Source of the DNA: Synergistaceae bacterium
GTDB taxonomy: Bacteria > Synergistota > Synergistia > Synergistales > Aminobacteriaceae
NCBI GenBank assembly: GCA_031280635.1
Contig: JAITGK010000057.1
Span: forward strand, 1 to 45,235
Length of the DNA: 45,235 bases
Direction of reading: 5' to 3'
The position numbers and the translations under genes were made by a program. The notes below the pieces were generated by a model that was not told where the DNA came from, made no database searches, and saw only the letters and a program-made list of their open reading frames with translations. Below, piece after piece: positions 1 to 45,235 of this stretch; position 1 is the first letter of the stretch, and each line of letters opens with the position of its first letter.

Positions 1-210
1 GCTGCATCTTTTAACTTTAGGTCCCTGATTGCAAATTGGTATAAGCTGTAAACTATTACAATAACTAGAAAGTATTGTTTTACTGGACGCTAATAACTCG
101 GCTCTTCCGTCAAAACTGAAGAAGCTGGGCTATTTTCTTATGCTGTGTATTGTTGTGAGGCCAATGGTTTGCCTGTTAGCTGAATGGATTGAGATAGAGA
201 TGAATGAAGG
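1..210. other. Left flank without a recognisable gene
   Basis: This stretch is visibly richer in A+T than the rest of the window. One plus-strand frame stays open from about 67 to a TGA at 221-223 (roughly 50 codons) and contains a hydrophobic segment, but it has no convincing start or Shine-Dalgarno sequence and I recognise no family. It could be the decayed tail of a gene to the left. The terminator just after it supports transcription arriving from the left. Confidence 0.3.
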
Positions 211-245
211 GGACCGCTGCTGAAGCGGCCTTTTCTTTATTTTAT
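211..245 (+). terminator. Rho-independent terminator (plus strand)
   Basis: The sequence GGACCGCT-GCTGA-AGCGGCC folds into a 7-bp stem with one bulged A and a 5-nt loop, followed by TTTTCTTTATTTTA. It points rightward, so it would stop transcription entering from the left edge of the window and insulate the minus-strand nitrogenase-like operon from head-on transcription. Confidence 0.6.
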
Positions 246-281
246 TCGTAACGCGGTGTCAACAACTTGGACCGCCGGTTT

Positions 282-304
282 TTAGAGCCGATGGCTTCTT
301 TATA
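282..304 (-). repeat. Family B intergenic repeat, fragment
   Basis: It reads TTAGAGCCGATGGCTTCTTT then ATA, matching the GGCTCTAA end of the family B elements at 5149, 32698, 41437 and 44973 in reverse orientation. Only about 23 bp remain. It directly abuts a family A element, the same A/B adjacency as at 5075-5349. Confidence 0.5.
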
Positions 305-305
305 A

Positions 306-365
306 ATGGGGTTCTTAGGGGTCTGAGACCCCTAAGCGGGGTTTTGTTTGAGGGGCGAAGCCTAT
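306..365 (+). repeat. Family A intergenic repeat (double hairpin)
   Basis: The core contains the perfect inverted repeat TTAGGGGTCT-G-AGACCCCTAA flanked by GGGGTTC and GCGGGG, followed by a second GC-rich segment, GAGGGGCGAAGCCTATAGG. It lies downstream of the last gene of the minus-strand operon, so on RNA it may also act as a 3' stabilising or terminating hairpin. The long TIRs seen in the best copies are not evident here. Confidence 0.65.
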
Positions 366-394
366 AGGCGCTGGCCTCTCCTTTTTACGTAGCC

Positions 395-1270
395 TTATAT
401 CGCGGCTTTTTCTTTGATCACCCCGGTCTCGATCTCCAAGAGGCGATCGGCCCATTTCGCGGCCCAAGCGCGTAACTCCGCGACGGCCAGAGGCTGAGGC
501 GTTCCGGAGACCTCGTGCTCCGCGATCTTTCGCGCCAGGTCGAGGTAGACCTTCGCCTGTTTCGAGTCGGGGGCGGCCTCAATAGTGGTTTTGCCCGCGA
601 GTTCACTTTGGGTCACGGTCACCGAGCGCGGAACGTACTCCACTACCTTCGTTTTCGTCTCCGCCGCGAAGTCGTCGATGATGGTTTTCGAGTAGTCCTG
701 GTTGATGGAGTTGGCGATGATCCCGCCCAGGAGCGCGCCGCCGGCGTTCGAGTACTTCTTGATGCCGGTGAAGAGGTTGTTGGCCGCGTAGACAGCCATG
801 AAGTCGGCGGAGGATACCGTGAAGACGTGCTCGGCAATCCCCTCTCGAATGGGCACCGCGAAGCCGCCGCAGACTACGTCGCCTAGGACGTCGAAGATCA
901 CGTAGTCCAGCTCCAGCTCATCGAAGACGCGCTGCTGCTTAAAAAGCTGTACGGCCGTCGTGATGCCCCTTCCGGCGCAACCCACTCCCGGCGACGGACC
1001 GCCCGCCTCCACGCAGTAGACGCCGCCCCAGCCCTCGAATACAACGTCCTGGGCCTTGACCTTGTTGTTTTTGTCCCTCAGCGTATCCAGCACCGTGGGA
1101 ATGTAGCTTCCGCCGCGCAGGGTGTTGGTCGAGTCGCTCTTGGGGTCGCAGCCGAACTGCATGACCTTGAAACCGAACGTGGAAAGCGCCGCGCTGATGT
1201 TGGAGGTTGTCGTTGATTTTCCTATCCCGCCCTTTCCATATATCGCGATTTGTTTGATTTTTTTCGCCAT
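395..1270 (-). CDS. NifH-like nitrogenase reductase (Fe protein homologue)
   Basis: The 291-residue protein is a full-length homologue of dinitrogenase reductase, the homodimeric [4Fe-4S] ATPase that passes electrons to a D/K-type partner. The P-loop GKGGIGKSTT is at residues 12-21. The two cluster cysteines are visible in GVGCAGRG and DVVCGGFAVPIREG, and the arginine after the first is the one ADP-ribosylated in some diazotrophs. The ATG at 1270 follows a GAAAGGA Shine-Dalgarno. It is the last gene of the operon, just after the NifB-like gene. Family knowledge: such proteins serve nitrogenase, chlorophyll reductases, CfbC and methylthio-alkane reductase. The neighbouring D/K, NifB-like and methionine-type importer genes favour a group IV reductase. 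The general role is certain; the substrate of the partner enzyme is inferred. Confidence 0.93.
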   Translation of the reverse strand: MAKKIKQIAIYGKGGIGKSTTTSNISAALSTFGFKVMQFGCDPKSDSTNTLRGGSYIPTVLDTLRDKNNKVKAQDVVFEGWGGVYCVEAGGPSPGVGCAGRGITTAVQLFKQQRVFDELELDYVIFDVLGDVVCGGFAVPIREGIAEHVFTVSSADFMAVYAANNLFTGIKKYSNAGGALLGGIIANSINQDYSKTIIDDFAAETKTKVVEYVPRSVTVTQSELAGKTTIEAAPDSKQAKVYLDLARKIAEHEVSGTPQPLAVAELRAWAAKWADRLLEIETGVIKEKAAI

Positions 1271-1296
1271 GTCCTCATTCCTTTCTACAAAAACGC

Positions 1297-2178
1297 TTAT
1301 CCATGAGAAAAGGTCTCCATTCGCTCGCCGTAAAGCTCCCGCGAGAAATCGCTGAGGCCTGGGATTCCGCAGGCGTCCGCCCGACAGTGTCGGCAGTGGT
1401 AGGACACGTCAAGGTATTTTTCGGCGACGGCCCTGGCTCTGTTCAACTCGCCGCAGGCTGGCGCCTCTACGTGAGCCAGTTCGTGCTGGGGCAGCAGGGG
1501 AATGACGTTGAAAACCGCCGCCCCAGCGCGGCTCACCGTTCTCGCGATGTCCTCGATGTGATCGTCGTTGACGCCAGGAATCAGGACGGTGTTCACCTTG
1601 ACCGTCACGCCCCTTTCACTTACCCTGCGGATGCCCTCGACCTGTCGAAGGGGCAGGATGGACATGTGAGGGCCCGTGAGCCGTTTCCCGCCGAAGATGA
1701 CGTAGGACACCACCTTTTCCAGCGCGACGGGATCGACGGCGTTCACCGTCACCGTAACGGTTTTAACCCCCGCGTCGATCAGGGCGTCCGCCTTGTCGGG
1801 CAGCATCAGGCCGTTGGTGCTGAGACACTTTATCAAGCTGGGATACTCGGCGTGAACGGCGCGAAAGGCCTCAAGGGCCGCGTTTGTCGCCAGGGCTTCG
1901 CCTGGGCCGGCAACCCCCACCACCGTGATGCTGGGGCAGAGGGCGAGGGCCTTTCTCACGGTCTCCAGGGCCTGATCGGGTCGCAAAATCCCCGCCGCCA
2001 CGCCTGGACGCTCCTCTTCCCGGTTGAGGGAGCGGCCGCAAAAACGACACTGGATGTTGCACTCCGGGGACACCGGCAGGTGGAGCCTGCCGTACTTGTT
2101 ATGGGCCTCTCTCCCAAAACAGGGGTGCAGCTGGCTCACCTTCAGCGTTCGGGGCGTCTCCGCGATCACGCTCATCAT
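1297..2178 (-). CDS. NifB-like radical SAM protein (metallocluster biosynthesis)
   Basis: The 293-residue protein carries the NifB hallmarks: HPCF near residue 18, HNKYGRLHLP, the radical SAM motif CNIQCRFC with cysteines at 40, 44 and 47, VAGPGEALATN, LSTNG, and the C-terminal CRHCRADACGIPG. NifB builds the carbide-containing [8Fe-9S-C] precursor of nitrogenase cofactors. This is a short form ending after the radical SAM core. The NifX-like domain that many NifB proteins carry at the C-terminus is encoded by the preceding gene. Its ATG overlaps the stop of that gene in ATGA, which implies translational coupling. No nifE or nifN is nearby, so the NifB product may be inserted directly into the D/K-like enzyme, as reported for methylthio-alkane reductase. 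NifB-family identity is strong; pathway placement is inference. Confidence 0.9.
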   Translation of the reverse strand: MMSVIAETPRTLKVSQLHPCFGREAHNKYGRLHLPVSPECNIQCRFCGRSLNREEERPGVAAGILRPDQALETVRKALALCPSITVVGVAGPGEALATNAALEAFRAVHAEYPSLIKCLSTNGLMLPDKADALIDAGVKTVTVTVNAVDPVALEKVVSYVIFGGKRLTGPHMSILPLRQVEGIRRVSERGVTVKVNTVLIPGVNDDHIEDIARTVSRAGAAVFNVIPLLPQHELAHVEAPACGELNRARAVAEKYLDVSYHCRHCRADACGIPGLSDFSRELYGERMETFSHG

Positions 2179-2537
2179 TCTTCCGTTCCTTCCGTCAAAT
2201 TTTCTTTCACGATTTCCTCAAGCGCTTGCTTGATTTCGGCCTCAAGCTGGAAAACGCGAAACCCCCTTTCCATGAAAAACCTCGCTGGGGTTTCGCCGAT
2301 CTTCACAACAAAGAGCGCGTCGCAGTCCTTCAGCAGCTCGGCGGCTTTTTCGAGTTCCTCAGGGCGATGGGCCGTGCACTGTTCCACGCCTCCCTGGCCT
2401 GGAATCCTGTAGCAGCGCCTTTTTTCGAGGAGCCTGGGTCCGCCTTCGAGGTCATAAATGAAGAAGGCGGTGGCGCGCCCGTAGTGGAGATCGATGAATA
2501 CCCCATCGCTGGAGGCGAAGGCGACCCGTCGAATCAT
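2175..2537 (-). CDS. NifX/NifB-C-like iron-molybdenum cofactor binding domain protein
   Basis: This small protein of about 120 residues begins IRRVAFASSDGVFIDLHYG, typical of the dinitrogenase iron-molybdenum cofactor biosynthesis family (NifX, NafY and the NifB C-terminal domain), which binds cofactor precursors in transit. A Cys in GGVEQCTAHRPEEL may take part. I chose the ATG at 2537 because the family starts close to the first beta strand. A TTG at 2555 overlapping the MetQ stop would add six residues and is a real alternative. It sits between the transporter gene and the NifB-like gene, overlapping the latter by 4 nt. Likely role: carrier or chaperone for the NifB product. Confidence in the family is good; the exact partner is inferred. 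Confidence 0.8.
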   Translation of the reverse strand: MIRRVAFASSDGVFIDLHYGRATAFFIYDLEGGPRLLEKRRCYRIPGQGGVEQCTAHRPEELEKAAELLKDCDALFVVKIGETPARFFMERGFRVFQLEAEIKQALEEIVKENLTEGTEE

Positions 2538-2551
2538 GACCCGTCTCTCGC

Positions 2552-3370
2552 TCAAAAGGCCGGGACGACGGCGCCTTTGTACTTCCCCTCGATGAACTTG
2601 CGCACGTCCTCTGTCCGCAGAACATCCCTGAGCGCGACAATGGCGGGATCGTTCACTCGCCCCGTCCGGGTGACTAGGATGTTTGCGTAAGGCGAGTCCT
2701 TGCCTTCTCGGAACAGGGCCGCGGCGGGGTCGATGCCCGCCTCCAGAATGCGGTTTGTGTTGGTGATGTAGCCGTCGAACTGATCGGCGTTGCGGATAAT
2801 GATCCCCGCGTCTAGCTCCACGATCTCCACCTGCCCTAAGTCCGCGATATCCTGCTTTGTAGCGGAGAAGTTTTGAATGTCGGACTTGAGCTTGATGAAT
2901 CCATTTTGTTCGAGGACTCTCAAGGCCCGGTACTCGTTGGTGGCGTTGTTGGGGACCGCCACGGTGATCTTCCTGTCAGTGGGAATCTCTGACTTCGTCT
3001 TGTACTTCGTCGAATAGAACCCTATCGGCTCTACATGGATGCCGCCCGCTGAGGCTAAATCGTAGTCCTGCTCCGCCTTCACCGATTCAAGATAGGGCAG
3101 GTGCTGGGTGAAGTTGACGTCAAATTGGCTGTTGTGGGTCTGCTCGTTGTAGAGGCGCGCGCTGGCGCTGGTGTCGTCGATGATGGTTATCACAAGGTCG
3201 ATGTTTTTTTCAGCGAGCTTGGGCTTGACGAACTCAAGAAGCTCCGCGTGGGGTACCGCCGAGGCAATGACCTTCAACGTTACGCCCTCCGCGGCCAAAG
3301 CGCCGCTCAAGGAGCCCAAGGAAAAAAGCGCGGATAAGACCAAAAGCGCCGCTGTGTTTCTGCTTTTCAT
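2552..3370 (-). CDS. metQ: MetQ/NlpA-family ABC substrate-binding protein
   Basis: The 272-residue protein matches the D-methionine-binding MetQ/NlpA family: ASAVPHAELLEFVKP near the mature N-terminus, FDVNFTQHLPYLE, IHVEPIGFYSTKYK, VPNNATNEYRALRVLE and DSPYANILVTR. The ATG at 3370 follows AAAGGAGG at ideal spacing, although the frame stays open further upstream through a repeat element. An N-terminal signal peptide ends around SGALAAEG. There is no lipobox cysteine, unlike typical MetQ lipoproteins, so it may be a soluble periplasmic protein. It works with MetI and MetN upstream. Because it sits inside a nitrogenase-like operon, the ligand may be methionine or a related organosulfur compound (inference). 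About 150 bp holding a family A repeat separates it from metI. Confidence 0.88.
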   Translation of the reverse strand: MKSRNTAALLVLSALFSLGSLSGALAAEGVTLKVIASAVPHAELLEFVKPKLAEKNIDLVITIIDDTSASARLYNEQTHNSQFDVNFTQHLPYLESVKAEQDYDLASAGGIHVEPIGFYSTKYKTKSEIPTDRKITVAVPNNATNEYRALRVLEQNGFIKLKSDIQNFSATKQDIADLGQVEIVELDAGIIIRNADQFDGYITNTNRILEAGIDPAAALFREGKDSPYANILVTRTGRVNDPAIVALRDVLRTEDVRKFIEGKYKGAVVPAF

Positions 3371-3408
3371 AACAAAAAACCTCCTTTTAATGACATGACC
3401 AAACACTT

Positions 3409-3480
3409 TGGGGCCTCGCCCCAAACCCCGACCCAGGGGTCCGTGAACCCCAAGGGGTCGCTGACCCCTAAGAACCCCAC
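3409..3480 (-). repeat. Family A intergenic repeat between metI and metQ
   Basis: It contains GGGGCCTCGCCCC, a central degenerate part, and GGGGTCGCTGACCCCTAAG followed by AACCCCA, the reverse orientation of the copy at 306. It lies within the transcribed metI-metQ gap, so it would form hairpins in the mRNA and could set the relative levels of permease and binding protein. Confidence 0.6.
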
Positions 3481-3522
3481 TTATACCGGCCAACACATCT
3501 CGCTCACCTCCCCTTTTGGTTT

Positions 3523-4227
3523 TCATATCAGGTGTCTTTTTTTCAGCACGAACTTCGACAGTCCGTTGCCCGCGAACTGTACAGCCTGGACGAGGACGAT
3601 CATGACCAACGCCGCCGCCAGCAGCACGTCCGTTTTGAAGCGGGAGTAGCCGAAGCGCACCGCCACGTCTCCCAACCCGCCAGCGCCTAGGGTTCCGGCC
3701 AAGGCCGTGGTGGAGATGATGGCGATGACGGAGATGGTGAAACTGCGTATGAGGCTGGGAAGGGCCTCCGGGAGCAGCACCTTCAGCACAATGTCGAGGT
3801 TTTTCGCCCCCATAGAGCGCGCGGCCTCAATCTTGCCCTTAGAGACCTCAAGGATACTGCTCTCCACCAACCTGCCGAACATGGGAACGCAGGTGACGGC
3901 TAGGGCGATGATACAGGCCTTGGGGCCGTAGGATATTCCAATGATCATCCGCGACAGGGGAAGCGTGAGGATGATCACGATCATGGAGGGGAGCGAGCGA
4001 AAACCATTGATGACGCTCCCAAGAAGGGCGTTGAAGCGCGGACTGGGGTATATCCCGTCCCGGTCGGTGACGACCAAAGAGATTCCCAGAAACATCCCAA
4101 AGAAGGCCGTCAATAGGGTTGTGAAGAACACCATGTAGAGGGTCTCGTAGATCGCCGGGGTTACGATCGCCCACGTCTTGTCGCTGAAGGCGCTTCGCAG
4201 GGTTTCAACGAAGGTCATTTTGTTCAT
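3523..4227 (-). CDS. metI: MetI-type ABC transporter permease
   Basis: The 234-residue integral membrane protein has about five hydrophobic segments. The EAA loop, EAARSMGAKNLDIVLKVLLPEALP, is the site that contacts the ATPase. The length and pattern match MetI, the permease of the methionine uptake transporter (MUT) family. It starts 3 nt after the metN stop, so the two are co-transcribed and probably coupled. The pattern FRSLPSMIVIILTLPLSR is typical of MetI. It imports the MetQ ligand across the inner membrane. Confidence 0.9.
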   Translation of the reverse strand: MNKMTFVETLRSAFSDKTWAIVTPAIYETLYMVFFTTLLTAFFGMFLGISLVVTDRDGIYPSPRFNALLGSVINGFRSLPSMIVIILTLPLSRMIIGISYGPKACIIALAVTCVPMFGRLVESSILEVSKGKIEAARSMGAKNLDIVLKVLLPEALPSLIRSFTISVIAIISTTALAGTLGAGGLGDVAVRFGYSRFKTDVLLAAALVMIVLVQAVQFAGNGLSKFVLKKRHLI

Positions 4228-4230
4228 TGC

Positions 4231-5049
4231 TTATATCCCCTCGCCGTCGCTCCAGCCGAAGTTGGCAAAGCCCGCGTCGATCTTAAGAAACAGCTTCGCC
4301 GTTTCGCTCCTGGGACCTTTGAACACGCTCCTCACGGGACCCTTTTCCACGATCCGCCCATCCTCCAAGACGGCCATGTTTTTGCAGATATAGCGAATAA
4401 CGTTGAGTTCGTGGGTGATCAGAATGATGGTCAGCTTCAGCTTTTCGTTGACGCTCTTCAGGAGATCGAGCACGGACAAGGTTGTCTGAGGGTCGAGGGC
4501 CGAGGTGGCCTCGTCGGAAAGCAGGATGTCCGGGTTGTTGGCCAGCGCCCTGGCTATCCCGACCCGCTGCTTCTGCCCCCCAGAGAGCTGCCCTGGGTAG
4601 AAGTCCGCCTTGTCGCTCAAGTCCACAAGATCGAGGATTTCCCTGACCCTCTCCGCTATCTTCTCCTTTTTCTCGCCCGCCACCTCCAGGGGGAAGGAGA
4701 CATTTCCCGCCACGGTTCTGGCGTCCAGAAGGTTGAATTGCTGGAAGATGATCCCGATCTTTTGACGGTACTGGTCAAGCTCCCGTTTTGAAAGCCGGGT
4801 TATCTCCGTCTCACCTATAGATATCTCCCCCTCGTCCGGCTCCTCCAGACGGTTGACGCAGCGGATCAGCGTCGATTTGCCCGCCCCGCTGAACCCGACG
4901 ACGCCAAAGACGTCCCCCCGGTCTATTTCCAGGTCAACGCCCTTCAGCACGTTGAAGCGTTTGTCCCTGGCCTGAAAGGTTTTTTTGAGTCCCGATATTC
5001 GAATGAAGCTCCGATGTAGAGACGGAACGATATTTTTCACAGGCGCCAA
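4231..5049 (-). CDS. metN: MetN-type ABC transporter ATPase lacking the NIL domain
   Basis: The 272-residue ATPase shows Walker A GFSGAGKST, the Q-loop region IIFQQFNLLDARTV, the signature LSGGQKQR, Walker B ILLSDEAT and H-loop ITHE, all in the MetN pattern. It probably starts at TTG 5049 behind AGAGGTG; an in-frame GTG lies 9 nt further in. MetN of E. coli has about 343 residues, the last hundred forming a NIL (ACT-like) domain that binds methionine and inhibits transport. Here the protein ends about 30 residues after the nucleotide-binding domain, so that sensor is missing. The importer is therefore unlikely to show methionine trans-inhibition. A block of three repeat elements separates it from the K-like gene. 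Confidence 0.9.
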   Translation of the reverse strand: MAPVKNIVPSLHRSFIRISGLKKTFQARDKRFNVLKGVDLEIDRGDVFGVVGFSGAGKSTLIRCVNRLEEPDEGEISIGETEITRLSKRELDQYRQKIGIIFQQFNLLDARTVAGNVSFPLEVAGEKKEKIAERVREILDLVDLSDKADFYPGQLSGGQKQRVGIARALANNPDILLSDEATSALDPQTTLSVLDLLKSVNEKLKLTIILITHELNVIRYICKNMAVLEDGRIVEKGPVRSVFKGPRSETAKLFLKIDAGFANFGWSDGEGI

Positions 5050-5074
5050 CGCTCATCACCTCTTTCCTAAATTT

Positions 5075-5144
5075 TTAACCCATATGGGGCGCCGCCCCTC
5101 AAACAAAACCCCGCTTAAGGGTCTCGAACCCCTAAGAACCCCAT
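5075..5144 (-). repeat. Family A intergenic repeat (first of a triple block)
   Basis: It reads TTAACCCATATGGGGCGCCG, then a CAAAACCCCGC linker and TTAAGGGTCTCGAACCCCTAAG followed in part by AACCCCATT. It is the first of three repeats packed in the gap of about 310 bp between the K-like gene and metN. Confidence 0.6.
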
Positions 5145-5148
5145 TCGA

Positions 5149-5241
5149 TATAGCCGATTGCGCAATCATGCGCGGAAATAAAGGCCAGCAAGCGGAAATA
5201 AACGGTAAAAGCTTTGCGTATAAAAGAGTCAACGGCTCTAA
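5149..5241 (+). repeat. Family B intergenic repeat (about 93 bp)
   Basis: It runs from TATAGCCGATTGCGCAATCA through a middle segment with AAACGGTAAAAGCTTTGCG to GTCAACGGCTCTAA. It shares order, length and most bases with the copies at 32698 and 41437. Two small palindromes are visible (GCGCAATCATGCGC and GAGTCAACGGCTC). It sits between two family A elements. Confidence 0.75.
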
Positions 5242-5252
5242 TCAGCGTCTCC

Positions 5253-5349
5253 TTAAGGAAGCACTGATTAAACCCTTGTGGGGCTCCGCCCCACACCCCG
5301 CTTAAGGGCCTCAGGCCCCTAAGAACCCCATTAATCAGTGCTTCCTTAA
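5253..5349 (-). repeat. Family A element with perfect 19-bp terminal inverted repeats
   Basis: The ends are TTAAGGAAGCACTGATTAA (5253-5271) and its exact reverse complement (5331-5349). Inside is the family core: GTGGGGCTCCGCCCCAC, then a hairpin around CTTAAGGGCCTCAGGCCCC, then AAGAACCCCA. At 97 bp with perfect TIRs and no coding capacity it looks like a MITE. It lies 14 nt downstream of the K-like stop codon. Confidence 0.8.
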
Positions 5350-5363
5350 CTTTTTTACTTTTT

Positions 5364-6695
5364 TTACTCATAAGTGGCGAGTACCGTATCGTAGATGTCC
5401 TCGATCAGTCGGAGTCCGCCTTTATAGCCCGCGTAGCAGGTGGTCAGCGCTAGTCTGTAGGGCGAGGGAGGGCTGATGGAGAGGAAGTCGTATCCTTTGT
5501 CCCTCGCCAAACGCTTGTCCCATCCACAGCCCAGGATCAGTCCGCGTCCCTCGTGACCGGCGTCGCGAATTCTCCGCTGCGCCAGGCCCCCATCCGGCTC
5601 AAAGAAAACGGGAATGTCCTTTTTGTTGGATATTTTTTTCATCTCCGCCCGAATCCTGTCATGGTACTCTTCAGGGGTGTTGTCCGTCACAAACTGCTCC
5701 TTGGGCACGATGCCGGTTTCGTGCAGCAGAAACTTGGCGATGCCGATCACGTAGTTGGCGTCGTGCAGGACATGGACGAACTCCGGGAGCCCATAGCGGA
5801 ATTCCAGCAGAAAAGTCGCCAGGCCGTCCAGCGCCTCGTAAAAAGCCAGCTCCTCCCGCGCGATGAAGGCGTTCACCCGCGCCTCCGGCAGCTCCGCGCC
5901 CTGGGCGGCGGCAAAGCGCTCCACGCCTCGCAGGAAGCGCGTGGTCTCGTTGCCGCCGATGGGAAGGTAGGGAAAGTTATAGTAGGGTTGATCGTACTTT
6001 TCCTCAAGCCGTCGCGCGATCTTCAGGCCGTACCACGGGGAGATGACGATGTTGAACCCCGCGGCCGGGATGGTTTTCCACTCCTCGACGCCCCTGGAAT
6101 AGGGCCCAAAGAGCGTGTTTACCCTCAGGCCGATACCCTTCAGGACTCGCTTGAGTTCCTCCAGGTTCCCCTTCCAGAAGGGATCTTGGTAGGGGATCGT
6201 CGCGAAGAGGTTGACGAGCCGGGCGTCCTTTCCAGTGACGCGCGCGCGACGATCCACGTACTGGTCGATCACCGCGTTCACCACCAGGTCGTGGGCCTCA
6301 AAGTTGCTGCACTTGAAGCCGGGGGTCTCCAGCGTTACGATGGGCTTTCCCTCTTCGGCAAACGTTTTCACGACCCGCTCCACGTCGTCCCCGACAATGG
6401 CCGAGGTACAGCCGGTGAGCACCACCTGAAGGTCCGTGTCGAGCACTTTATAGGTGTTGCGGATAAGCTCTTCCAGCTTGTCCTCCCCGCCGAAAACCAC
6501 CTCCCTTTCCGTGAAGTTCGTGCATGGCGCGGTATTCTCCCCGGCGTAGCCCTTGGCCTTGTCGAAAAAACCGCTGACCATGGGCCCGCAGCCTGGACCA
6601 GAGTGCAGAATAGGCACGGCCCTGGGAATAGCGACCACCGTTTGCATCGCTCCTATGGCGCACATAAAACGTTGCTGTTCAATTGGCTTCGACAT
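5364..6695 (-). CDS. Nitrogenase-like component 1, beta (K-type) subunit
   Basis: The 443-residue protein belongs to the nitrogenase component 1 family and resembles NifK more than NifD. It is N-terminally short. Three P-cluster-type cysteines are at the expected spacing: Cys12 in RFMCAIGA, Cys36 in HSGPGCGP and Cys96 in LTGCTSAIVGDD. The conserved REVVFGGEDKL follows a further cysteine (Cys58). The ATG at 6695 overlaps the end of the D-like gene by 17 nt and has a GGAGAGA Shine-Dalgarno, so the two subunits are coupled. It should form an alpha2beta2 enzyme with the D-like subunit, reduced by the NifH-like protein. A separate K subunit argues against the CfbD homodimer type. Substrate unknown; organosulfur reduction is inferred from context. 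Confidence 0.9.
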   Translation of the reverse strand: MSKPIEQQRFMCAIGAMQTVVAIPRAVPILHSGPGCGPMVSGFFDKAKGYAGENTAPCTNFTEREVVFGGEDKLEELIRNTYKVLDTDLQVVLTGCTSAIVGDDVERVVKTFAEEGKPIVTLETPGFKCSNFEAHDLVVNAVIDQYVDRRARVTGKDARLVNLFATIPYQDPFWKGNLEELKRVLKGIGLRVNTLFGPYSRGVEEWKTIPAAGFNIVISPWYGLKIARRLEEKYDQPYYNFPYLPIGGNETTRFLRGVERFAAAQGAELPEARVNAFIAREELAFYEALDGLATFLLEFRYGLPEFVHVLHDANYVIGIAKFLLHETGIVPKEQFVTDNTPEEYHDRIRAEMKKISNKKDIPVFFEPDGGLAQRRIRDAGHEGRGLILGCGWDKRLARDKGYDFLSISPPSPYRLALTTCYAGYKGGLRLIEDIYDTVLATYE

Positions 6696-8175
6696 AAGAT
6701 CTCTCCGCTCCGAGGAACGTGTAAGGGGCCTGCTCCAACCACCACTTCGAGTAAGGGATGACCGCGTGCCGCGCGAGGTTTTTCACGAACTCGTCGTTTT
6801 CGATGGTGTTCACAATGCGCCGCCCGTACTTCACAAGGCCTTCGTAGCCCATGCCATAGTGCTCATCTCCAATCAGAAGGGAGGGGACGCCGAACTTCGC
6901 GCCCCAAAGGGTCATACCGCCGTGCCGCGCCAGAAGCACGTCCGGTCTCGTCCTATGGAGGATGTTCACCAGTTCAAACTCCTGCTTGTTGCAGACGTTG
7001 TAGCCGGGGACGTCGCCGTAGATCTCCACCAAGTTGTTCAGCGAGTCGAGTGCGTCGATGCCCTTGTCGTAAACGGGATCGTGGTGGAATATCGCCGCTC
7101 CAAGCGGGCGCAGGCCCAGCTCCTTCAGCAAACCCAGGAGCGCGTGACCATGAGACGCTCCAGCCGTCACGTAGGCGGTCTTGCCGAAGAGCTTTTGCCT
7201 GAGGACCTCGATCTCCGGCAGCCATTTCTCCCTTTCCTCGCGCAGGAAAACCTCGGCTTCGGCCTCTTTGCCGGTCATTTTGCCCAGCTCCCGGAACCAT
7301 TTTTCCGTCTGCTCGACGCCATAGGGCGGGGAGACGCAGATCTCCGGCACGCCGAACTCCTGCTCCAGCGCCGCCGCCAGGTAAGAACCCAGTGTCGAGC
7401 AAATTTGCGCCGTGGCCACGGCCTCCGAGGATGTCGCGATCTGTTTGGTGGTGGCGTAGGGGGTGAGGTAGTTGGCCCTCAGACCCAGGCGCTTGAACCA
7501 CTGGCCGAAGACGTCCGCGCCCCAAAAGTTCACAATGTTGACCAAGTCCTTCTGTTTTTTGACGGGGGGCTTGATGAGCTTTCTTGCCACGCCATGGTAG
7601 CCGGCGTCGAACCCAGACGTCCAGATTTTGGAGCGGAAACCCTCGCAGAAGATCGCCGCCACGGGAACGCCAAGCTCCTGTTCGGCCTTGTCCGCAATGC
7701 CCTGTACGTCATCGCCGATGATGCCCGAAGCGCAGGTGGTGACGATGAAGATGACGTTCGGCTTCACGCGCTGGTAGACCTGGCGGATGGTCGCGGCCAG
7801 CTTCTCGCCGCCGCCGTAGACCGTGTCGTTTTCGTCCATGTTGCTGCTGAATATGCGCCTTTGCCGTGGGTCGGCGACTCCCCGGTGCTTTCCATTCACG
7901 CGGTAGGTGAAACCGTAGTCGTGCAGGCGTCCAGCGCACCCTATCGGCCCGTGGCTGATAACGGCGCTGTCCTGGATCAGCGCCACAGCGCAGGTGGCGT
8001 TACTGGTCGAACATCCGAGACACTGGCTGAAAGAGCGCTCGGAGTCGTTCAGCTCCCCGCACCGGGCGCACCGCACTAGCTCCGCCGCCGTACCCTCGAA
8101 CCCCGTAATTGAGCCAAGTCGGTTTTCCCGTACCTGTACCTCGGCCGCTTTCAAATTGACGGTACTCAAATTCAT
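6679..8175 (-). CDS. Nitrogenase-like component 1, alpha (D-type) catalytic subunit
   Basis: The 498-residue protein is a NifD-family homologue. P-cluster-type cysteines align as Cys55 (CLGCSTSNATC), Cys80 (SHGPIGCAG) and Cys148 (TTCASGIIGDD), with DTVYGGGEKL between the last two. Cys259 in ATAQICSTLGSYLAAALEQ matches the NifD residue that ligates the active-site cofactor. The canonical cofactor histidine is not at its aligned place near DEHYGMGYEGL, although a His lies a few residues away. The N-terminus adds CARC (36-39) plus extra cysteines 52 and 62, a possible extra metal site. I chose ATG 8175, 4 nt after AGGAG; a TTG at 8178 is too close. It is the first gene of the operon, behind an attenuator. 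It probably holds a NifB-derived cofactor and reduces a substrate other than N2. Confidence 0.9.
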   Translation of the reverse strand: MNLSTVNLKAAEVQVRENRLGSITGFEGTAAELVRCARCGELNDSERSFSQCLGCSTSNATCAVALIQDSAVISHGPIGCAGRLHDYGFTYRVNGKHRGVADPRQRRIFSSNMDENDTVYGGGEKLAATIRQVYQRVKPNVIFIVTTCASGIIGDDVQGIADKAEQELGVPVAAIFCEGFRSKIWTSGFDAGYHGVARKLIKPPVKKQKDLVNIVNFWGADVFGQWFKRLGLRANYLTPYATTKQIATSSEAVATAQICSTLGSYLAAALEQEFGVPEICVSPPYGVEQTEKWFRELGKMTGKEAEAEVFLREEREKWLPEIEVLRQKLFGKTAYVTAGASHGHALLGLLKELGLRPLGAAIFHHDPVYDKGIDALDSLNNLVEIYGDVPGYNVCNKQEFELVNILHRTRPDVLLARHGGMTLWGAKFGVPSLLIGDEHYGMGYEGLVKYGRRIVNTIENDEFVKNLARHAVIPYSKWWLEQAPYTFLGAERSYVEAN

Positions 8176-8204
8176 CAAGCTCCTGTCGTCTGGAATATGG
8201 ACTC

Positions 8205-8235
8205 AAAAAAAGCCGACTCTCCGATGAGAGCCGGC
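8205..8235 (-). terminator. Intrinsic terminator in the leader of the nitrogenase-like operon (attenuator)
   Basis: On the minus strand GCCGGCTCTC-ATCG-GAGAGTCGGC forms a 10-bp stem with one G-U pair and a 4-nt loop, followed by seven T residues. It ends 30 nt before the D-like start codon. The next gene to the right is divergent, so no upstream gene could use this terminator. It must therefore act within the leader, i.e. as a regulated attenuator. Confidence 0.82.
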
Positions 8236-8264
8236 CTTCACCTTCCTGTCTTTTGGGCGGAACG

Positions 8265-8300
8265 CTAGGTCATCATCATGAGGAACGCAAGTCCATACAC
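8265..8300 (-). promoter_or_regulatory. Candidate leader peptide ending Met-Met-Met-Thr
   Basis: A 12-codon minus-strand frame starts GTG-TAT-GGA and ends ATG-ATG-ATG-ACC-TAG, just upstream of the attenuator hairpin. Tandem codons for the regulating amino acid are the hallmark of ribosome-mediated attenuation. Here that amino acid would be methionine, which fits the methionine-type transporter in the operon. No good Shine-Dalgarno precedes the GTG, and I could not find a strong anti-terminator, so this is a hypothesis only. Confidence 0.3.
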
Positions 8301-8700
8301 GAATGTTCACGGCAGAAAACACACATCCGCCGCGCGCGGGCACACACGCACATGTTCGTCATCGACTTATAGACTTTGACCACCCCAATCACCCCGTTCA
8401 CCTCTCGCGAAAGATGCGAAAGTATAATATACGAAACTAGTAAGCTATATAAGAAATTACGGATATTTTAGCGGTGTTTTTTTATTTGTCAAGGGGGGAG
8501 GCGAGAACGAGAACGTATCAAAACGCGGCGCTTCTTCATCCATTGACGTTGCTTTGTCTCCCGCGGCGAAATTTTTTGGGGCAAGAGCGCCCAGCGCGTT
8601 CTCGAATCTCAATGTATAATAAAATAGACGAAGCGAAATTTTTCAAAGAGCGCGAGGGGAAAAATAGTGTGAACCTTAAGCCCTCAAAAGGAAGGTCAAA
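8301..8700. other. Divergent promoter region, long leader
   Basis: This gap of about 400 bp separates the minus-strand nitrogenase-like operon from the plus-strand signalling genes. On the minus strand TATTAT at 8424-8429 is a possible -10 with no good -35, which would give a leader of about 240 nt. On the plus strand TATAAT at 8615-8620 is a possible -10 for the response-regulator gene, again with no clear -35. I recognise no SAM, T-box or other known riboswitch consensus. Confidence 0.35.
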
Positions 8701-9759
8701 ATGCAAAACGAGAGGAAAAAAGTGCTTATTGTGGACGACAACCCCGTCAACCTGAAAATGGCCCGGAACATCCTAATGGACCGATATGACGCTTTCACAG
8801 TCCCTGGCGCGGAGAAAATGTACCAGTTCCTCGAAAAGTCGCGTCCCGACCTGATACTGCTGGACGTTCTCATGCCCGATATCGACGGATATGAGGCAAT
8901 ACAGCACCTGAAAAGCGACTTCGCCACAAAAAACATCCCCGTGATCTTCCTCACTTCGAAGTCAGATACCGAAAGCGAGCTCAAAGGACTCTCTCTGGGC
9001 GCGGCGGACTACATCTCCAAGCCCTTCGCGCCCCACCTCCTGCTGAAGCGCATCGAAATGCACCTGCTGGTCGAGTCCCAGAAGCTGGAGCTGCGAAACT
9101 TCAACGAAAACCTGCAACAACTGGTGGAGCAAAAGACCCGCGCCGTTCTGGAACTCCAAAGCTCCATCCTCCTGACGGTGAGCGACTTGGTCGAGTTCCG
9201 GGACGACGTAACCGGCGGACACATTCTGCGCACCGCGCGGACGTTGCGCCTCCTGTTGGACGAAATGCTCTCCCACGGCGTCTACCAAGACAAGGTGGAG
9301 AGCTGGAACATCGACTTGTTTCTGCAGTCCTCCCAGTTGCACGACGTGGGGAAAATCTCTATTCACGACAGCATTCTTCTGAAACCGGCCCGGTTGACCT
9401 TTGAGGAGTTCGAGGAAATGAAAAAACACACCACTTTTGGCGAGAAGATCATCGATCGGATACAGTCCAGCACCAGCGAAAACGACTTCCTAAGCCACGC
9501 GAAAATCATGGCCGGCACACATCACGAGAGGTGGGACGGCTTTGGCTATCCCATGGGACTCGCGGAAACGGACATTCCCCTGCAAGGGCGACTGATGGCT
9601 CTGGCCGACGTGTACGACGCGCTGATCTCGAAGCGTCCTTACAAGGAGCCCTTCTCCCACGAAGAAGCTCTGGAGATCATCGCCGAGGGGCGGGGCTCTC
9701 ACTTCGACCCCGTCCTATCGGAGCTTTTTCTGAGCGCTTCTCAGCGGTTCCACGATTGA
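8701..9759 (+). CDS. Response regulator with HD-GYP domain (likely c-di-GMP phosphodiesterase)
   Basis: The 352-residue protein joins an N-terminal receiver (VLIVDDNPVN; phospho-acceptor Asp55 in LLDVLMPDIDG; conserved TSK and KPF) to a short coiled-coil-like linker and an HD-GYP domain. The HD motif is SQLHDVGKISIHDSILLKP and the GYP motif HHERWDGFGYPMGL, followed by ADVYDALISKRPYK. HD-GYP proteins hydrolyse cyclic di-GMP using a metal centre held by these His and Asp residues. The start follows AGGAAGG at 6 nt. Its stop overlaps the start of the next gene in TGATG, and the hybrid kinase two genes on is a plausible phosphodonor. The expected output is lower c-di-GMP when phosphorylated, but the direction of control cannot be read from sequence. 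Confidence 0.92.
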   Translation: MQNERKKVLIVDDNPVNLKMARNILMDRYDAFTVPGAEKMYQFLEKSRPDLILLDVLMPDIDGYEAIQHLKSDFATKNIPVIFLTSKSDTESELKGLSLGAADYISKPFAPHLLLKRIEMHLLVESQKLELRNFNENLQQLVEQKTRAVLELQSSILLTVSDLVEFRDDVTGGHILRTARTLRLLLDEMLSHGVYQDKVESWNIDLFLQSSQLHDVGKISIHDSILLKPARLTFEEFEEMKKHTTFGEKIIDRIQSSTSENDFLSHAKIMAGTHHERWDGFGYPMGLAETDIPLQGRLMALADVYDALISKRPYKEPFSHEEALEIIAEGRGSHFDPVLSELFLSASQRFHD

Positions 9760-11177
9760 TGAAAGTCTTGTTTGTGGCCAGTGAAGCGTCTCCATTCTTT
9801 GTCGCGGACGGTCCCGGCGTCATGACGGGGGGGCTTCCCCCGGCGTTGCGGCGGCGTCAGGCGGAGGTCCGCGTTGTGTTGCCCCTCTACGGGGACCTGA
9901 GCGGCGAGTGGCGCGAAAAGCTGACCTTCAAGACGAGTTTCAGGGTTCCCGTAGGCTGGAGAAGCCAATACTGCGGCCTATTCGAGCTCACCTGGCAGGA
10001 CATGACCTGGTACTTCATGGACAACGAGTACTACTTCAAGCGTCCAGGACTCTACGGCTTCTACGACGACGGAGAGCGCTTCGCCTTTTTTTCGCGCGCC
10101 GCCTTGGAAACGCTTTTCCATGTGGAATTCTCGCCAGACATCATCCACTGCAACGACTGGCAGACGGCGTTGGTACCGGTTTACCTCAACCTGTACTACC
10201 GGAATATCGAGAAATTCGCCCCAATAAAAACCGTGTTCACCATCCACGATATACGGCGGCAATGCACCTATGGCTCCGAGACTCTGGAGGAAACCCTTGG
10301 CATTGGACGCGAGAACATGCACGTCCTGGAGTACCGCGGGGCCGTGAACCTCACGAAGGGCGCGATAGAGGCCGCGGACGTGATCAGCACGGTCTCCCCG
10401 ACCTACGCCAGGGATATTCTCGCCCCAGCCTCGAGCTGCGGCCTGGACGATTTCCTTCAAAAAAAGCAAGGCAAGCTCTATGGGATACTGAACGGCATCG
10501 ACATCAGTGGCTACAGTCCCCTGACAGATCCGCACATCGCCGCCAACTACGGCCTGGACGACTTTCCGGAGGGCAAGAGAGCCTGCAAGGAGGCCCTGAG
10601 GGAGGAGTTTGGGCTGGAGGACGACGGCGCGCCCCTCTTCGCCGTGGCATCGCCCTTCATAGAGGACAAGGGGCTCGACCTGTTGCTGGACGCGGCGGAA
10701 GACCTGATCGGCTACGGGGTTCAGCTTGTGGTCATGGGACACGGCCGCAAAGAGGCCGAGGACTTTTTCAACGGCCTGTCCCACCGCAGGGCCGGAAAAG
10801 CCGGGACGCGCATCGGCTTTGACCGAGCGCTGGAACGTCGGATATACGCCGGGAGCGACGTGTTTTTGCTGCCAAGCCGGATAGAGCCCTGCGGTTTCGA
10901 GCAAATGGCGGCGCTTCGCTACGGGGCCATCCCCGTGGCCCGCAAGACGGGAGGGCTTTGCGATACGGTACGGGACAACGCGGACGGGGCGGGAAACGGC
11001 TTCACCTTCGACTCCGGCCGCGAGATGCTGCGGGCCTGCCTGCGCGCGAAAGACGCCTACCATCGCCAAGAGGTCTGGACGGGTCTGGTTCGGCGCGCTA
11101 TGCGATGCGACAACAGTTGGGCGACATCCGCTATCCGGTACATGGACATGTACCAGCGGACGTTAAATTCTTGGTAA
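9759..11177 (+). CDS. GT5 glycogen/starch synthase-like glycosyltransferase with altered KTGGL motif
   Basis: The 472-residue protein is collinear with bacterial glycogen synthase GlgA: MKVLFVASEASPF, RVVLPLYGD, IIHCNDWQTALVP, TVFTIHDI, LNGIDI and the C-terminal PSRIEPCGFEQMAALRYGAIPV followed by RKTGGL with the catalytic Glu. The N-terminal ADP-glucose motif, normally KTGGLGDV, is replaced by VADGPGVM at the same spacing, so the Lys implicated in catalysis and nucleotide-sugar binding is lost. The enzyme may be impaired, use a different donor, or have a regulatory role. The ATG overlaps the stop of the HD-GYP gene, and the sensor kinase follows 20 nt later, so glucan metabolism and signalling are co-transcribed. 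GT5 membership is clear; activity is uncertain. Confidence 0.85.
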   Translation: MKVLFVASEASPFFVADGPGVMTGGLPPALRRRQAEVRVVLPLYGDLSGEWREKLTFKTSFRVPVGWRSQYCGLFELTWQDMTWYFMDNEYYFKRPGLYGFYDDGERFAFFSRAALETLFHVEFSPDIIHCNDWQTALVPVYLNLYYRNIEKFAPIKTVFTIHDIRRQCTYGSETLEETLGIGRENMHVLEYRGAVNLTKGAIEAADVISTVSPTYARDILAPASSCGLDDFLQKKQGKLYGILNGIDISGYSPLTDPHIAANYGLDDFPEGKRACKEALREEFGLEDDGAPLFAVASPFIEDKGLDLLLDAAEDLIGYGVQLVVMGHGRKEAEDFFNGLSHRRAGKAGTRIGFDRALERRIYAGSDVFLLPSRIEPCGFEQMAALRYGAIPVARKTGGLCDTVRDNADGAGNGFTFDSGREMLRACLRAKDAYHRQEVWTGLVRRAMRCDNSWATSAIRYMDMYQRTLNSW

Positions 11178-11196
11178 GTGGGTTTGGTGATTTTCG

Positions 11197-14100
11197 ATGA
11201 GATTACAGAGCTATCCTAGGCGTGAGAGGGCGGCGGCATTGGAAAAAACGAACCTGAAGATGCTTGTGAGAGTAAACTTTCATGAAATAGCGGTTGTGGT
11301 TGGGGCGTTTGTCGCGATGGTCTTCGTCAGCAGTATTTCCGTGTTCCGCATCGTGGAAAAAGAGATTGCCCGAAACGCGGAGGCGATGATCAGCACAGCG
11401 GAGGCGCACATCTACTCCGAACTGCGCGAGGTGGAAATATCCACGCTCTCCGCCGCCCTGATTCTTGAGGCGAACCTCGACTCCAGCCACTCCAGCCAGG
11501 ACGCGGGGCGTGTCTTGCGTGAACTCAACGTCGGCCTGACGCGGCCGGAAGAGAACGTTTCAGGTCTCATCTTCATGGGGGGCTTCATTGAGGGCAGCTT
11601 CAGTGTAGGCCTGGCATGGGATCCGGGCGTGGACTTTGTCCCGCGGAACCGCCCCTGGTTCGAAGCCGCGGTCAAGGCGGACGGGCGCGTGGCGTTCACT
11701 GGTCCCTACATTGACTTCCGCACGGGCAAGCGCATCGTGTCGTTTTCGAAGAAACTCACCAACAAAAAAGGGGAGGATTTAGGCGTCCTTTTCTTGGATA
11801 TGAGTATTGAGAACGTGGTGAGCTACATTACCTCGCAGCAAGTGGCGGAGGGCGGCTACGGTATGCTAGTAGGTCCGGACGCCATTTTTGTCGCGCACCC
11901 CGACGAGGAGTGGATCGGCAGGCCGATAGCCGAGGTCAGCCAGAGCTACGCGCGGGTGGCCGAGCGTATCCTGGCCGGAGAGGAAAAAATTTCCTCCGTG
12001 GTGCTTGCCGGCGCCGCCGGGTCTCAGGTGGTGACTTTCCTGCGAAGGACGGGCAACGGCTGGTACATCGGCATAGCAACCCCAACCTACAGCTACTACC
12101 AGGACGTGTACTCCATGATCGGCCTGCTCTCGCTCCTAGGCTTCCTGATGATGCTCGTTCTATGCTACATCCTCCTTCGACTCAGCCGGGACAAGCTCTA
12201 CTCCGAGCAGGCGAACATCGGCAAATCCTCTTTTCTGGCCCGGATGAGTCACGAAATACGCACTCCCTTGAACTCTATTTTGGGCATGTCGCAAATCATT
12301 ATAGAGAAGGACGTCTCCCGCGAAATGTTGGACTACGTGTCCATCATCCGTCAAGCTGGGAACAGTCTGCTGGGGATCATCAACGACATTTTGGATTTCT
12401 CCAAGATCGAGGCGGGGCAGATGGCGATGGTGAGCGAAAAATACTCTATCTCCTCCCTGATTTACGATGTGATCAACGTGATCCGTGTGCGTCTTTTGGA
12501 AGGTTCGGTATCGTTTTTCGTCCTGGTGGACGCTGACATCCCGGAGGAGCTGATCGGCGACGTGATCCATGTCCGGCAAATATTGATGAACCTTTTGAGC
12601 AACGCGGTCAAGTACACCAGCAAGGGCCGGATCACTCTTTCCGTGCGCTCTCAGGATATGGGCGGCACGTGGCAGCGCCTTACCTTTTCCGTGGAGGACA
12701 CCGGCCTTGGCATAAAGCCCGAGTACCTGGAGAGGCTGTTTATGGACTTTATGCGGGTCGATACCCCTCAGAGCCGGGCGGTGCAGGGGACGGGGCTGGG
12801 TCTGTCCATCGCGCGGAGCCTATGCCGAGCTATGGGTGGGGATATCTCCGTGACAAGTCGCTACGGTCACGGTTCCGAGTTTACAGCCGCCATCGTTCAA
12901 CGGGTGGGCGGCGACAAAAAACTGGCCTACGTGGAGAGCCCGGAGGAGAAGCGCGTGGTGGTGTTTGAGGACAGGCCGGACTTCCTAGACGCCCTCGTGT
13001 ACGCCTTAACCACCCTGGGCGTGCGGCCGACGGTGGCGCGGAGCCTGGATGAGTTCAAACAGGATTTGGAAAGCGGGCGGTACAGCTTTGCCTTTGCCCC
13101 CTCCGCTCACGTGATGGACTGCATTTTCGTCCTGGGCAAGAGCAAGTCGCCCACGTTGCTTGTGAACATGGCCGAGTTCGGGGAGATTTCCTCCTATGGC
13201 GACATCAGCACCATCTTGCTGCCGGCGTACTGCGTGGGGGTCGCCAACGCCCTGAACGGCGTGAGTGACCAGATTTACCCAGAGGGCCGGAAACACCGGA
13301 CGCGCTTCTCGGCCCCAAACGCGAAAGTGCTTATTGTGGACGACATATCAACCAACCTGCGGGTCTCAAAGGAGCTCATGGCGCTTTACGGCATGGACGT
13401 GCACACCTGCCTCAGCGGGGCGGAGGCCATTGAACTCGCGCGGGTGAATCGTTACGACGTTGTCTTCATGGATCATATGATGCCAAACATGGACGGTCTG
13501 GAGGCGGCAACGGCCATACGCGCTCTAGACAAGAAAGACCCCTACTACCGCGACCTGCCCATCATCGCTCTGACGGCCAACGCCATAGCTGGGCAGCGGG
13601 AGATGTTTTTACAGAACGGGATGAACGACTTTCTAGCGAAACCCATTGAGCTCCAGAAGCTGGATATCCTTCTGGAAAAGTGGATACCGGCGGAAAAGCA
13701 GGTTAAGGAAGCGAAGCCGGTCGCGTCCGTGAGGCCAGCGACCTTCTTCGAGATCGAGGGCGTGGCCGTGGAGATGGGGCTGTGCAACTCCGGGGGCGCG
13801 TTGGCGGCGTACCTGGACATTCTGGAGGACTTTTGTAAAGACGCCGACGAGAGGGTGGGGCAAATTGAGGCGTGCGCGGCGGCGGGAGACCTATCCCTGT
13901 ACATGACGCTGGTACATGCCTTAAAAGGGGCGTCTCGCAGCGTGGGGGCCTTGGCTTTCGCGGACATAGCGGCGCGCATGGAGGACGCCGCGAAGAAGGG
14001 GGACGCGGACACGATAATCACGAAGACGGACGGCCTGCTGTCGGCCCTGAGGGAGCTGACGGAGAACATCCGCTCCGCGCTTGAGCAGCGGGCCTCGCCC

Positions 14101-14325
14101 CAAGAGAAAATGGAGACTCTTTCCGCCGAGCAACTGACAACGCTGAAGGTAGCTCTGATCGCCATGGACATTCAAACGGTGAACAACCTGCTGATGGAGT
14201 ACTCTGCCCGCCCTCTGGAGAAAGAGACGAAAAAGCTCATATCTGAGATCGAACACCACATCCTCCTCTTCGAATACGACAAAGCCATTGACCACATCCA
14301 AAGAGGGACGGGGAGTCACACGTGA
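11197..14325 (+). CDS. Hybrid sensor histidine kinase (sensor-HisKA-HATPase-receiver-HPt)
   Basis: The 1042-residue membrane sensor has a transmembrane helix near residues 28-50, an extracytoplasmic dCache-like region to about 305 (with RPWFEAAVKADG and TGPYIDFRTGKRIVSFS, typical of dCache ligand domains) and a second helix near 308-328. HisKA follows with the phospho-acceptor His352 in MSHEIRTPLN, then an ATPase domain (NLLSNAVKYT, DTGLGI, GTGLGLSI). After a degenerate receiver-like stretch comes a full receiver with Asp759 in FMDHMMPNMDG and an HPt domain with His907 in HALKGASRSVG. This is a complete multistep phosphorelay. It lies in the same operon as the HD-GYP regulator, its likely target. 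The dCache domain suggests sensing of a small molecule such as an amino acid or carboxylate; the ligand is unknown. Confidence 0.92.
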   Translation: MRLQSYPRRERAAALEKTNLKMLVRVNFHEIAVVVGAFVAMVFVSSISVFRIVEKEIARNAEAMISTAEAHIYSELREVEISTLSAALILEANLDSSHSSQDAGRVLRELNVGLTRPEENVSGLIFMGGFIEGSFSVGLAWDPGVDFVPRNRPWFEAAVKADGRVAFTGPYIDFRTGKRIVSFSKKLTNKKGEDLGVLFLDMSIENVVSYITSQQVAEGGYGMLVGPDAIFVAHPDEEWIGRPIAEVSQSYARVAERILAGEEKISSVVLAGAAGSQVVTFLRRTGNGWYIGIATPTYSYYQDVYSMIGLLSLLGFLMMLVLCYILLRLSRDKLYSEQANIGKSSFLARMSHEIRTPLNSILGMSQIIIEKDVSREMLDYVSIIRQAGNSLLGIINDILDFSKIEAGQMAMVSEKYSISSLIYDVINVIRVRLLEGSVSFFVLVDADIPEELIGDVIHVRQILMNLLSNAVKYTSKGRITLSVRSQDMGGTWQRLTFSVEDTGLGIKPEYLERLFMDFMRVDTPQSRAVQGTGLGLSIARSLCRAMGGDISVTSRYGHGSEFTAAIVQRVGGDKKLAYVESPEEKRVVVFEDRPDFLDALVYALTTLGVRPTVARSLDEFKQDLESGRYSFAFAPSAHVMDCIFVLGKSKSPTLLVNMAEFGEISSYGDISTILLPAYCVGVANALNGVSDQIYPEGRKHRTRFSAPNAKVLIVDDISTNLRVSKELMALYGMDVHTCLSGAEAIELARVNRYDVVFMDHMMPNMDGLEAATAIRALDKKDPYYRDLPIIALTANAIAGQREMFLQNGMNDFLAKPIELQKLDILLEKWIPAEKQVKEAKPVASVRPATFFEIEGVAVEMGLCNSGGALAAYLDILEDFCKDADERVGQIEACAAAGDLSLYMTLVHALKGASRSVGALAFADIAARMEDAAKKGDADTIITKTDGLLSALRELTENIRSALEQRASPQEKMETLSAEQLTTLKVALIAMDIQTVNNLLMEYSARPLEKETKKLISEIEHHILLFEYDKAIDHIQRGTGSHT

Positions 14326-14386
14326 GGGCCTCACATTGGCGGGGGTCGCTCGTCTCATAAAACCGACTCGAAAGGCGGTGATAGGC

Positions 14387-15619
14387 GTGGAGTACCCATT
14401 GGAGGACATTGAATACGTGGAGATGGCGTTCAATCGGTTCTATGACATTGGCGTCACGGACAGCGGCGGCGTGACCCGTCTTGGTTACAGTAAAGAGGAA
14501 GACGAGATGCACGCCGCTTTCGCGGAGCTGGGGCGTGGTTTGGGGATGGAGGTCTACGCCGACGCGGTGGGGAATACCTTCGTCTCGAACGGCGGCGTTT
14601 CCGGCGACTATTACCTCATCGGCTCCCACTTGGACTCGGTGGTGGACGGCGGTCGCTACGACGGGATGGTGGGCATTCTGGCTGGACTTCTAGCGCTGCG
14701 GTGGGTTAAGCGCGACGAACTGGCCCTGCCCCTTCGCGTCGTGGCCTTCCGTTGCGAGGAGTCCAGCAGCTTCGGCTTCAGCACCCTGGGAAGCTCGCTG
14801 GTGGCCAAGGGAGGCGTCGGGGCGGAGGTGTGGGCGCTCAGGGACAAGGACAAGCGGGCCCTTGGCGAAGTATTCGCGGAGCGCGGTTACAGTCCCAGGC
14901 CCGACCGCGTTTCTGGGGTTCGGGAGTACCTGGAGCTTCACATTGAGCAAGGCAGGGTATTGGAGGAGTACAAACAGAAAATCGGTATCGTGACCACCAT
15001 CGCCGGCCCGCGGCGTTTCAACTTGTACATTCAGGGCAGGGCCGAGCACTCCGGAGCGACTCCCATGGTCATGCGCAACGACGCCCTTTGCGCGGCGGCG
15101 GAGTTGATCTTGGAGATCGAAAAAATCGGCATGGCGGAGTCCGTGCGAAACTCGGTGGCGACGGTGGGGGTGATAGAAAACCAGCCCAACGCCCTGAACG
15201 TCATCCCTGGCGAGGTGAAGCTGCAGGTGGACACCCGCGGTATCGAGACCGCCAGCCTGGATGAAATGGAGCGGCGTATCAAACAGGCGGGAAAAACCAT
15301 CTGCGGCAGGCGCGGGGCGACTTTCCTCAAGGAGAAAATAGGCGAGACGAAGCCTGTGGCCATGGATCACAAGATGCAGGACAAGCTGGCGCGGGCCGCC
15401 CACAGCCTGGGAATCAGCCACCGGAGAATGACCAGCGGGGCGGGTCACGACGCCATGCAGATGGCGGAGGTCTGCGACGCGGCTCTGCTCTTCATCCCCT
15501 GCCGGGACGGCGTGAGCCATAGCAAAAAAGAATTTGCCCACATGGAAAGCGTCCACGACGGGGCAAGGGTCATCTACAAATACCTTCAGGAGGAGCGCGG
15601 CCAAGATGATACTCATTAA
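14387..15619 (+). CDS. M20 family N-carbamoyl-L-amino acid hydrolase / allantoate amidohydrolase-like
   Basis: The product of about 410 residues belongs to the M20 metallo-amidohydrolases that cleave carbamoyl groups from amino acids, ureidopropionate or allantoate. Metal-site motifs are IGSHLDSVVDGGRYDGMVG, FRCEESSSFG, ELHIEQGRVLE and SGAGHDAM; GRAEHSGATPM belongs to the dimerisation domain. I chose GTG 14387 behind AAAGGCGGTGA. In-frame starts further upstream overlap the kinase gene and have no ribosome site. Its end overlaps pyrC by 14 nt, making it the first gene of a carbamoylase-pyrC-pyrK-pyrD group. That suggests pyrimidine or hydantoin carbamoyl chemistry, but substrate choice within this family cannot be told from motifs. 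Confidence 0.82.
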   Translation: MEYPLEDIEYVEMAFNRFYDIGVTDSGGVTRLGYSKEEDEMHAAFAELGRGLGMEVYADAVGNTFVSNGGVSGDYYLIGSHLDSVVDGGRYDGMVGILAGLLALRWVKRDELALPLRVVAFRCEESSSFGFSTLGSSLVAKGGVGAEVWALRDKDKRALGEVFAERGYSPRPDRVSGVREYLELHIEQGRVLEEYKQKIGIVTTIAGPRRFNLYIQGRAEHSGATPMVMRNDALCAAAELILEIEKIGMAESVRNSVATVGVIENQPNALNVIPGEVKLQVDTRGIETASLDEMERRIKQAGKTICGRRGATFLKEKIGETKPVAMDHKMQDKLARAAHSLGISHRRMTSGAGHDAMQMAEVCDAALLFIPCRDGVSHSKKEFAHMESVHDGARVIYKYLQEERGQDDTH

Positions 15620-16874
15620 GGACGGCCGGTTGATCGACCCCAAGACCGGTGTTGACGAGGTTCGCGACGTGGTGCTGGAGGGGGAGCGGGTCAAGTACAT
15701 CGGAAAATTTCACGTCAGCGACGAGTACGAGCGAGTGCTCGACGCCCGCTCCAAAGTAATCGCCCCCGGTCTGGTGGACGTGCACGTGCACTTTCGCGAG
15801 CCTGGCCTCACCTACAAGGAGGACATCTCCAGCGGCGCGGCGGCGGCGGCCCGCGGCGGCTTTACCACGGTGGTCTGCATGGCGAACGCCAAGCCGGTGG
15901 TGGACAGCTTGCGGGTGCTTCAACAGGTGCTGGAGAGCGCGGCTAGAGTTCCCATCCGCGTGAGGACCGTGGCGGCGGTGAGCAAGGGGTTCGAGGGCAG
16001 GGAGTTGACCGACATGGGTGGGCTGAAGGCCGCGGGGGCCGTGGGGTTCAGCGACGACGGCGTCCCCATCACCGACCCCGCCTTTCTGCGGGAGGCCATG
16101 AGGGTCGTCCGGGAGTTGGACGTGCCCATCAGCCTCCACGAGGAGGACCCTACCCTCATCGGCAACGCGGGGATCAACGACGGGGAGGCGTCCGCCGCCC
16201 TGGGTCTCGTTGGCGCGCCCAAGGCGTCGGAAAGCTCTATGGTGGCCAGGGACTGTATGCTGGCTCTGGACATGGGGGCCAAGGTTCACGTTCAGCACGT
16301 GAGCTGCGCGGAGTCTATCGCCGTTATCCGACTGGCCAAGGAGTTAGGGGCCAGAGTGACGGCGGAGGCGACGCCCTCGCACTTTTCCCTTACGGAAAAG
16401 GCCGTCTTGGAAAAGGGAACCTTGGCGAAGCTGAACCCTCCCCTGCGGGGTGAGAGAGACCGATACGCTCTCATCGCCGGGTTGAAGGACGGCGCTATCG
16501 ACATGATCGCCACCGACCACGCGCCCCACAGCGACGAGGAAAAAAGAAAAAAACTGACGGAGGCCCCCAGCGGCCTCACGGGTCTTGAAACCTCGTTGGC
16601 CCTGGGGATTACCAACCTGGTTCGCAAGGGACGCCTGACCCTGTTCAACCTTATAGAAAAAATGGCGCTCGCCCCCGCGCGACTCTACGGGTTTGACGCC
16701 GGGTACCTAACGGAGGGCGCTCCCGCGGACATTGTCATCTTCGACGACAAGGAGAGCTGGGTTGTTTCCAATTTCGCGTCGAAGGCAAATAACTCCCCCT
16801 TTGTGGGGCAAACGCTCCTCGGTAAGGTAAAATATACTATCTGTCGGGGCAAAGTCGTTTATGAGGATGAGTGA
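15606..16874 (+). CDS. pyrC: Dihydroorotase
   Basis: The 422-residue protein is a class I dihydroorotase, the zinc enzyme interconverting carbamoyl-aspartate and dihydroorotate in pyrimidine synthesis. Visible motifs are DVHVHFREPG (zinc ligands), VGFSDDGVPI, SLHEEDPTLI, HVQHVSC, AEATPSHFSLTE, KLNPPLRGERD and IATDHAPHSDEEK, ending in the usual ADIVIFD beta-sandwich part. The ATG at 15606 lies within the end of the preceding gene, 11 nt after GGAGG. It is followed 3 nt later by pyrK, so pyrC-K-D form a tight operon. Confidence 0.94.
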   Translation: MILIKDGRLIDPKTGVDEVRDVVLEGERVKYIGKFHVSDEYERVLDARSKVIAPGLVDVHVHFREPGLTYKEDISSGAAAAARGGFTTVVCMANAKPVVDSLRVLQQVLESAARVPIRVRTVAAVSKGFEGRELTDMGGLKAAGAVGFSDDGVPITDPAFLREAMRVVRELDVPISLHEEDPTLIGNAGINDGEASAALGLVGAPKASESSMVARDCMLALDMGAKVHVQHVSCAESIAVIRLAKELGARVTAEATPSHFSLTEKAVLEKGTLAKLNPPLRGERDRYALIAGLKDGAIDMIATDHAPHSDEEKRKKLTEAPSGLTGLETSLALGITNLVRKGRLTLFNLIEKMALAPARLYGFDAGYLTEGAPADIVIFDDKESWVVSNFASKANNSPFVGQTLLGKVKYTICRGKVVYEDE

Positions 16875-16877
16875 GCG

Positions 16878-17591
16878 ATGGTGGAATCAAAAATTGTGCG
16901 GAACGAGCGGTATGGCCAGGATTTTTACGGAATGACGGTGGACTGTCCTAACCAGGCGCGGATGGGGCAGTTTTACATGTTGCGGGCATGGGGGAGCTAT
17001 CCGGTGCTCTCCCGGCCTATAAGCGTGTTCGACTCCGACGGGAAAACCGTTTCCTTTCTCTACAAAGTGGTGGGCAAGGGAACGGAGGTCTTCGCCGGGT
17101 TGAAAGCCGGGGATGGCGTTACCCTGCGGGGCCCCCTGGGAAACTCCTTCCCGGAGGTGGGCGGAAAGGTCGCCTTGGTAGGAGGCGGGGTTGGCATCGC
17201 TCCGCTTTTCTTGGCGGCCAAACAGCTCAGGGTCGCGTGTCCTGGCTGTCGGCTGGACCTCTACCTGGGCTTCAGCGATCAAGCGCTTCTAACTGACGAG
17301 TACCAGCGCGTAGCGGACAGCGTTGTCATCGACGTGGGGGGCTTCATCACGGACAAGGTCGATCCTTCAGGGTACGATCACCTGCTGACCTGCGGCCCTG
17401 AGGTCATGATGCGGGCCCTTTACGGAAAGTGCGAGGGGGCCAACGCGGAAAAGGTGTACGTGTCCATGGAGAGCCGTATGGCCTGTGGCGTGGGGGCGTG
17501 CCTAACGTGCAGCCGCAAAACGGTGGGTGGGAACAAAAAAGTCTGCAAGGACGGCCCCGTGTTCAAGGGAAAGGAGGTGTTTGGCCTGTGA
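16878..17591 (+). CDS. pyrK: Dihydroorotate dehydrogenase electron-transfer subunit
   Basis: The 237-residue protein is the FAD and [2Fe-2S] subunit of class 1B dihydroorotate dehydrogenase, which lets the enzyme use NAD+. It has the FAD motif RPISVFD, the nucleotide-binding segment [32 protein letters not shown], and a C-terminal cluster motif [11 protein letters not shown] with a further Cys in [11 protein letters not shown]. Its stop overlaps the GTG start of pyrD in GTGA. A class 1B enzyme fits anaerobic life with NAD+ as electron acceptor. Confidence 0.95.
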
Positions 17592-18490
17592 GCGACCGCC
17601 TGAAAACGGAGTTCGCCGGGGTTTCCTTCAAAAACCCGGTGACGCTGGCCTCTGGCGCCTGCGGCTTTGGGCGCGAGTACGCCGATATTTTCGACGTTCG
17701 ACGACTGGGCGGCATCTGTTCGAAGGGGCTGACCCTGAACCCCCATCCCGGCAACGAGGGGATTCGGATATGGGAGACCGCTAGTGGCGTTATGAACAGC
17801 GTTGGCCTGGAAAACCCCGGCGTGAGGGCCTTCATTGAGAAAGATTTGGACTGGGTGAACGGCCTGGGCGTCGTGAACATCGTCAACCTAGGGGGCCACT
17901 CCATAGAGGACTATTTGGAGGGCGTGGAGCTTCTGAATGAGGTGAAACTGGACATTTTGGAGCTGAACATCTCGTGCCCCAACGTCAAGGCCGGTGGGAT
18001 GAACTTTGGCGTCAAGACCGACCTGGCGCGGGAGGTGGTGCGGAAGGTACGCGGGGTGTGCCGGCACAAGTTGACGGTGAAGCTCTCCCCTAACGCGGAG
18101 GATATGACGGCCCTGGCTCGAGCCTGCGAGGAAGAAGGGGCGGACGGACTCTCCCTGGTGAACACCTTTCTGGCCATGGCCATCGACCTGAAAACGCGCG
18201 CGCCCGTGTTTCAGAACACCTACGCGGGCCTTTCCGGTCCGGCGATCAAGCCCATCGCCCTGCGGATGGCGCATCAGGTGGCGAAGGCGGTGCGGATTCC
18301 CGTGATGGGTATCGGTGGGATAACCACTTGGCGGGACGCGATAGAGTTCGTCATGGCCGGGGCCGCCGTGGTGCAGATCGGCACGGGAAGTTTTATCAAC
18401 CCCTCTCTGGCCTTGGACGTGATCGATGGAATGGAAAAGTACCTTGAATCGCAGGGAAAAAACATCGCGGAGCTCCGCGGCTGTATATAA
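17588..18490 (+). CDS. pyrD: Dihydroorotate dehydrogenase, class 1B catalytic subunit
   Basis: The 300-residue FMN enzyme oxidises dihydroorotate to orotate. Features are [15 protein letters not shown] at the N-terminus, [37 protein letters not shown] with the class 1 catalytic cysteine, [21 protein letters not shown] and the phosphate-binding [22 protein letters not shown] 17588 is preceded by AAAGGAGGT at good spacing and overlaps the pyrK stop, so the heterotetramer subunits are made together. A family A-like repeat starts right at its stop codon. Confidence 0.95.
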
Positions 18491-18543
18491 TGGGACCAGG
18501 AGGGGGAGCTTGCTCCCCTTGTGGGGTTTGGGGCAGAGCTCCA
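18490..18543 (+). repeat. Family A-like degenerate repeat upstream of dctP
   Basis: GGGGGAGCTTGCTCCCC is followed by TTGTGGGGTTTGGGGCAGAG and CTCCAAG. It shares the GGGGTTTGGGGCAGAGC half of family A, but a different hairpin replaces the usual TTAGGGGT arm. It sits 30 nt before the dctP start and could terminate or attenuate pyr transcription. A similar variant lies at 42752. Confidence 0.5.
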
Positions 18544-18574
18544 AGTTTTTATATTCTGTAAGGGAGGTTTTATT

Positions 18575-19582
18575 GTGAAAGCCAGTCGTGTTATTTCCGT
18601 TCTGTTGGTTTGCGTGACGGTCCTCGCCGCTGTTCCCGCTTTTGCCGCCGAGCCGCTGTTGATCCGATTCAGCCACAACCAGCCCGTGGGCAGCCCAGAG
18701 GACGTGGGCGCTCAGGCGCTGAAAACGAAGTTGGAGGAGCTGGCCGGCGACAAGGTCAAAGTGGAGGTCTACCCAGCCTCTCAGCTGGGAAGCCTTCGGG
18801 AGCAGATCGAAAGCGTCCAGATGGGCGTCATCCATCTTTCGTTGCAGCCCGCGTCCGTGCTCACGCCGTTCGTGGACGACATTAAGCTCATCGACTTCCC
18901 GTACCTGTTGCCTTCCGATCGGAACAAAGTGTTCCAAGTTCTCGACAGCGAGGTGGGGCAAGAGGCGCTCTCGCCCTTGGACAGGGTTGGGCTTAAGGGC
19001 CTGGGCTATTGGTTTGCCGGTTACAAACTCTTTACCACCAAGAAAAACGAAATCCATGCCCCTGGTGACTTCAAAGGCCTTCGCATCCGCGTGATGGACT
19101 CCCCACTCCTGATCTCCCAGTACAAGGCTTGGGGCGCCACGGCCGTTCCTATCGCCTACTCTGAACTTTACAACTCCTTGCAGCAAAACGTCGTGGACGG
19201 ACAGGAAAACCCCATCCAGACCATCGTCTTGAACAACTACCACGAGGTGCAGGGGCAGATCGTCCAGAGCTACCACGGGAGCATGACCTATATTCTGGTG
19301 AGCAACAAGTCCTGGCTCGAGGCGCTGAACCCGGAGATACGGGGCTTCATCGTGGAGGCCGAGAAGTTTGGCCGAGTGGCCTCCCGTGAAAATTACGCGA
19401 CGCAGGAAAAAGCGTACATCGAAAAGGTAAAAAGCGCTCCAAACGTCCACTACTACTCCTTGACCGAGGAGGAGATAGCCCGTTTTAGGGAAGCGTCCCT
19501 GCCCGTCTACGCCGAGCACGCCACCAACGATTGGCAGAAGCGGCACCTGAAAAAACTCCAGGAAGCCTTCGCGGGCAAATAA
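18575..19582 (+). CDS. dctP: TRAP transporter substrate-binding protein (DctP family)
   Basis: The 335-residue periplasmic protein starts at GTG 18575 behind AGGGAGGT. A clear signal peptide (KASRVISVLLVCVTVLAAVP then AFAAEP) precedes the mature protein. DctP-family signatures are LIRFSHNQPVGSP, VEVYPASQLGSLREQIESVQ, the ligand-gripping region FKGLRIRVMDSPL with its carboxylate-binding Arg, and NVVDGQENPIQTI. It captures an organic acid and delivers it to DctQM encoded just downstream. Ligand unknown, probably a dicarboxylate, keto acid or amino acid. Confidence 0.93.
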   Translation: MKASRVISVLLVCVTVLAAVPAFAAEPLLIRFSHNQPVGSPEDVGAQALKTKLEELAGDKVKVEVYPASQLGSLREQIESVQMGVIHLSLQPASVLTPFVDDIKLIDFPYLLPSDRNKVFQVLDSEVGQEALSPLDRVGLKGLGYWFAGYKLFTTKKNEIHAPGDFKGLRIRVMDSPLLISQYKAWGATAVPIAYSELYNSLQQNVVDGQENPIQTIVLNNYHEVQGQIVQSYHGSMTYILVSNKSWLEALNPEIRGFIVEAEKFGRVASRENYATQEKAYIEKVKSAPNVHYYSLTEEEIARFREASLPVYAEHATNDWQKRHLKKLQEAFAGK

Positions 19583-19583
19583 A

Positions 19584-20036
19584 ATGGCGTACGACGTCAC
19601 GATAGTGGAACTGCCCGCCAAGCGCCTGGTGGGACTGAGCGAGCGCGTAAATATGAGCGAGTATGGGGAGAAGTGCCCTGCTCTGTGGGAAAAATTCATC
19701 TCGAGGATGAGCGAGGTGAACGATGTCGCCGAAGAGTTCTTCTACGGGGCGTCGGTTGACATGGAAGAGGACGGGAGCCTCAACTACTGGGTCACGGCGG
19801 CGGTGTCGCCTCAGGCGAAAATAAAAATCCCCGCCGGCATGAGCGAATTGAGCGTCAGAGCCGGGAAATACGCCACACACGTGACCTCATTGGAATCCCT
19901 AGGGGACGCCTACACCTACCTCTACGGCGAGTGGGCAAAGACGCGCCCCGTCGATTTCACGTCAGCGTGCTTCGAGCGCTACGCCAGGGAATGGCGGGAG
20001 GGCGACCCCATCGAGCTCTATGTGCCGCTTTTGTAA
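19584..20036 (+). CDS. GyrI-like/AraC effector-binding domain protein
   Basis: This 150-residue stand-alone protein looks like the GyrI-like small-molecule-binding fold: it opens with VTIVELPAKRLVGLSERVNM, contains GASVDMEEDGSLNYWVTAAV and ends with FERYAREWREGDPIELYVPL, the usual closing segment of this fold. It has no DNA-binding domain. Its ATG follows the dctP stop by 1 nt without a clear Shine-Dalgarno, so translation is probably coupled. Finding it between binding protein and permease genes of a TRAP system is unusual and suggests it binds or senses the transported compound. That role is inference. Confidence 0.7.
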   Translation: MAYDVTIVELPAKRLVGLSERVNMSEYGEKCPALWEKFISRMSEVNDVAEEFFYGASVDMEEDGSLNYWVTAAVSPQAKIKIPAGMSELSVRAGKYATHVTSLESLGDAYTYLYGEWAKTRPVDFTSACFERYAREWREGDPIELYVPLL

Positions 20037-20094
20037 GCGCTGTGAAGAGAGGGAATACCTCCTGGTCGTGGGTAAGTGAGGAGCGTGAGTTGGT

Positions 20095-20628
20095 TTGAAA
20101 CCGGAAAAGGAGAGAGCCGCCGACAGGATTTTGCCTGTCGATGAGGAGAGTTTTATCGCTATCGCGCTTTTGTGCTCCACCGCCGTTCTTTTCCTGAACG
20201 TGGTACTGCGTTACGTTTTCAGTAAGAGCTTGACTTGGGCGGAGGAGTTCATCCGCTACTCCATGATCTGGATCAGCTTCATCGGGTCGGCGGTCTGCTT
20301 CAGAAAGGGCATTCACTTTGGCGTGGACTTGATTCTGCGGGTGAAATCCAAGTGGTTCGCGCGCGCCGTGAAGATCTTCATCGAAGCGGCTTGTCTCGTC
20401 TTTTGTTGTTTCCTGCTTAAGTTCAGCCTCGACTTGATGTTCTTCTCCAAGCAAAGCGGCCAGATCTCGCCCGCCATGCAGGCGCCGCTCTGGGTTGTGT
20501 ACGCCGTTATCCCCTTCAGCGCGGCCTTGGCGGTGATTTACGAGAGCGTGCGGCTGCTGTTGCTCTGTATTGGTGTGGAGCCACCTTCGGGATTGGACAG
20601 CGAACCGAGGGAGGAGGTTGGACAATGA
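20095..20628 (+). CDS. dctQ: TRAP transporter small permease (DctQ family)
   Basis: The protein of about 177 residues has four predicted membrane segments, beginning around FIAIALLCSTAVLFLNVVLR, and the DctQ-typical WAEEFIRYSMIWISFIGSAV and RKGIHFGVD. The start is probably TTG 20095 with a distant GGAG; a slightly different start cannot be excluded. Its end overlaps dctM by 4 nt (ATGA). DctQ links the binding protein to the large permease. Confidence 0.88.
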   Translation: MKPEKERAADRILPVDEESFIAIALLCSTAVLFLNVVLRYVFSKSLTWAEEFIRYSMIWISFIGSAVCFRKGIHFGVDLILRVKSKWFARAVKIFIEAACLVFCCFLLKFSLDLMFFSKQSGQISPAMQAPLWVVYAVIPFSAALAVIYESVRLLLLCIGVEPPSGLDSEPREEVGQ

Positions 20629-21902
20629 TCGCCGCGCTTGTGACGGGTATCGTTGTTTTTTTGCTGCTGGGAGTGCCTATTTACGTTTCCCTGGCGCTCT
20701 CCAGCTTCATTTCGGTGGTGTTTTTCTCCAACCTTCCCCCCATGGTGCTGGTGCAGCGGTTTTTCGGGGGCATGGACACCTTCGCGCTCATGGCCCTGCC
20801 CTTCTTTATTCTGGCGGCCAACCTGATGGACACCGGCGGCCTGTCCCGCCGCATCCTCAAGACGGCCCGGGCCCTGGTGGGGCACATCTCCGGCGGCATG
20901 GCCATGACCACCCAGCTCGCCAGCATGTTCTTCGGCGCTCTGTCGGGTTCAGCGCCCTCCACCGTGGTCGCCATCGGCAAGGTCATGTACCCCGAGCTGC
21001 GCGGCGGCGGCTACGACGTGTCCTTCTCGTCGGGGCTCCTGGCCTCAGCCGGGTCGGTGTCTTTGATCATTCCCCCCAGCATCACCTTCATCATTTACGC
21101 GTCGGTGACAGGGGTTTCGGTGGGCAAGCTGTTCATGTCGGGGTTGGGGGCGGGTATCGTCTACGGCGGCGCGAGTCTCATCTATATCTACTTTTACTCC
21201 AAAACGCGCGACATCCCCAGGGACAAAAAAGTCACGAGGCGGGAACTCTCCGCTAGTTTGAGAGAGTCCGCCTGGGCACTGATGATTCCCGTGATCATTC
21301 TGGGCGGCATTTACTCCGGCGTTTTCACGCCCACGGAGGCCGCTGGAATCTCCGCCGTTTACGCGGTGGCCGTCGGCATGTTCATCTACAAGGAGTTGGA
21401 CATGAAGGGCCTGGTGGCGGCCTGTCGCGCCACGGCCGTGAATTGCGGGCAGATTCTGGTGATGGTGGCCGGCGCTCAGTCCCTGGGGTGGATCCTAACC
21501 ATGGGGCAGGCCCCGCAGTTCGTCACCACGAAAGTCTTGCTCGCCATTGGCTCCGACTCCAAACTCGTCTTTCTCGCGCTGCTGAACCTGATCTTGCTCG
21601 TCATGGGCATGTTCATGGAGGGCGTGGCCGCCATCATTATCGTGGCGCCCTTGATCTTCCCCATCATCGGGCGGCTCGGCATCGACCCCGTTCACCTGGG
21701 GACCATCATGGTCTCCAACCTGGCCATCGGTATGTTCACCCCGCCCTTCGGCATGAACATCTTCGTCACCAGTTCTATCGCCAGGTGCGACCTGGTGGAC
21801 ATGCTCCCCGGCCTCGCCCGCTTTTTCCTGGTGGACCTGGCGGCGCTGCTTCTGATCACCTACGTGCCCCAGATATCCCTGTGGATTCCGTCGATGTTTT
21901 GA
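20625..21902 (+). CDS. dctM: TRAP transporter large permease (DctM family)
   Basis: The 425-residue, highly hydrophobic protein matches DctM, the ion-coupled channel subunit of TRAP transporters, with 11-12 expected helices. Recognisable segments are DTFALMALPFFILAANLMDT, FFGALSGSAPSTVVAIGKVM, SAGSVSLIIPPSITFIIYAS, GVFTPTEAAGISAVYAV and NLAIGMFTPPFGMNIFV. Its stop lies 13 nt from the convergent end of ruvB, with no strong terminator visible between. Confidence 0.93.
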   Translation: MIAALVTGIVVFLLLGVPIYVSLALSSFISVVFFSNLPPMVLVQRFFGGMDTFALMALPFFILAANLMDTGGLSRRILKTARALVGHISGGMAMTTQLASMFFGALSGSAPSTVVAIGKVMYPELRGGGYDVSFSSGLLASAGSVSLIIPPSITFIIYASVTGVSVGKLFMSGLGAGIVYGGASLIYIYFYSKTRDIPRDKKVTRRELSASLRESAWALMIPVIILGGIYSGVFTPTEAAGISAVYAVAVGMFIYKELDMKGLVAACRATAVNCGQILVMVAGAQSLGWILTMGQAPQFVTTKVLLAIGSDSKLVFLALLNLILLVMGMFMEGVAAIIIVAPLIFPIIGRLGIDPVHLGTIMVSNLAIGMFTPPFGMNIFVTSSIARCDLVDMLPGLARFFLVDLAALLLITYVPQISLWIPSMF

Positions 21903-21915
21903 GCTTCATGGCCTT

Positions 21916-22953
21916 TCAGGTTGGGCGTTTCTCGTCTTCCAGGGGTAAAAACAGGGGAATTTGTCTGCCCAGGCGAGCGTAGGCGGCGGGCGTGGCGCGG
22001 CGGCCTCGAGGCGTGCGCTCCAAGAGGCCTTTTTGAATGAGGTAGGGCTCGTAGATGTCCTCTATAGTCTGAGTGTCCTCGTTCAGCGCGGCGGCGATAG
22101 TGGAGAGCCCCACAGGGCCGCCCGAGAAGAGATCGACGATGGTGGAAAGTATCCGTCGGTCTCCCTCGTCCAGCCCTTCTGGGTCAATGTCGAGCATGTC
22201 CATGGCCCGATCCGCTATCTCCGCCGTGATGACGCCCGCGCCCTTCACATCGGCCACGTCCCGCACGCGCCGCAGCAGGCGCAGGGCCACTCGTGGCGTA
22301 CCCCGCGAGCGCTTCGCTATCTCCTCCGCGGCCTCGTCCAGAACCTCCACGCTCAGGGCTCGCCCGCCCCGGAGGACGATGAGCGTCAGATCCCGCTCCG
22401 TGTAGAGGGAAAGCTGCTCCACAATGCCAAAGCGCGCCCGCAGAGGCGAGGTGAGCAGCCCCAGGCGGGTGGTCGCGCCGCAGAGGGTGAAGCGTGGCAG
22501 GGAGAGACATAGGGTCTTGGCCAGGGGGCCCTTGCCCACAACGATATGAAGGGAGAAGTCCTCCATGGCGGGGTAAAGGATCTCCTCCACCTGCGCCGGA
22601 AGACGGTGGATTTCGTCGATGAACAGAACATCGTTCTTTTCCACGTTGGACACGATGGCGGCCAAGTCCCCCGCGCGCTCCAGGGCCGGGCCCGTGGTAA
22701 CGCGGAGCTGTCCGCCCATCTCCCGCGCGATGATACCCGCCAGGGTGGTTTTGCCCAGACCCGGCGGCCCGTAGAACAGGGCGTGATCCAAGGGTTCCCC
22801 CCGCCCCTTGGCGGCCTGGATGTAAATTCGCAGCTTCTCCCGCACCTTCTCCTGCCCAATGAAAGCGTCCAGCGTGACCGGGCGGAGGGTCAAGTCCTCT
22901 GGGTCACGAGGGGGCGAGAAGAAACGGGGATTTGGTTTGTTTTCTTCCGGCAT
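21916..22953 (-). CDS. ruvB: Holliday junction branch-migration ATPase RuvB
   Basis: The 345-residue AAA+ motor of RuvABC carries Walker [14 protein letters not shown], Walker B FIDEIHRL, sensor 1 in [19 protein letters not shown], the arginine-finger region and the winged-helix end [14 protein letters not shown]. The start follows GGAGGT. It is the last gene of a yebC-ruvC-SUKH-ruvA-ruvB operon, 23 nt after ruvA. Confidence 0.97.
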
Positions 22954-22976
22954 TGAAACGGTACCTCCGGCTTTGC

Positions 22977-23567
22977 CTATTTGCGTTGCAGCTCTTTCAG
23001 CGCGGCTTTCAAAAGCCTTTCCTCATCCAGTTGATCGAAACCCTCGCCCAGGGCCGCGCGGACAACGCCCAACGCCCCCGCCGCGTCGGCCTGGGTGAAC
23101 CCCAGCGTCCGCAGAGCGTCGGCCACTGTGTCCGCCGTCCGACTGGGGGGCGCGGCGCTCCGCGGGGTCGGCGGCACAACGTTTTTGAGTTCGAAGCAGA
23201 TCCGCTCCGCCGTCTTGCGCCCAACGCCGGGCACGCGGGTGAACGTGGCCACGTCGGCCCGAGCGGCGGCGTGGATGACTTCCTCCGCTGAAAGAACGCC
23301 CAGAATGGTCATGGCCGTGCGCCCCCCAATCCCCTTGATCGCCGTGATCTTCAGGAAAAGTTCCCGCTCCGTCTCGTCCGCGAACCCAAAAAGAAACGCT
23401 CCCGCCTCCGAGACCTGCAAGTACGTGGTGAGGCGCGCCCGTTCGCCAGGAGAGCAGAGCGCCAGCGCCCCCCTGGAGCACAGAATGTCGAACCCCAGGC
23501 CGTTCACGTCCAGGATCACCGAGGTCTCCGTCATTGAAAGCGCCTCACCGCAAAGAGAACGAATCAT
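22977..23567 (-). CDS. ruvA: Holliday junction DNA-binding protein RuvA
   Basis: The 196-residue protein has the RuvA layout: an N-terminal OB domain ([10 protein letters not shown] to [13 protein letters not shown]), two helix-hairpin-helix motifs ([17 protein letters not shown] and [15 protein letters not shown]), a Pro-rich linker and a C-terminal RuvB-binding domain ([13 protein letters not shown]). ATG 23567 overlaps the stop of the SUKH gene in ATGA and lacks a clear Shine-Dalgarno, so its translation probably depends on that gene. Confidence 0.95.
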
Positions 23568-24232
23568 AAACGCGTCGTGGCGGATTCGGGGATGAAATCG
23601 CTGTAGCCATTCAGCTCCTGGCCGCCTTCCTCCGTCATGGAGAGGGCCGCGTCCAGCCACAGCTCAAACCAGGACAAAAAACCCAGAGGCTTTCCGCTCT
23701 TGGGATCGGCCAGGGGCAACGCGCCCACGTCGTTGGCCAGGTCCACGTACCACACGTTTCCGTACTCCGCGCCTTTCACAACTAGGACGCTGTACATTCC
23801 GCGGCCCTCATGGGCTAGGTAGGTCACGCCGCTGTTCACCTTGGCGCAATGCTCATCCAGCGTCCGCTCCCTGGACTCCTCGTCCATATTCTCGGCGCGA
23901 GTCTCAATTTCCTCGTACAGCTTGAACGTGAAGAAGGGCTTGTCCGCCGTGAGTGGAAACGGAGCGTTAGCGCGCACGGCGACGCCGTCGTCGTCCTCTA
24001 GGGCCAGGAATCCGTAAAAGTGCCCCGCGCCGCCGTTGGCAACCTGGAGGAGGTACAAACGGTACTCCTCCGGCAGGCGAACGCCGCGCTTCCGTTCGAA
24101 GTCCGCGACGGCCTCTTCGGTTAGCGTCGGGTTTAAGGTGTATTCGTGGGAACTGGCTCCGAAAACCCTGCGCTCCGCGTCGGATTTTTTCAGCCTCGCC
24201 AATTTTTCCGCCACATGGTCAACTCGTTCCAC
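23564..24232 (-). CDS. SMI1/KNR4 (SUKH) domain protein inside the ruv operon
   Basis: The 222-residue protein shows the SUKH pattern: FERKRGVRLPEEYRLYLLQV, then NGGAGHFYGFLALEDDD, and a C-terminal WYVDLANDVGALPLA with FLSWFELWLDAAL. SUKH proteins are often immunity proteins for polymorphic toxins or regulatory scaffolds. It starts at GTG 24232 after GGGGAGG, 21 nt behind ruvC, and overlaps ruvA by 4 nt, so it is fully embedded between the resolvase and branch-migration genes. No toxin gene is adjacent. Function unknown; a housekeeping role tied to recombination is as likely as immunity. Confidence 0.8.
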   Translation of the reverse strand: MERVDHVAEKLARLKKSDAERRVFGASSHEYTLNPTLTEEAVADFERKRGVRLPEEYRLYLLQVANGGAGHFYGFLALEDDDGVAVRANAPFPLTADKPFFTFKLYEEIETRAENMDEESRERTLDEHCAKVNSGVTYLAHEGRGMYSVLVVKGAEYGNVWYVDLANDVGALPLADPKSGKPLGFLSWFELWLDAALSMTEEGGQELNGYSDFIPESATTRL

Positions 24233-24253
24233 TCGTTTGCGCCTCCCCGCCCC

Positions 24254-24766
24254 TCATTCCCTCGTTTTTCGCTCGTACCCATAATACGCCAAGCCCGTGA
24301 AGGCCACGGCCAAGGCGTCAGCGGCGTCATCTGGTCTGGGGATATTGTCAAGGCTCAGAAGGCGTTGCACCATTCTCTGCACCTGGGTCTTGTCGGCGCT
24401 GCCTGTCCCGCAAACGGCCATTTTCACCTGACTGGGCTTGGGCTCCAAGACGTCGAGTCCCCACTGCGCGGCCAAAAGCAGCACCACTCCCCGCGCCTGC
24501 CAGACGAACTCCGCCGTTGTGATGTTGCGCCCAAAAAAAAGGCGCTCCACGCACATAAAATCCGGGGAGCAGCCCGCGAGCCGAAAAGCTTCGAGCCGCT
24601 CCCCAAGGGTCTCGTACAATCGGAGAAGCCGCCGCGTGAAGACCATGCCGGGCTCCGTCTCAACGCACCCGAAGGCCAGCGCCTGGAAGGAAGAACCCGA
24701 CTGCCTCACCAGGCCGTAGCCCAGCCGCGCCAGCCCAGGGTCCACCCCCAGACACAGGAGGGCCAC
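24254..24766 (-). CDS. ruvC: Holliday junction resolvase RuvC
   Basis: The 170-residue endonuclease resolves four-way junctions. Acidic metal-binding residues are in LGVDPGLARLGYG, CVERLFFGRN and RPDDAADALAVA; KPSQVKMAVCGTGSADKTQV is the conserved basic segment. It starts at GTG 24766, immediately after the yebC stop, with AGGA inside the end of yebC. Confidence 0.95.
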   Translation of the reverse strand: MALLCLGVDPGLARLGYGLVRQSGSSFQALAFGCVETEPGMVFTRRLLRLYETLGERLEAFRLAGCSPDFMCVERLFFGRNITTAEFVWQARGVVLLLAAQWGLDVLEPKPSQVKMAVCGTGSADKTQVQRMVQRLLSLDNIPRPDDAADALAVAFTGLAYYGYERKTRE

Positions 24767-24767
24767 C

Positions 24768-25520
24768 CTATTCCTCGATTTGAGCGACCACGTCGTCCGG
24801 GAGGTCGAAGTTGGAGTAGACGTTCTGGGTATCGTCGTGTTCTTCCAGCGCGTCGATCAGCCGAATGACCTTGCGGGCAGCTTCGACATCGGTTATTTCC
24901 ATGGGAGTTTTGGGCGCCATCGGGGTCTCCGCGCTTTCAACGGAGTACTTCGCCTTTTCCAAGGCCTCCTTCAGGGTTAACAAGTCGGAGGGCTCGCAGT
25001 AGAGGGTGTAGCCCTCGCTGGAGGACTCCATGTCGGTCATGCCCGCCTCCAGCCCGTGGGATAGCAGGGCGTCCTCGTCCAGTCCTTTGCCCTTGACCTC
25101 AAGAATACCCTTTCGCTCAAACATCCAGACCACGCTGCCGGCCTCGCCCATCTGCCCGCCGTTGCGGGTGAGGAGCGCGCGTATTTCAGGCGTGGTTCGG
25201 TTGCGGTTGTCGGTCATCACCTCGATCAGCAGGGCGACGCCGCTGGGGCCATAAGCCTCGTAGGTCAGCTCTTCGTAGGTAGCGCCATCGATCTCGCCGG
25301 TACCCCGCTTGATCCCTTTCGTGATGTTCTCCATGGGAACGCTGACGGCCTTGGCTCGCTCAATGGCTGTTTTAAGGCGCATGTTCATGGAGGGGTCGCC
25401 GCCTCCCTCCTTGGCCGCGACGATGATCGCGCGCACCAGCTTTTGGAACAGGTTGCCGCGCTTGGCGTCCTGGGCCGCCTTTCTGTGCTTGATGTTCGCC
25501 CACTTGGAATGTCCCGACAA
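24768..25520 (-). CDS. yebC: YebC/PmpR family protein (TACO1-like)
   Basis: The 250-residue protein begins SGHSKWANIKHRKAAQDAKR, diagnostic of the YebC family, with the internal YEAYGPSGVALLIEVMTDNR and a C-terminal EEHDDTQNVYSNFDLPDD. I placed the start at TTG 25520, since the family begins M-[SA]-G-H-S-K-W and GAGGTGA lies just upstream; a GTG 9 nt earlier is possible. Family members act as transcriptional regulators or help ribosomes through difficult motifs. The yebC-ruvC link is common in bacteria. A TATACT box upstream could drive the operon. Confidence 0.93.
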   Translation of the reverse strand: MSGHSKWANIKHRKAAQDAKRGNLFQKLVRAIIVAAKEGGGDPSMNMRLKTAIERAKAVSVPMENITKGIKRGTGEIDGATYEELTYEAYGPSGVALLIEVMTDNRNRTTPEIRALLTRNGGQMGEAGSVVWMFERKGILEVKGKGLDEDALLSHGLEAGMTDMESSSEGYTLYCEPSDLLTLKEALEKAKYSVESAETPMAPKTPMEITDVEAARKVIRLIDALEEHDDTQNVYSNFDLPDDVVAQIEE

Positions 25521-25589
25521 AAAAATCACCTCATGATGAGTTTTTTACGTTTTTCGTACACCAGTATACATCTTTCCCCACCGGATTTA

Positions 25590-26330
25590 TTACTCGATCT
25601 TACAAAATGGGACGGGGTGGCGCTTGTGCTCACTCCTCATTCGCAGGGCTTGGATCTTGCGGGCCGTTTCAGGCGCGGCCGCGCCTGTGGCCAGGTAACG
25701 GTCCAGGTCGTCGTAGGTGAAACCCATCTCGCCCTCATCGGTCTGACCCGCCCAGAGCCCCGCCGTCGGCGCGCGCGTGATGATGACCTCCGGGAGTCCC
25801 AACCAGTGCGCCACAGCCCGAACCTCGCACTTCAGCAAGTCCAGCAGGGGCAGAAGGTCCGACCCGGCGTCCCCATACTTTGTGAAGTAGCCCATTTCCC
25901 ACTCCGAGCGGTTCCCAGTTCCGCAGACGAGACGGGACGTGGACTGGGCGACACCGTAAAGGGTAGCCATGCGAAGCCGCGCCTTCAGGTTCGCGCGGGC
26001 CATGTCGGTCAGAGGAGAGCTTGCCTTTTCCAGCGTGTCCGTCAGCGTGTCGAAAGTCGTGGAGAGGTCGGCCACCTTGTGGGACAGGCCTAGGTGGTTG
26101 GCCACCAGCAAGGCGTCGGTCTTATCGGCCGGGTTGCTGTGGCAGGGCATGATAACCCCCAGCGCGCCTTCCTTGAAAACTCGCTGGCCGATGGCCGCCA
26201 CCACCGCGGAGTCAACGCCGCCGCTCAAACCCACCACGATCCCCTTTACCTCGGCCTCTTTCACCCGCGAAGCCATCCACTTCTCGATATAGGCTACCAC
26301 GCCGCTGGGTTCCCGGATATAACTTACCAA
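25590..26330 (-). CDS. nadE: NAD+ synthetase
   Basis: The 246-residue protein is an ammonia-dependent NAD synthetase without a glutaminase domain. The PP-loop ATP motif is VVGLSGGVDSAVVAA; downstream are CGTGNRSEWEMGYFTKYGD and PTAGLWAGQTDEGEMGF, both conserved in NadE. TTG 26330 follows GGAGGGAA at 8 nt. It converts nicotinate adenine dinucleotide to NAD+ in the cytoplasm. Confidence 0.95.
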   Translation of the reverse strand: MVSYIREPSGVVAYIEKWMASRVKEAEVKGIVVGLSGGVDSAVVAAIGQRVFKEGALGVIMPCHSNPADKTDALLVANHLGLSHKVADLSTTFDTLTDTLEKASSPLTDMARANLKARLRMATLYGVAQSTSRLVCGTGNRSEWEMGYFTKYGDAGSDLLPLLDLLKCEVRAVAHWLGLPEVIITRAPTAGLWAGQTDEGEMGFTYDDLDRYLATGAAAPETARKIQALRMRSEHKRHPVPFCKIE

Positions 26331-26368
26331 AATAAATTCCCTCCTTAAGGAGCCAATAGCTCTAAGTT

Positions 26369-26415
26369 AGAGTCGTTGGTTCTTTTCCGCGCATGATCAC
26401 GCAACCCGCTATATA
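26369..26415 (-). repeat. Family B intergenic repeat, internally deleted
   Basis: TTAGAGTCGTTGGTTCTTTT joins directly to CCGCGCATGATCACGCAACC and CGCTATA: both ends of the family B element in reverse orientation without the roughly 45-bp middle. It lies between nadE and the asparaginase gene. The rest of that gap (26331-26488) holds only a small hairpin near CTCTAAGTTAGAG and A/T-rich sequence. Confidence 0.65.
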
Positions 26416-26488
26416 TCTTCATGGAAGTGAAAATTTTAGTGAAAATTTTTTCGAAAGGGAAGCGCGGAGATTGCTCATGGCTGATTTC

Positions 26489-27535
26489 TCACGCGCCCGA
26501 GGAAATTACGGGCCCCGTTCCTTGCTCGTCGCAGAGGTTTTCGGACAGACGCGCCGCCAGCTCATCAGCCCTGCCGAAGTGAGGAAGCAGAAGCATCAGC
26601 TTGGTCATCAAGGCCTCGCGGGTCATGTTGCCCGCGGACAGCGCCCCCAAGTCCAGCGCCTTACGCCCCACCTCGTAGAGCGAGGGATCCGTGCCGCCGA
26701 AAGGGGACTGCGTCCGCAGGATAACGGGGATCGCCGCCGCGGCCCGCGCTATGGGGCCCAACAAGTTCTCGCGGTCTTCCGCGCTGGGGACGCCTCCGAG
26801 TCCGTAGGCCTCCAGCACCACGGCTTTGGGCCCAGAGGCCGCAAGCGCGTCCAGGCTGACGGCCTTCATGCCAGGGAACAAGGGCGCCAGCGCGATGTTT
26901 GTCTCGAACAACGGGGAATCTCCCCAAGGGCGAGAGCTGGAAAGTTTTGGCGTGTGGGGCGTCAACCAGGCGATCTTGTGGCTGGTTTTGTCCTGCATTT
27001 CGCCTAATAGGGGATAGTCCACGCTGGCAAAGGCTTTTTTGCGACGACTGTCGATCTTCACGGCCTTGGGTCCGTGGATCAGCGCGTCGGCGAACGCCAC
27101 AGTCACCCCCCGCCGCTTGTAAAGAGCAAGTTGCAAAGCGAACTGGAACGCGGCGTAGACGTTGTCGCCAGCGTCGCTGCCGACGTCACCCGGCGGGCGC
27201 GTGGAGCCCGTGAGCACCACCGGGACGGAAACGTCGTGCAACAGGTAGGAAAGCGCGGAGGCCGTCCAGGCCAGGGTGTCCGTCCCATGCGGGACAACCA
27301 CCGCGTCACAGGCTCCACCGCGCCGCCGAACAGCGTCCGCCAAGGTCAGCCAGTCGGCGGGCGTCATATTGGAGCTGTCCTTGGAAAAAACGTCCACAAC
27401 CTCCACGTCGTGGTCGAATCCCATCAGAAGAGGGCACGCCTCCAGCAGTTTTTCCCCCGACAGTCCTGGCGCCAGGCCACGCTCGGAGGGCACGGACGCG
27501 ATTGTCCCCCCCGTGGCCAGCAACAAAAACTTCAC
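26489..27535 (-). CDS. ansA: L-asparaginase (type I family)
   Basis: The 348-residue protein has both active-site threonine motifs of bacterial asparaginases, LLATGGTIAS near residue 5 and VVPHGTDTLAWTA, plus VVLTGSTRPPGDVGSDAGDN. It hydrolyses asparagine to aspartate and ammonia; no signal peptide, so it is cytoplasmic. The GTG start overlaps the stop of the flavodiiron gene in GTGA. It fits amino-acid fermentation. Confidence 0.9.
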   Translation of the reverse strand: MKFLLLATGGTIASVPSERGLAPGLSGEKLLEACPLLMGFDHDVEVVDVFSKDSSNMTPADWLTLADAVRRRGGACDAVVVPHGTDTLAWTASALSYLLHDVSVPVVLTGSTRPPGDVGSDAGDNVYAAFQFALQLALYKRRGVTVAFADALIHGPKAVKIDSRRKKAFASVDYPLLGEMQDKTSHKIAWLTPHTPKLSSSRPWGDSPLFETNIALAPLFPGMKAVSLDALAASGPKAVVLEAYGLGGVPSAEDRENLLGPIARAAAAIPVILRTQSPFGGTDPSLYEVGRKALDLGALSAGNMTREALMTKLMLLLPHFGRADELAARLSENLCDEQGTGPVISSGA

Positions 27536-28737
27536 GTTCCAACCTCAGGGGCGGCTACGGCCTTGGCCATGTTCCGGCCCAGCTCGGCGCACCGCTCCAA
27601 GTCGGCCAAGGTTGGGGCGGCGAACACCTCTACCTCAGGCTCGATCTTTTCCAACTTAACGGCGTCGGCAAAGGTACGCAACGCGGCCAGAGCTCCCTTG
27701 CTCCAACTGTAGCTTCCGGCTATGCCCAGCAACCTGTTTTTCGGCATTCGGTTGATCAGCTTCTCGCAGAGCGCGGCCATGGTGGGAAAAAGCACGGTGT
27801 TGTACGTGCAGCTTAGGAGCGCCAGCCCCTTGTAGCGCCAAATGTCCCGGAGGATCATCGACATGTCTGACCGGGAGGCGTCGTAGAGGTGGACGTTCTT
27901 CACCCCTCCCTCGCAGATCCCCCCGCAGACCGCCTCGGCCATGCGTCGAGTGTTGCCGTACATGGAGCCGTAGGCCACGACGACCCCACGTTCCGTCTCA
28001 TGCCTGCTCCAGCGGTCGTAAAGATCGACCACCTGGCCGATGTCCGTGCGGAACAGCGTACCGTGGGCGGGATAGATGTTCGCGATCTCCAGTCCTTTGA
28101 GCTTTTTCAGCGCGCCCTGCACCAAGTTGGAATACCGCGCGACGATCGCGGCGTAGTAACGCAACATTTCACCCTCCCAGCGCGACCGCGGCTTTTCATC
28201 GTCGAAGACGCCTCCCTCGTGCGCGCCGAAGCCCCCGAAGGCGTCGTTGGAGAAAAGGGTTTTCGTGACGGCGTCATAAGTCACCATGCTCTCCGGCCAG
28301 TGAACCATGGGAATGGTGTAGAAAAACAGTTCGTGCCCGCCTATATCCAGCTTTTCCCCATCCTTGACCTGCACGATATCCTCCTCGATGCGGTGATAGC
28401 CCTTCAAAAGGGGGATGGTCTTGGGGTTGCCGACGATTTTCAGCCCAGGGTGGGCTCGCTTCAACTCCGCCGTAAGTCCCGCGTGGTCGGGCTCCATGTG
28501 ATTGACGACCAGGTAATCCAGCGGACGCCCCGCCAAGGCCTCCGCCACCTTGTCCAGGTAGTCGTCGAACTTGGGGCCCTTCACCGTGTCAATGGCGGCC
28601 GTCTTATCCCCCAGTACCACGTAGGCGTTGTAGGCCACTCCCTGGGGAAGGGGCCAGAGGGACTCGAAAAGGTCTGTCTCGTAGTCGTTCACTCCCACCC
28701 AGAAGGTGTCCTTCGTCACGGGTATCGCCTTGTGCAT
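27532..28737 (-). CDS. Flavodiiron protein (A-type flavoprotein, FprA-like)
   Basis: The 401-residue enzyme joins an N-terminal metallo-beta-lactamase-like diiron domain to a C-terminal flavodoxin domain. Iron ligands are visible in NHMEPDHAG, MVHWPESM, FSNDAFGGFG and YPAHGTLF; the FMN phosphate loop is AYGSMYGNTRRMAE. Such proteins reduce O2 to water, or NO to N2O, and protect anaerobes. The C-terminus has no extra rubredoxin domain, so an external rubredoxin or similar donor is expected. It overlaps the asparaginase gene by 4 nt. Confidence 0.94.
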   Translation of the reverse strand: MHKAIPVTKDTFWVGVNDYETDLFESLWPLPQGVAYNAYVVLGDKTAAIDTVKGPKFDDYLDKVAEALAGRPLDYLVVNHMEPDHAGLTAELKRAHPGLKIVGNPKTIPLLKGYHRIEEDIVQVKDGEKLDIGGHELFFYTIPMVHWPESMVTYDAVTKTLFSNDAFGGFGAHEGGVFDDEKPRSRWEGEMLRYYAAIVARYSNLVQGALKKLKGLEIANIYPAHGTLFRTDIGQVVDLYDRWSRHETERGVVVAYGSMYGNTRRMAEAVCGGICEGGVKNVHLYDASRSDMSMILRDIWRYKGLALLSCTYNTVLFPTMAALCEKLINRMPKNRLLGIAGSYSWSKGALAALRTFADAVKLEKIEPEVEVFAAPTLADLERCAELGRNMAKAVAAPEVGT

Positions 28738-28782
28738 TGTTCAAAAATCCCCTTTCATTGCGTTGATTGTGTTGAAATTCCC

Positions 28783-30033
28783 TCACTCAACCAGGAGCAG
28801 GGCCAGGTCGTTGACGTTGGTGCCCGTGGGCCCGGTTATCACCAGGGCGTCGGCGGCGCTCAAAGCGTGGTAGGCGTCGTTATCGTCCAGCATGGCGTGA
28901 GGATCCAGCCCTTTGGCGCGGATTTTTTCCACTGTTCCGCCGTCCACCGCGCCTCCCGCGGCGTCTGTGGGTCCGTCTGTCCCATCCGAGCCCGCGGCGG
29001 CGAAGGCAACGCCCTCCAAGCCCCGCATTCCCAGAGCGGCGGACAAAGCCATTTCCTGACAGCGGCCTCCCTTGCCCTTTCCTTTCAGCCTCACCACGGT
29101 CTCGCCTCCCGCGATAAAGGCCACGGGACGGCTTCGGTCTTTTCGAGAGCGGGCGGACTCCCGCGCCAAGGCGGCGAAAAACGCCCCCGCTCCCGCCGCC
29201 TCGCAGTCCAGGGTGGTGGTGAGGAGCGTCACGCCGAAGCCCTTTCCGGCTAGAAGATTTTGCGCGACCTGACAGAGGACAGGAACGCTCCCGGTGATTT
29301 GCGTGGTCACGTTGTCCAATTTTTTCGGGGTTTCGGCGGAAAGTTTTTCCATAATGGATGGGGCAAGGCGCAGGTTATATTTTTTCACGATAGCGGCGGC
29401 GTCCTGGCAGGTGCTGGCGTCTGGGTGGGCTGGGCCGGAGGCGATGCTGTCCAGCCGGTCGCCCAACACGTCGGAGAGCGTCACGGCCCGCACTAAGGCG
29501 GGCGCGCAGGCCAGAGCAAAGCGTCCCCCCTTCACGGAGGAAACGCGCTTGCGCAGCGTGTTGATCTCGACGATGTCCGCGCCGCAGGCCAGCAGTTGAG
29601 ACGTCATGTCCGCCAAGTCCGTCAGGGAAACGCCCTCGGCTGGAAGCTCAAAAAGCGCCGACCCGCCCCCTGAGACCAAAAAAAGCACCGTGTCTTTTTC
29701 CGTAAGGCCCTGGATCATGGACAGGGCGCGCCGCGTGGCGTCCAAGTTGCGCTGTTCCAGAACGGGGTGCGCGGCCTCGAATATCTCCAGTGGCCCGATG
29801 GAGCCCATTGAGTGTCCGTCTTTGGTGATGACGCAGCCCCGCGAAATCCGCGACCCCAAAAGCCCATAGGCCGCGCTCGCCATCCGCCACGCGGCCTTGC
29901 CAACGGCCACCAGCGCCACAACCCCCCCGTCTTGAATGGGCTCCGCCGCCAGAGCCTCCCTCACCGCTCGCTCGGGCAGCACGGAGTCTATCGCCTCCCT
30001 CACGACGGCAACGGCTGTGTCACGAATCGTCAT
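28783..30033 (-). CDS. Glycerate 2-kinase (GckA/MOFRL family)
   Basis: The 416-residue protein matches the MOFRL-type glycerate kinases: VAVGKAAWRMASAAYGLLG, EAAHPVLEQRNLDATRR, VLFLVSGGGSALFELP, LRKRVSSVKGGRFA and the C-terminal MOFRL region FIAGGETVVRLKGKGKGGR and AAGSDGTDGPTDAAGG. It phosphorylates D-glycerate to 2-phosphoglycerate. The ATG follows GGGAGGGA. With the aminotransferase at 41563 and the dehydrogenase at 42820 it would complete a serine-to-glycolysis route, though these genes are about 12 kb away. Confidence 0.9.
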   Translation of the reverse strand: MTIRDTAVAVVREAIDSVLPERAVREALAAEPIQDGGVVALVAVGKAAWRMASAAYGLLGSRISRGCVITKDGHSMGSIGPLEIFEAAHPVLEQRNLDATRRALSMIQGLTEKDTVLFLVSGGGSALFELPAEGVSLTDLADMTSQLLACGADIVEINTLRKRVSSVKGGRFALACAPALVRAVTLSDVLGDRLDSIASGPAHPDASTCQDAAAIVKKYNLRLAPSIMEKLSAETPKKLDNVTTQITGSVPVLCQVAQNLLAGKGFGVTLLTTTLDCEAAGAGAFFAALARESARSRKDRSRPVAFIAGGETVVRLKGKGKGGRCQEMALSAALGMRGLEGVAFAAAGSDGTDGPTDAAGGAVDGGTVEKIRAKGLDPHAMLDDNDAYHALSAADALVITGPTGTNVNDLALLLVE

Positions 30034-30088
30034 GGTATCGTCCCTCCCATTGTTTTCATGTTTTCACGCGCGTATTGACGAACACATT

Positions 30089-31711
30089 TCAGTCCCCTCG
30101 GTTGCTCACCACGATAAAGCGCTTCGTTTCGCGGAGGCTGTGCACCTCCCCCGGCAGAGGGGTCAGAAATTCCTTGTCCCGCCTGATGAGCAGAAAGACC
30201 CGCTTCCCTCCCATCCAGGCCTGGTACAAGAAAGACTCTGGCCTGCTTTCCCGTCGCGGCGTCCTCGGCGCGACGGGCGCGTCCACCAGCTCGGAGTCCT
30301 TGCCCGCGTAGTAATAAAGCGAGGGATGGTTCATTATGTATTGTATCAGAACGTCGCCCTGTTTCAGCGCCCTCCTCAGCCAGAGCCCCACGTCCCGAAC
30401 GGAGAGCTGGTCCGCCAGAAGGTCGAATGAGCCGCCCAGGGGCAACAGGCAGAGCAGCGCCAGCGCGCAGAGCTGGAACATCAGTTTACGCGGTTTGCGC
30501 TGTTTGGCGCACCGCCACCCAGCGAAGAGGAACAGAAGGGAAAAACCCGCCCAGGGGAGCGCGGTCATGGTCATGCTCCGCATGGCCTCCGAATTGACGG
30601 CGTAGGTCAGGGGCAGTCCAAAGAAGATCAGCGGCACAGACAGGAGAATTTCCAGCGCCATCATTCGCTGGAAAAGTCTGGCGTCGTTCCTCTCGACCCC
30701 GTCCGCCAGGTGTATGGCGCACAGCGACGCCAGGGCGGGAAGCGGCGCGGCCAGGAGGAAGGCGTCCCGCGAGAAAAAGCCAAAGGTAAGGAACACGGCC
30801 GCCCATATCAAAAGGAAGAGCAAGGGAAGGTGCGCGGCGGGGTTGGCCGGGAAAAAGCCCCGGCGCGGCATGGCGTTTTTGACGGCGTGAGGCAGGAAGC
30901 CCGACCAGGGGAAAAAACCTGCCGCCAGGAACAGGAAACCAGAGGAAAAGGAGCCAAAGACAGGCCCTGGTGGATTGTAGGCCATCAGAGCCAGTATCGC
31001 GGGATTCTTGGTGTGGAGGAAGGAGAGGTATCCTCCGCCGATCAGGAACGTCGCCAGAAGCCCTGGCCAGTAAAGAAGGGCTTCCAGGAAAAATCTTCCC
31101 CGATACGTCAGAACGGCGTAGGTCAAGAGGCTCAACCAGGGCAAGATCACCCCAGCGGGCCCATAAGCGACAAGAGCCAGGGCGGAGGCGGCGTGCGTCA
31201 ACAAGAAAAAACGTCTATCCTGAAAGGCGTGGATGATCCCGGCCAGGGCCGCCGTGACGAGACAGGAGTAGAGCGAGTGAGGGGAGGCGATCTGGGACAC
31301 GGCGTAGGTCAGAAGGCTGGTTCCCGTCAGGAGGGCGGCGTAGTTGGCCCCTCGGAATCCGCCTATCCGCCGGGTGATCAGCCAAGCCCCCGCGGCCATG
31401 CCCAGTCCGCCTAGCGCGGACCAGAAGCGCACGGGAAACTCGAAGCCCCGGAAAAGCCACAGCGCCATCGCCGAGAGCCACCAGTAGCCCATCGTCTTTC
31501 CTGGATAGGGCAGGCCGCCCGTCCCCGGCGAGGCCAGAGCTGGAGACACAAGCAGAGGGTAGGCAAGGCCGCCGCCCGCCGCCATGTTCAGCGCGACCGA
31601 AGCGTTGACGCCCTCGATCGGGTCTATCAGGCCGTGATCGCCTATGCCGCGGAAGAAAAGGTACGCCAGGACAGCAAAGATCAGGCAGGCGATCTTACGC
31701 GCCGTCCACAA
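30089..31711 (-). CDS. GT-C type membrane glycosyltransferase (ArnT/PMT-like)
   Basis: The 540-residue, very hydrophobic protein has 11-12 predicted membrane helices and a soluble C-terminus of about 90 residues. The first loop, GDHGLIDPIEGVNASVALNM, resembles the acidic loop of polyprenyl-phosphate-sugar transferases (ArnT, PMT), and PGKTMGYWWLSAMALWLF resembles the next conserved part. It probably moves a sugar from a lipid carrier to a cell-envelope acceptor at the outer face of the membrane. TTG 31711 is preceded by AAGGTGA formed by the end of the Sel1-repeat gene, so they are coupled. Acceptor and donor unknown. Confidence 0.75.
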   Translation of the reverse strand: MWTARKIACLIFAVLAYLFFRGIGDHGLIDPIEGVNASVALNMAAGGGLAYPLLVSPALASPGTGGLPYPGKTMGYWWLSAMALWLFRGFEFPVRFWSALGGLGMAAGAWLITRRIGGFRGANYAALLTGTSLLTYAVSQIASPHSLYSCLVTAALAGIIHAFQDRRFFLLTHAASALALVAYGPAGVILPWLSLLTYAVLTYRGRFFLEALLYWPGLLATFLIGGGYLSFLHTKNPAILALMAYNPPGPVFGSFSSGFLFLAAGFFPWSGFLPHAVKNAMPRRGFFPANPAAHLPLLFLLIWAAVFLTFGFFSRDAFLLAAPLPALASLCAIHLADGVERNDARLFQRMMALEILLSVPLIFFGLPLTYAVNSEAMRSMTMTALPWAGFSLLFLFAGWRCAKQRKPRKLMFQLCALALLCLLPLGGSFDLLADQLSVRDVGLWLRRALKQGDVLIQYIMNHPSLYYYAGKDSELVDAPVAPRTPRRESRPESFLYQAWMGGKRVFLLIRRDKEFLTPLPGEVHSLRETKRFIVVSNRGD

Positions 31712-31715
31712 AGTA

Positions 31716-32609
31716 TCACCTTTCGGAAAAGCTACCGGCCAAGTCCGCGGACTCCACCAGCGAACAACCGAAAAGGGTGAAGGCGCAATCCCCCAGTGGG
31801 AAGGGGTGCGTCCCCACGTAGACGCCGCTCAGTTTAACGAAAGTCCCCGGTGTCAGCGACGCCAGGGGGCCCGCGCGGGAGGGCTCGTAAAAGACCGCCA
31901 GGACGTTGTCCTTTGGGAGGACGGAGGGTCGTCGGCCGCCGAGCTTCACGACGCAGCCGTAGTCGTTCAGGCGCTCCACCGAGCGCACCCACCCCCCGAC
32001 CAGAATGCGTTTGTCCCTATAGCTTCGGTCGAAAGAGGCGTTGCCGCGCTCTATCTCAACGGCCAGGGCGTCCACCTCCAGCACTCCCGCTTCCTGGTCG
32101 GCCAGGAGGCGCTCTACCTGGCGAAGGGGTTCCGCCAACTGGGGATAGCCCTGAGCAACCCAAGCGCTCAGAAGCTCCCTGGCCCCTGTCAGGTTTTTCC
32201 TTCCCCCGTGCCCCTCCACGTAGAACGTGGCAAGGACGTAATCGGCGTAGCTGTCCTTCCCCTTGATCTCCTCCAACTTCCCGCGCCACTCCGTGGGATT
32301 TCGCGCCACGCCCCCGGCCCCGCGCAGGGAGAAATTGGCAAGTTGCGCGATGGCCCGATAGCTCCCCTTGTTCGCCGCTTTGGCATACCACTCGGCGGCC
32401 CTGTCGTCGTTTTCCGGCAGGCCCTCGCCATATTCGTGCATCACCCCAATGGCCGTCATGCAGCGTGGGTCGTCGGAGGCCACCATCCACTGCGACAGCG
32501 CCTCCGCGTAGTCTCCCGCCGTCCGCGCCGCCACTCCCTCCTCGTAGCCCGCCTCAGCGCGTCCAACAAAAAACAACGTCAGCGTCAGCGCGAAAAAAAA
32601 TTTTTTCAT
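31716..32609 (-). CDS. Secreted Sel1-repeat protein
   Basis: The 297-residue protein has a signal peptide (KKFFFALTLTLFFVGRAEAG) followed by several Sel1-like units, such as AIGVMHEYGEGLPENDDRAA then EWYAKAANKG, a clear 36-residue type repeat. The C-terminal 110 residues look like a beta-rich OB-like domain (KRILVGGWVRSVERL, GTFVKLSGVYVGTHP). Sel1 repeats mediate protein contacts. ATG 32609 comes after a G-run; a TTG 9 nt upstream is possible. It is the first gene of a two-gene operon with the GT-C enzyme. Function unknown; an envelope role is inferred. Confidence 0.75.
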   Translation of the reverse strand: MKKFFFALTLTLFFVGRAEAGYEEGVAARTAGDYAEALSQWMVASDDPRCMTAIGVMHEYGEGLPENDDRAAEWYAKAANKGSYRAIAQLANFSLRGAGGVARNPTEWRGKLEEIKGKDSYADYVLATFYVEGHGGRKNLTGARELLSAWVAQGYPQLAEPLRQVERLLADQEAGVLEVDALAVEIERGNASFDRSYRDKRILVGGWVRSVERLNDYGCVVKLGGRRPSVLPKDNVLAVFYEPSRAGPLASLTPGTFVKLSGVYVGTHPFPLGDCAFTLFGCSLVESADLAGSFSER

Positions 32610-32649
32610 GCCCCCCAACCCAAATACCCCCGAAAAATTTTTCCATATT

Positions 32650-32655
32650 ATTATA
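32650..32655 (-). promoter_or_regulatory. Possible -10 box for the Sel1/GT-C operon
   Basis: The minus strand reads TATAAT here, about 40 nt upstream of the Sel1 gene start, in an A/T-rich pocket. No good -35 box is seen at the usual distance, so this is tentative. Confidence 0.3.
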
Positions 32656-32697
32656 CTTGCGGTTATCTCCCCTGGAGTCCGCTACTGAACTCAATTT

Positions 32698-32792
32698 TAT
32701 AGCGGGTCGCGCCATCACGCGCGGAAACAAGAGACCCAAAAACCGGATATAAACGGCAAAAACTTCGCGCGAAAAAGAGCCAACGGCTCTAA
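32698..32792 (+). repeat. Family B intergenic repeat (95 bp, near consensus)
   Basis: It runs TATAGCGGGTCGCGCCATCA ... AAAAACCGGATATAAACGGC ... GAGCCAACGGCTCTAA. It lies between the Sel1 gene and the decayed TPR-CHAT copy, ending 4 bp before the latter's stop codon. Confidence 0.8.
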
Positions 32793-32796
32793 GTCA

Positions 32797-33533
32797 TCAC
32801 AGCCAGTTCCCCGTCAAAATGAACAGGGCCCAGTAGAATGGGTGACTGAAGCCGGGGTGGGCCTTCGTGACCCCCAGCGCCGCCGCCTCCCTAGCTCCTG
32901 GACCTCCCGCTTGTCTTTCAGCCTCTCCCTCGCGGCCTCCGTGTAGACCACCACGGCGTGTCGCTCCGCCAGCCATCGCTTCCCGTCGCGCAGGGTCGCC
33001 ACGGGGATGTAGCGCGGCGGGCCATCCAGGTAGAACATTAGGATATTGGCCTTTGCCTTCTTTAACTCCTCCGATAGAGGCGCGATCAGGATGTTGTAAA
33101 GCTCCCTTGCCGTGGGGACGTGGTCTTGCCACCGCGCTTCCAGGCTATCGCGGAAGTCCCGGATTTTTTCATAAAACTCCTTTCTCGGAATCTCCACCTT
33201 GAATTTCCGCTAGTTCGCCAGTGCCCGCTCGTGAGTCTCTTTCGCTTTGGAGTAATCTCCAAGCTTGTAATAGACATTTCCCAAGTTACTGAGGGACGCG
33301 GCGGTGTCCGGGTGCTCCTCGCCAAACAGCTTCAAACATAATGGCAATGCCCGCTCATAGTATTCTTTCGCCTCGAGGTATTGCCCAGAGTTCGCGGCGT
33401 TCGTAGCATGTTCGAACAAAGCGTAAATTTCTTTTCTTTTTCTTCTTTCTCCTCGTGTCGAAGCTCCCTCTGACGGCATGGCGTTCCACAAGATCATGAA
33501 AGTCGCTGTTAGGATAAAAACTGTTTCGCGCAT
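32797..33533 (-). pseudogene. Decayed tandem copy of the TPR-CHAT gene
   Basis: The N-terminal part (ATG 33533, RETVFILTATFMILWNAMPS) repeats the signal peptide and first TPR units of the 33612-37502 gene. After ERALAN an in-frame TAG (33210-33212) follows, and the same frame continues RKFKVEIPRKEFYEKIRDFR, the start of the CHAT-side region of the parent, so more than 2 kb of TPR and linker is gone. Near 32890 a 4-nt deletion shifts the frame relative to the parent. The rest then jumps from AHPGFS to the parent's last residues HPFYWALFILTGNWL, joined across the shared 12-bp sequence CTGAAGCCGGGG. The second deletion removes the His/Cys catalytic dyad. It cannot encode a working CHAT protease; the N-terminal 107-residue secreted TPR fragment could still be made, as its AAAGGAG ribosome site is intact. 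Confidence 0.85.
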
Positions 33534-33611
33534 GGCCTCGTCGCTCCTTTCTAATGGCAAGTATTACCCGCGGGGAAAAACGCTCCTCAATTTCTCCAGT
33601 ACCGCGCCCCC

Positions 33612-36600
33612 CTACAGCCAATTCCCCATCAAAATAAACGGCGCCCAGTAGAACGGGTGACTGAAGCCGGGGAAGGGCGACGCCTCGCCACCCCCAGAGG
33701 ACACCGGCCTTCCTCTTTTCTTCGCTTCTTTCTTCGTCAAGTCCGCGCTCCATTTTCCGCTTATGAACTCCGCCTGCGTTTGACGCAGCGCCTCCGCCTT
33801 GGTCGCGCCCTCCTGTATCCGCTTATAGAAACGGGGCATGAAGACGCTCGTCGAGTCATCGGCTATCGACCACAGCGTCGCTATCACCGACTTCGCCCCA
33901 CGCTTCTGCGCCAACACCCCTAGTCCCTCCATCTCGCGACCCGCTCCCTCGCTCAGGTTGATTGCCGTGTTACACGCCGACAGCGTCAACTGCTCCACCT
34001 TCGCGAAGCTGAACGTTCCCGCGTTGACCTTTTCCAGCGTCAGGCGCTTCCCGTCCCCAAGCAGAAGGTACGAGTCCGCGACGCTGCCAAACTCCAGCTT
34101 GAAGTGACTGGCGATGTGCACCACGGGCGTTCTTTTGGTCAAGGCGTCGGCGAAGGTGAACTCCGTGAAGTCCTTGTCCATGCGAATCACTCCGGGGATA
34201 ACTCCATTCGAGCCGCTCCCGCTCCGAACGATGGACTCCAGCTCAGGCCGAACCGCCGGAAGCGCGCTGAAGCCGGGGTGGGCCTCCGTGACCCCCAGCG
34301 CCGCCGCCTCCCAAGCTCCCGGCTTGACCTCCCGCTTGTCTTTCAGCCTCTCCCTCGCGGCCTCCGTGTAGACCACCACGGCGTACCGCTCCGCCAGCCA
34401 TCGTTCCCCGTCATGCAGGGCCGCCACGGGGATGTAGCGCAGCGGGCCGTCCAGGTAGAACATTAGGGTATTGGATTTCTCCAGCTCTTTCGACAGAGGC
34501 GCGAGTAGGATGTTGTAAAGCTCCCTTGCCATGGGGATGGGGTCTTGCCACCGCGCTTCCAGGCTATCGCGGAAGGTTCGGATTTTTTCGTAAAGCTCTT
34601 TTCTCGGAATCTCCACCTTGAATTTTCGCGGCGTCGGGGTGTCCGGGGTAGTGAGGACAAGCCAAACGTGCTCCGGCGCGATGAGGGTGTGCACCAGGGC
34701 CGCGCCCTGGCCCATCTCCTTCAGCGTACCCTGGATCTCCGCGAAAAACTCCGCCCCCGCCGTGAACTCCCTTTGCTTCCCCGCCGTTTTCAGGTTGTTC
34801 TCGACGTTCCTCAAAAAGGCGAGAAAATCCCTCGTCAGCTTTTCCAAGACGCCCTCAAGCTCCCGCAGGCGTTTGGCGTCCTTGCCGGCGTTCCATTGGG
34901 ACTCCTTGGTCGCCTTCTTCTTCTCCAACAGTTTGGTTTTTTCCTCGTGGTTGGCAAAGAGGCGTCCACTGAGTTCCTGGAAGAGCGCCACCTGTTGTTT
35001 TTCGAGGTTAGAATAGGATGCCGTTGTGACGCGCGGGTCAGACCGCTCCGCGTCGCGGCGGATGAAGTCGAAGTACTCCTCCTCTTTCAGCATGGCCAAG
35101 ACCTGCTGGGCTTCGTAAATTCGGCCCTGACTGATGAGGAGGTCGGCGAGGTCGTGATAGTAACCTTCTTTGGATTGGAGAAAGGATTTTCGCAGCTCTT
35201 TGTCTAGGGTCGTGATGCGCGAGCGCGTCAGTTGGATAATGTTGACGGCCATTTTTTGGTAAAGGATAGCGAGGTCTTTTAAGTTCATTTGGTCGTAGAG
35301 GATTCCTAAAGCAACAAGAACATTGGCAACATTCAGATGCGCCTCATCGAACAGTTTCAAATAGATCGCCAGCGCCCGCTTATAGTTCTCTTCCGCTTGA
35401 GAGTAAACTCCAAGTTTGTGATAGACAACTCCTAAGTTATTGAGGGAATCGGCAGTACTTGAGTGTTCTTCGCCGAACAGTTTCAATTTGATCGCCAGCG
35501 CCCGCTCATAGTACTCTTTCGCCTTGGGGTAATCTCCTAAAGCGGTATAGACATTCCCCAAGTTATTGAAGGACATGGCAGTATCCGGGTGTGCCTCACC
35601 GAACAGTTTCAATCGAATCGCCAGCGCCCGCTCATAATTCTTTTTCGCTTTTGGGTAATCTCCAAGCTCTTTATAAATAATTCCCAAGTTATTGAAGGAC
35701 GAGGCAGTGTCCGGGTGTACCTCGCCGAACAGTTTCAATCGAATCGCCAGCGCCCGCTCATAATTCTCTTTCGCTTTTGGGTAATCTCCAAGCTCATCAT
35801 AGACATTTCCCAAATTATGGAAGTACCCAGCGGTGTCCGGGTGTTCTTCGCCAAACAGTTTCAATTGAATCGTCAGCGCCCGCTCGTGAGTCTCTTTCGC
35901 TTGGGGGTAGTCTCCAAGTGTTCTATAAACCTCCCCCAAGTTATTGAGGGACATGGCAGTATCCGGGTGCTCCTCGCCGAACAGTTTCAATCGAATCGCC
36001 AGCGCCCGCTCGTGATTTGCTTTCGCTTGGGAGTGATCTCCAAGCTTGTAATCGACATTTCCCAAGTTATTGAAGGACGCGGCAGTGTGCGGGTGTTCTT
36101 CGCCAAACAGTTTCAATCGAATCGCCAGCGCTTGCTCGTAACTTTCTTTCGCTTTAGGGTAATCTCCAAGCTTGTAATCAGCATTTCCCAAGCTATTGAA
36201 GGACGTGGCAGTGTCTGGGTGTACCTCGCCGAACAGTTTCAAATAGATCGCCAGCGCCCGTTCGTGAGTCTCTTTCGCTTGGGGATAATCTCCAAGTTTT
36301 TCATAAATATTTCCCAAATTATTGAGGGACGCGGCAGTGTACAGACTCTCCTCGCCAAATACCTTGAGTCGAATCGCCAGCGCTCGCTCGCAGTTCTTTT
36401 TTGCTTTGGGGTAATCTCCAAGTTTTTCATAGACTTTTCCCAAATCATTGAGGAGCCCGGCAATGTACGGACTCTCCTCGCCCAACAATTTCAAACCAAG
36501 CGGCAATGCCCGCTCATAGTATTCTTTCGCCTCAAGGTACTGTCCAGAGTTTTCGGCGTTTGTAATATGTTCGGACAAAGCGTAAAATTCTTCTCTTTCT

Positions 36601-37502
36601 TCTTCTCGTGCTGAAGTTCCCTCTGATGGCATGGCGTTCCTGGCAGTATCCTCATGTACCTCGCCGAATTGAATCGCCAGCGCCCGCTCGAGAGTCTCTA
36701 TCGCTTTGGGGTAATCTCCAAGTTTTTCATAAATATTTCCCAAGTTATTGAGGGACATGACAGTGTCCGGGTGCTCTTCGCCGAACAGTTTCAATCGAAT
36801 CGCCAGCGCCCGCTCGTGAGCCTCTTTCGCTTTGGGGTAATTTCCAAGTTTTTCATAAACAAGCCCCAAGTTATTGAGGGACGCGGCTGTGACCGAGTGT
36901 TCTTCACCAAACAGTGTCAATAGAATCGCCAGCGTCCGCTCATAATACTCTTTCGTCTTGGGGTAATCTCCAAGCTCATCATAGACATTTCCCAAGTTAT
37001 TGAGGGACTCGGCAACGTCGGACACGGCAACATCTGGGTCTACTTCACCAAACAGTTTCAATCGAACTGCCAACGCCCGTTCGTGAATCTCTTTCGCTTG
37101 AGGATAATTTCCAAGTTTTTCATAAATATTTCCCAAGTTATTGAGGGACGCGGCAGTGTGCGAACTCTCCTCGCCAAATACCTCGAGTCGAATCGCCAGC
37201 GCTCGCTCGTAGATCTTTTTTGCTTTGGGGTAATCTTCAAGTTTGTGGTAGACAAGTCCCAAATCGTTGAGGACCTCGGCAGTGTTCGGGCTCTCCTCAC
37301 CAAACAGCTTCAAACAAAGCGGCAATACCCGCTCATAGTATTCTTTCGCCTCAAGGTATTGTCCAGAGTTTGCGGCGTTCATAGCCTGTTTGAGCAAAAC
37401 GTAAAATTCTTTAAATTCTTCGTTTACCGAAGCTCCCTCTGACGGCATGGCGTTCCACAATATCATCAAAGTCGCCGCAAGGATAAAAACTGTTTTGCGC
37501 AT
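33612..37502 (-). CDS. Secreted TPR-CHAT (caspase-like protease) protein
   Basis: The 1296-residue protein begins with a signal peptide (RKTVFILAATLMILWNAMPS then EGAS). Residues 48-740 hold 16 TPR-like units of about 42 residues (consensus DYPKAKE.YERALAIRLKLFG followed by EEHPDTA.SLNNLGNVYEKLG). A helical linker with charged coiled coil follows (about 745-960), then a C-terminal CHAT domain. The expected caspase-like dyad is present: His1133 in VVHIASHF and Cys1177 in LTLSACNTA. After unit 6 the N-terminal region recurs (NAMPSEGTS from residue 289), a sign of fusion of two gene copies. CHAT proteases usually act on specific partners after TPR-mediated activation; in this secreted form the target would lie in the periplasm or outside the cell. 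Two small genes precede it. Target and trigger unknown. Confidence 0.88.
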   Translation of the reverse strand: MRKTVFILAATLMILWNAMPSEGASVNEEFKEFYVLLKQAMNAANSGQYLEAKEYYERVLPLCLKLFGEESPNTAEVLNDLGLVYHKLEDYPKAKKIYERALAIRLEVFGEESSHTAASLNNLGNIYEKLGNYPQAKEIHERALAVRLKLFGEVDPDVAVSDVAESLNNLGNVYDELGDYPKTKEYYERTLAILLTLFGEEHSVTAASLNNLGLVYEKLGNYPKAKEAHERALAIRLKLFGEEHPDTVMSLNNLGNIYEKLGDYPKAIETLERALAIQFGEVHEDTARNAMPSEGTSAREEEREEFYALSEHITNAENSGQYLEAKEYYERALPLGLKLLGEESPYIAGLLNDLGKVYEKLGDYPKAKKNCERALAIRLKVFGEESLYTAASLNNLGNIYEKLGDYPQAKETHERALAIYLKLFGEVHPDTATSFNSLGNADYKLGDYPKAKESYEQALAIRLKLFGEEHPHTAASFNNLGNVDYKLGDHSQAKANHERALAIRLKLFGEEHPDTAMSLNNLGEVYRTLGDYPQAKETHERALTIQLKLFGEEHPDTAGYFHNLGNVYDELGDYPKAKENYERALAIRLKLFGEVHPDTASSFNNLGIIYKELGDYPKAKKNYERALAIRLKLFGEAHPDTAMSFNNLGNVYTALGDYPKAKEYYERALAIKLKLFGEEHSSTADSLNNLGVVYHKLGVYSQAEENYKRALAIYLKLFDEAHLNVANVLVALGILYDQMNLKDLAILYQKMAVNIIQLTRSRITTLDKELRKSFLQSKEGYYHDLADLLISQGRIYEAQQVLAMLKEEEYFDFIRRDAERSDPRVTTASYSNLEKQQVALFQELSGRLFANHEEKTKLLEKKKATKESQWNAGKDAKRLRELEGVLEKLTRDFLAFLRNVENNLKTAGKQREFTAGAEFFAEIQGTLKEMGQGAALVHTLIAPEHVWLVLTTPDTPTPRKFKVEIPRKELYEKIRTFRDSLEARWQDPIPMARELYNILLAPLSKELEKSNTLMFYLDGPLRYIPVAALHDGERWLAERYAVVVYTEAARERLKDKREVKPGAWEAAALGVTEAHPGFSALPAVRPELESIVRSGSGSNGVIPGVIRMDKDFTEFTFADALTKRTPVVHIASHFKLEFGSVADSYLLLGDGKRLTLEKVNAGTFSFAKVEQLTLSACNTAINLSEGAGREMEGLGVLAQKRGAKSVIATLWSIADDSTSVFMPRFYKRIQEGATKAEALRQTQAEFISGKWSADLTKKEAKKRGRPVSSGGGEASPFPGFSHPFYWAPFILMGNWL
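35283..37361 (-). repeat. Tandem 126-bp repeat array encoding the TPR units
   Basis: About sixteen in-frame units of 126 bp encode the 42-residue TPR-like motifs. Blocks such as CCGAACAGTTTCAATCGAAT and CGCCAGCGCCCGCTC recur almost unchanged in many units, showing recent duplication or gene conversion. The regular frame is broken by a 5-residue insertion in unit 3 and a junction in unit 6 where the gene's N-terminal region is repeated. Copy number may vary between strains. Confidence 0.85.
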
Positions 37503-37546
37503 GGTCTCATTGCCCCCTTTTTAGCGTTCAGCGGAACGATTCGAAA

Positions 37547-37738
37547 CTACGAAAAAGCGCGCCAGCCGAAGACGATGGCGGCGGTAAGGAGGAACCCCAA
37601 GAGCGCGCGCAGGTACACTACCCACAGGTCGCCGCCGGGCGCTTTGCCCTTTTGCGTCAGTATCGCCAACTGGGCCACCAGCAGCGCCCCTACAAAGGAC
37701 GCCAACCCCATTAGGGCGTAAACATTGTTTTGCGGCAT
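37547..37738 (-). CDS. Small two-helix membrane protein
   Basis: The 63-residue protein starts at ATG 37738 (PQNNVYALMGLASFVGALLV), 8 nt after GGAGAA; an ATG at 37753 would add five residues. Two hydrophobic helices (about 7-28 and 42-60) flank a short loop KGKAPGGDLW. It lies 44 nt upstream of the TPR-CHAT gene on the same strand and is probably co-transcribed. I recognise no family. It could anchor or regulate the secreted CHAT protein, but that is inference from position. Confidence 0.6.
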   Translation of the reverse strand: MPQNNVYALMGLASFVGALLVAQLAILTQKGKAPGGDLWVVYLRALLGFLLTAAIVFGWRAFS

Positions 37739-37753
37739 TGGACATTTCTCCAT

Positions 37754-37870
37754 TCAAAAGAGTATTATTATGAATGACGTTACAACGACGCGTGAGCCCT
37801 CTTCGTAACCCGCGCGTTCGTGGATGTGGCTGATGATATTCTGAGTGTGATACAGTACGCTTATGGACAT
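37754..37870 (-). CDS. Putative 38-residue protein upstream of the membrane protein gene
   Basis: ATG 37870 follows AAGGAGAAGCGTC, one of the best ribosome-binding sites in the area, and opens a 38-codon frame (SISVLYHTQNIISHIHERAG ... SFIIILF) whose TGA abuts the possible ATG at 37753 of the next small gene. The product is half polar with a hydrophobic tail and matches no family I know. The ribosome site and tight spacing argue it is translated; it may be a leader peptide coupling translation of the downstream genes. Confidence 0.4.
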   Translation of the reverse strand: MSISVLYHTQNIISHIHERAGYEEGSRVVVTSFIIILF

Positions 37871-38009
37871 GACGCTTCTCCTTGTCGATTTTTGGGATAC
37901 TCGCTACTAAGGTAGAATCTCATGTCCTCTTGTTTTTGTCTAGTACGTTCGCAAGTCCGTGGTGAGCCATGGGGGCTCATTTATCTTCGTGAGAGTGGGT
38001 TGCCGAGAA

Positions 38010-39197
38010 ATGAAAATTCGCGTTGCTGTGCTGTTCGGCGGGAGGAGCGTGGAGCACGAGGTGTCCGTCATCTCGGGTCTCCAGGCCGTTCACGCCTTCG
38101 ACAAGACGAAATACGAGGCCGTTCCCGTCTATATTACCAAACAGGGCGAGATGTTCGCTGGAGACGCGGTCGGCAAAATCGAAGAGTACCGGGACGTTCC
38201 CGCGCTGCTGAAAAAAAGCTGGCGTGTTTTCCTGCACAGGGAGCAAGACCGCTGTCTGGTGCTGCGCTACCCCATGCGGCGCTTTGGAAGCTCTCTCGTG
38301 GCGGAGATAGACGCGGCCTTTCCAGTGACGCACGGTACAAACGTGGAGGACGGAGCCCTGCAAGGCTACCTGAAAACCCTTTCCATCCCCTTCGCGGGAA
38401 GTGACGTGACGGCCTCCGCCGTGGGCATGGACAAATACGCGATGAAGGCGCTATGGAAGGAGTGCGGCCTTCCAGTGCTGGACTGCGAGCGCGTCTACAC
38501 GGAGGATTACTACAGCGACAGGGAAGCGGTTCTAAGCCGGCTCGCGGAGGCCGCGCCCTGGCCGATGATCGTCAAGCCCGTGAACTTGGGGTCCAGCGTC
38601 GGTATCCACAGGGCGGGCGACGTGGCGGGACTCCGGGAGGCGCTGGAATACGCCTTTCAATTCGCGGACACGGCTCTTGTGGAGCGCGCTGTCCCACGCC
38701 TTAGGGAGATCAACTGCTCCGTGCTGGGCGACAGAAGCTCGGCGACCGCTTCCGAGTGCGAGGAACCCATCAGCCACGACGCCATTTTGAGCTACTCCGA
38801 CAAGTACCTGACAGGAGCGAAGGGCGGGGGCGCGAAGGGCATGAGCGGCGCGAAAAGGAAGCTGCCCGCCGACATCCCCCTGGAGTTGCGGGAGCGCGTT
38901 CGTTCGCTGGCGGTGGAGGCGTTTCGCGCGTTGGACTGTCGTGGGGTGGCGCGGGTCGATTTTTTGATGGACGGGGAGAGCGGTGAGCTTTGGGTGAACG
39001 AGATCAACACCATCCCCGGCTCGCTGTCGTTCTATCTTTGGGAGCCGGTGGGGATTTCCTACGCGCGACTCCTGGACGAGGCGATGCGCCTGGCGTTCAA
39101 GCGCCAGAGGGAACAGGCGGAGATCCTGTACTCTTTCGACACCAACATCCTTGCCCAATTCGAGGGCGGAACGAAAGGGGGAAAGGGGAAGCGTTAA
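38010..39197 (+). CDS. ddl: D-alanine--D-alanine ligase
   Basis: The 395-residue ATP-grasp ligase makes the D-Ala-D-Ala dipeptide for peptidoglycan. Motifs are VAVLFGGRSVEHEVSVISG, FPVTHGTNVEDGALQGYL, IVKPVNLGSSVGIHRA, REINCSVLGD, ARVDFLMD and the active-site loop NEINTIPGSLSFYLWE. A Gly/Lys-rich insertion (GAKGGGAKGMSGAKRK) follows SYSDKYLT, and the C-terminus is longer than usual. ATG 38010 has only a weak GAGA site. Its TAA stop (39195-39197) lies within the terminal TTAAG of a family A element. Confidence 0.94.
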   Translation: MKIRVAVLFGGRSVEHEVSVISGLQAVHAFDKTKYEAVPVYITKQGEMFAGDAVGKIEEYRDVPALLKKSWRVFLHREQDRCLVLRYPMRRFGSSLVAEIDAAFPVTHGTNVEDGALQGYLKTLSIPFAGSDVTASAVGMDKYAMKALWKECGLPVLDCERVYTEDYYSDREAVLSRLAEAAPWPMIVKPVNLGSSVGIHRAGDVAGLREALEYAFQFADTALVERAVPRLREINCSVLGDRSSATASECEEPISHDAILSYSDKYLTGAKGGGAKGMSGAKRKLPADIPLELRERVRSLAVEAFRALDCRGVARVDFLMDGESGELWVNEINTIPGSLSFYLWEPVGISYARLLDEAMRLAFKRQREQAEILYSFDTNILAQFEGGTKGGKGKR

Positions 39198-39286
39198 GAA
39201 AACGCCGATCAAATGGGGTTCTTAGGGGTTGTAAACCCCTAAGTGGGGTATGGGGCAAAGCCCCATAGGGGGTAGCGCTTTCTTAA
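39194..39286 (+). repeat. Family A element, left arm of an inverted pair
   Basis: This 93-bp element starts TTAAGAAAACGCCGATCAAA and ends GTAGCGCTTTCTTAA, with hairpins CTTAGGGGTTGTAAACCCCTAAG (partly quoted) and TGGGGCAAAGCCCCA inside. It is the near-perfect reverse complement of 40078-40171 (about four differences). Its first TTAA contributes the ddl stop codon. Confidence 0.85.
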
Positions 39287-39364
39287 GCATACCCCAATAG
39301 ATCCACAGAGACGCAAGGCCATGCGTTATAATAGATGCCACTATTTTTTAAGGAGGTAGGTAAC

Positions 39365-40081
39365 ATGCGTAAGATGTGGCCAGCTGTTTTGTTGTTGGCG
39401 TTTTTCGCGTTCACGGCGCTTTCCTGGGGGGCGGAGTCTCAAGTGAACATGGCGGAGGTAGAGGGGAGGGATTCTGAGGCGGGCTTGGCTGTGGCGCGTC
39501 TCGCCCTGGCGGATCAGCTGGTCGAGTTGGGACGTCAGCAAAAATCGCCGATATTGCTGGCTTCGGCCGCGCAAATTCTAGGCGGGATTGGTACGCCGAC
39601 GGAGGTCAAACGGGAGAAGAGGGAAGAAGCCCTTCCCGAAAAACAAGAGTCTCCGTCCAAAAAGATCGTCACTGATAAGGAAAGCACCCCAGAGTCGCTG
39701 TACGCGGAGGCCATTGCTTTGGCAAAGGAGAAAGAGGACGCCGCCCTGGCCGGGGTTTTGGAAAACCAAAGCCGCGTTGGAGCCACAAAAGGGGCGGGGA
39801 GCGGCGCGATAAGGCATTACGACCGTATTCAGGGGTATACCAACGATATATACACCATTTCGTTTCGTGGAGGCGAAAAGGCTTGGGTGAGGGTTCGCGG
39901 GGAGGGTGACCCCACGGCGCTTTATATCTACGATGAAAACGAAAACCTAATCGTTAAAGACATTGATTGGCACGCCACGCAATCCACCGCGTCATGGACG
40001 CCGCTCTGGACGGGCAATTTTAAGGTTGTCGTGCAGAACCGTCAGGGCCAGTCTATTGATTACGTGTTGTACACCAATTAA
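39365..40081 (+). CDS. Secreted protein of unknown function with C-terminal PPC-like beta domain
   Basis: The 238-residue protein starts at ATG 39365 behind a perfect AAGGAGGT. A signal peptide (RKMWPAVLLLAFFAFTALSW then GAES) precedes an Ala/Glu-rich helical and Lys/Glu-rich low-complexity middle. The C-terminal 90 residues (YDRIQGYTNDIYTISFRGGE, DPTALYIYDENENLIV, SWTPLWTGNFKVVVQN) look like a bacterial pre-peptidase C-terminal type beta-sandwich. It is framed by two inverted family A elements, and its own TAA stop (40079-40081) lies in the TTAA end of the right one. It may bind polymers or other envelope components; unknown. Confidence 0.7.
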   Translation: MRKMWPAVLLLAFFAFTALSWGAESQVNMAEVEGRDSEAGLAVARLALADQLVELGRQQKSPILLASAAQILGGIGTPTEVKREKREEALPEKQESPSKKIVTDKESTPESLYAEAIALAKEKEDAALAGVLENQSRVGATKGAGSGAIRHYDRIQGYTNDIYTISFRGGEKAWVRVRGEGDPTALYIYDENENLIVKDIDWHATQSTASWTPLWTGNFKVVVQNRQGQSIDYVLYTN

Positions 40082-40171
40082 GGAAGCGCTACCCCCCTAT
40101 GGGGCTTTGCCCCATGCCCCACTTAGGGGTTTACAACCCCTAAGAACCCCATTTGATCGGCATTTTCTTAA
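40078..40171 (-). repeat. Family A element, right arm of an inverted pair
   Basis: This 94-bp element reads TTAAGGAAGCGCTACCCCCC ... TGGGGCTTTGCCCCA ... GATCGGCATTTTCTTAA. It is inverted relative to 39194-39286. The left TTAA provides the stop codon of the secreted-protein gene. The pair and gene form a 978-bp unit with matching outer ends. Confidence 0.85.
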
Positions 40172-40224
40172 CGCCACAACCGGAGGCGGCTTTTTCTCGG
40201 CGTAGGGTGATGTCCTTCCTTGCC

Positions 40225-41451
40225 TCAATCGTACCTCAGGGCGTCAATGGGGTTGAGGTTGGAGGCCTTCCAGGCGGGCCAGAAGCCGAAGAAGACGCCA
40301 ACCAACGCGGAGAACCCCACGGCCAGCAGGACGGATTCCAGCGAGACGATGGTTGGCCACTCGAACACCTCTGTAACGGCCCGGGCGGCGGCGGCCCCCC
40401 CTACGACTCCCACGCTCCCGCCAAGCGCCGAAAGGACCACGGCCTCCGCCAGAAACTGGACGCGCACGTCAACGGGCCGCGCTCCCACGGCGAGGCGAAT
40501 CCCGATCTCTCGCGTCCGCTCGCTGACAGAGACCAACATGATGTTCATGATGCCAATGCCCCCCACCAGAAGCGAGATGGACGCCACGGCCCCCAACAAC
40601 TGGCCCATAACCCGCGTGGAGGCCGTGGCGTTTTCCAGCGCCTGGGTCATGTCGCGGATGATGAAGTCGTCAACCGCGTTCCCGAACAGACGACGCCGTT
40701 GACGCAGGATAACGCGAATCTCCTCTCGCAGTGTGGAGAGCGTCCAGCGATCGGGGGCCTGGACGGTCACGCGCCGCACGGAGCCCGGCACGGAGCTTCT
40801 GAAAAGCCGTTTCTGCGCTGTCGTTATCGGCACGATGGCTAGATCGTCTTGGTCGTTGCCCCAGGGAGTAGGCCCCTTCGCCGCCAGCACCCCGATTACG
40901 CGGACCGGAACGTTGCGGATCCTCAACATCCTCCCCACGGCCTCCTCCGCGCCGGGGCCGAAAAGGTTGAGCGCCACAGTCTCCCCCAACAAACACACCT
41001 TGGCCGCGCTCAACACGTCCGCGTCGGAGAAGGACTGGCCGGCGGCCACGCGCCACTCCCGCGCGTCAAGTACGCCTGGCGACGCGCCCAGTACCGTGGT
41101 GTTCCAGTTGCTATTTCCATAAACGAGCCGTGACCCCCCGTAGACCTCTGGAACCACCTCGGCGGCCAGCGCCGACCCCCTCCGCAAAGCGTCCGCGTCC
41201 GCCAAGGTCAGAGTCGCCGCGCTGCCCGCCGCCTGCCGCGCGCCCCCAGTTTGGGCCGCGCCGGGAAAGACGATCAGCAGGTTCGACCCCACTCCAGCGA
41301 TGAAGGCGTCCATCACCGACGCGGCCCCGCTTCCGATGGCCACCATCGTGACCACCGCCCCCACGCCAATCGCGATCCCCAGCATGGTCAAGGCCGAACG
41401 CGCCTTATTCGACAGCAAAGACTGAAAAGCGGTTTTTATAGCGTATCGCAT
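40225..41451 (-). CDS. MacB-type ABC transporter permease (orphan)
   Basis: The 408-residue protein has the MacB/FtsX permease layout: an N-terminal helix (ARSALTMLGIAIGVGAVVTM), a large extracytoplasmic domain, and three C-terminal helices including LLGAVASISLLVGGIGIMNI, then MLVSVSERTREIGIRLAVGA and the closing AWKASNLNPIDALRYD. Such permeases couple a cytoplasmic ATPase to periplasmic export. No ATPase (MacB-type) or MacA adaptor gene is nearby. The start is taken as ATG 41451, but no Shine-Dalgarno precedes it: codons 1-5 and everything upstream lie in a family B repeat. Expression may depend on a leaderless or repeat-derived start. Confidence 0.82.
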   Translation of the reverse strand: MRYAIKTAFQSLLSNKARSALTMLGIAIGVGAVVTMVAIGSGAASVMDAFIAGVGSNLLIVFPGAAQTGGARQAAGSAATLTLADADALRRGSALAAEVVPEVYGGSRLVYGNSNWNTTVLGASPGVLDAREWRVAAGQSFSDADVLSAAKVCLLGETVALNLFGPGAEEAVGRMLRIRNVPVRVIGVLAAKGPTPWGNDQDDLAIVPITTAQKRLFRSSVPGSVRRVTVQAPDRWTLSTLREEIRVILRQRRRLFGNAVDDFIIRDMTQALENATASTRVMGQLLGAVASISLLVGGIGIMNIMLVSVSERTREIGIRLAVGARPVDVRVQFLAEAVVLSALGGSVGVVGGAAAARAVTEVFEWPTIVSLESVLLAVGFSALVGVFFGFWPAWKASNLNPIDALRYD

Positions 41452-41530
41452 AATCACGCGCGGAAATAAGAGGCCAAAAACCGGATACAAACGGCAAAAA
41501 CTTTGCGCGGAAAAGAGGCAACGGCTCTAA
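41437..41530 (+). repeat. Family B repeat overlapping the permease start codon
   Basis: It runs TATAGCGTATCGCATAATCA ... AACCGGATACAAACGGCAAA ... GGCAACGGCTCTAA, 94 bp. Its TATAGC end encodes the first residues of the MacB-like permease on the opposite strand, and the ATG itself is within the element. Confidence 0.8.
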
Positions 41531-41562
41531 AATCTCAGACATGTACCGACTTCAGCGCGTTC

Positions 41563-42726
41563 TCATTTTCCTTCCGCCATCAGTCCAGCTTGGAGGACGG
41601 TCAGGCCCTTGCCCGGCTTGGGTTCGAGGCCGAGGGCGGCGCAGGCGCGTTCGACGGCGGCCACGGCGCCCACCAAGACGTGTTTGTCGATGTTGCCCAT
41701 GTGTCCCAGGCGGAAGCCCTTGCCCGCGAACTCCCCCAGACAGCCAGCGGACTGTACTCCCTCATCCGCCAGTTTCACGCGGAACGCCACGTCGTCCACT
41801 CCCGCGCCCTCGGGGTAGAGGAATATCGACAGGGTGGGCGCGCGGCGCTCCTGGGTCGCCGCCGTCTTGAAGCCCAAAGCCTCCATCGCGGCGACGAAAA
41901 TCCTCGCCTGACGGATGTGGCGGGCGTAGCGCTCCTCCAGTCCCTCCTCCTGGATGAGGCGCAGTCCCTCTTTCAGCGCCCATATCATGTTGATCGCGGG
42001 GGTACCCCAGTACTTCGACGGGTCGCGCATAACGGGAAGCCACCGCTCGAAGTCGAAGTAGGACTCGGGAATCGCTCCAAGGCTCTTGCGCTTTTCCAGG
42101 GCCCGGGCGCTGGCCCAGAGCATAGCCAGACCCGGCGCGACGCCAAAGGCCTTTTGGCTGCACGTGAGGAGCGCGTCAATCCCCCAGTCCATCCAGCACT
42201 CCACGCCGCCCGTGGCCGCCACGCCGTCCACGATCAACAGCGTGTCGGGGTGCTTCTTCCTCAGCGTGTCGCAGACCCCTTTCAGAGGGGCAAGGACGCC
42301 AGTGGAGGTATCCACATGAGTCACGGTCACGGCGGCGTATTTCTTTTTAGAGAGCTCGGCGTCCACCTGGTCCGGCGTGTAGACCGTCCCCCAGGAGGAC
42401 TTCAGTGCGTCCACGCCAAGCCCCTTGCGGGCGCACATGTCGATGAATCGATCCCCAAAAAAACCGTGGGAGCAGACCAAAATGTTCTCGCCCCTCTGGG
42501 TAAGGTTGGCCACGGCCATTTCCATTGCCAGGGTACCTGTGCCCGCCACGACAAACGCTTCGCCGTCACAGCGCCACAAGGCCTTCAGGTCGGCTACGAG
42601 GCCTTTGAAGTCGGAGATGAAGTTCGCGTCCCCAAACGCCACAGTCTCGCGCGCCATCTGGTCAAGAATGGAGCGAACAACCGGCGTGGGACCGGGGATC
42701 ATCAGCAGCTTAGGCGTTTTTATCAC
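41563..42726 (-). CDS. Class V aminotransferase (serine/alanine-glyoxylate type)
   Basis: The 387-residue PLP enzyme starts at GTG 42726 behind GGAGGAAAA. It opens LLMIPGPTPV, has GTGTLAMEMAVANL, THVDTSTGVLAPL, DGVAATGG and the PLP lysine in TCSQKAFGVAPGLAML, all as in serine-pyruvate or alanine-glyoxylate aminotransferases. It probably converts serine plus a keto acid into hydroxypyruvate plus an amino acid. It follows a D-2-hydroxyacid dehydrogenase gene on the same strand, which could reduce the hydroxypyruvate. Confidence 0.9.
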   Translation of the reverse strand: MIKTPKLLMIPGPTPVVRSILDQMARETVAFGDANFISDFKGLVADLKALWRCDGEAFVVAGTGTLAMEMAVANLTQRGENILVCSHGFFGDRFIDMCARKGLGVDALKSSWGTVYTPDQVDAELSKKKYAAVTVTHVDTSTGVLAPLKGVCDTLRKKHPDTLLIVDGVAATGGVECWMDWGIDALLTCSQKAFGVAPGLAMLWASARALEKRKSLGAIPESYFDFERWLPVMRDPSKYWGTPAINMIWALKEGLRLIQEEGLEERYARHIRQARIFVAAMEALGFKTAATQERRAPTLSIFLYPEGAGVDDVAFRVKLADEGVQSAGCLGEFAGKGFRLGHMGNIDKHVLVGAVAAVERACAALGLEPKPGKGLTVLQAGLMAEGK

Positions 42727-42751
42727 AATATTTTCCTCCTCAGTCTAAGAC

Positions 42752-42819
42752 CTTGGACTCTGCCCAAACCCACCAAAGGGGGGCCGCCTCCCTTACGGCG
42801 AGCCAAGGGGGCTGTTTCC
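42752..42819 (-). repeat. Family A-like degenerate repeat upstream of the aminotransferase
   Basis: On the minus strand GGAGGCGGCCCCCCTTTGG is followed by TGGGTTTGGGCAGAGTCCAA, the same arrangement as at 18490-18543. It sits about 25-90 nt before the GTG start and after the dehydrogenase stop, so it may form a hairpin in the shared mRNA. Confidence 0.45.
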
Positions 42820-43779
42820 TTATCGATAGACACAGTTGACCGTTTTGCCGTTCAGAAAGGACTCCAGGCTGGCGGCGGCGATATCCATCAAGCGGCTGCG
42901 GGCCTCAACGCTGGACCAGGCAATATGGGGAGTGACAATGGCGTTGGGCGCTCCGATCAGGATATTGCCGTTTACGGGAGGCTCCTGAGAGATGACGTCC
43001 AAGGCCGCGCCGGCGACGCGCTTCGATTTCAGGGCGTCCAGCAGGTCGAGCTCCTTGATCAGTCCGCCGCGGGCGGTGTTGACGATCAGCGCGTTGGGCT
43101 TCATTTTGGCGATGCTGTCTTTGTTGATCATGCCCTTGTTCTCCGGTGTGAGGTTGCAGTGCAGGCTGATGACGTCGGAGACGGCGTAGAGCTCGTCCAG
43201 CTCCACCCAGCGGAAGTTCTTTCTCGCGCTCTGGTCGCTGTGGACAGGGTCGGAGGCCACGATGTTCATCCCTAGGGCCCCAGCGATGTCCGCTGTCCTC
43301 TGGCCAATGCGGCCGAACCCAATGAAGCCGATGGTTCTCCCGGAGAGCTCGCGCAGGGGCTGAAGCTGGTAGGAGTAGTCCGGGTAGCGCGCCCAGCCTC
43401 CCTCGGCCACGTGCCGACTGTGCGCCCCCACTGCCAAGTAATGCTCAAGGATCAGGGCTATCGCCAACTGCGCCACAGAGGTCGTGCCGTAGGTGGGGAC
43501 GTTGCAGACAGGGATGTTTCTTGCCTTCGCCGCCGCCACGTCCACCACGTCATAACCCGTCGCCAGCACCCCGATGTATCGCAGCTCCGGCAGTTGGGCA
43601 ATGACGTCGGCGCTCAGAACGGTCTTGTTGGTAAAAAGGCACTCACACCCCTTCGCCCGCGGCAACACCTCGTCTGGCGCGCTTCGCTCGTATACCGTAA
43701 GCTCCCCAAGCTTGGCTATCGGGTCCCAAGAAACATCCTTCAAACTCAGGGTATCGCCGTCCAGCACCACAATTTTCAT
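42820..43779 (-). CDS. D-2-hydroxyacid dehydrogenase (hydroxypyruvate reductase-like)
   Basis: The 319-residue NAD(P)-dependent enzyme shows IGVLATGYDVVDVAAAKARN, the nucleotide motif IGFIGFGRIGQ with a downstream Asp in ASDPVHSDQS (suggesting NAD), NTARGGLIKELDLLDALKS, GAALDVISQEPP and the catalytic His in VTPHIAWSSVEAR. It resembles glycerate dehydrogenase/hydroxypyruvate reductase. The ATG follows GGAGGAGAG. It is placed directly upstream of the class V aminotransferase; together with glycerate 2-kinase it gives a serine to 2-phosphoglycerate path. Confidence 0.9.
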   Translation of the reverse strand: MKIVVLDGDTLSLKDVSWDPIAKLGELTVYERSAPDEVLPRAKGCECLFTNKTVLSADVIAQLPELRYIGVLATGYDVVDVAAAKARNIPVCNVPTYGTTSVAQLAIALILEHYLAVGAHSRHVAEGGWARYPDYSYQLQPLRELSGRTIGFIGFGRIGQRTADIAGALGMNIVASDPVHSDQSARKNFRWVELDELYAVSDVISLHCNLTPENKGMINKDSIAKMKPNALIVNTARGGLIKELDLLDALKSKRVAGAALDVISQEPPVNGNILIGAPNAIVTPHIAWSSVEARSRLMDIAAASLESFLNGKTVNCVYR

Positions 43780-43880
43780 GCTCTCTCCTCCTCAAATATA
43801 TACTGAATTCAGAAAACGCTGAACAGATGAGTTTCTTGAGGCTTTTGGGCCCTTGATCGGTATTTTGGCGCGAGGGGTTT

Positions 43881-44834
43881 TCATGCGTAAAGATCCGTGC
43901 TTAGGTACTTGAGGCCTGTGTCGCAGATAACAATGGCGACGGTCTTGCCCTTTTCGGGTCCCTGGAGCAGCTTCCGGGCCGCCATCGCGTGAGCGCCGGA
44001 GGAGAACCCGCAGAAAACGCCTTCCACGCTGGCAAGGAGTCGCGCGCCCTCAATGGCCTCGACGTCGTTGACGCTCACGCACCCGGTGACAAGGGAGCGA
44101 TCCAGGAAGGGAACCTCCCGGCCGTACCCGCCGCCCTGTATCCGGTGCCCGCCTTCTTTCGGCTTGCCCTCTCCGTAGCAGGGGACGTTTTCGGGTTCCA
44201 CGACGTAACATCGGACGCCGGGACCGCGGCGACGCATGGCTGTGGCGATTCCGGTAAAGCCGCCTCCTGTCCCAATGAAGTCGGCGATGGCGTCGATTTT
44301 CCCCCCGGACTGTTCCCACATCTCATCTCCGGTGCTCTCCTGCGCGACCGCGTTGTCCGCGTTGTGGAACTGCCCCACGCAGAACGCCCCTAGCTCCTTG
44401 GTTAGGCGCTCTGTTTCCGCCATCACCAAGTCCATGTCCGCGGAACTCACCGCTCCTGGCTTGGAGTTCGGCGCCTGATCCACGCGAACCACCTTCGCGC
44501 CGAAGGCCTGACATATCCGCACCCGCTCTATCGAGTTTCCTTTCGACATCACCGCGACGAAGGGGTAGCCCAACAGTGAGCACACCAGCGCCAGGCCGTT
44601 GCCCGTGTTGCCGCTGGTTTCCTCGATAACCGTCTGCCCTGGCTTGAGGAGCCCCTTGCGCTCCGCCGCGCGGATCATCCCTAGGGCGATACGGTCTTTT
44701 TTGCTTCCCGACGGGTTGAGGTTATCCAGCTTCGCCAATATCCGCCCGTCCAGTTTCCAGTGTTTCACAAGCCGCTCTAAATCCACAAGCGGGGTGTTGC
44801 CAATGACCTCCAAAACGCTCTTCATCACTGCCAT
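43881..44834 (-). CDS. cysK: Cysteine synthase (O-acetylserine sulfhydrylase family)
   Basis: The 317-residue PLP enzyme has IGNTPLVDLERLV, the lysine region LNPSGSKKDRIALGMI (usual form S-V-K-D-R, so the residue before the PLP lysine is unusual), VIEETSGNTGNGLALVCSLL, GQFHNADN, the phosphate loop GTGGGFTGIA and GCVSVNDVEAIEGARLLASV with FCGFSSGAH. ATG 44834 follows GGAGGCGAG. It makes cysteine from an activated serine and sulfide. A cystathionine-synthase-like specificity cannot be excluded. It is the first of three same-strand genes dealing with serine and sulfur. Confidence 0.9.
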   Translation of the reverse strand: MAVMKSVLEVIGNTPLVDLERLVKHWKLDGRILAKLDNLNPSGSKKDRIALGMIRAAERKGLLKPGQTVIEETSGNTGNGLALVCSLLGYPFVAVMSKGNSIERVRICQAFGAKVVRVDQAPNSKPGAVSSADMDLVMAETERLTKELGAFCVGQFHNADNAVAQESTGDEMWEQSGGKIDAIADFIGTGGGFTGIATAMRRRGPGVRCYVVEPENVPCYGEGKPKEGGHRIQGGGYGREVPFLDRSLVTGCVSVNDVEAIEGARLLASVEGVFCGFSSGAHAMAARKLLQGPEKGKTVAIVICDTGLKYLSTDLYA

Positions 44835-44931
44835 ACTCGTCTCGCCTCCATTTTTGAAAAGCTTTGAACAAGGGTATTCACTCTTTGCTTCAATAGTAAC
44901 ACACATACGCCGTGATTCCTCGGAGCTGGAT

Positions 44932-45064
44932 TATAGCGGATTTGCGTAATCATGAACACCAAAAATGGCGTGTAGAGCCGTTGGCTCTTTATACGCAAAG
45001 TTTTTGCCGTTTATATCTGGCTTTTGCTCTCTTATTTCCGCGCGTGATTGTGCAACCCACTCTA
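44932..45064 (-). repeat. Family B element (minus) with an extra inverted end
   Basis: A full family B copy in reverse orientation (TAGAGCCGTTGGCTCTTTAT at 44973 ... CGCGCGTGATTGTGCAACCC near 45058) is preceded by the opposite end of another copy in plus orientation (TATAGCGGATTTGCGTAATC, 44932-44951), separated by about 15 bp. The result is two matching family B ends facing outward. Confidence 0.7.
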
Positions 45065-45069
45065 AACTA

Positions 45070-45177
45070 CTACCGGCTAAAGCCGGTAGGTTAGGTAGCG
45101 ACTGAAAGTCGCATCCAGGCTAAAGCCTGCTTAAAGTTCCATGGCTAAAGCCATCTGAAGCTTACGACTGAAAGTCG
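45070..45177. repeat. Array of five small hairpins (REP/BIME-like)
   Basis: Five perfect palindromes follow each other within 108 bp: CTACCGGCTAAAGCCGGTAG (45070-45089), GCGACTGAAAGTCGC (45098-45112), CAGGCTAAAGCCTG (45116-45129), ATGGCTAAAGCCAT (45141-45154) and CGACTGAAAGTCG (45165-45177). Two loop types alternate (TAAA and GAA). Such strings resemble REP clusters mobilised by REP-associated tyrosine transposases. The remaining bases to 45235 are A/T-rich with no gene seen. Confidence 0.7.
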
Positions 45178-45235
45178 GACTCTATTTTTATACTGTCATC
45201 ATCGTCATGTTGGTTCTCTATGTAGCTTTTAATAA

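Follow-up and report, generated by a model that had tools for sequence, protein, structure and literature searches.

The stretch of DNA analysed here, called the window, is the 45,235-nt contig JAITGK010000057.1 of a termite-gut Synergistaceae bacterium (assembly GCA_031280635.1). A nitrogenase-like operon lies on its minus strand, preceded by a leader with the following features.

395–2555, minus strand: NifX-like, NifB-like (radical SAM) and NifH-like genes (NCBIfam).
2552–5049, minus strand: MetN-, MetI- and MetQ-like genes of a methionine-type ABC transporter (NCBIfam, under the equivalog cut-offs).
5364–6695, minus strand: MarK-like gene (NifK homologue), best match 9d9u_C.
6679–8178, minus strand: MarD-like gene (NifD homologue), first gene of the operon, best PDB match 9fmg/9d9u.
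8180–8185, minus strand: ribosome-binding site CAGGAG of the first structural gene.
8205–8238, minus strand: intrinsic terminator; CTCATC in its 5′ arm and loop is the candidate antiterminator partner of the stop-codon element.
8265–8300, minus strand: 12-codon frame GTG..ATG ATG ATG ACC TAG, judged non-functional as a leader.
8268–8278, minus strand: TGA TGA TGA CC, the tandem stops of the leader ORF and 5′ strand of the candidate antiterminator.
8276–8392, minus strand: predicted leader peptide ORF of 38 codons, MIGVVKVYKSMTNMCVCARARRMCVFCREHSCMDLRSS, with profile matches in seven Synergistaceae genomes.
8342–8350, minus strand: putative regulatory codons TGC GTG TGT (C-x-C), with the two Cys codons 24 and 22 codons before the stop.
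8401–8406, minus strand: Shine-Dalgarno sequence (SD) GAGAGG, 8 nt ahead of the GTG start of the leader ORF.
8465–8492, minus strand: sigma-70 promoter TTGACA (8492–8487), 16 nt, TAAAAT (8470–8465).

This promoter was the only sigma-70-like site that a promoter scan detected within the first 14 kb. Nine of ten related leaders have TTGACAA(A/G) and a TATAAT-like box upstream. A transcript from a start near 8460 to the terminator hairpin would be about 220 nt long. The first structural gene starts at ATG 8175, or at TTG 8169 as suggested by relatives. Several leaders have AT-rich inverted repeats, such as AATAACTTAT-N7-ATAAGTTATT, downstream of the −10 box and ahead of the leader ORF. In the window they fall at 8420–8460, where the copy is indistinct, and they have the same place in G072b (L124), G074 (L125) and G077 (L158). 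They are a possible operator and may add a second layer of control.

The terminator has the sequence AAGGCCGGCTCTC-ATCG-GAGAGTCGGCTTT and forms a hairpin at 8238–8209, followed by seven T that end at 8205. Its predicted fold energy is −22.8 kcal/mol. The first-pass annotation had described a 10-bp hairpin with seven T about 30 nt before the first gene; the hairpin, the T run and the distance were found as described, while the stem is longer, with 13 pairs when G-U pairs are included. The nearest gene on the other side, a response regulator gene at 8701–9759, is divergent. No upstream gene can therefore use the terminator, as the annotation had stated, and it can act solely on the operon's own leader. 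The hairpin is kept in the homologous leaders, where 97.4% of cells are paired and five pairs are changed on both sides. None of 500 shuffles matched it on the pairing or the covariation score. The terminator is real and conserved with compensatory changes beyond chance. A generic terminator scanner made no call at the 8238–8205 hairpin; the probable reason is that its stem extends into the T run. Complementary sequences flanking the terminator (UAUGGACUU/GAGUCCAUA) are only partly kept in a sister genome and were not detected in other relatives.

The leader ORF of the window encodes five Cys and four internal Met in addition to the start, with Met in the surroundings of the C-x-C motif. Across the leaders, Cys makes up 12.1% and Met 12.6% of the residues, compared with 1.2% and 2.0% in the proteins of the window. 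The probability of at least 10 Cys plus Met among 38 residues is about 2e-7. Relatives also have a purine-rich, SD-like sequence ahead of the leader start. In five ungapped leaders, both Cys of the C-x-C motif are kept and every difference in their codons is a silent C/T exchange at the third base; elsewhere, all three codon positions vary freely. Third-base bias was used as evidence for coding, and no third-base excess was found across the leaders outside the Cys codons, so a general coding constraint is unsupported. We infer that the ORF at 8392–8276 encodes a functional leader peptide, its translation being predicted. Reading of UGA as selenocysteine was rejected, because the window has three UGAs in a row and some 40 nt separate them from the hairpin.

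Ten leaders of like layout were found in termite-gut Synergistaceae, five of them before MarD-like genes and the others before MarK-like, NifB-like (twice), NifX-like and MetY genes.

Window, G001, G073 contig 9, G072 contig 133 and L014: leader before MarD-like genes.
G077 contig 73: leader with a promoter of its own, between MarD- and MarK-like genes.
G074 contig 122: leader before an O-acetylhomoserine sulfhydrylase gene (MetY), with NifX- and MarD-like genes downstream.
G072 contig 157 and G076 contig 191: leader before NifB-like genes.
G073 contig 95: leader before a NifX-like gene.

In 188 Synergistota genomes, the DNA pattern ATGTGYRTGTGY, 40–70 nt, TGATGAY recovered the orthologous leaders and two new ones, together with two probable chance matches; the reversed control gave none. 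A peptide profile search yielded further leaders. The profile of nine leaders had nine matches with E ≤ 2.4e-12, which include its own source sequences, in seven of the 188 genomes; the next best match had E = 0.0045. Addition of L014 gave ten. All nine strong matches precede nitrogenase-like or sulfur genes, and none lies elsewhere in the 188 genomes. Of 83 genomes of the family that were searched, seven have a strong MarD-like match (E ≤ 1e-100), and they are the seven leader-bearing ones. Weak profile matches in G010, G012 and G077:C285 were judged to be chance on the basis of E-value, context or loss with a fuller profile.

The layout is regular. Eight of the ten leaders end in a tandem TGA TGA; in these eight, the first Cys codon lies 66–72 nt ahead of the stop and the terminator starts 39–54 nt past it. 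CATC is present within the terminator loop region of nine leaders. Nine also have C-x-C, which lies close to its usual place except in L014, where it is found towards the end of a shorter ORF; the G076 leader has S-M-C and later C-D-A-C-C-K-C. Exceptions are L014 with a shorter or two-part leader, G073:C95, which lacks the stop/terminator spacing, and G074 with a loop lacking CATC. The L014 leader (600–900) appears to be split into two mini-ORFs that overlap in ATGA and carry one C-x-C each (LCEC, CRC). On G077 contig 73 (L158, 2400–2890), promoter, Cys/Met leader and terminator are located between the MarD- and MarK-like genes, which therefore would be controlled separately. Three Synergistaceae operons (L012/G077, L013 and L015) have no leader directly before marD. 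In Elusimicrobia, Spirochaetota and Bacillota, no like leader was detected in the scanned stretch of up to 400 nt ahead of the same gene. The profile search of 11 further genomes gave one match (E = 0.005), in an Endomicrobium MAG, without the leader layout.

The stop-codon element can pair with the terminator. A stalled ribosome was modelled by removal of the RNA upstream of the second Cys codon plus 15 nt, with the transcript ending at the end of the terminator loop. In eight leaders including that of the window, the UGAUGA stop element is then predicted to pair with the CAUC loop and part of the 5′ arm. For a ribosome at the stop, the RNA was removed to 12 nt beyond the stop codon, and nine of ten leaders were then predicted to fold into the terminator. 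In another test, with the upstream context fixed at 50 nt, the CATC loop pairs exactly with the stop element in seven of nine leaders, compared with 2–5% of dinucleotide shuffles. The energy of the antiterminator in single sequences was ordinary in comparison to shuffles. Pairing was not weakened by a swap of strands between leaders as a test of covariation (p = 0.23), because both antiterminator strands are conserved in sequence. Formation of the antiterminator is thus likely on the basis of conserved complementarity, not covariation.

The operon encodes a putative methylthio-alkane reductase (Mar). Among solved structures, the D subunit of the window matches MarD (9fmg/9d9u) with 427 bits versus 122 for the next nitrogenase, and the K subunit matches 9d9u_C, a chain sequence common to 9fmg, with 391 bits versus 64 for the next. 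Hallmarks of Mar are Arg428-His429 and Trp195/Phe199, which replace Gln191/His195 of NifD (PMC12552129). The D subunit of the window has ARHGG at the Arg428-His429 position and SKIWTSGF at Trp195/Phe199; His194 is Ile. Both NifDK homologues are closest to Mar among the solved structures, and a Mar-like identity fits sulfur salvage. The D subunit of the window also shares 74% identity with its counterpart in a termite-gut Endomicrobium MAG. For Endomicrobium proavitum, N2 fixation by a group IV nitrogenase is reported, as cited in PMC8399215 and PMC4505116.

The neighbours of the leaders, namely the methionine-type transporter, MetY, CysK and Ssu-type genes, fit sulfur acquisition. The MetY-like gene of G074 contig 122 scored 459 bits with TIGR01326, slightly under the cut-off of 495. 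G072 contig 157 has two cysK genes over the NCBIfam cut-off (TIGR01139), sulfonate-type transporter genes and two MarDK-like pairs. In this operon-like gene run (L124 751–17400, minus strand), the Cys/Met leader is followed by NifB-like, NifX-like and permease-type genes, two SsuA-like genes and an SsuC-like gene. CysK, a MarK/MarD-like pair, a second CysK, an SsuB-like gene and a second MarD/MarK-like pair come next. The run suggests a nitrogenase-like enzyme that may deliver reduced sulfur to cysteine synthase. In L018, L019, L021, L023 and L025 (Acetobacterium, Treponema), the gene just upstream of the MarD-like gene closes with a sequence resembling MetY. This looks like an independent link of the MarD-like family to methionine synthesis.

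The leader is quite probably a ribosome-mediated transcription attenuator that reads the supply of cysteine, and probably also of methionine. The sequence itself shows the promoter, SD, ORF, conserved Cys codons, conserved tandem stop and covarying terminator, and the recurrence of the leader before MetY and cysK operons. From it we infer that the leader is translated, that ribosomes stall on it, that the antiterminator forms and which signal is read. RNA polymerase would start near 8460 and a ribosome would load onto the 38-codon leader ORF. With plentiful Cys-tRNA (or Met-tRNA), the ribosome would reach the tandem UGA stops and cover the UGAUGAUGACC element. The terminator at 8238–8205 could then fold and transcription would end. 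If the charged tRNA is scarce, the ribosome would stall at C-x-C or at later Cys codons. UGAUGA would be left free to pair with the CAUC loop and the 5′ arm, and the resulting antiterminator would enable expression of the Mar-like reductase operon and the methionine-type transporter. The combination of a Cys/Met-rich leader gene and a transcription stop signal suggests that the operon genes are probably on only under sulfur amino acid shortage.

The first-pass annotation had proposed an attenuator before the nitrogenase-like operon, with a possible Met-Met-Met leader peptide encoded by a 12-codon frame. Attenuation was the right idea: the terminator is conserved, with a different leader ORF. 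An input of sulfur amino acids also remains likely, given the Cys/Met-rich ORF at 8392–8276, but not the tandem-Met peptide as the sensor of methionine, which is barely credible. The frame with three ATG, Thr and stop does exist at 8300–8265, directly ahead of the terminator. It lacks a Shine-Dalgarno sequence, a weak point already recognised in the annotation. In the sister genome, whose MarD-like protein is 94–95% identical, GCA stands in place of its GTG start and GTG in place of its first ATG, which replaces Met by Val. Other relatives have one to three Met in this frame, and the position of its end differs. Start, Met run and frame end thus all vary, and the Met-Met-Met leader peptide was rejected for lack of conservation in relatives. 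The bases of the ATG run are accounted for by the conserved TGATGA stop/antiterminator element: ATGATGATG is the tandem TGA TGA TGA stop of the 38-codon ORF, read one frame off.

Three other explanations were weighed. The nascent Cys-rich peptide could itself be a sensor: by binding metal, an Fe-S species or sulfide it would arrest the ribosome, and terminator and antiterminator would serve as the readout as before. Cys residues at fixed places (−24, −22 and −12 from the stop) could bind metal, and the operon makes metallocluster enzymes. This is nevertheless unlikely: the number (2–7) and spacing of Cys vary, the intervening residues are not conserved, Met is as enriched as Cys, and the shared downstream genes concern Cys/Met synthesis and sulfur uptake. 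SD, start, open frame and tandem in-frame stops persist in diverged leaders, as do Cys codons with silent third-base changes. They make it very unlikely that a riboswitch or a protein-bound leader RNA governs the terminator with an incidental ORF, although the leader has a conserved nucleotide block, AACATGTGYATGTGY, and is AT-rich or GC-structured over much of its length. Predicted folding of the leader as a whole is also unexceptional (z = −1.5). Rfam covariance models detected no family at gathering score and, in 8100–8720, only chance-level matches at E ≤ 10 (best E = 1.8); a SAM or other known riboswitch was rejected, with no Rfam family even at this permissive threshold. A constitutive partial terminator without regulatory input would agree with the terminator being the predicted fold of every leader when all RNA is free. 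It is highly improbable, since it needs none of the jointly conserved loop sequence, stop element and Cys codons.

The attenuator is of interest in that it ties group IV nitrogenase-like operons to the supply of sulfur amino acids. Its regulatory codons point to a shortage of cysteine and methionine, not of nitrogen, as the trigger of the operon. One candidate regulon would comprise three operon types: Mar-like genes with MetNIQ; MetY with a MarD-like gene; and NifB with CysK, an Ssu-type transporter and MarDK-like genes. Among termite-gut bacteria, a Cys/Met attenuator regulon may control a family of nitrogenase-like operons of group IV; to this tentative proposal we give slightly less than even chances. 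If true, such enzymes would be C-S reductases for sulfur acquisition that feed MetY and CysK, and not N2 fixers. This bears on the question of N2 fixation versus sulfur salvage by group IV 'nitrogenases' of termite symbionts. Regulatory codons can reveal the purpose of an operon without knowledge of the enzyme's chemistry.

Leader-peptide attenuators of trp, his, thr and ilv operons combine regulatory codons with mutually exclusive antiterminator and terminator structures, and a ribosome at the stop favours termination. The Synergistota leader resembles them in its putative regulatory codons, in a terminator and a candidate antiterminator predicted to exclude each other, and in the termination proposed here for a ribosome at the stop. 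It differs by the use of Cys and Met codons, by a candidate antiterminator strand that overlaps tandem stops and by a Mar-type operon as its target.

A further known system is the marBHDK operon of Rhodospirillum rubrum, which serves sulfur salvage via methanethiol to methionine (PMC12552129); its MarDK are nearest, among solved structures, to the NifDK homologues of the window, and the salvage logic would be shared. Unlike marBHDK, the window operon has NifX- and MetNIQ-like genes and the candidate attenuator, and its enzyme is putative. The G072 operon resembles, in its gene content, the mix of group IV nitrogenase-like and sulfonate transporter genes in IsrBHDK-SsuCAB of Rhodobacter capsulatus, an isethionate reductase system induced on isethionate relative to sulfate (PMC11423573).

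A search of the open literature found no combined Cys/Met leader, none in Synergistota and none that controls a nitrogenase-like operon. Cys-codon leaders are described elsewhere. Mycobacterial cys operons have polycysteine leader ORFs (PMC1262725; Canestrari et al. 2020, cited in PMC13236596 and PMC9031893). As in the Synergistota, a Cys-codon-rich short ORF precedes sulfur-assimilation genes, and mycobacterial expression is described as dependent on Cys availability. In these accounts, the mycobacterial ORF is leaderless and without an intrinsic terminator; translational attenuation is reported and Rho is proposed. The Synergistota leader, in contrast, combines an ORF preceded by an SD with an intrinsic terminator and a candidate antiterminator. 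For uORFC-8-2 before cysS in Rhodobacterales, ribosome-mediated attenuation of transcription by the level of Cys-tRNA was proposed (PMC8632094). Like the Synergistota leader, it is a short uORF in which two conserved Cys codons (UGC/UGU) precede an intrinsic terminator. In uORFC-8-2 the Cys are in tandem at codons 14–15, before a cysteinyl-tRNA synthetase gene of alphaproteobacteria (PMC8632094), whereas the Synergistota leader has C-x-C plus Met, precedes nitrogenase-like, MetY and CysK operons and has no Rfam match. The Synergistota leader belongs to a known kind, the Cys-codon attenuators.
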